Source: Deltaproteobacteria bacterium CG_4_9_14_3_um_filter_63_12 (lineage in GTDB: Bacteria > Myxococcota_A > Bradymonadia > UBA4248 > UM-FILTER-63-12). Taken from it: DNA of 33,102 bases. This document shows, piece after piece, positions 1 through 33,102 of the stretch (positions are counted from its first letter, which is position 1; the number at the start of each line of letters is the position of its first letter). Where the stretch lies: assembly GCA_002789955.1 (NCBI GenBank), contig PFUG01000301.1, positions 1 to 33,102 of the forward strand. The letters are read 5' to 3'. Both the position numbers and the translations under genes were made by a program. Below the pieces are notes generated by a model. That model was not told the DNA's origin and made no database searches. It saw only the letters and a list, made by a program, of their open reading frames with translations.

Positions 1-229
1 AAGAATTCCTGAGGATTGGGGGGCGCTCCTTGCAGTCAATAAACATGGAGAGTCATGACGGTTTACACTAGACGACTCGAGTCCGGGTGATTGGCGGCAG
101 AGAGCGAACGATTGCCCCGACAAATTCCCTGCAATTAGTGTTTCGTTTTCGATCGGATTTTCGCGCGCTACTCAGCACCGAGGGGTCTCGAGGCGAGCCG
201 GCTGCGTCCCTACGTGCGAGCGCAAGGCC
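1..229. other. Left-edge non-coding stretch
   Basis: No supportable complete gene lies here. A short open stretch in frame 2 ends in a TGA at 56-58 and could be the tail of a gene that starts outside the window, but it is too short to judge. A weak promoter-like pair (TTGCCC at 112-117, TTAGTG at 135-140, 17-base spacer) precedes the first gene; its -10 match is poor, so I do not call it. Confidence 0.3.
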
Positions 230-499
230 ATGAACCTGCGGCAAGAATCTGTTCTTTTCTTTCTCACCCGTGCTGGGTGTTGTTTGTGCGACGAGGCGCT
301 CGCTTTCGTCGAGCCGATGGCTGGCGTGCGAGGGTTGAGCGTCGAGCTGGTCGACGTCGACAGCGACCGCGCGCTCAAGAGAGAGTACGGGCTACGCATC
401 CCTGTAGTGCTCCTGAACGGGGAGGTGGTTGGTGAGGGTCGGATCGACCGAGAGGAATTCAGTCGTTGCCTCACTGCGGCGACATTTCGGAGGCTCTAG
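230..499 (+). CDS. Glutaredoxin-like thiol-disulfide protein
   Basis: An 89-residue, one-domain thioredoxin-fold protein. A first beta strand (SVLFFLTRAG) leads into a CxxC redox motif, Cys17-Cys18-Leu19-Cys20. A cis-proline typical of the fold is at Pro58 in GLRIPVV, followed by LLNGEVV. Size and layout match the small glutaredoxin-like (DUF836) family, which is presumed to shuttle electrons between thiols in the cytoplasm; the partner is unknown. There is no signal peptide. The ATG at 230 has only a weak AAGG just upstream. The TAG stop (497-499) shares its last base with the GTG start of the next gene, a thioredoxin-like protein, so the two are probably translated together and may work in one thiol-reduction path (inference). 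Confidence 0.8.
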   Translation: MNLRQESVLFFLTRAGCCLCDEALAFVEPMAGVRGLSVELVDVDSDRALKREYGLRIPVVLLNGEVVGEGRIDREEFSRCLTAATFRRL

Positions 500-1074
500 T
501 GATTCCAAATTGGGCGAAGGTCGGTGTCGTGTTGATCGGGCTCGCCATGGCTGCGGTCGTGGTCGCACCCGCGTCTGGCAGCTACGAAGGCCGTGTGTTC
601 AGCGATCTCGCCGCGCTCCAGGGGGAGTTCGTGAATCGCCCGGTGCCCGACTTCGAGCTTCACAACCTCAATGGAAAGGCCTTCAAGCTCTCCGATTACC
701 GCGGCAAGGTCGTGTTCCTCAACCTTTGGGCTACGTGGTGCAAACCTTGCCGAGACGAGCTGCCCTCGATGGTCCAGCTGGCCGCAAAGCTCGAGGCCGA
801 GCGCGAGTCCTTCGTAATGATCGCGGTGGCGTGGGACAACGATCCAGAAGCCATGGGGGAGTTCCTGGCGTCGATGCCTCAGGTGATGCGCAACATGGTG
901 ATCGCCCGCGACCCCGATGGGCAGCTGACCAATCAGCTGGGGACGCGCAAGCTGCCAGAGACCTACATCATCGACCAGGAGGGCCAAATCGTTGCTCGTT
1001 TCGCGAATATGCGGGACTGGGACAGCGACTTGGCCAAGCGGATCTTTCTCTCGTTGATCCGTCGTCAGCTGTGA
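499..1074 (+). CDS. Membrane-anchored TlpA/ResA-type thioredoxin
   Basis: A 191-residue protein read from the GTG at 499, which overlaps the previous stop codon (TAGTG) and has a GGAGG at 489-493 five bases upstream. Residues about 7-26 are hydrophobic and look like an uncleaved signal anchor or signal peptide, so the redox domain should face the periplasm. The domain begins with RPVPDFELHNLNGK. It carries the WATWCKPC motif with the redox pair Cys81/Cys84 and a later cis-Pro region (KLPETYIID). TlpA/ResA proteins reduce disulfides in the periplasm, commonly during cytochrome c maturation or oxidative protein folding. No cytochrome or Dsb partner gene is nearby, so the substrate is unknown. 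An in-frame TTG at 466 would add 11 residues but lacks a comparable ribosome binding site. Confidence 0.85.
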   Translation: MIPNWAKVGVVLIGLAMAAVVVAPASGSYEGRVFSDLAALQGEFVNRPVPDFELHNLNGKAFKLSDYRGKVVFLNLWATWCKPCRDELPSMVQLAAKLEAERESFVMIAVAWDNDPEAMGEFLASMPQVMRNMVIARDPDGQLTNQLGTRKLPETYIIDQEGQIVARFANMRDWDSDLAKRIFLSLIRRQL

Positions 1075-1215
1075 GCCCACATCGCCCCCAAACTTTCTGT
1101 GTATTGGCTCTCGCGAGGGTTTCAGCACCAGACGGTCTCGAAGCGCTGCGTGCCGAAGCGCGCGACATCCGATCGCCCAATACCTATTGCCAAGACACGG
1201 ACCTCGGAGGGGACC

Positions 1216-2106
1216 ATGGCTGACTTTCAGGGTCCAAACGACGCGGTGGTTCTGACGTGTGCGTTGACGGGCGTGCTCACGAACCCAGCTCAGCACCCCG
1301 TTCCCGTGACGCCGAAGGAGATGGCACAGGCGGCGCTTGACGCCGCCAACGCGGGGGCGGCCATCGTCCACGTGCACCTGCGCGATCAGCGTCCAAACCT
1401 CGGGCACCTTCCCTCCTGGGAGCCTGACGTCGCCGAGTCTATCGTGACCGCGATTCGTGAGGCCTGCCCCGAGCTGGTGATCAATTTGACGACGGGGATC
1501 ATGGGGTCCGACGTCAGCGGCCCTATCGCCTGTCTGGAGCGCGTGAGGCCGGAGATGGCGGCGCTCAACGCGGGCTCCTTGAACTATCTCAAGCTGCGCT
1601 CAAACCACAGTTGGGCATGGCCACCTTTGCTCTTCGACAACCCCGTTGCAAAGATCGAGGCCATGGCCAAAGCCATGGCGCGCCTCGGTGTGGTCCCTGA
1701 GTGTGAGTGTTTCGACACCGGCATCGTGCGTTCCGTCGGGCTCTTGGAGCAGGCGGGTGTGCTCCCCTCGCCGCCCAACATCTCTCTGGTGATGGGAGTG
1801 GCCTCTGGGATGCCGGCGAAGGCGGAGTGGCTGCCGCTCCTGGTCGAGGAGATGCCGGCGGGGGCGCGGTGGCAGGTCATCGGCATCGGCCGTGAGGAGG
1901 TCTGGGCGCTCCACCGGCGCTGTGCCGAGCTGGGCGGCCACCTGCGCAGCGGCGTCGAGGACACGTTCTACCTGCCAAGCGGGGAGAAGACTTCGGGAAA
2001 TGGGCCCTTGGTGGAAGCGCTGGCGGTCATCGCGCGAGAGGTTGGCCGCCCCATTGCCAGCCCAGAACAAGCCAGGAGGAGTCTTGGAATTCGAGACCGC
2101 CAGTAA
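1216..2106 (+). CDS. Beta-keto acid cleavage enzyme (BKACE, DUF849 family)
   Basis: A 296-residue TIM-barrel enzyme of the family that includes 3-keto-5-aminohexanoate cleavage enzyme (Kce). Family members condense a beta-keto acid with acetyl-CoA and split it into acetoacetate plus a new CoA ester, using a divalent metal (usually Zn). The metal-binding HxH is visible as VHVHLRD (His52, His54). Other family features are the N-terminal VVLTCALTG, VINLTTG, a Glu-rich PECECFD segment and the C-terminal GVEDTFYLPSGEKTSGNG. The ATG at 1216 follows a GGAGG at 1206-1210. BKACE substrates vary widely and are set by pocket residues, so Kce activity on lysine-fermentation intermediates cannot be assumed. 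No other lysine-fermentation gene is in the window. Confidence 0.88.
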   Translation: MADFQGPNDAVVLTCALTGVLTNPAQHPVPVTPKEMAQAALDAANAGAAIVHVHLRDQRPNLGHLPSWEPDVAESIVTAIREACPELVINLTTGIMGSDVSGPIACLERVRPEMAALNAGSLNYLKLRSNHSWAWPPLLFDNPVAKIEAMAKAMARLGVVPECECFDTGIVRSVGLLEQAGVLPSPPNISLVMGVASGMPAKAEWLPLLVEEMPAGARWQVIGIGREEVWALHRRCAELGGHLRSGVEDTFYLPSGEKTSGNGPLVEALAVIAREVGRPIASPEQARRSLGIRDRQ

Positions 2107-2131
2107 TTCTCGTTATTGTCGGACCCTTTCG

Positions 2132-4564
2132 ATGAGCTGCAGAGGGACGAGCCGATTCGCGGGCTACTCGGCACCGAGTTGGCTGGAAGCGAGCCAGCTG
2201 GCTTGCCTACGCGCGTTCTTGTTCGTCGTGCTCGGTGTCGGGTTGATGGCTTGCGGCGAGAAGGACGGGGCTCCCGTGGCGGCCGCCGAGGCGAGCGATG
2301 CAGCACAGAGTAGGCCGAAGACGCCAGGGCCCGCGCCAGTCGACGCCGCGACGATCGCGGTGGACTTAGCGCGGGCCGGTGTGTCCCCCCTGACAGGACT
2401 CCGCCCGCTCGGGCTGGGACGCGTGCGAACGATGCTGAGACGTGGCCAAAGGCAGCAGGCGATCGCGGCGTTGCGCTACAGCCTGTCTGCCTACGTTTCG
2501 GAGGACGACAAGCACGCTGGCACCTATATCCTAGGGCGCTTGCTGACCGAGGAGGGGGACCCCGCGGGCCTGCAGTTCTTGACGGCGTTGCCCGCACCGT
2601 TCGAGCCCATCGAACACCTCAGGTTGGTCTGGCTGGCGCGGGCCCAGATTCTCAACCATCTCGACGCTGCGGCGGTGAAGACGATCGAGCCGCTGTTCAA
2701 CCGATACGAGGCGCTCCCGGAAGCGGAGAACCTGCGTCTGGCTCAGGCTGCGGCGCTCTATCGTCTGGGCCGCAAGGAGGAAGCGATGCTCGCGCTGGAG
2801 TGGCCCGACCACGCCAACGCCAGCGAGCCGGTGCGGGCCCGTTCGACGCGGATGGTGGCCGATTGGTTGCGGGAGCTCGATCTGGAAGCGGCGCAGAAGG
2901 AGGAGCGGGTGCTCTTGGTGCGCTACCCCACCGATCCGGCGGCGCTGGAGCCAGGGCTGTCGCTCGGCGTCGAGGACCTGACCGACGCGGAGCGCTTCAA
3001 CCGCGCAAAGAATCTGGACGCGCGCTGGGGGTATGAGGAGGCGAGGCGCGAGTTCAAGCGGCTCGTGGACAAGGGCGAGTTTCTGTACGAATCGCAGTGG
3101 CGCATCGGCTTGATCAGCCTGCGCAATCTGCGCGACGATCCAGCGGGAGCACGGGCGATGTTCGAGGCGGTCAGTAACGCTGGCGGCCCATACAAAGACC
3201 AAGCGGCCTACTACGTCGTCCGCAGCTACTTGCAAGAGGACAACTACGAAGCCGCGCTGCAGGCCGGGAAGCAATACACCCACCGCTTTCCGAAGGGGAG
3301 GTTCGTCGACAACATCTCTTACTATCGCGGCTGGTTGCCTTATGACCGGGGCAACTGCGAGGAGGCGCTGCCCGAGTTCGCGGACCACATCAAGACCTTC
3401 GACTACAAGCGCGCCATCGTTATGGGGTTTGTCGGCTGGTGTCACATTCGGCAGCAGGAATGGCAGAAAGCGATCGACGCCTTCGAGTCCCTCAACGAGC
3501 AGTACAACGGCTCGGTCGAGCGCGGTAAAGGTCTGTACTGGCAAGCCTACGCGTTCGTGCAGCTCGGCCAGGCGGCAGAGGCGAAGGCGAAGATCGAGCG
3601 CATCCACCAACGCTATCCGCTGACCTACTACGACCTCTTGGCCCAGCAGCTCGACGCGGTGCTCGACGGCCGTGACCCGACGGCTTCGAAGCTGCCCTGG
3701 ACTGGAAAGGGGGACGCCGACGAGCGCTTCCCGATCGACGAGGCGATGTGGGAGCTCCCGAAGTCGACCAGCGGCTCGCGCTCGAAGTTCGAGCGGGTGC
3801 GTCGGCTGGTCGAGTTGGACGAGATCGATCTTGCTCGACGCGAGTATGGGGAGATCGTCGAGCGGGTGGAGGCGGCCGTGCCGGACGGGCGCCGGCTCGA
3901 GTTCGTCCGCTTCATGTCGGCTCAGGTCGACGACTACAACCGAGGATGGCAGGAGGTGGATGGCAAGCTGACCATGCTCGGCGACCCGGATTCCCAGGAC
4001 ATTCGCTGGGTGCTCGCCTATCCCCAAGCCTACCAGCCGATCGTGGAGACTTTGAGCCGCGAGTATGAGGTCCCCGAGGCGCTGGTCTACGCGATCATGC
4101 GCCAGGAGAGCCGTTACCAACCCACGGCGATCTCGGGCGCGGACGCGGTGGGGGCGCTGCAGATGATCCCCCCGACGGCCAAGAAGATCGCCGTCGACAT
4201 GGGCATCGCATACGACCCCCTGACCTTTCCTCGACCGGACGTCGGATTCCGCTACAGTTTTTTCTATCTGCGCAAGCATCTCGAGGCGTTCCGCGGCCAG
4301 ATTGTGCCGACGGCGGCGAGCTACAACGGCGGCCCAGAGCCGATCGTGAAGTGGATTGGCGTGAACAAGGGGAAACCCATGTCGTTCCTTGTCGAGGAGT
4401 TCGCCTACAACGAGTCGCGGATCTACTGTCGGATGGTCGCTGAGCACATGCTGCGCTATCTCTATCTCTACGAGGACGACGCCGAGGTCCGCGGCAAGCT
4501 GTTGGACGCGATGTTTCCGGTGGAGTTCAACGCGGACCTCGCTGTCGACGAAAGATTGTACTGA
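2132..4564 (+). CDS. Lipoprotein soluble lytic transglycosylase (Slt70-like) with TPR-rich superhelix
   Basis: About 810 residues. The N-terminus has a hydrophobic stretch ending in a lipobox (GLMAC), so it is probably an outer-membrane lipoprotein. Residues about 60-600 are alpha-helical tetratricopeptide-like repeats (for example REFKRL, AYYVVRSYLQEDNYEAAL, KGLYWQAYAFVQLGQ). The C-terminus is a GH23 lysozyme-like domain: MRQESRYQP with catalytic Glu659, GALQMIPPTA, and AASYNGGP. Such enzymes cut peptidoglycan between MurNAc and GlcNAc, leaving a 1,6-anhydro end. The start is uncertain. The ATG at 2132 has little upstream signal, whereas an in-frame TTG at 2084 inside the BKACE gene follows a strong AGGAGG (2074-2079) but would give an unusually long leader. 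The next genes encode a sigma/anti-sigma pair, consistent with a cell-wall theme. Confidence 0.9.
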   Translation: MSCRGTSRFAGYSAPSWLEASQLACLRAFLFVVLGVGLMACGEKDGAPVAAAEASDAAQSRPKTPGPAPVDAATIAVDLARAGVSPLTGLRPLGLGRVRTMLRRGQRQQAIAALRYSLSAYVSEDDKHAGTYILGRLLTEEGDPAGLQFLTALPAPFEPIEHLRLVWLARAQILNHLDAAAVKTIEPLFNRYEALPEAENLRLAQAAALYRLGRKEEAMLALEWPDHANASEPVRARSTRMVADWLRELDLEAAQKEERVLLVRYPTDPAALEPGLSLGVEDLTDAERFNRAKNLDARWGYEEARREFKRLVDKGEFLYESQWRIGLISLRNLRDDPAGARAMFEAVSNAGGPYKDQAAYYVVRSYLQEDNYEAALQAGKQYTHRFPKGRFVDNISYYRGWLPYDRGNCEEALPEFADHIKTFDYKRAIVMGFVGWCHIRQQEWQKAIDAFESLNEQYNGSVERGKGLYWQAYAFVQLGQAAEAKAKIERIHQRYPLTYYDLLAQQLDAVLDGRDPTASKLPWTGKGDADERFPIDEAMWELPKSTSGSRSKFERVRRLVELDEIDLARREYGEIVERVEAAVPDGRRLEFVRFMSAQVDDYNRGWQEVDGKLTMLGDPDSQDIRWVLAYPQAYQPIVETLSREYEVPEALVYAIMRQESRYQPTAISGADAVGALQMIPPTAKKIAVDMGIAYDPLTFPRPDVGFRYSFFYLRKHLEAFRGQIVPTAASYNGGPEPIVKWIGVNKGKPMSFLVEEFAYNESRIYCRMVAEHMLRYLYLYEDDAEVRGKLLDAMFPVEFNADLAVDERLY

Positions 4565-4603
4565 CCGCAGAAAGGGGATAGAGCCGCTAATTCGTCGTGA
4601 CAC

Positions 4604-4629
4604 GGAACTAAAGATGGCCCAGACCCGTC
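4604..4629 (+). promoter_or_regulatory. Candidate ECF-type promoter of the sigma/anti-sigma operon
   Basis: GGAACT at 4604-4609, a 16-base spacer, then CGTC at 4626-4629. This is the typical layout of promoters read by group IV sigma factors (GGAAC, 16-17 bases, CGTC or a variant). It lies about 40 bases before the start of an ECF sigma gene, so autoregulation is likely. Motif, spacing and position are seen; recognition by this sigma factor is inferred. Confidence 0.6.
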
Positions 4630-4669
4630 TTGGGGGTATCGCGGGCCCGACCCTATCAGGGTCATCGAG

Positions 4670-5269
4670 TTGGAGAGCGTCTTGGAGAATCGTCAAACCG
4701 CAGCGCAGGAGCAGAGGGAGCGCGAGCGCTTCGCCGCGGCCGCGATCGCGTGCCGCGAGAAGCTCTGGGGCCATGCTCTGGGTCTGACGAGGAACTCGAC
4801 GGAGGCCGAGGATCTGCTCCAGGTGACGTATGTTCGGGCGTTCGAGCGGTGGTCACAGCTGCGGGACCTGTCCTGCATCTCGAGCTGGTTGACCCGCATG
4901 ATGCATCGGGCCTTCGTGGACCAATGCCGAAGGCGCACAAGGGAGAAGCTCGAGTCCTTGGAGCTCTTGGACTCTTGGATCGAGGCAGCGGAGCACTCCA
5001 CCCAACACACGCCCAGTGAGGGCGAGAGTGAGGCTCGCGACTCGGTCCAGAAGGCCCTCGGCGAACTCTCTTTGGTGTTGGCGCAGGCACTGACGCTGCG
5101 CGATGTCTGGGGATTTAGCTATGAGGAGATCGCCGAGCTCTTGGAGATTCCGGTGGGAACGGTCCGTTCGCGGATCGCCCGAGCTCGCGAGCAGATGATC
5201 GCGGTGTTGAAGGAACAAGGTGAACCCGCGACGGATGAACAGGTGCTGTTGTCGAGGAGGTCGTCATGA
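4670..5269 (+). CDS. RNA polymerase sigma factor, ECF (sigma-70 group IV)
   Basis: Up to 199 residues with the two expected domains. Sigma region 2 (about 25-95) contains EAEDLLQVTYVRAFERWSQL, then WLTRMMHRAFVDQCRRR, which contacts core polymerase and the -10 element. Region 4 (about 130-185) contains a helix-turn-helix, GFSYEEIAELLEIPVGTVRS, for the -35 element. It should redirect RNA polymerase when released from the membrane anti-sigma factor encoded next; the genes overlap by four bases (ATGA at 5266-5269). There is no ATG start. Candidates are TTG at 4670 and TTG at 4682, the latter six bases or so after GGAG (4672-4675); this affects only four residues. The upstream promoter suggests positive autoregulation. 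The inducing stress is not visible; the preceding lytic transglycosylase hints at envelope stress. Confidence 0.92.
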   Translation: MESVLENRQTAAQEQRERERFAAAAIACREKLWGHALGLTRNSTEAEDLLQVTYVRAFERWSQLRDLSCISSWLTRMMHRAFVDQCRRRTREKLESLELLDSWIEAAEHSTQHTPSEGESEARDSVQKALGELSLVLAQALTLRDVWGFSYEEIAELLEIPVGTVRSRIARAREQMIAVLKEQGEPATDEQVLLSRRSS

Positions 5270-6156
5270 GTTGCACCGAGTTCGAGACGCTCAGCGCCTA
5301 TGTCGACGGCGAAGCCGATGTGCAGCAGCACGAAGAAGCGGAGGCGCACCTTTTTGTCTGTGCTGAGTGTCGCGAGCGCTACCGTTCCATTCGGGCGCTG
5401 CGGAGCCTCTTGGCCGAGGACCCGCCGGCACAACTGCTGCCGCGCCGGCTCGAGCTTTCACTGGCGACGTTGATGGATCGCTTCGTCAACGAGTCGCCTA
5501 TGAACCTTCCGGTGCATCCCGGGACCGGGTTCGAAGGTGCGCCTATGCTCGCGAAGCCGTTCGAGCGGACGCACCGAGGGCTTTGGCTGCAAGCCTTGGT
5601 TGCGGCCTGTGTCGCGGTCGTCACGGTTTTGGGCATGGGTGTATTCGCGTTGCGCAGCGGTGGAGTGCCGACGCTCAGCATGGTCGACCATCGGGTCACC
5701 GGGCTGTCGAACCTGGGACACGCCGCGTTGTACGCCCATATGGAGCGGATCGCAGAGCCCAACCGCGGCGTCATCCCACAACGCGATGCGGCACAGCTCG
5801 AGCGCGAGCTTCGCGAGAGCCTCGAGTACAGGGTTCATCTGCCGAAGACGCTCTTGGGCGAACCCCGCTCTGCCGGCATCATGGAGCTGAGCTCGGAACC
5901 CGTCGCAGTGGCGGAGTACGAGTTCAACGGGGTGCCGGTGTCGATGTTCGCTCTGCCCCGTGTCGTGGCCGCGGAGTACATGAGTCTGCAGGTCGAGGAC
6001 GACCCGAACGCCTGCACGATGCAGGAGCTTCGCCAGTGCTTCACGGATGGCCTCGGGACGAGCTTGTGTATGACCTCAGACGCAGAGATGGTCTGGATCT
6101 GGGTCGCCCACCTGCCCAAGCTCTCCCTCGAGAAGCTGGTGCCCTACCCGCACTGA
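5266..6156 (+). CDS. Membrane anti-sigma factor with zinc-finger domain
   Basis: A 296-residue protein that starts at an ATG overlapping the sigma gene stop (ATGA). The N-terminal cytoplasmic part has the ZAS-type zinc motif HLFVCAEC (His28, Cys32, Cys35), which in this family holds the partner sigma factor. One membrane helix is at about 107-128 (LQALVAACVAVVTVLGMGV). Residues 130-296 would lie in the periplasm and could be the sensor; this part has no catalytic motif I recognise but contains three cysteines (in NACTMQELRQC and SLCM). It most likely sequesters the ECF factor until a periplasmic signal triggers release. The signal and any releasing protease are unknown. Confidence 0.88.
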   Translation: MSCTEFETLSAYVDGEADVQQHEEAEAHLFVCAECRERYRSIRALRSLLAEDPPAQLLPRRLELSLATLMDRFVNESPMNLPVHPGTGFEGAPMLAKPFERTHRGLWLQALVAACVAVVTVLGMGVFALRSGGVPTLSMVDHRVTGLSNLGHAALYAHMERIAEPNRGVIPQRDAAQLERELRESLEYRVHLPKTLLGEPRSAGIMELSSEPVAVAEYEFNGVPVSMFALPRVVAAEYMSLQVEDDPNACTMQELRQCFTDGLGTSLCMTSDAEMVWIWVAHLPKLSLEKLVPYPH

Positions 6157-6300
6157 GCCAACGCCATGCTGGGCGATCGCGGACACGCTCGCTTCGAGCC
6201 AGCGCGGCGCCGGGTAGCGCGCGAAACCTGATGCATTGTGGGGCGGGTTCCTGGTAAGAGAAGGGCTTCAACTCGTCACTGAGCTCGTGGATAGAACCCA

Positions 6301-6762
6301 ATGTCGAAGAGCACTGACCCCATCAAAGTCGTCGCGAAGAACCGCAAGGCCACTTTCGACTTTCACATCGGCGACCGCTACGAGGCGGGGTTGGTGTTGC
6401 TCGGCAGCGAGGTCAAGAGCGTTCGTGACGGGCGAGTGAGCCTGCAGGAGGCCTTCGCGAAGTTCAGCGACGACGGCGAGTTGTTCCTGATGAACTGCCA
6501 TATCGCCGAGTACCCCTGGGCTAACCGCAACAACCACGAGCCTCTTCGCCCGCGAAAGCTGTTGTTGAGCCGCAAAGAGCTCGGGAAGCTGTCACAGGCC
6601 ATCACGTTGGCAGGCGCCACCATCGTTCCCTTGTCGATGTACCTCAAGAATGGCTTGCTAAAGCTGGAGGTGGGAGTCGGGAAGGGCAAGAAGCTGTATG
6701 ACAAACGAGACGACCTGAAGAAGCGTTCGGCGCAACGGGACATCGATCGCGGACAGGAATAG
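6301..6762 (+). CDS. smpB: SsrA-binding protein SmpB
   Basis: A 153-residue SmpB of normal length. Family landmarks are the N-terminal VAKNRKATFDF, the core GLVLLGSEVKSVRDGRVSL, then YPWANRNNHEPLRPRKLLL, and the basic C-terminal tail GKGKKLYDKRDDLKKRSAQRD, which folds in the ribosomal decoding centre. SmpB brings tmRNA to stalled ribosomes so that the nascent chain is tagged for degradation and the ribosome is freed. The tmRNA gene (ssrA) is not in this window. The ribosome binding site before the ATG at 6301 is weak. The gene sits just upstream of a small cold-shock protein gene with its own leader element. Confidence 0.97.
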   Translation: MSKSTDPIKVVAKNRKATFDFHIGDRYEAGLVLLGSEVKSVRDGRVSLQEAFAKFSDDGELFLMNCHIAEYPWANRNNHEPLRPRKLLLSRKELGKLSQAITLAGATIVPLSMYLKNGLLKLEVGVGKGKKLYDKRDDLKKRSAQRDIDRGQE

Positions 6763-6773
6763 CGGAGCTCGAA

Positions 6774-6849
6774 TCGCCGAGCGACGACCGATTTCCGCAC
6801 CGCCAGTCGATGAAATAAAGCGAACATCGGTCGAGGGGAAGCGAGGCGA
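6774..6849 (+). ncRNA. Candidate structured leader element, copy A (upstream of cold-shock gene)
   Basis: This 76-base segment can fold into an outer stem (TCGCC 6774-6778 with GGCGA 6845-6849) and an inner stem (CGACCGAT 6785-6792 with ATCGGTCG 6826-6833, extendable with mismatches). It matches copy B at 10631-10707 at about 60 of 77 aligned positions. Unpaired parts are also conserved: GAGCG after the first arm, CGCACCGC in the apical part, and AAGCGA before the last arm. The outer stem differs by a compensatory pair (C-G here, T-A in copy B). The 3' end stops three bases before the ATG at 6853, and the likely ribosome binding site (GAGG 6843-6846) overlaps the outer stem, so folding could hide it. 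I do not recognise it as a known riboswitch class. Confidence 0.6.
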
Positions 6850-6852
6850 AAG

Positions 6853-7071
6853 ATGTCAAAACGTGTCGGACGGATCCGGTGGTTCAACGCACAGAAGGGA
6901 TACGGCTTCGTCCTCGAGGATGGGCAGGAAGACGACATTTTCTTGCACTACTCGGCCATACAATCTCCAGGGTACAAGGTCCTCGAGCAGGGGCAGCGGG
7001 TGGTGTTCTGGCTCGAGGCGACCGACAAGGGTCCAGTGGCCCATGATGTCGTGCCCATCGAAGAGGACTGA
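6853..7071 (+). CDS. Cold-shock domain protein (CspA family)
   Basis: A 72-residue single cold-shock domain. It starts RVGRIRWFNAQKGYGFV, with RNP1-like KGYGFV (residues 15-20) and RNP2-like DIFLHY (28-33), the aromatic and basic residues that stack on single-stranded nucleic acid. The family binds RNA or ssDNA and acts as an RNA chaperone or antiterminator; some members respond to cold, others are constitutive. The sequence is unusually acidic at the C-terminus (PIEED). The start is fixed by GAGG at 6843-6846, part of the candidate structured leader. That arrangement, together with the same leader in front of ppdK, suggests post-transcriptional control (inference). Confidence 0.93.
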   Translation: MSKRVGRIRWFNAQKGYGFVLEDGQEDDIFLHYSAIQSPGYKVLEQGQRVVFWLEATDKGPVAHDVVPIEED

Positions 7072-7096
7072 CGCGCAGAGCTAGGCGTGGACTGGC

Positions 7097-7125
7097 TTGA
7101 CCCTGCTTGGTGTCGGTGGTAAAGG
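7097..7125 (+). promoter_or_regulatory. Candidate sigma-70 promoter for glyQS
   Basis: TTGACC at 7097-7102 matches five of six -35 consensus bases. A 17-base spacer follows, then TAAAGG at 7120-7125, a weak -10. It would start a transcript about 165 bases before glyQ. Only the -35 and the spacing are convincing. Confidence 0.3.
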
Positions 7126-7159
7126 CGCGAAACTCGTTTGGGCTCGTGTCGAGCGCCAG

Positions 7160-7211
7160 CTCGCTCACCTCGAGCGAGGTTCGTCCAGGAAGTGAGCGAA
7201 ATCAATCGCTC
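7160..7211 (+). other. Two hairpins in the glyQ upstream region
   Basis: CTCGCTC (7160-7166) pairs with GAGCGAG (7172-7178) around a five-base loop, and GAGCGA (7194-7199) pairs with TCGCTC (7206-7211) around a six-base loop. The arms are related, so alternative pairing between the two hairpins is possible. Neither is followed by a T run, so an intrinsic terminator is not supported; they could be a leader structure for glyQS. No T-box features are seen. Confidence 0.3.
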
Positions 7212-7298
7212 TTCGCGGCCAGCAGCGTCGGGGTTGCTCGGCAATGGTGACCCGTTCGCGCGGCGTTCGAGCCCGTGACAGCAATGCGAAGGACACCC

Positions 7299-8213
<915 letters not shown>

Positions 8214-8304
8214 AACCGGGTCGGACGCGAAAGAGCAACCGATAGAGAGGCGCGCCTCGGGGCTCGCTCTGCGGTCAGTGATAAGGCGAAGAGGAAGAAC
8301 GATT

Positions 8305-10422
8305 ATGGCGAAGGATCTGTTGTTCGAGCTCGGCTGTGAAGACTTGCCCCCGCTGCAAATTCAGGGGGCTCTCGACGAGTTGGTCGGCGTTTTCACGAAA
8401 CAGGCCGAGGGCTTGCGGCTCAAGCACGGGCCGATCCAGTCGTTCGCCACTCCGCGGCGTCTGGCGTTCAGAGTGAGCGCGGTGGCAGAAGCGCAGGAAG
8501 ACCTGGAAGAAACCAAGGTCGGCCCGCCGGTCGCCGCAGCCTACGACAAGGACGGCAATCCGACGAACGCGGCGCTGGGCTTCTTGCGGGGTCTTAATCT
8601 CGGGGCTCAGGACCTCTTCGAAGTCACCCAGGAAAAGAAGAAAGGCAAGCCTGCCCAATACATCGCCGCCAAGGTGCTCGAGACCGGGCGCCCGACAGTG
8701 GAGTTGCTGCCCGAGCTCCTCGGCTCGCTTCCAGGCGCCCTGCATTGGCCCAAAGCCATGCGCTGGGGCCGCTGCCCGCAAGCCTTCGCTCGCCCCGTGC
8801 ACTGGCTCGTCGGCCGCTTCGGGACCGAGACCATCGACTTCGAGTTCGCCGGAATCCGCAGCGACAACAAGACCTACGGCCACCGTTTCCATGACAACCA
8901 CGCCGTGGCGCTCGAGTCGCCCAGCGGTTACGAGGCCGCGCTGCTGAAGCTGCACGTCAATGTCCTGCCGCACGAGCGCTCGGAAGCGATCCTGCGCTTG
9001 GCTCGCGAGGCGGCCGAGGAGGTCGGCGGTCATCTCCTGGAAGATCCAGTGCTGCTCGATGAGATCGTGCACTTGGTCGAGTGGCCGGTGGCGGTCTGTG
9101 GGACCTTCGACGAGGAGTTCTTGAAGCTCCCGCCGCAGGTCCTGGTCACCTCGATGCGCAAACATCAGCGCTACTTCTCGGTGGTCGACGCGAGCGGCGC
9201 CCCAATGCCGCACTTCGTGACCATCGCGAACACCATCCCTCGTTCGAAGGAGGTCGTCGCCCGTGGCAACCGTCGAGTCTTGAGGGCACGCTTGAAGGAC
9301 GCGGAGTTCTTCTTCCGGGAGGACCAAAAACGCAGCCTGCAGGAGTGGGGCGAGGGTCTGGACCGGGTGACCTACGTCGAAGGCCTGGGCAGCCTGGCCG
9401 ACAAGTCACAGCGCATCGCCGCCGTGGCCAGCTGGCTGGCCGAGAAGCTCTATCCACACTCCCCTAACCTCGCCGCACAGGCGAGAGCGGCCTCGTTGCT
9501 GGCCAAGGCCGACCTGGTGACCGGAATGGTCGGCGAGTTCCCAGAGCTGCAGGGCTACATGGGTGGACGCTATTTGCTCGCCGAAGGCGCGGACCCCGCC
9601 GTGGCTGCGGCCGTAGGCGAGCACTATGCACCAAAGGGCGCTCAGGACGAGTTGCCGCAGACTGTGCTCGGGGCGTTGGTGTCCATCGCCGACCGCGTGG
9701 ACAGCATCGCCTCACTGTTCGCGCTGGGCCGCATGCCCAGCGGTGCTGCGGACCCCTTCGCGCTGCGTCGCGCGGCGTTGGGGGTGATCCGGATCGCCTT
9801 GGAGCGGGACCTGCGCTTCTCCCTCAAGGAGCTGTTCGACGTCGCGGTGGCGGAAGTCGTCGCCAGCGCGACCCAGCTGGGAACAGCCTCGAAGCTGGGT
9901 GAGCCGGCCGAGGTCTCGGCGAAGGCGCTGGATTTCGTGCTCACGCGACTGCGACACCTCGCCGCCACCGAGCACAAGCTCGATGTGGTCGATGCGGTCT
10001 TGGCGATTGGCTCGAAGCTCGAGGATCTGCCGGCGATACAACAGCGCATCGAGGCCCTGAGTGGGATCCGTGCGACGGCCGAGTTCGAGCCCATCGCGGT
10101 GACGTTCAAGCGCGTGGCGAACATCTTGGGCGAGACGCCGCCTGCGGCGTCCATCAAGGTGAACGTCGAGCTCTTGGGCGATGCCGAGACGGTGCTCTTC
10201 GAGCGGACGGCGGCGGCGAGGAGCCTTCTGTCGGAGGAGCTCGGGCGGCGAGGCTTCGCGGCGGCTTTGGCTGCCCTCGTGTCGTTGCGTCCCCCCGTCG
10301 ATCAGTTCTTCGAGGACGTGCTCGTGAACGACCCCGACGAACGCGTGCGGGTGAATCGGCACTGTTTGTTGCGGGATGTCCTGGAGTTGTTCAACAGCTT
10401 CGCTGACGTTCGTCGTCTCTAA
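8305..10422 (+). CDS. glyS: Glycine--tRNA ligase beta subunit
   Basis: A 705-residue beta subunit, close to the usual 690 or so. It starts MAKDLLFELGCEDLPP, a typical GlyS opening, after a purine-rich GAGGAAGAA. Family landmarks include ATPRRLAFRV, FARPVHWLVGRFG, TYGHRFH, TSMRKHQRYF, FVTIANTIP and RVLRARLKDAEFFFREDQK. The middle contains an HD-like region and the C-terminus (about 560-700) the DALR-type anticodon-binding domain ending VNRHCLLRDVLELFNSFADVRRL. The subunit recognises tRNA-Gly and is needed for charging by GlyQ. The following gene, ppdK, has its own leader about 350 bases downstream, so glyS may end the glyQS transcript, though no clear terminator is visible. Confidence 0.97.
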   Translation: MAKDLLFELGCEDLPPLQIQGALDELVGVFTKQAEGLRLKHGPIQSFATPRRLAFRVSAVAEAQEDLEETKVGPPVAAAYDKDGNPTNAALGFLRGLNLGAQDLFEVTQEKKKGKPAQYIAAKVLETGRPTVELLPELLGSLPGALHWPKAMRWGRCPQAFARPVHWLVGRFGTETIDFEFAGIRSDNKTYGHRFHDNHAVALESPSGYEAALLKLHVNVLPHERSEAILRLAREAAEEVGGHLLEDPVLLDEIVHLVEWPVAVCGTFDEEFLKLPPQVLVTSMRKHQRYFSVVDASGAPMPHFVTIANTIPRSKEVVARGNRRVLRARLKDAEFFFREDQKRSLQEWGEGLDRVTYVEGLGSLADKSQRIAAVASWLAEKLYPHSPNLAAQARAASLLAKADLVTGMVGEFPELQGYMGGRYLLAEGADPAVAAAVGEHYAPKGAQDELPQTVLGALVSIADRVDSIASLFALGRMPSGAADPFALRRAALGVIRIALERDLRFSLKELFDVAVAEVVASATQLGTASKLGEPAEVSAKALDFVLTRLRHLAATEHKLDVVDAVLAIGSKLEDLPAIQQRIEALSGIRATAEFEPIAVTFKRVANILGETPPAASIKVNVELLGDAETVLFERTAAARSLLSEELGRRGFAAALAALVSLRPPVDQFFEDVLVNDPDERVRVNRHCLLRDVLELFNSFADVRRL

Positions 10423-10493
10423 ATGAGCAATGACACCGTTGTCTGGCACCGCGATGTGGATGGCCTTTCTTCACAGCGTTCGCCGACTCGTTA

Positions 10494-10523
10494 GTAGTTT
10501 CTTGCACGGGAAGCCCCTATAAA
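10494..10523 (+). promoter_or_regulatory. Candidate promoter upstream of ppdK
   Basis: A good -10-like TATAAA lies at 10518-10523, but the matching -35 region (GTAGTT at 10494-10499 with an 18-base spacer) is weak. Transcription from here would give a leader of about 245 bases containing structured element B before ppdK. Confidence 0.25.
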
Positions 10524-10630
10524 GCAGCGGTGATTCGAGGTCGTCGGTGCGCTCCTGGCTCGACGGACCGAACCCAAAGGCCCCCGCACGAAGTAAAGAA
10601 GACACGTGTGTGGGCCTGTTGCCATTGGAA

Positions 10631-10707
10631 TTGCCGAGCGGACGACCGATTTTCGCACCGCAAGTGATTGGGAATGAAACGAAAATCGGTCGTGGTAAGC
10701 GAGGCAA
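10631..10707 (+). ncRNA. Candidate structured leader element, copy B (upstream of ppdK)
   Basis: A 77-base segment in the 352-base gap between glyS and ppdK. Its inner stem is a perfect 14 base pairs (10642-10655 with 10680-10693) and its outer stem five pairs (TTGCC 10631-10635 with GGCAA 10703-10707). It is the second copy of the element in front of the cold-shock gene. Conserved internal-loop bases (GAGCG and AAGCGA) flank the stem junction and the apical CGCACCGC is kept. The outer stem has a T-A pair where copy A has C-G, evidence for RNA pairing. It ends 67 bases before the ppdK ATG, whose ribosome binding site (TTGGAGGA, 10764-10771) lies outside it, so control here would have to act at a distance, for example by transcription attenuation or a protein (inference). 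Confidence 0.6.
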
Positions 10708-10774
10708 GAAATCTAATTGGCGGCGCGAGAGCTGTGCGTTCGTGCCTGACGTCACCCCTTCGTTGGAGGATCCC

Positions 10775-13447
10775 ATGACCATCGACAAGCAAGTATTTTC
10801 CTTTGGCGGCGGTGTCGCGGACGGCGATGGAAGCATGGCTGCCGTGCTCGGGGGCAAGGGAGCGGGCTTGGCGGAGATGACCGCCTTGGGGATCCCCGTC
10901 CCACCGGGTTTCACGATCTCCACGGCGGCTTGTCGGCTCTATTTCGAGTTGGGCAACACGATCTCGGAGTCGCTCAAAGCCGAGGTGGGCGTTTCGCTGT
11001 CAAAGCTCGAGGAGGCGGTCGGGAAGAAGCTGGGCGGCAGCGAGGACCCGTTGTTGGTCTCTGTGCGTTCCGGTTCACCCATGAGCATGCCAGGGATGAT
11101 GGACACGGTCCTCAACCTCGGGCTCAACGATCAAACGGTCGAGGCCATCGCCGCCAAGAGCCAGAACCCGCGCTTTGCCTACGACACCTATCGGCGCTTC
11201 ATCCAGATGTATAGCAACGTCGTGCTGGGCGTCGATATCGCCGAGTTCGAGCACCACCTGGAGAACGTGAAGTTGGAGGTCGGCGTCTGGCAGGACAACG
11301 AGCTGGATGTCGATGCGCTCAAGAGTGTGGTGCGTCGCTACCATGAGTGTGTTCGACAGCACAGCGGCCAAGCCTTTCCTCAGGACCCGCTGCTCCAACT
11401 CTGGGGTGCGGTGGAGGCCGTCTTCGCGAGCTGGAACAACCCGCGCGCCAAGTACTACCGCCAGCTGAACAACATCCCGGCGAACATGGGTACCGCCGTG
11501 ACGGTACAGGCGATGGTCTTCGGGAACATGGGCGCCGACTGCGCGACCGGCGTTGCATTCACCCGCAACCCGTCGACTGGCGCCAAGGAGTTTTACGGCG
11601 AGTACCTGCCCAACGCCCAAGGTGAAGACGTGGTGGCTGGTATACGAACGCCGATGTCGCTGACGAACACGGGCGACGGACTCGACGGCGAATCGCTGGA
11701 ATCGACGATGCCCGAGGCCTTCGCGCAGCTGCTCGAAATCCAAAAAAACTTGGAGCTGCACTACCGCGACATGCAGGACATCGAGTTTACCATCGAGCGA
11801 GGCCACGTCTGGATGCTGCAGACCCGGCGCGGCAAGCGGACCGCGGTGGCGGCGGTGCGCGTCGCGGTGGAGATGGTCGACGAGGGGCTCATCGACAAGA
11901 GAGAGGCGGTGTTGCGGGTGGAGCCCATCAGCTTGGACCAGTTGCTGCACCCGACCCTGGATCCCAGCGCCGCCAAGACCGTCCTCGCGACTGGACTGCC
12001 GGCGAGCCCTGGCGCCGTGAGTGGGCGCATCGTGTTCAACGCTGTAGACGCTGAGGACGCCGCGGCTCGTGGCGAAGACGTCATCTTGGTGCGCGTCGAG
12101 ACCAGCCCCGAGGACATCAAGGGGATGAGCGCCGCGCGCGGCATCCTCACGGCTCGAGGAGGGATGACCAGCCACGCCGCCGTGGTCGCCCGAGGCATGG
12201 GCCGCTGCTGCGTCGCGGGCTGTGGAGCGGTGCGGATCGACGAACACGCGCGGACCATGGCCGTCAGCGGCCACACCCTCACCGACCGCGACGTGCTCAC
12301 GCTCGATGGCAGCACCGGGGAAGTGATTCTAGGTCGCGTCGCGCAGATCGAGGCCAACACCAGCGGCGAGTTCGCTCGCCTGATGACCTGGGCCGACACG
12401 TTCCGCACCCTCGGTGTGCGCGCCAACGCCGACAACCCACGCGACGCCAAACGCGCTCGGCGGCTGGGGGCGGAGGGCGTCGGTCTGTGTCGGACCGAGC
12501 ACATGTTCTTCGAGGGGGATCGCATCACCTCGATGCGTCGGCTGATTCTGGCTCGGACTGACGAAGAGCGAGCCACCGCGCTGGGGTCCTTGGAGCCCAT
12601 GCAGCAAGCCGACTTCGAGGGGATCTTCACGGCGATGCTCGGACTCCCAGTGACCATTCGGCTGCTCGACCCGCCGCTGCACGAGTTCTTGCCGCAGCAC
12701 GCCTCCGACGTCGAGCTGCTGGTGAAGCTGACCGGCATCACGAAGGCCGACATCGAGCTCGCTGCGGAGTCCCTGCACGAGACCAACCCGATGCTCGGCC
12801 ATCGAGGCTGCCGCTTGGGGATATCCTTCCCGGCCATCTACGAGATGCAGACCCGGGCGATCTTCCGCGCGGCCGTGGCGGTGAACGCCGAGCATCCTGG
12901 ACAAGTAAAGCCCGAGGTCATGATCCCGTTGGTCGGACACCCGGAAGAGCTGCGCCGGTTGCGGGCGTTGGTGCTCAAGGTCGCCCACGAAGTGTTGGAA
13001 ACGGCCACAACCTCGCTCGACTTCCTGGTGGGTACGATGATAGAGCTTCCGCGCGCGTGCTGCGTGGCGGATCGCATCGCGGAGCACGCGGACTTCTTCA
13101 GCTTTGGAACCAACGACCTGACTCAGACGACCTTCGGCATCTCGAGAGATGACGCGGCTTCGTTCATGCGGGTCTACCTCGATCAGGGGATCTACGAGCA
13201 AGACCCCTTCGTGAGCATCGATCAAGACGGACTGGGTGTGTTGATGAGGATGGGGGTCGAGAAAGGGCGCGCGCAAAACGCGAAGCTCAAGATCGGCATC
13301 TGTGGAGAGCACGGAGGCGAGCCAGCGAGCGTTCGGTTCTGTCAATCCTTGGGCCTCGACTACGTCAGCTGCTCACCCTTCAGAGTGCCCATCGCGCGCC
13401 TAGCCGCTGCGCATGCGGCCTTGACCCTTCCTGCGGAGCCCAAATGA
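10775..13447 (+). CDS. ppdK: Pyruvate, phosphate dikinase
   Basis: An 890-residue PPDK of normal length, which interconverts ATP + phosphate + pyruvate and AMP + pyrophosphate + PEP in the cytoplasm. The N-terminal ATP-grasp domain shows GGKGAGLAEMTALGIPVPPG, RSGSPMSMPGMMDTVLNLG and TGVAFTRNPSTGAKEFYGE. The swivelling phosphohistidine domain has GGMTSHAAVVARGMG with catalytic His467. The C-terminal PEP/pyruvate barrel has GAEGVGLCRTEHMFF, SFGTNDLTQTTFG and GICGEHGGEPASV with Cys843. The ATG at 10775 follows TTGGAGGA. The direction (glycolytic or gluconeogenic) cannot be read from sequence; no regulatory PDRP gene is nearby. The stop overlaps the next gene's ATG by four bases (13444-13447), so a lipoprotein gene is translationally coupled to ppdK. 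Confidence 0.98.
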   Translation: MTIDKQVFSFGGGVADGDGSMAAVLGGKGAGLAEMTALGIPVPPGFTISTAACRLYFELGNTISESLKAEVGVSLSKLEEAVGKKLGGSEDPLLVSVRSGSPMSMPGMMDTVLNLGLNDQTVEAIAAKSQNPRFAYDTYRRFIQMYSNVVLGVDIAEFEHHLENVKLEVGVWQDNELDVDALKSVVRRYHECVRQHSGQAFPQDPLLQLWGAVEAVFASWNNPRAKYYRQLNNIPANMGTAVTVQAMVFGNMGADCATGVAFTRNPSTGAKEFYGEYLPNAQGEDVVAGIRTPMSLTNTGDGLDGESLESTMPEAFAQLLEIQKNLELHYRDMQDIEFTIERGHVWMLQTRRGKRTAVAAVRVAVEMVDEGLIDKREAVLRVEPISLDQLLHPTLDPSAAKTVLATGLPASPGAVSGRIVFNAVDAEDAAARGEDVILVRVETSPEDIKGMSAARGILTARGGMTSHAAVVARGMGRCCVAGCGAVRIDEHARTMAVSGHTLTDRDVLTLDGSTGEVILGRVAQIEANTSGEFARLMTWADTFRTLGVRANADNPRDAKRARRLGAEGVGLCRTEHMFFEGDRITSMRRLILARTDEERATALGSLEPMQQADFEGIFTAMLGLPVTIRLLDPPLHEFLPQHASDVELLVKLTGITKADIELAAESLHETNPMLGHRGCRLGISFPAIYEMQTRAIFRAAVAVNAEHPGQVKPEVMIPLVGHPEELRRLRALVLKVAHEVLETATTSLDFLVGTMIELPRACCVADRIAEHADFFSFGTNDLTQTTFGISRDDAASFMRVYLDQGIYEQDPFVSIDQDGLGVLMRMGVEKGRAQNAKLKIGICGEHGGEPASVRFCQSLGLDYVSCSPFRVPIARLAAAHAALTLPAEPK

Positions 13448-14703
13448 ACGTTGTGTCCCTCTCGGCGCGCGCCACCGCCGTGGTGTTGAGCGCCCTCTTG
13501 TGGGCTTCTTGCGCCACGGATTTCCCGGGCGATCCCCCGGATCTCGACAATCTGGAGTATCCCGTCGGGATGGCTCTGCATCCTTCGGGCGACACGCTGT
13601 ATGTGGTCAACGCGAACTTCGACCTGAAGTATCGGCCGCAGGACGGCGGGACTCTGAGCGTCATCGATCTCGAGAGCCTGACCGTGCTCCCCGAGCAGAC
13701 CCGGACCATGGGCAGCTTCGCGACCACGGTTCGCCTGAACCACGACGCGAGCCGCGGCTATGTGACGGTTCGCGGGGACTCGAGTGTCACTTGGTTCGAC
13801 CTCTCCGAAGACGGTCGTCGGCTGAGCTGCCCACTGGCTCCGAACAGCGTCGACCTCGGCAAATGCAAGTTCGCCGTGCCCAGTGAGCCCACGGGTCTGG
13901 CGTACTCAAGGGGTCACCGCACTCAGGCCCTGCTCGACGCCAATGGGCGGCCGCTCTTGGACAACGACGGCCGACCTCGGCTGATCGAGCAAGACTTCGA
14001 CCTGCTCGCCATCGCCCATCTGCGCGATGGGTTGGTGTCGGTCGCGACGGTCGGAGACACGACAGGAACCGAGAAACCTGCCTTTAGCATCGCCAGCGCG
14101 ACGCTGGTCGACGGCCCCAGTGACATCGCGTTGCAGTCCGGCGAGCGTTTCTTCGTCACCGGCCGCGTCGCCTCCAGCCTCGTGGCCTTCCGACCAGCCA
14201 TCGGAGCCGACGCCCAGGTCTTAGGCATCTACCTGGATGCGATCCTTCAGGTGCCGACTCCCTTCTCCTCGCACCAAGGTCGCTCTTTGCTCTTCAGCCA
14301 GGACAAGGACCGTCTGTATCTCACCAACCAGTCCCCCAACTCACTCCTCGTGTTCGACACCTCCGAGGGCGACAACGACGCGGTCAGCGGAACGGTGAAC
14401 CATATCATCGACATGCTCGACATGCCCCAAGGGCCCAACCGAATGGCCTGGGTGTCGACGGGTGAGAAAGACCTCCTCTACATCACCTCCTTCAGTGACG
14501 ACGCGGTGGCCATCGTCGATCCCGCGATTCCCGCCATCGTCGGGCGAGTAGAGGTGGGCGAGGGCCCCTTCGACATCCTGGTCGACCAGACCAAACGGCA
14601 GCAGGCCTACGTGAGCAATTTCGCCGAGCATTCGGTCTCAGTCCTGGACCTCTCCGACCCCTTGCACCCCGTCGAGACCCACGTCATCGGAGGGTTGCAA
14701 TGA
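13444..14703 (+). CDS. Beta-propeller (YncE/YVTN-like) lipoprotein
   Basis: A 419-residue predicted lipoprotein. The N-terminal hydrophobic stretch ends in LLWASC, with the lipid-bearing Cys at about 23. The rest is built of repeated blade-like segments: YPVGMALHPSGDTLYVVNANF, TVRLNHDASRGYVTVRG, LLFSQDKDRLYLTNQSPNSLLVFD, DLLYITSFSDDAVAIVDP and QQAYVSNFAEHSVSVLDLSD. These fit a YncE/40-residue YVTN beta-propeller. Such proteins are mostly of unknown role, often binding partners at the cell surface or in the periplasm. Start and stop each overlap a neighbour by four bases (ppdK before, a second lipoprotein after). No enzymatic residues are recognised. Confidence 0.8.
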   Translation: MNVVSLSARATAVVLSALLWASCATDFPGDPPDLDNLEYPVGMALHPSGDTLYVVNANFDLKYRPQDGGTLSVIDLESLTVLPEQTRTMGSFATTVRLNHDASRGYVTVRGDSSVTWFDLSEDGRRLSCPLAPNSVDLGKCKFAVPSEPTGLAYSRGHRTQALLDANGRPLLDNDGRPRLIEQDFDLLAIAHLRDGLVSVATVGDTTGTEKPAFSIASATLVDGPSDIALQSGERFFVTGRVASSLVAFRPAIGADAQVLGIYLDAILQVPTPFSSHQGRSLLFSQDKDRLYLTNQSPNSLLVFDTSEGDNDAVSGTVNHIIDMLDMPQGPNRMAWVSTGEKDLLYITSFSDDAVAIVDPAIPAIVGRVEVGEGPFDILVDQTKRQQAYVSNFAEHSVSVLDLSDPLHPVETHVIGGLQ

Positions 14704-17402
14704 GCTGGAGATGTCCTCTGTTGCCTTTGCGTCCAAGCCGCCTGCTCGCCGCAGCCTTGCTCATGCTCCTGTGTGGACTCGCCTGCAGCGAGGACCCGAC
14801 GGGCAGCGTGGTCAGCTTGCGCAGCCCCGCCACCTTCCTCTACGCGCCCAACTGCGTCATCGACGGGTCGTGGCACCGCTTTAGCGACTGCCCAGATCCT
14901 GACCGGATCGTCGCTCAGGCGTTCGTGACCAACGAGGAGACGGCTTCGCTCTCCTACGTCTCGATCGGCACCGCAGGCGCCAAGCTGTCGGATACCCGCT
15001 TGGGTGTCCCCGGCTTGACCGGCGTGCCCATCGGCGAGCGCCCTCGAGACGCCGCGGCGACCTCCGACGGCGCGTTCGTCCTTACGGTCAATACCCTCTC
15101 GAGCGACATCTCTGTGGTGGAAGTCGCCAAGAGACGCGAGGTCTTGCGGGTCCCGACTCCCGAACCTCCGGTGAAGCTCACCCCAGTGGGCGATGCGTTC
15201 TGGCTCTTTTATCCGTCCGGGTTGGTCGAAATCCGAGCGCTCGCCTTCGACTGCGGCGCCGGTTCCAACCAGTACGACGAAAACCTCTGCGCCCTCGATG
15301 AGACCCAGATCGCCTTCGAGGTCAGCGCGAGTTTTCTTGTCGAAGGGCAACCGAAGGCCGCGTTGAGCCTCCCGACGAACGAGCGCGTCTTCGTGTCCTA
15401 CACCGATAAGCTCTACCTCTCCGTCCTCGTCCCCGAATCCTCTCAGGAGACGTGTCTACAGAGCGGTGAAATGCCTCCTTGCGAGGTCGAGCGCCTGCCT
15501 GGCGGCTACGGCTGCTCCGATGGACTGGACAACGACGGGGATGGGTTCATCGACGGCGAGGATCCGCAGTGCTACCTGCGCGGCGGCGCCGAAAGTGTAG
15601 ACGGCGTCGGGGTTTTGACCCGTGGAGCGTGCAACGATGGCATCGACAACGATGGGGACGGCTTCGCGGACGCGTTCGACCCGGGTTGCACGAGCACGAA
15701 CGACGGCGGTGAGGAGGACGGGCAGCAGGAGTTGCAGCTGCCTCAATGCGTGGACGGCATCGACAACGACGGCGACGGCCTCGTCGACAACCGAGACGCC
15801 GACTGTCTGGACAGCTCGGATGGCAGCGAGGACGGCTCGTCTTTGCTCCCGGCCTGCGACGACGGCGTCGACAACGACCAAGATGGCGCCATCGATTTCC
15901 CCGAGGATTCGGGTTGCGACTCGTTCAGCGACGACACCGAGGGCGCCACGAACTCCTGCGGTGATGGACTGGACAACGACGGGGACGGCCTCGTCGACCT
16001 CGAGGATTCGGGCTGCTCCGACCTCTCGGACGACTCCGAGGGAGCGGCGCGCGGCTTCTGCAACGACGGCGTCGACAACGACGGCGACGGCGCCATCGAC
16101 CTGGCCGACGACGGCTGCTACGGCGCCTCGGGGATGACCGAGAAGAACGTGGAGCGCTCTGGGCTCGGTCCGATGGCCGTCGACCCCGGCGGGTCGCTCT
16201 ATGTCGTCGACTCGACGGAGTGGCAGGTGATCGTGATCGACCTCGCCACCAGCCAGGTGGTCGACGCTGGGGCGCGCAATCCCTTCTCGACCGGCCCTGG
16301 AATTCGTGTCAACGCCATGCCCAAAGCCGTCGCCGCGGACATCCGCAGCTCGACGATCGTCGACGCTGGTGGCGGCGTGACGATCAAACGAGATGAGGCC
16401 GTGTTCTACGCAGCAACTACGGCAGGAACCCTAGACGTGGGCTCGGTCTCGCAGACCTTCCAACGCTTCGAGAACCAAACGGTCACCGACACGGTCGAGC
16501 TCCCCACCTTGAAAGTGGGCGACAACCGAGACTCGGTCGCCAGCGTCGTCAGCCGGCGTTGCCTCAACATCTTCTGCGACGAGTCGTCGCTCCCGACGAT
16601 CGAGCTGCGGGCCAGGCCCAGCGTGTTCGTCACCGACGCGGGCGCGCTGCTCACCACGGGGGACGACGGCAAGCCGACCTCCGTCCCGGTCGACGAGCTC
16701 TATGTGCCGGAGACCTGGCAGCTCATCTACGAGGGGATTCTGCCCAACGCTGAACGCAGCGACGGGCTCTTCGACGCGGCCGGCGGCGAGCTGCGCTTCG
16801 GCGGCAACTTCTGCAGCCTGGGCGTGGTCGCAGGTGACCACGTGATCGTCGAGGATTCGCCTTCGAGTCAGAAGGGCCTGGATTGCGGTGAGCTGCGGGA
16901 CAAGACTCGGGAGTTTGAGGTCGCGCAGGTGCGCGCGGACGCGCTCTATCTGCAACCTCTGGACGACCCGACGACCTCTTCTCAGCTGCCCAATCGAAGC
17001 TGCTACCCGTGGGGCACTCGCTTCACGGTGCGCGCCTCGAAGCAGTTTGTCGCGTCGGGCACGGAGACCGGCAGTCTGTTGGGTCGGAGCAGCCGCGGCG
17101 GCGTCTGCTCCGATGCCGCGGGCCCCTTGGGCGGGGGACGCTTCGCGTTTGACGAGAAGTTCGAGAACGCCCTCTTCAAGACGACGATCCCCACGGGTTC
17201 GCTGCCAGCGGAGCGGGGCGTAGGGATCGAGTTCTCTGTGACCAGCGGCTATGTGGGCTTGCGCCTGCAGACCGGTCCTCTTCCAGGCGACGTCGTGGTC
17301 GTGCCGACCCTGAGCCGCAAGTATGTCTTCGTCCCGGACGGCGGGAGCAACCAGGTCTTCATCTTCGACGCCGCCAACTTCTCGTCCTTCGAGAGCCTGT
17401 GA
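14700..17402 (+). CDS. Large lipoprotein with six DNDGDG calcium-binding-like repeats
   Basis: 900 residues, starting at an ATGA overlap with the preceding propeller lipoprotein. The signal peptide ends in a lipobox (LLCGLAC). Residues about 60-230 look propeller-like (AFVTNEETASLSYVSIG, FVLTVNTLSSDISVVEV). Residues 272-473 hold six Cys-bounded repeats of the form C-x-DG-x-DND-x-DG-x-x-D, resembling thrombospondin type 3 or Dx[DN]xDG calcium loops; they probably bind Ca2+ and form disulfides outside the cytoplasm. The C-terminal 430 residues return to propeller-like segments (SLYVVDSTEWQVIVIDLATS; KYVFVPDGGSNQVFIFDA at the end). Such repeats are frequent in secreted proteins of Myxococcota and relatives. 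The function is unknown; with its neighbour it may form a surface pair. Confidence 0.82.
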   Translation: MSWRCPLLPLRPSRLLAAALLMLLCGLACSEDPTGSVVSLRSPATFLYAPNCVIDGSWHRFSDCPDPDRIVAQAFVTNEETASLSYVSIGTAGAKLSDTRLGVPGLTGVPIGERPRDAAATSDGAFVLTVNTLSSDISVVEVAKRREVLRVPTPEPPVKLTPVGDAFWLFYPSGLVEIRALAFDCGAGSNQYDENLCALDETQIAFEVSASFLVEGQPKAALSLPTNERVFVSYTDKLYLSVLVPESSQETCLQSGEMPPCEVERLPGGYGCSDGLDNDGDGFIDGEDPQCYLRGGAESVDGVGVLTRGACNDGIDNDGDGFADAFDPGCTSTNDGGEEDGQQELQLPQCVDGIDNDGDGLVDNRDADCLDSSDGSEDGSSLLPACDDGVDNDQDGAIDFPEDSGCDSFSDDTEGATNSCGDGLDNDGDGLVDLEDSGCSDLSDDSEGAARGFCNDGVDNDGDGAIDLADDGCYGASGMTEKNVERSGLGPMAVDPGGSLYVVDSTEWQVIVIDLATSQVVDAGARNPFSTGPGIRVNAMPKAVAADIRSSTIVDAGGGVTIKRDEAVFYAATTAGTLDVGSVSQTFQRFENQTVTDTVELPTLKVGDNRDSVASVVSRRCLNIFCDESSLPTIELRARPSVFVTDAGALLTTGDDGKPTSVPVDELYVPETWQLIYEGILPNAERSDGLFDAAGGELRFGGNFCSLGVVAGDHVIVEDSPSSQKGLDCGELRDKTREFEVAQVRADALYLQPLDDPTTSSQLPNRSCYPWGTRFTVRASKQFVASGTETGSLLGRSSRGGVCSDAAGPLGGGRFAFDEKFENALFKTTIPTGSLPAERGVGIEFSVTSGYVGLRLQTGPLPGDVVVVPTLSRKYVFVPDGGSNQVFIFDAANFSSFESL
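15513..16118 (+). repeat. Coding tandem repeats (six acidic Cys/DNDGDG units)
   Basis: Inside the 900-residue lipoprotein gene. Six units share a near-constant GACAACGACGGGGACGG-type core encoding DNDGDG, separated by Asp/Ser/Glu-rich spacers of variable length. Unit five (near 15957-16017) closely resembles unit one in DNA. Unit four has DNDQDG instead. The spacers differ in length, so the units are not a simple polymerase-slippage array. Confidence 0.8.
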
Positions 17403-17408
17403 GCGTCG

Positions 17409-17647
17409 TACTCAGACTCTGAGTAGGTCGAACGAGACCCTTCGAGAGTTCACCGCGACTCCGAGTCCGTCTCGTTCGACCCTTTGAGAGTGTCGTTAGA
17501 CTGCTCAGGAGTCTCGTTCGACCCTTCGAGAGGAGAACGAGACTCTCGAAGGGTCGAACGAGACTCCGAGACAGTCCCGCTCGACTGAGCGTTGGTCTCG
17601 GACTCCAAAAATCGGTCTCGATCTACCAAATTCGGTAGATCGAGACC
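17409..17647. repeat. Intergenic inverted-repeat array
   Basis: Between two convergent genes. The 13-base word GTCTCGTTCGACC occurs twice forward (17469-17481, 17511-17523) and twice inverted (17426-17438, 17552-17564), plus a degenerate version near 17575-17586. One pair extends to a perfect 25-base stem (17508-17532 with 17543-17567) around a ten-base loop. A 7-base hairpin starts the array (17409-17415 with 17419-17425), and a 14-base stem ends it (17614-17627 with 17634-17647). No ORF there looks like a real gene. Possible roles are bidirectional termination or messenger-end protection, or a repeat-type element. Confidence 0.75.
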
Positions 17648-17663
17648 ACTCGAGAGGAGAATT

Positions 17664-17685
17664 AGGCACTTTTGGCCTGTTTTTT
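17664..17685 (+). terminator. Candidate intrinsic terminator of the ppdK-lipoprotein operon
   Basis: AGGC (17664-17667) pairs with GCCT (17675-17678), followed by a run of six T at 17680-17685. The stem is short, but it follows directly on the 14-base hairpin at 17614-17647, which may contribute. It would end plus-strand transcripts from the lipoprotein gene. Confidence 0.45.
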
Positions 17686-17752
17686 GACGCCGACGAGGCA
17701 TCTTCGTACTCAGGCAGGACGAGCCACCTCTGATCCGAGGTGCGCGCGACGG

Positions 17753-19441
17753 CTATCCCTCGCAACCCGCGTCGAGTTCCTCGATCAGGTCACCCCGTCG
17801 GAAGGTCGCGGCGAGCTGTTGCAGCGACACGTCGCGGCCACCGTACAAACGCGCAAGCGCTGCCTGAATGTCGCCGACCGCCAGGTTGAAGTAGGCCTCA
17901 CCCTCCCGCTCGATGAGTCCTTTGGCCTGCGCGAAGTTACGGTGGTCCAAGCCGCTGAACTCTCGCTTCCCGAGGTCGACCAAGAGGCGACGTCCCATCT
18001 GCATCGCGGCGAAACACGAGGCGTAGCGGACGAACTGAGGATCGCTCGGCGTGGGGCGCCGACGGTGATTCTCTGTGATGCGAAAGAGCAGAACCGCCAC
18101 GACGGTTTGAGCCCCGTTGAGCTCGTCGGAGAAGATGGTCTTGTAGAGTTTTCCGAAGTGCTCGCGGGAGAAGAACTTGGCTTGGTGCGGGGCCCGGCGC
18201 CAGACGGCGAGGATCGCCTCGGCGGCCGTGCCAGAGGTGATGTCGGTTGGCTTCGTCGATGCGTCGGCCCGTTTTCGCCGGTAGGTGTACCCCAGGGCGT
18301 CGATGCTCGCTTCGAGCTGCCGCTGCCTCTCATCGTTGGAGCGAAGGTCTTTGAGGTCCACAGGGTTCTGACTGTTCGTCGCGTGCGTGATCTGAAGAAC
18401 CAAATCCTCATTGTCCTCTGGCAGCTTGTAGAGCCGCACCAGCACAGAGGCGTCGTCTGGAAGCGTCTTCCCGAGCTTGCGCAGCTCTTCGTCGGTTTTG
18501 ACGATCGTCATACAGGTCTGGCCGCCGTTGACGACCTGCAGGTCCTTCACTTTGACTTGGTAGTCGCTGCTTTGAAGCGCGTTGAAGGAGAAGTCGCTGC
18601 AGACCAGCGTGAGCCCGTTGTTGAAGAAGTAGAAGTTCGATGGGGTGTTTGAGGTCAAGGTTGCGCGAATGCCCTCGTTGACTCGATTGCCATGCAAACC
18701 CAGGTAGCGTCGAATGTTTCGTTCCAGCAACTGGTCACCGTGTGTCTGTATGAGTTGGGCAATTTCGGCGACGGGGATACGGCCGATGAACACCCGACTG
18801 AAGTCCATGTCCTCAACGATCGCCTGGCCTGTCAGGCGCAGGGTCGCTTTGACCGACTTGGTGCGCTGCAACATGCGCACGAGCACGTCGTGGTTGACAT
18901 ATTCCCACGTCACCTGAGCGCCAAACCCAGCGCGGTCGATGGACGATTGGCCATCGTCGGCCCACTTCAGACCGTTGTTGCAGGCGATTGCCCGCACGTT
19001 GGGAATGACGCCATCGCGAATCAGCGACCGGGCCGCCTCGACCTGCGCCATCAACCGCTCGTTGACCGGGCCGAGCGCCGAGTTGGGGTTGAAAATGTGG
19101 CGGATCGCGTTGACCAGGCTTTCGAGCCCACTCCCCGGGAAATTCGAGGTGCCGTCCAGCTGCTTCTTGTACTTTCCTTGAAAGAGGGTCACCGCGAACT
19201 CGCCATCGACCTCCTCAGTCAAGTGCATCGCGTCGACCCCGAAGTCGCCCCCCCCCTCAGTCAGGCAATCGAACGCGACGTCGGGCTCGAGATCGAGCAT
19301 CGTCTTCACGCACAGATAGACAAAAGCAAGGGACTTCTGCCGCTCAGGGTCCTTGATGTTCAGGTCATCAACGGCTCTGCCACGAATCTCGTCTTGAACC
19401 CCACCAAGTCGCTGGTCGATGATGGACGCGTTGATGTTCAT
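17753..19441 (-). CDS. AIPR-family protein (putative abortive-infection phage resistance)
   Basis: A 562-residue protein. The centre has the AIPR hallmarks SNFYFFNNGLTLVCSDF (about 268-284) and LQVVNGGQTCMTI (301-313). This family includes abortive-infection proteins such as AbiP-like factors and other phage-resistance proteins. The N-terminal part shows GGGDFGVDAMHL then VTLFQGKYKK, with Asp70 and Gln88-x-Lys90, which resembles a PD-(D/E)xK nuclease core with the Gln variant. It may therefore cut nucleic acid (inference). The ATG at 19441 follows AGGGA four bases upstream; the longer upstream open frame has no family resemblance. It stands alone between housekeeping genes, with no modification or partner gene, mobile element or integrase beside it. 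Downstream lies the inverted-repeat array. Confidence 0.82.
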   Translation of the reverse strand: MNINASIIDQRLGGVQDEIRGRAVDDLNIKDPERQKSLAFVYLCVKTMLDLEPDVAFDCLTEGGGDFGVDAMHLTEEVDGEFAVTLFQGKYKKQLDGTSNFPGSGLESLVNAIRHIFNPNSALGPVNERLMAQVEAARSLIRDGVIPNVRAIACNNGLKWADDGQSSIDRAGFGAQVTWEYVNHDVLVRMLQRTKSVKATLRLTGQAIVEDMDFSRVFIGRIPVAEIAQLIQTHGDQLLERNIRRYLGLHGNRVNEGIRATLTSNTPSNFYFFNNGLTLVCSDFSFNALQSSDYQVKVKDLQVVNGGQTCMTIVKTDEELRKLGKTLPDDASVLVRLYKLPEDNEDLVLQITHATNSQNPVDLKDLRSNDERQRQLEASIDALGYTYRRKRADASTKPTDITSGTAAEAILAVWRRAPHQAKFFSREHFGKLYKTIFSDELNGAQTVVAVLLFRITENHRRRPTPSDPQFVRYASCFAAMQMGRRLLVDLGKREFSGLDHRNFAQAKGLIEREGEAYFNLAVGDIQAALARLYGGRDVSLQQLAATFRRGDLIEELDAGCEG

Positions 19442-19723
19442 GAATTCCCTACAGAGCTCCGTACCTTGCGGTGAGGCCGTTCTCGGCCCCCGAAAACAAA
19501 CAGGTGATCTTCGCGAGGTTACGGCCCGAACCGATCGACCGCAAAGTAAAAACAGACCGATGTCGCGGGTCGTCCAGCGCGTGAGAAAGTCCGAAGGCAG
19601 CCCGCAAAGGTCGAACCTAGACGCTGAGCAAGCCAAGGCAGCAGAGACCACAGAGAACTCTTGGCGTCGCCGGCACACAAGAAACCGCTTAGCGTTCTCT
19701 GCACACTCTCCCGAAACGGTTCA
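19442..19723. other. Gap upstream of the AIPR gene
   Basis: A 282-base stretch between two minus-strand genes. No credible gene, clear promoter or terminator is visible; a small GGCCG/CGGCC hairpin lies near 19475-19490 without a T run. It presumably carries the AIPR promoter on the minus strand. Confidence 0.4.
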
Positions 19724-22297
19724 TCAGTCGTCACCGCGCAGAGTGAAATCGTTGCGGTGGCGTTCCAACCAGCGAGTCCGGAAGTCGTCGGCTCCTTCTC
19801 GGGGATAGACGAAGGTGGGAATCCACGGGTAGCTGGCGAGCACCTCGGCGGGCGAGAGGTAGCCGTTCTGGGCGAGGGCGACCAAGATGTATTTTTGGCG
19901 CTTGTTCCACCAGCGGCCGCCTTTGGGGAAGCCGCGCACGTAGAACTTGCCGCCGCGCACCGGCGCGACTTTGAGTGAGGCCAAGAAGGCGGCCTCGAGG
20001 GGCTCGAGGTCTTGGGCGCGCTTGTCGAAGTAGAAGCGGGCAGCCTGCACGACGCCGTAGACGTCGGGCCCGAACTCGATGCAGTTGACGTAGAGTTCGA
20101 GGATGCGGTCTTTGGGCACGACGGTCTCGAGTCGCCAGACGATCAGCACCTCTTCGAGCTTGCGGGCGAGGGTCTTGTTGCGGGTCAGGAAGAGGTTCTT
20201 GACCAGCTGCTGGCTGATGGTGCTGCCTCCGTAGACGTAGCGTCGCTCTTTGATGTTGAGGCGAATCGCGCGATTGATGAGGCCGATGCGCAGGCCGCCG
20301 TGGTCGTAGAAGCGGCGGTCCTCGGTGAGGTACATGGCGGCGGGCACGTAGCCGGGGAGCTCGTCGAGGGTGATGTAATCGCCTGAGCCTGGGCCGACCG
20401 TGACCCCTTGGGCCAAGCTCGTGTACTCGAGATAGGTGTGGGTGTACTCAGGCGTCAACGTCGCGTCGACGTCGTGGGGGCCGACGCTCAAGATTTCGCA
20501 GTCGCCAGGGATCCCATCCGCCTTCATGTTGAACTTGAGGGGGTCGGTCCACGGCAGGTCGCCAACGAGGTGCGGGCTCATAGTCCCGTCGTTGAAGCGC
20601 AAATTGTCGATGGTCGACAGCAGCCCGGCGGGGATGGCCGCGGGGATGAGGTTGCACTGCAAGTTCTTGGCGTCGAGCTCGAAGTGAATGAAGGGCGCGC
20701 TGCGCACCTTCTTCACGTCGATGGTGGCGTTGGCTTTCAGCGGTCCGATGCCGACCTCGAGACGGTCGACGACGAGGTGTTCGGCGGCGTGGTCGTAGTC
20801 CAGCGAGAAGTCGAGCTCGGCGTTGAAGCCCGAGAGCGGCCGCTCGGAGATCTTCGGGTGGAAGAAGCCCACTTCGTGCAGCGCGACGCCGCCGCTGACC
20901 GCCAGGGTTCCGCGGGCCGAGCGCGTGATGGCCAGGTCGAAGTCCAGGGCGCCTTCGAGCTGCGCCGGGGGCTTGAGGCCAAGCAGTCCGAAGACGTCCT
21001 TGGCCGCCAACGCCGTGATGGAGACCGAGCCCGCGGGCCATTCACTGTCGCTGGCCATCTCGACGACCAGCTCGGCCCTGGCTCCTCGCAGGCCCACACC
21101 GAAGGCGTATTTCGTCCCGTCTCCTGACTGCATCGAGGTCGTGTCGAAGTCGATGCCATCGAGCTTCACCTCGCGGCCCCACATCTCGACGACGACCACC
21201 CCAGACTCGACGAGGACACCAGGGAGATGAGCCAGCAGGCTCTTGAGGTTGGACTCTTTGGGCGCAGTTGGCGCCGGGGTCTTCTCTTTGGGCGGTGGGG
21301 GCGCCTTCTCCAACGTGATGGGAGGAGCGTCGAAGAAGCGCGCGCCGATCAGGTTGGCGACGTCGAGCAACACAGGGTAGCGCCGCCCAATGGGGCCGAC
21401 GAGCAGCTCGTCGAGGCGAATACGCGCCTCGGGTCGATTCGCGCGAAGCGAAGCGATCTCCCAGGTCCCAGGGCTCTTCTCGCCGACCTGTTTCGCAATG
21501 GAAAAGTCGACCTCCTCGATGGCTAGGCGGCTGACTCCGAAGCGGGTCTTGGGAGTCAATGTCAGCCCGAACACCGAGCCGGCGACGGCTTCGGGGCTGC
21601 CAGAGACGTCGAGGCGCGCCACGCTGGCGTCCCCCAGCTCGTGGTGGACCTCCACTGGGACGGCGAAGTTGAGCTGCGCGTGTCCCCAACGGGCGCTCGG
21701 CTTGGCATCGAGGGAGAACGCGACGGGATAGGGCTCGTCGAGCTCGAGAATCCCGCGCCCAGTGGTGGTCCAGAGGGTCTCTTCGCGGAAGAGCTCGCCC
21801 TCGAGGTCGCTCAGGCGCACGACGCCCAGGTCGGTCTCGGTCGCCAGCGCGACGCTGCCCCCATGCAGGCGGACGCGCGGCGTTGGGCCGCCTTCGCCGG
21901 CGGCGTCGCTGGCGCGTTCGCGCCGGCGTCGGGCCACGTCTTCCACGTCGGCACGCGAGAGAAAGACCTCGACGTCGTAGAGGTCGAGGGCCTCGGGCCT
22001 GCGCACACCGTCGAGAAACTGCTGCGGCGAGAGCTGGGTTTGCAGCCGTTTGATGGCCACACGTCCGCCCAAGGGGCCAGTGGCGACAAGCCCATCGAGA
22101 ACGATGTCGCCGCTCCAGTTCACGTCGATCTGCGCGATCTGCAAGGTCCAACCGTAGGCTGCGGCCTTGGCGTCGAGCTCGTCTTGGATACGCGAGCGCG
22201 CGTAGGCCAACCCCCCGAAGTACGCGCCGATCGCTGCGCCGACGAGGAGCAGCACGACGACGGCGAGGACCTTGAGGCTGAAGAGCTTCTTAATCAA
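19724..22297 (-). CDS. AsmA-like protein fused to a GT51 peptidoglycan glycosyltransferase domain
   Basis: 857 residues. A single N-terminal membrane helix (about 8-30) is followed by some 600 residues with AsmA/translocation-domain character: beta-rich segments such as IDVNWSGDIVLDGLVATGPL and LEGALDFDLAITRSARGTLAVSGG, and a Pro-rich linker (EKAPPPPKEKTP). Residues about 640-800 are a GT51 transglycosylase domain: TEDRRFYDHGG with catalytic Glu659, GGSTISQQLVKNLFL, and RKLEEVLIVWRLE. That domain polymerises lipid II into glycan strands at the outer face of the inner membrane. There is no transpeptidase domain, so it resembles MtgA in activity but not in architecture. The start is TTG at 22297; an in-frame TGA two codons upstream rules out a longer form. 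A hairpin-bearing repeat lies 16 bases before the start. Confidence 0.85.
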   Translation of the reverse strand: MIKKLFSLKVLAVVVLLLVGAAIGAYFGGLAYARSRIQDELDAKAAAYGWTLQIAQIDVNWSGDIVLDGLVATGPLGGRVAIKRLQTQLSPQQFLDGVRRPEALDLYDVEVFLSRADVEDVARRRRERASDAAGEGGPTPRVRLHGGSVALATETDLGVVRLSDLEGELFREETLWTTTGRGILELDEPYPVAFSLDAKPSARWGHAQLNFAVPVEVHHELGDASVARLDVSGSPEAVAGSVFGLTLTPKTRFGVSRLAIEEVDFSIAKQVGEKSPGTWEIASLRANRPEARIRLDELLVGPIGRRYPVLLDVANLIGARFFDAPPITLEKAPPPPKEKTPAPTAPKESNLKSLLAHLPGVLVESGVVVVEMWGREVKLDGIDFDTTSMQSGDGTKYAFGVGLRGARAELVVEMASDSEWPAGSVSITALAAKDVFGLLGLKPPAQLEGALDFDLAITRSARGTLAVSGGVALHEVGFFHPKISERPLSGFNAELDFSLDYDHAAEHLVVDRLEVGIGPLKANATIDVKKVRSAPFIHFELDAKNLQCNLIPAAIPAGLLSTIDNLRFNDGTMSPHLVGDLPWTDPLKFNMKADGIPGDCEILSVGPHDVDATLTPEYTHTYLEYTSLAQGVTVGPGSGDYITLDELPGYVPAAMYLTEDRRFYDHGGLRIGLINRAIRLNIKERRYVYGGSTISQQLVKNLFLTRNKTLARKLEEVLIVWRLETVVPKDRILELYVNCIEFGPDVYGVVQAARFYFDKRAQDLEPLEAAFLASLKVAPVRGGKFYVRGFPKGGRWWNKRQKYILVALAQNGYLSPAEVLASYPWIPTFVYPREGADDFRTRWLERHRNDFTLRGDD

Positions 22298-22312
22298 TTG
22301 TCAGCCCATCAA

Positions 22313-22384
22313 GAGTTGTTGCGCGCATCCTGCGCGCAACCCTTTGGGTTTACACGACTCTGAGCCATCCCTGGCTGCGAGTTC
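22313..22384 (-). repeat. Dispersed hairpin repeat, copy 1
   Basis: About 72 bases, matching copy 2 (26102-26174) with about five differences. It contains a perfect 9-base stem (22318-22326 with 22332-22340), a small CCC/GGG hairpin next to it, and GCCA/TGGC near the far end. Read on the minus strand, which is the 5' leader of the glycosyltransferase gene, the two main loops are AGGAT and GGGA-like, reminiscent of CsrA/RsmA-type targets. The resemblance is only suggestive. Confidence 0.75.
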
Positions 22385-22415
22385 TCGCAACGGCCGGCCA
22401 CGTGGCTTTGGGTGC

Positions 22416-22450
22416 GGTCACCGTCCCGCAAGAGACTTCTTTTGGTGACC
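22416..22450 (-). terminator. Possible stem-loop downstream of putA
   Basis: GGTCACC (22416-22422) pairs with GGTGACC (22444-22450), with a possible inner AAGA/TCTT pairing. It lies about 155 bases after the putA stop in the 306-base gap before the glycosyltransferase gene. There is no T run, so termination is only a guess. The rest of that gap holds repeat copy 1 and otherwise nothing recognised. Confidence 0.2.
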
Positions 22451-22603
22451 GTCGGCCTGTAGGCCTCTCGAGTCCGTGCTGGGCCGCAGGCCGAGGACGT
22501 TGACCCACGCAGGGTTCGGCCGTCCCCGGACACCGTCTGCCAAGAACCCGAGTGGGTGCCCACGAAAGGGAAGACCCACTATCGCTTATTCCGAGGGCTT
22601 GCG

Positions 22604-25591
22604 TCACTCGTCTTCGGTCGGCGCAAATCCGCGGCGCATGGTGTTCTCGCAGATGGCCCGTGGGTCCATGAACTGTTGCAGATAGTCGGGGCCGCCCGCC
22701 TTCGAGCCGACGCCGGAGCGCTTCGAGCCGCCGAAGGGATTGCGCCAAACCAGGGCGCCCGTGATGTTGCGGTTGATGTAGAGGTTGCCGACGCGGAACT
22801 CGTTGCGGGCGCGCTCGATGTGGGCGGGGCTGCGCGTAAAGATGCCGCCGGTCAGGGCGTATTGCGTGCCGTTGGCGATCTCGAGGGCGTGGTCGAAGTC
22901 CCTGGCCTTGATCACCGCCACGACGGGGCCGAAGATCTCGGTCTGGGCGATGGTCGAGTTGGGGTCCACGTCGACGAAGACGGTCGGCGGAACGTAACAA
23001 CCGCCGTCGTTCGGAATGGCGCCTTGCACCGCGACTCGGGCCCCTTCGGCCTTGCCTTGCTCGATGAGCGCCAGAATGTTGCGCTGTGCCGCGGCGTCGA
23101 TGACCGGACCGACCTTGTTGTGCGGCAGGTGGGCGGGGCCGACCGCCAAGGAGCGAACCGCCTCGGTCAGACGTGCAACGAAGGTGTCGTACTGCTCTTC
23201 CAAGACGATGGCTCGACTGCAGGCCGAGCATTTCTGCCCCTGGTAGGCGAACGCGCTCTTGACGACGCCCTGTACGGCTTCGTCGAGGTCGGCGTCGGAG
23301 TCCACGATGATGGCGTTTTTCCCGCCGAGCTCGCAGATGACGCGCTTGACGTAGAGCTGTCCGTCGCGGGTGATGGCGGCGTTCTTGTAGATGTCGAGCC
23401 CGACCTCCATGCTGCCCGTGAAAGCAATCAAGGAGATGTCGATGTGGTTGGTGAGCGCCGCCCCAACGACCGAGCCGCGGCCGGGCAAGAAGCTCAGGAC
23501 CCCCTTGGGCAGTCCGGCCTTTTCGAAGGCGTCGTAGAAGCCGGCGGCGATGAGGGGGCTCTGCCCCGCAGGCTTCATGATGACACAGTTGCCGGTCACC
23601 AGCGCCGCCGAGGCCATGCCGGTCATGATGGCCAGAGGGAAATTCCAGGGCGCGATGACCGCCGCGACCCCGCGGCCTTCGTAGGACAGGTGGCTCAACT
23701 CACCAGGCAGCTGCCCCAGGCGTTGTGGCGTCGCGAGGCGAATCATCTCGCGGCCATAATACTCGAGGAAGTCGATGGCCTCGCAGACGTCGCCGTCGGC
23801 CTCGCTCCATTGCTTGCCCACCTCGTAGCACTGCAGCGCCGAGAGCTCCCAACGGTTCTTTCGCAGCTCGGCAGCGGCGTCGAAGAGGACCTGCGCCCGA
23901 CGCAGCGGCGGCGTGTCCCGCCAGGCCGGATACGCCGCTTTCGCGGCGGCGATCGCCAGCTCCACGTGTTCGGCAGTGGCGCTGGCTGTGGTGCCGATGA
24001 TCTCGGAGGGATTCGCCGGGTTGGTGCTCTGGAGGTGCTCCGCCGTGTCGATGGCCTCGCCGCCGATCATGAGCTTGCGGTGTTTTCCGAGCCAGTGTTT
24101 CTTGGCAGTCTGAAGGCCGTCCGCGAAAAGGCTGCGGATGCGCTCGTGGGCGAAGTCGGCCAGGGGCTCGTTGAAGAACGGCTTCACGCCTGGGACGGTC
24201 GGCGCGCCCTTGAGCGGATCGGAGAGCTTGGTCCTGGGTGGCGTCGTGCGCACCCGCGGATCGGCCAGCAACTCTGCGACGCTCTGGTCGTCGGCGAAGC
24301 CTTGGCGCAGCCAGGACTCGTTGGAGGTGTTCTCGAGCAGCCGGCGAACGAGGTAGCCCATGCCGGGGACCAAGTCGCCGATGGGCACGTAGTCCCGCAA
24401 GCGGTAGCCCAGCTTGAGGACCGCATGTTTGAGGGGCTCGCCCATGCCGAAGAGCATCTGGAACTCGAAGTCGTCGCGGGTCAACTTTCGCTTTTGGGCG
24501 ACCGCCATGGTGTGGGCCAATGAGCGGACGTTGTGGGTGGCGATATTGGGGATCACCAGCTTGGTGTTCTCCAGCAGCATGGCGGTCAGGTTTTCGAAAT
24601 TCTCATCGCTGAGACGCTTGTCGGTATAGACGGGGATCGGCCAGGCGCGCTGTTGCGAGAGCAGGACCTCGTAGTCCCAATAGGCGCCCTTGACGAGGCG
24701 CACGGCCACCCGCCGCTTGGCTTTTTTGGCCCACTTGAGCAGCTCCTTGGTGTCGTTCTCGGAGTCCTTCAGGTAGGCCTGAATGACGATGCCGACCTGC
24801 GGCCCGTCTGCGAATTCCGGCTGCTCCATGATGCGCTTGAAGAGCTCGAGCGTCAGAGCCTTGGTGTGGTAGCTCTCGGCGTCGAGGTTGACGAGCGCTC
24901 CGTGTGCCTTGGCGGCGTGCAGGATCCTGCTGAGGCGCTCGCCGAAGACCTCGAGGGCGCCTTGGAAGTCGAGGGGATCGAATTGGCTGTAGAGCGCCGA
25001 GGGCTTCACGGAGACGTTGACCCGCGGGAAGTCGCCGCCCTCCATCGTGGCGTCGACCTTCCAAGCCGCGGTGGTCTCAGTGAGGGATTTGACGAGGTCG
25101 ACATACTGCTGGGTGTAGGCCTCGGCCTCTTGCTCGCTCACGCAGGCCTCGCCGAGCAGATCGACGGTGAAGCCGATGCCTTGCTCGCGCATCTCGGTGA
25201 GCTTGGGCAGCGCATCCGCGGCGTCGGCCCCGGCGATGAAGCGATAGGCCATCGAACGAATGTTCTTCTCGATTTGGCCAGCCGCGATCTTGGCGACTTT
25301 GCTGGTGGGGCTGACCGCGTTGAGACCCCATTGGAAGGTCTTGGGGAAGTCCTGACCCGGGCGGCAAAAGTACTCTTGAAGGTGACGGGCGATGTGCGAG
25401 GGGTCGTTGAGTGCCGGAAAGACGTCGACAAAACGGAACATCTCCGTCTTGAACGCCTCGTTGCGCATGCACCACTCCATGACTTGGCCTTGCCAAAAGT
25501 CCTTCGCAAAAATCGACGGCCGGCGACGTCCCATCGACTCGAAGATCCGCGCCGCGTACCGTTGAACCTCATCCTCGTACCCCAGACTCAT
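22604..25591 (-). CDS. putA: Bifunctional proline dehydrogenase / L-glutamate gamma-semialdehyde dehydrogenase
   Basis: A 995-residue minimal PutA, lacking the N-terminal DNA-binding domain of the E. coli protein. The FAD-dependent proline dehydrogenase half (1 to about 450) shows VNVSVKPSALYSQFDP, LVNLDAES, VRLVKGAYWDYE and the substrate-binding YLVRRLLEN. The NAD-dependent aldehyde dehydrogenase half (about 500-990) shows VAAVIAPWNFPLAI, CELGGKN with Glu754, and GQKCSACSR with catalytic Cys788, at the normal 34-residue spacing. Together they convert proline to glutamate, passing electrons to the membrane quinone pool and NADH. The ATG at 25591 follows AAGGAG. Regulation must come from elsewhere, since this form cannot act as its own repressor. 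Confidence 0.96.
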   Translation of the reverse strand: MSLGYEDEVQRYAARIFESMGRRRPSIFAKDFWQGQVMEWCMRNEAFKTEMFRFVDVFPALNDPSHIARHLQEYFCRPGQDFPKTFQWGLNAVSPTSKVAKIAAGQIEKNIRSMAYRFIAGADAADALPKLTEMREQGIGFTVDLLGEACVSEQEAEAYTQQYVDLVKSLTETTAAWKVDATMEGGDFPRVNVSVKPSALYSQFDPLDFQGALEVFGERLSRILHAAKAHGALVNLDAESYHTKALTLELFKRIMEQPEFADGPQVGIVIQAYLKDSENDTKELLKWAKKAKRRVAVRLVKGAYWDYEVLLSQQRAWPIPVYTDKRLSDENFENLTAMLLENTKLVIPNIATHNVRSLAHTMAVAQKRKLTRDDFEFQMLFGMGEPLKHAVLKLGYRLRDYVPIGDLVPGMGYLVRRLLENTSNESWLRQGFADDQSVAELLADPRVRTTPPRTKLSDPLKGAPTVPGVKPFFNEPLADFAHERIRSLFADGLQTAKKHWLGKHRKLMIGGEAIDTAEHLQSTNPANPSEIIGTTASATAEHVELAIAAAKAAYPAWRDTPPLRRAQVLFDAAAELRKNRWELSALQCYEVGKQWSEADGDVCEAIDFLEYYGREMIRLATPQRLGQLPGELSHLSYEGRGVAAVIAPWNFPLAIMTGMASAALVTGNCVIMKPAGQSPLIAAGFYDAFEKAGLPKGVLSFLPGRGSVVGAALTNHIDISLIAFTGSMEVGLDIYKNAAITRDGQLYVKRVICELGGKNAIIVDSDADLDEAVQGVVKSAFAYQGQKCSACSRAIVLEEQYDTFVARLTEAVRSLAVGPAHLPHNKVGPVIDAAAQRNILALIEQGKAEGARVAVQGAIPNDGGCYVPPTVFVDVDPNSTIAQTEIFGPVVAVIKARDFDHALEIANGTQYALTGGIFTRSPAHIERARNEFRVGNLYINRNITGALVWRNPFGGSKRSGVGSKAGGPDYLQQFMDPRAICENTMRRGFAPTEDE

Positions 25592-26017
25592 GGTGCTGCT
25601 CCTTCACTTCACTGATGGGAGAATCGCCGCGACCGCAGTGGGGAGTTACTGCCTCACCGCTCGCTCACCGATGAAAAGTTCGACGTCTTCAAGCTCACTG
25701 TTTGCCACTGTGGTCGCGAAACCCGCGAGGCCAAACACTGCGCGGGATCGTCTGACCCTGCACGTGCTCGCCTATTCTCGCTGTGCGGCCGTGCGTCTCG
25801 GCACTCAGGATCGCGTTTGTGCCAGACACCAACCAGTCGCCGAGGGTTCGACACCTGTCGCCGAACGGGCGGGACTCTATCAACAAGAATTTCACCGGTC
25901 TAGCAGGCAGATTCGAGACGACGAAGGCGGCTCGCTTGCCGTTCGCGATGCGGCCAAAGCGGGGGCTTCGCAACGCTTTGACGCCTGAGGGGGAAAGGGC
26001 GAGTGGTCAGAGTTGGC
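25592..26017. other. Divergent intergenic region, nothing recognised
   Basis: The first 426 bases of the 599-base gap between putA (minus) and a lipoprotein gene (plus). Short ORFs occur on both strands, but none has a ribosome binding site together with recognisable protein features. The putA promoter should lie here; no convincing match was found. The remaining part carries the promoter candidate and repeat copy 2 listed separately. Confidence 0.4.
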
Positions 26018-26046
26018 TTGCCCCGGCTTTCGGCCTTCCCTATAGT
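26018..26046 (+). promoter_or_regulatory. Candidate sigma-70 promoter of the lipoprotein gene
   Basis: TTGCCC at 26018-26023, a 17-base spacer and TATAGT at 26041-26046 (five of six -10 consensus bases). Transcription would begin near 26053 and give a leader of about 138 bases that contains the whole of repeat copy 2. Confidence 0.5.
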
Positions 26047-26101
26047 CTTCGCCCAGTTGTCGTCCCCCGGCCATCGGCTCCGACGCGACCGTTTGCTCCT
26101 C

Positions 26102-26174
26102 GAGTTGTTGCGTGCATCCTGCGCGCAACCCTTCGGGCTTACACGACTCTGAAGCCATCCCTGGCTGCGAGTTC
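26102..26174 (+). repeat. Dispersed hairpin repeat, copy 2
   Basis: About 73 bases, nearly identical to the copy at 22313-22384 and in the same genomic orientation. The 9-base stem has one change that leaves a G-T pair, and the neighbouring small hairpin loop is TTC instead of TTT. It lies in the predicted 5' leader of the downstream lipoprotein gene, ending 16 bases before its ATG. Relative to that gene it is in the opposite orientation from copy 1 and its gene. Confidence 0.75.
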
Positions 26175-26190
26175 CCGGCAGGAGATTTCC

Positions 26191-27789
26191 ATGAATCCCG
26201 AGCTCCGCTTCATGCACTGCGCGCCCCGTTCACTCTCACTTTTGCTTGCCTTGGGGATGGCGGCCACGTTCGTCGTCGCCTGCGACGATGGAGGGGGAAA
26301 GAAGCCCGCCGCAGACACGGTGAGCGAGACCTCGGTGGACGTCGTCGAAGAGATCGACACCCCCATCGAGGAGACGACACCCGACCTCGTCGAGGAGCTC
26401 GTCGAACCCCCGCCGCTTTTCGCCCCGCTGCGCGTCGCCTTTGCTTATCGCGACCCGGAGGCTCCCAGCGATCCCGTCTCGCTCTATATCGCCAGCTATA
26501 CTGATGGCGAGAACTTGCGAAAAGCAGACTTGGCGGCGATGACCACCAACATCGATTGCTACCTCGGCGGAACCTGCTACCTGAACCAGGATCTCAGCTA
26601 CTTCGTCTTCCACACGGGAACTGGCGAGCTGCGGATAGCCCCTATTGGCGCAGGTCCCAGTGTCGCGGACAGCGATCTTCAGCTTGTCGCCTCCGACGTA
26701 CCCCAGAGCAGCATCCAATTCGCTGGGCACCGACTGGCCTACGTCTCCGTTGACCGCGTCTACTATATGGACCTCAGCGGTGGGCTGACCTCGCCTAAGG
26801 ACCTGGGATATCTGTTGCCTCAGCTTGGGGACGGCATCAACTATCAAGGCGGCGGAATCGCCATGGGCACCCAGGGCGACTTCTTGCTCGTCTATCGCTA
26901 TGACCTCTCGAGTCTGGGCGTCTGGAAGGTCTCTCTGGCCACGGGCGAGGAGACCTTCATGTACCGCTTTGGGATTCCGCGGGCCGCGGGTTCGACATTC
27001 GGAGGGACCAACCCCATCAGCGTCTCGGCCGACGGCGAGACGGCCGTGATCCTCGTCGAAGGCATCACGCTCTACGGCACCTGCACCGGCAACGCCGATT
27101 GTACGGACGTCCCCGAAGGCACTTGTCAGTTCTACACCAACGACGCGGGCGTCAAGAGCTCGACCGGGCTCTGCGGCGCCAACCAGTCGACTTTGCAGCG
27201 TTTCTCCCTCACGGACGGCAACCTGGGGACGGCGTGCTCGGAAGACACCGACTGCAGCGCACCTCACCGTTGCCTCATCGACCCCACGACGTTGCTCGAT
27301 GGAACGCCGAAGAAGATCTGCTCTCCTCGCTCGTACACCATTGGGCCCAAGAGCCCGGCTGGCTGCACCCTGCGCGGAGTGAACCAATTTGCGGACGTCG
27401 CGCCGAAGCTGCGTCGGACACCGAACGACGACATCGTCTTTCTCGGCAAGAACGACTGTGGCGACCTCAACATCAGCAACAACGCCGTGGTGACGCTCTC
27501 CGCCGACCTCGATCCTACAACGCTGACGTACCTCGAGGGGCCCTATGACCACGACTTTGGTCAAAGCTTCTGCTACGACGCTCAAGAGGACTCGTGGGAC
27601 TACCCTGCTTGCTCCATCGACATCCAGGACTTCGACATGGGGCTGGACGGTGGGTTGGTGATTCGAGGAAGCGCTCGTAACGACCGCATCGGGCGGGAGG
27701 TCTGGCTCTATGATGAGAGCGGAATCCGCTTCCCGCTGACCAACGATCTGTTCTTCGATGTCGACGCGTTCTACGCGGTGACACCCTGA
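26191..27789 (+). CDS. Secreted lipoprotein of unknown function
   Basis: 532 residues. The signal peptide ends in a lipobox (FVVAC, Cys31). An acidic low-complexity linker rich in Glu, Asp, Thr and Val follows (about 36-75). The body has repeated short beta-rich segments (RLAYVSVDRVYYMDLSGG, GDFLLVYRYDLSSLGVWKV, DGETAVILVEG) suggestive of a WD40/TolB-like propeller. Two Cys-rich inserts, CTGNADCTDVPEGTC and CSEDTDCSAPHRC, resemble small disulfide modules common in exported proteins of Myxococcota-type bacteria. The ATG at 26191 follows CAGGAG. No enzyme motif is recognised. It stands apart from its neighbours, with its own promoter candidate. Confidence 0.75.
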   Translation: MNPELRFMHCAPRSLSLLLALGMAATFVVACDDGGGKKPAADTVSETSVDVVEEIDTPIEETTPDLVEELVEPPPLFAPLRVAFAYRDPEAPSDPVSLYIASYTDGENLRKADLAAMTTNIDCYLGGTCYLNQDLSYFVFHTGTGELRIAPIGAGPSVADSDLQLVASDVPQSSIQFAGHRLAYVSVDRVYYMDLSGGLTSPKDLGYLLPQLGDGINYQGGGIAMGTQGDFLLVYRYDLSSLGVWKVSLATGEETFMYRFGIPRAAGSTFGGTNPISVSADGETAVILVEGITLYGTCTGNADCTDVPEGTCQFYTNDAGVKSSTGLCGANQSTLQRFSLTDGNLGTACSEDTDCSAPHRCLIDPTTLLDGTPKKICSPRSYTIGPKSPAGCTLRGVNQFADVAPKLRRTPNDDIVFLGKNDCGDLNISNNAVVTLSADLDPTTLTYLEGPYDHDFGQSFCYDAQEDSWDYPACSIDIQDFDMGLDGGLVIRGSARNDRIGREVWLYDESGIRFPLTNDLFFDVDAFYAVTP

Positions 27790-28044
27790 TTCAAAGCCCC
27801 ACCTCGCCCTCCCGCCCCGCTGGTCTTGAGTTCGCGTTGGTGGTAGGTTGCCGCCTTTCGCACCGACTCTTTGGGCTCGGCGCGAGGGGAACTGGGTGTT
27901 TTCGCCTGGATTCCAGACTCTCTCCGTCGAAACCAACAGGGAAGACCCCGACGACTCGGTGGGCTGCCGATCGCAGACCCCCTGTCGTACGTCCTTGGTC
28001 TCCCCTGCGGCCGGGCTCGCCTAGCGCTCTCTGAGGTCATGCTC

Positions 28045-28878
28045 ATGCTCATCGATTTTTTCACCTACACCAATGCGACCGAGGGTGGTCAACTCAGCGC
28101 AGCGGAGCTGATTGCCGGCGCGGCAGCGTGTTCTCTCGACGGCATCTGCATCACGGACCGCGAATACAGCTCCCACGCAAAGGAGCTCCTCGCTGCGGCC
28201 GAGACCTCGAAGGTCTTTGTCGGACTCGGCGTAGAGCTCGAAGTCGAAGGGGGTCTACTGGTCTGCTTCCCGAGCCGAGTGGACGGGTTCCTGTTCAATG
28301 AGGACTGGCGTGAGCTTACGACCTTCGGGACACCATCGGCCCAGGAGGTCATCGACTTCATGAACGCTAGAGACGGCGCGGTCATTGCGCGCAACGTCTT
28401 CCAGCGCGAGGCCCTCGCCCTCGGCGACAGCGTATTTCGCCTGCGCGGGTTGGCGGGCATCGATGCTCTCAATCCTCTGCGCCGGCGGATCGAGAACGAG
28501 CTTGCGCTCGAGGCTGCGACCTCGTTAGGGGTCGCAGCCGTGGCTGGGTCTGGAGCCATGCATTCGCTCAAGGAGCTGGGCAAAGCGGCCACTCTCATGG
28601 GCGACGAGATCACGACCCAAGAGCAGCTCGTTGCAACCCTTCAGGCTGCGGAGGTTTGGCCGACTTGCCTGGACGCACGGGCGAACTGGGCTCCAACCGG
28701 CGGCCAGGGCGGCGGTGGCAGCCAGGGGGGCGGTCGTCCTCGGACGGATGGGCCGCGGGGGCGGCGCGACAGCCCTCGAGAGGGGCGTGGCGACGGTCCA
28801 CGTGACCGACGCGGTGGAAGCGGTGGGGGTGGCGGTGGTCGCGGTCGGCGCCGCCCTCGTCCCGACGGCGAGCGATAA
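28045..28878 (+). CDS. Degenerate PHP-fold protein with Arg/Gly-rich tail
   Basis: 277 residues. Residues 1-205 follow the polymerase and histidinol phosphatase (PHP) plan segment by segment, but the metal ligands are mostly lost. The usual DLHxH near the start is DFFTY, ITDHD is ITDRE (37-40), the AHP segment is ARNVF (115-119), and GSDAH is GSGAMH. Glu64 in GLGVELEVEGG is kept. A phosphatase role is therefore doubtful. Residues 219-277 are almost only Gly, Arg, Pro, Asp and Ser, including RGG and GRG units, typical of RNA-binding tails; a nucleic-acid-linked role is inferred. GAGG at 28033-28036 favours the ATG at 28045; an in-frame ATG at 28039 is an alternative. Confidence 0.7.
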   Translation: MLIDFFTYTNATEGGQLSAAELIAGAAACSLDGICITDREYSSHAKELLAAAETSKVFVGLGVELEVEGGLLVCFPSRVDGFLFNEDWRELTTFGTPSAQEVIDFMNARDGAVIARNVFQREALALGDSVFRLRGLAGIDALNPLRRRIENELALEAATSLGVAAVAGSGAMHSLKELGKAATLMGDEITTQEQLVATLQAAEVWPTCLDARANWAPTGGQGGGGSQGGGRPRTDGPRGRRDSPREGRGDGPRDRRGGSGGGGGGRGRRRPRPDGER

Positions 28879-29011
28879 CTGGCACTGGCAGCTCGCGTCG
28901 GGTACCGGCCCGAAACACATGAAGATTTCCTTTTAGATTCCGGTCAGTAGAAGAAAACCTAAGCGTGCGAATTCGACTCCTTCCACCCCCCAACGCTGGG
29001 CTCAGGTCCGC

Positions 29012-29040
29012 TTGACAGCCCAGAGGGGACACACTAGCCT
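29012..29040 (+). promoter_or_regulatory. Candidate sigma-70 promoter of the nuo cluster
   Basis: A perfect TTGACA at 29012-29017, a 17-base spacer and a weaker TAGCCT at 29035-29040. It lies about 170 bases before nuoE, in the 332-base gap after the PHP-like gene. That gap also holds a self-complementary GGGGGATCCCCC at 29100-29111 in the presumed leader, and otherwise nothing I recognise. Confidence 0.5.
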
Positions 29041-29210
29041 CCACTTCGCTCAAGAGCGCTCAAAATTGGGGCTCACGCGTCTTTGGGCAACGCAAACCTG
29101 GGGGATCCCCCTCTTCATCACCAGCCCTCGTTTCGAAGGGCCATCCCGTCCTTGCAAGATCAATGGTGTTCGCGGAGCCAAGTCCGCTTACACCCGAACG
29201 GAAGGGTGCA

Positions 29211-29717
29211 ATGGAACTGGAATTCTCGAGCCAAGCCGAGGAGCGATTTCAGGCCATCTTGAAACGCTACCCGAATACTCGGGCGGCCTTGTTGCCGACG
29301 CTCTTCGTCGCACAAGACGATTTTGGATATCTGTCTGTCGGTGCGATGGAGTACGTGGCGGGTCGTCTGGAGCTGCCGCCTTCGAAGGTGTTGAACGTTG
29401 GCACGTTCTACACCATGTACAACAAGCGTCCCGTCGGGAAGTACCATGTGCAGGTCTGCGCGAGCATCTCCTGTGCGCTCATGGGTGCTCATCGCCTGGT
29501 CCATCAATTGGAGCAGAAGCTGGGCATTCGGCTGGGAGAGACCACCGAAGATGGGCAATTCACGCTCAGCGAGGTGGAGTGTCTGGCAAGCTGCGGCACC
29601 GCGCCCATGCTCCAGATCAATGACGACTACCACGAGAACTTGAAGACTCCGGAGTCGATCGACGCAGTGTTCAAGCCACTGCTTGGCGACTCCAAGAAGC
29701 CCAACCAGGGCCGCTGA
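29211..29717 (+). CDS. nuoE: NADH-quinone oxidoreductase subunit E
   Basis: A 168-residue thioredoxin-like 2Fe-2S subunit of complex I, part of the peripheral NADH-oxidising arm with NuoF and NuoG. Cluster ligands are Cys83 and Cys88 (VCASISC) and Cys124 and Cys128 (CLASCGTAPM). The N-terminal helical part includes ALLPTLFVAQDDFGYLSVGAM and LNVGTFYTMYNKRPVGKY, as in the family. The ATG at 29211 has GGAAGGG upstream; an in-frame ATG at 29163 would add 16 residues without such a site. nuoF follows after 25 bases. Confidence 0.95.
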   Translation: MELEFSSQAEERFQAILKRYPNTRAALLPTLFVAQDDFGYLSVGAMEYVAGRLELPPSKVLNVGTFYTMYNKRPVGKYHVQVCASISCALMGAHRLVHQLEQKLGIRLGETTEDGQFTLSEVECLASCGTAPMLQINDDYHENLKTPESIDAVFKPLLGDSKKPNQGR

Positions 29718-29742
29718 ACCCTTTGGTTCCACAGAGGAAGGC

Positions 29743-31017
29743 ATGCGGAAGCTGTTCACCAAATGTCTAGACTTCGAAAAGCCTTGGGATATCGACGTCT
29801 ATATTTCGAAACAAGGGGGCTATCGCTCCCCGAAGAAGTCCTTGTCGATGGAGCCGAGCGCGATCATCGACGAGGTCAAGAAATCGAATTTACGAGGCCG
29901 AGGCGGTGCCGGGTTCCCAACGGGCCTGAAGTGGAGCTTTCTCCCCAAAGACTCTGAGGCCCCAAAGTACCTCGTGATCAACGCCGACGAGGGCGAGCCG
30001 GGAACTTTCAAGGACCGACTCATCCTCGAGTTCGACCCCCATCGCCTGCTCGAAGGCTGCATCACGGCCTGCTACACGCTTGGTGCGCACGTTTGCTACA
30101 TCTACATCCGCGGCGAGCTCAGGCAGTGCCATGCGCGAGTGGAAGAGGCGATCGCACAGGCCCGCAGCCGGGGCTTCTTGGGCGAGGGGATCTTCGGCAC
30201 GAAGTATGACCTCGAAATCTACGTCCACACCGGCGCGGGTGCGTACATCTGTGGGGAGGAGACTGCTCTGCTCGAGAGCCTCGAGGGCAAGGCTGGCAAA
30301 CCCCGCATGAAGCCCCCTTTCCCGGCGGTCGTCGGCCTCTTCGGCTGTCCAACGATCATCAACAACGTCGAGACCATCGCTTGTATCCCCACGATCATAA
30401 ACGATGGCGGCGAGGCCTTCGCGGCCGATGGCTGCGAGCGCAATGGCGGGATCAAGCTCTACGGCATCTCCGGCCACTCTGCACGGCCTGGGATGTACGA
30501 GGCGCCGCAAGGCATCTCGATGCGTGAGCTCATTTACGGCGACGATTTCGGTCGCGGCATCCGCGAGGGGCGAGAGCTCAAGGGGGTCATCCCCGGAGGC
30601 TCGAGCTGCCCATGCATCTTGCCGGCGGATATCGACGTCGCGATGGACTTCGATTCGCTCCGCAAGGTCAATTCGCTCTTTGGGACTGGCGGCCTCATCT
30701 TGATGGATGATCAGACCTGCATGGTCCGTGTGGCGGCGACTTTGGCGACGTTCTACCACATCGAGAGTTGTGGTCAGTGTACGCCATGTCGAGAAGGCAC
30801 CGGCTGGCTCAAGCGAGTCCTCGACAACATCGAAGCGGGCACAGGCACCCCAAAGGACCTCGCCCTCCTCAAGGATGTCTGCGACAACATCGCAGGCAAC
30901 ACTATCTGCCCTCACGGCGACGCCGCGTCGATGGCGGTCGGCTCGTATTTGCGGCACTTCATGCCCGAGTTCGAAGCCCACGTCGAGCGGGGTGGGTGTT
31001 GGTTCCCCGAATGGTAG
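29743..31017 (+). CDS. nuoF: NADH-quinone oxidoreductase subunit F
   Basis: A 424-residue flavoprotein subunit that binds NADH and FMN and passes electrons into the iron-sulfur chain. Visible motifs are GRGGAGFPTGLKW (52-64), NADEGEPGTFKDR, ICGEETALLESLEGK and the 4Fe-4S site ESCGQCTPCREG, with ligands Cys343, Cys346 and Cys349 plus Cys389 in NTICPHGDA. The length is normal. The ATG at 29743 follows AGAGGAAG. In most genomes nuoG comes next; here the next gene is nuoJ. Confidence 0.97.
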   Translation: MRKLFTKCLDFEKPWDIDVYISKQGGYRSPKKSLSMEPSAIIDEVKKSNLRGRGGAGFPTGLKWSFLPKDSEAPKYLVINADEGEPGTFKDRLILEFDPHRLLEGCITACYTLGAHVCYIYIRGELRQCHARVEEAIAQARSRGFLGEGIFGTKYDLEIYVHTGAGAYICGEETALLESLEGKAGKPRMKPPFPAVVGLFGCPTIINNVETIACIPTIINDGGEAFAADGCERNGGIKLYGISGHSARPGMYEAPQGISMRELIYGDDFGRGIREGRELKGVIPGGSSCPCILPADIDVAMDFDSLRKVNSLFGTGGLILMDDQTCMVRVAATLATFYHIESCGQCTPCREGTGWLKRVLDNIEAGTGTPKDLALLKDVCDNIAGNTICPHGDAASMAVGSYLRHFMPEFEAHVERGGCWFPEW

Positions 31018-31093
31018 TTCTGCGAGCGTAGAGCTTTGCTTTGCATCGCGCAGGTCTGGCTGCAGCTAAGAGCTGCTCACGAGGACGGTTCTG

Positions 31094-32503
31094 ATGAGCT
31101 TGGAACTGGTCACATTTGTCATGCTTTCGGCTGGGCTCTTGGGCACAGCGGTGATTGTACTCATCGCGCGCAACCCCATCCACAGCGCCATCTCGCTGAT
31201 CGCGAGTTTCTTCTGTCTGGCAGGCCTGTACCTGACTTTGAACGCCAGCTTCGTGGCGGTCATCCAGGTCTTGGTTTACGCTGGCGCGATCATGGTTCTG
31301 TTCCTCTTCGTAATCATGTTGCTGAACCTCTCCGAGAAAGATCTCGGAGACGCGAAGTGGAACTTCGGCAAGGTGATGGGCGTCGGTGCGGTCCTGATGC
31401 TGGGGTGCGTTCTCATCTGGGCCATCGTTGGCGCCAACAAGCGCTACCTCAACGAGCCGGCGGTCAATCGCTTCGGTGCGTTCGAGACTCTGCAAAACAC
31501 GGCTGCGAAGTACAGCTTCACCTCAGCCAACGAGCGCGGGGCGTATTTTGAGCAGCTGCTCCGTCTGCGGGTCATGGCCTCGCAGAAGGTCCGCCTCCAG
31601 ATGGGCACGGCCGAGGCCCAAGAGGACGCTTGCCGTGTGGTCTCGCGTTACGATCTGTCCATTAGCCCCAGCCTCTGTGTCGAGCGCTCCGTTCAGGAGT
31701 CGGCAAAGTCCTACGCCATCACCCAGCTGGTGAACCTCGACGAACAGCTGGCCTCGCTCGAGGCCGTGGTCGACGCTTCCAACGTTCCCGCCGCGTGGCG
31801 CGGTGACAACGCCGACCGTATCCCAGGCTCCGAGCCTACCCGCGAGGAGTGGGCGACGCTCCTGGTCGTCGAGATTGTCTACGCTAACCGGCTCGATCAG
31901 CTCGTCGATGTCGCCGCCAAGCCGGTCCTCAGCCCTGAAGAGCTCTCGGCGCTCGACGCGCTCGCCGTGCCTGCAAACCTCACTCAACCCTCGAACAACC
32001 TGCACGGCGCCGATCTGCGTGCGCTCGCGACGATGGAGCCCGGCGCTCGCTTCAAGGTCGCACAGCAGCGTTTCGACGAGCTCAATCGCCGTGTCGACCA
32101 GAAAGTGCGCGAGGCAGAAGGCTTCAAGACTTTCGTCGTGACCAGCGAGCGGCTCATCGCCGACTATCGCCGGGATGCTGCTGAGGTCCTGGGCAATCGA
32201 CGCTCAGGTAGAACCGATTTGGTGATGTCCAAGCTGATCGCGCTGCAGAGCCAGGCTCGTGGACGCTTCACCGCGGTGGAGCGCGACCTGGTTCGCGAGG
32301 TTCTCCGCTCCCTCAGCTCATCAGGCCCCCGGCACTTGGCAGCCATGAGCCAACCGGCCCTCTATAACAAGGACGACTTCGGCTCGGTGCGGGCCGTAGG
32401 TCGCCAATTCTTTACGACTTATCTACTTCCTTTCGAGGTCACCAGCGTGTTGCTGCTCGTTGGTATCCTCGGTGCGGTCGTGATCGCCAAACGGCGGATG
32501 TAA
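31094..32503 (+). CDS. nuoJ: NADH-quinone oxidoreductase subunit J with a ~300-residue insertion
   Basis: 469 residues, where NuoJ is normally about 165-185. Residues 1-115 give four membrane helices with the family core (NPIHSAISLIASFF, then FVAVIQVLVYAGAIMVLFLFVIMLL). Residues 430-469 give the usual last helix (FTTYLLPFEVTSVLLLVGILGAVVIAKRRM region). Between them lies a soluble, mostly helical and charged insert (about 117-428; DNA 31442-32377) with two cysteines (180 and 195). From the known NuoJ topology the fourth-to-fifth helix loop faces the periplasm, so the insert should too. The reading frame is continuous and codon use looks the same throughout, arguing against a frameshift or a recent insertion. 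NuoJ is part of the proton-pumping membrane arm. Confidence 0.9.
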   Translation: MSLELVTFVMLSAGLLGTAVIVLIARNPIHSAISLIASFFCLAGLYLTLNASFVAVIQVLVYAGAIMVLFLFVIMLLNLSEKDLGDAKWNFGKVMGVGAVLMLGCVLIWAIVGANKRYLNEPAVNRFGAFETLQNTAAKYSFTSANERGAYFEQLLRLRVMASQKVRLQMGTAEAQEDACRVVSRYDLSISPSLCVERSVQESAKSYAITQLVNLDEQLASLEAVVDASNVPAAWRGDNADRIPGSEPTREEWATLLVVEIVYANRLDQLVDVAAKPVLSPEELSALDALAVPANLTQPSNNLHGADLRALATMEPGARFKVAQQRFDELNRRVDQKVREAEGFKTFVVTSERLIADYRRDAAEVLGNRRSGRTDLVMSKLIALQSQARGRFTAVERDLVREVLRSLSSSGPRHLAAMSQPALYNKDDFGSVRAVGRQFFTTYLLPFEVTSVLLLVGILGAVVIAKRRM

Positions 32504-32522
32504 ACGAACGGAGAAGCTCGAG

Positions 32523-32834
32523 ATGGGCACTGAAATCCCCCTCAGTTACTACCTCATCGTGAGCGCGATGCTCTTCTCCATCGGAACCATCGCGGTCCTG
32601 GTGAGGCGAAACGCGCTGGTGATCTTCATGGGCGTCGAGATGATGCTGAACTCGGTGAACCTCACGTTCATTGCGTTCGCCAAATATCGAAGCGACCTCG
32701 ACGGACATTCCATCGCGCTCTTCGTCATGGCGGTTGCCGCCGCCGAAGCCGCGGTGGGACTGGCCATCGTGCTCAACCTGTTCCGGCATAAACGTTCGGT
32801 GAACGTCGACGACGCAACCTCTCTTCGTCATTGA
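32523..32834 (+). CDS. nuoK: NADH-quinone oxidoreductase subunit K
   Basis: A 103-residue membrane subunit of normal size with three hydrophobic helices. The second has the conserved Glu in GVEMMLNSVNLTF, part of the proton path, and the third has AVAAAEAAVGLAIVLNLFR with its own conserved Glu. It follows nuoJ by 19 bases and precedes nuoL, the usual J-K-L order. Confidence 0.96.
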   Translation: MGTEIPLSYYLIVSAMLFSIGTIAVLVRRNALVIFMGVEMMLNSVNLTFIAFAKYRSDLDGHSIALFVMAVAAAEAAVGLAIVLNLFRHKRSVNVDDATSLRH

Positions 32835-32898
32835 TGTTTTCATCGTTTCTGGGCAACTTACTCGGACTTTCACCGACTGAACCTAAAAAGCAAGAGCC

Positions 32899-33102
32899 AT
32901 GGAAAGCCTTACGGCCGCCAATTTCTACATCCTTGGCCTGATCCTCCTGCTGCCTCTGCTCGGGGCGCTATTCAACGGGCTGTTGGGCAACAGGTTGCCC
33001 AAGCAGGTCGTCTGGCTGGTCGCCTGTGGCACGGTTGGATTGGCTTTCGCCTTGGCGCTCTTCAGCGTCTCCACCATGTGGAACTCCTCGGAGCTCGAGA
33101 CT
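32899..33102 (+). CDS. nuoL: NADH-quinone oxidoreductase subunit L, N-terminal fragment
   Basis: The first 68 codons of a gene that runs off the right edge. The start reads MESLTAANFYILGLILLLPL, then LGALFNGLLGNRLPK and a second hydrophobic helix, as in the N-terminus of the NuoL antiporter-like subunit. Position directly after nuoK supports the call. The ribosome binding site is weak. The conserved proton-channel residues lie beyond the window. Confidence 0.85.
   Translation, partial: MESLTAANFYILGLILLLPLLGALFNGLLGNRLPKQVVWLVACGTVGLAFALALFSVSTMWNSSELET

Follow-up and report, generated by a model that had tools for sequence, protein, structure and literature searches.

Few membrane proteins are as conserved as the 14 core subunits of complex I. 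Escherichia coli NuoJ spans the membrane with five helices, its N-terminus outside and its C-terminus inside (PMC4604451), and the loop between TM4 and TM5 is therefore periplasmic. The corresponding TMH4-5 loop of mitochondrial ND6 contacts NDUFA1, which joins two proximal-pump subassemblies; NDUFA13, NDUFA3 and NDUFS5 likewise touch ND6 on the TMH4-5 loop side, and assembly is impaired when a few of the NDUFA1 residues that contact ND6 are swapped (PMC8762328). In E. coli, core subunits of complex I carry extensions and, in NuoG, a 94-residue insertion that stabilize the peripheral arm (PMC8357420).

The longest solved NuoJ/ND6 chain matched among PDB chains has 252 aa (mycobacterial complex I), and the NCBIfam NuoJ models that cover the whole protein have 172–282 positions. 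In 41 aligned NuoJs from several phyla the TM4-TM5 loop measured 15–32 residues with a median of 18, in a comparison drawn from 80 loci ranked by similarity, in which odd NuoJs may be under-sampled. The NuoJ described here has a TM4-TM5 loop of 318 residues (TM4 ends at about residue 113 and the TM5 region starts at about 432).

Genomic context and identity of the NuoJ protein

The window analysed (33,102 nucleotides) is the whole of one contig (C195) from the 8.29-Mb genome, in 689 contigs, of Deltaproteobacteria bacterium CG_4_9_14_3_um_filter_63_12. Near its end, nuoJ is placed between nuoF and nuoK, with nuoE and nuoF upstream and nuoK and nuoL downstream:

29163..29717, + strand: nuoE (BLAST to class relatives, same gene order)
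29743..31017, + strand: nuoF (BLAST to class relatives, 54–60% identity)
31094..32503, + strand: nuoJ, a single ATG-started ORF of 469 codons plus stop (PF00499, E=2.2e-40, two pieces)
31094..31441, + strand: nuoJ residues 1–116, TM1–TM4 with the TM3 family signature VYAGAIMVLFLFVIMLLN (alignment, model)
31442..32377, + strand: nuoJ insert, residues 117–428, 312 aa (in-frame coding, helical model, no known family)
32378..32500, + strand: nuoJ residues 429–469, FGSVRAVG...LPFEVTSVLLLVGILGAVVIAKRRM, lead-in helix and TM5 (second PF00499 piece, alignment)
32523..32834, + strand: nuoK, 103 aa, of ordinary length (ORF list, comparison with class relatives)
32899..33102, + strand: nuoL, first 68 codons, ended by the contig end (translation)

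The complex I genes of this genome are split over contigs: nuoEFJK and the start of nuoL lie on the window (29163–33102), contig C32 carries nuoM, nuoN and the end of nuoL, and nuoG-H-I are found on contig C206. The gene order nuoEFJKLMN is common to this genome and its class relatives. Elsewhere in the window, the ORF at 22604–25591 (− strand, 995 aa) looks, by eye only, like a bifunctional PutA-type proline dehydrogenase/aldehyde dehydrogenase.

By every defining test the 469-aa protein is NuoJ. PF00499 matched it with 138 bits against a cut-off of 33, in two pieces that both exceed the curated cut-off: profile positions 2–99 on residues 19–121 and positions 104–146 near residues 422–464, the second piece scoring 40 bits (E=1.7e-9). 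The TM3 signature VYxGAIMVLFLFVIM is present, with V61–L69 and M75 invariant in the alignment with 41 relatives, and hydropathy together with the structure model placed five membrane helices at residues 3–24, 28–48, 53–76, 91–113 and 444–468. The best of the NCBIfam NuoJ equivalogs (PRK06638 series) reached 110.6 bits, under the whole-protein cut-off of 174; the match is split by the insert. The protein thus shares with NuoJ, Nqo10 and ND6 the five helices, the TM3 signature, the position before nuoK and the C-terminal PFE-TM5 block, and is unlike them in the length of its TM4-TM5 loop. A sequence-only reading of the window had described a NuoJ with ordinary family sequence at both ends and about 300 extra residues, soluble and helical, between its last two helices; the PF00499 matches on both flanks and the loop comparison bear this out, and its coordinates were correct.

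Coding status and content of the insert

The insert runs for 312 codons with no stop, in frame with both flanks. The GC content at codon position 3 was 0.79 in the insert, 0.81 in the N-terminal part of nuoJ and 0.79 in nuoK, and the codon-adaptation index, trained on neighbouring genes, was 0.646 in frame, whereas the two remaining forward frames scored 0.40 and 0.37. The insert is thus coding in this frame, its codon use being equal to that of nuoJ and its neighbours. It contains 42 acidic and 41 basic residues and 13% alanine. Cys180 and Cys195, at the positions given in the sequence-only reading, are the only cysteines within the insert (spacing CX14C) and could form a disulfide. No internal repeats were found in it.

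Profile searches with residues 117–428 found no known family: there was no Pfam match over cut-off, no NCBIfam match and nothing better than E=0.26 in the PDB. Matches to DUF6189 and saposin-like families in Pfam and to eIF1A in the PDB were below thresholds and were set aside. An intein was ruled out, as NuoJ had no Hint match in Pfam and no HN[CST] motif. Across 379 Myxococcota genomes no homologue of the insert was found. Two weak matches among these genomes (E=2e-4 and 5e-4) were rejected as homologues: from their translations, one seems to be a sulfatase containing helical repeats and the other a protein of the TPR type, and what they share with the insert is an alanine-rich helical composition. 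Genomes of the same order gave nothing below E=0.03. A NuoJ loop of about 300 residues is without precedent among the structures and family models searched here, and such a variant was described neither in the PDB chains nor in the open-access papers searched (a description may exist elsewhere).

Topology and predicted structure

The published E. coli topology supports a periplasmic location of the insert, as the sequence-only reading had placed it. Residues 120–425 contain no further hydrophobic stretch; the most hydrophobic 19-residue window averages only 1.1, so that no added membrane helix is predicted. This model, built with 41 relatives, had a pLDDT of 86–91 at residues 1–70, 56–79 onward to residue 110 and near 75 in TM5. 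The insert was modelled as all-helical with a pLDDT of 40–84 (mostly 40–75) and includes a 52-residue helix (316–367); folded in isolation it gave a pLDDT of 42 and no usable model. In a Foldseek search against the PDB, in which the insert part of the model was of low confidence, the best 50 matches were all NuoJ/ND6 chains. The insert may fold as one compact domain; its fold prediction is weak.

The TM4-TM5 loop in related genomes

Families are labelled f1 (this genome), f2 (same order), f3–f7 (same class) and f11 (a distant Myxococcota family); f5 is probably Bradymonadaceae. The NuoJ family was detected in 39/57 genomes of the same class, two of which are complete (5,045,683 and 8,047,206 bases). 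It was undetected in all eight same-order f2 genomes (G001–G008) and in three f6 genomes (G025, G031 and G033), and complex I may have been lost in these.

Loop size was compared by counting the residues that separate the TM3 signature and the PFE motif of TM5; these were 79–89 in f3, f4 and most outgroups measured, 148–190 in f7, 156–230 in f5 and 383 in this genome. Families f5 and f7 (Bradymonadia) thus have the loop enlarged at the same site by roughly 65–150 residues, while the loop is short in f3, in f4 and almost throughout the rest of the phylum as sampled; about 40–50 extra residues were present in the same loop in f11 (L183, L184 and L185) and in one NuoJ of G191. The sequence-only reading had taken the addition to belong to one lineage. 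This held for the 300-residue version, which among the genomes sampled occurs only here, and did not hold for the site, which is expanded with unrelated sequence in f5 and f7. Enlargement at this one site is a tendency of the class, and the insert is its most extreme case.

The long-loop NuoJs of f5 and f7 resemble the present one in the loop that is enlarged and in the conserved lead-in to TM5 that flanks it, and differ from it in the size of the addition and in having no detectable similarity to this insert: the loops of f1, f5 and f7 were unrelated by sequence, with hhalign probabilities below 1% and HMM scores no better than those of shuffles. A likeness by eye between 'YLNEPAVNRF' after TM4 and 'NEPAINRDF' of the f5 loop was unsupported by hhalign and HMM and was discarded. 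Two f7 loops (L005 and L007) had weak, below-threshold matches to TGS/ThiS/S4 (beta-grasp-like) families, whereas the insert here is predicted to be helical. In f5, the motif PGL.AD..E.A....Y......W..G...P..GKY..F...PP is kept across 17 genomes, among which mean identity is 41% for the loop and 66% for TM1–4, and on these sequences the f5 loop appears to be under constraint.

In a tree of NuoF, NuoK and the NuoJ core, this genome lay outside f7, f4 and f5, with support of 91 for those three together; the position of short-loop f4 relative to f7 was weakly placed (support 37). The long loop may have been gained once, early, and then lost in f4, or it may have been gained several times.

Possible roles of the insert

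The reading that we favour, at a little under an even chance, is that the insert is a cis-encoded accessory domain with a structural role at the heel of complex I, on its periplasmic side. In this genuine NuoJ a segment of about 300 residues, predicted to be all-helical, has taken the place of the TM4-TM5 loop; it would fold onto the periplasmic face of the membrane-arm heel and brace NuoJ against NuoA, NuoH, NuoK and NuoN, and such bracing could help assembly and limit movement of TM4. We infer these contacts with other subunits and the stabilization of the enzyme, and regard them as the simplest reading because of the NDUFA1-type contacts at the ND6 loop and the extensions and insertion that E. 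coli has in its core subunits. As the ND6 loop docks NDUFA1, there is a functional precedent, though none in sequence, for extra protein here. The insert resembles NDUFA1, NDUFA13, NDUFA3, NDUFS5 and NDUFA8 in being extra mass at the same P-side heel location; the mitochondrial subunits, however, are separate proteins with no known sequence relation to it, whereas the insert forms part of NuoJ itself, and unlike the CX9C/CHCH accessory subunits it has no twin CX9C, only the single CX14C pair. With the NuoG G-loop of E. coli it shares the character of a lineage-specific insertion in a core subunit that is thought to stabilize assembly (PMC8357420), but the G-loop is three times smaller and sits on the cytoplasmic peripheral arm. 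Four points count against bracing. The insert has no homologue, so that its own constraint is not measurable; its predicted fold, with pLDDT mostly 40–75, is too weak to establish a compact domain; family f4, nested among the long-loop families, has no expansion, and an enlarged loop is therefore dispensable to complex I in this class; and the position of ND6-TMH4 differs so much from species to species that its functional importance has been doubted (PMC9977279), which makes a restraint on TM4 less likely. A broader form of the proposal, possible but rather doubtful, is that the TM4-TM5 loop is an insertion hotspot in Bradymonadia at which unrelated domains (helical here, beta-grasp-like in f7, small and conserved in f5) were captured in cis and would brace the complex as the mitochondrial subunits do, by parallel evolution.

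The strongest rival, to which we give something under one chance in three, is tolerated growth of an exposed, permissive loop that was enlarged by chance, has no dedicated function and drifts freely in sequence. The wide variation in length, the unrelated contents in f1, f5 and f7, the short loop kept by the nested family f4, the smaller expansions of about 50 residues elsewhere in the phylum (f11) and the interspecies variability of ND6 TMH4 (PMC9977279) all agree with such growth, but the f5 loop has retained a recognizable motif over 17 genomes, and 312 residues of mixed composition with long predicted helices resemble a folded domain more than low-complexity filler. An assembly artefact, that is foreign or misjoined sequence in a fragmented genome, is the least probable account of all. 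Family f1 is represented by this genome alone, and the assembly has 689 contigs and an estimated contamination of 2.8%; a chance misjoin would nevertheless rarely combine a perfect frame on both sides, 312 codons free of stops, the codon use of the neighbouring genes, a position exactly where relatives have the loop enlarged and the gene order nuoEFJKL common to the class.

Two further readings would give the insert a different function. In the first, the insert would provide a docking face through which complex I reaches a terminal oxidase, alternative complex III or a bc-type complex, either in a supercomplex or as a periplasmic partner in electron transfer. In its favour, genes for three catalytic subunits of haem-copper oxidases, four NrfD-type proteins and several proteins of the cytochrome b type are present in the genome, and one NrfD gene lies no more than 4 kb from an oxidase gene, the arrangement of alternative complex III operons. 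Yet no sequence evidence ties the insert to any partner, and such partners are generally common in bacteria with a short-loop NuoJ; we consider this reading improbable. The sequence-only reading had suggested supercomplex contacts and a periplasmic partner as possible roles, and also anchoring to the wall. It is very improbable that the insert acts as a sensor in the periplasm, in which a bundle of helices comparable to the four-helix ligand-binding modules of chemoreceptors would shift TM4 and thereby gate complex I. The all-helical prediction with one helix of 52 residues between two membrane helices would suit a sensor, as would the movement of TM4 of ND6 between states (PMC10036122); against it, Pfam gave no match to sensor families, the confidence of the model is too low for a fold call, and the 50 best structural matches found the NuoJ core alone.

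The observation is a variant of a known protein, NuoJ, that is new in its loop size and class context, and the TM4-TM5 loop site of this conserved enzyme seems now to be used for added domains. The 300-residue segment adjoins the coupling region at the heel of complex I. Loops of about 18, 85–170 and 320 residues form a natural series that would let mass at the heel be related to assembly, coupling and supercomplexes, and cultured long-loop relatives appear to exist, which makes the role testable.

Other enlarged parts of this complex I

NuoH (L195:1471–2790, contig C206) has 439 aa, seemingly with a pair of additional membrane helices separating TM6 from TM7; its counterparts in three other Myxococcota loci have 411–416 aa, and on these sequences a longer NuoH is probably a phylum trait. 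NuoN and NuoM (579 and 605 aa; L199:2994–4733 and 4786–6603, contig C32) have longer hydrophilic tails at the C-terminus than their E. coli counterparts, which measure 485 and 509 aa, and the class relatives are also long. The C-termini of NuoN and NuoM face the periplasm; if this is so here, the enlargement of this complex I extends to several parts of its P side.
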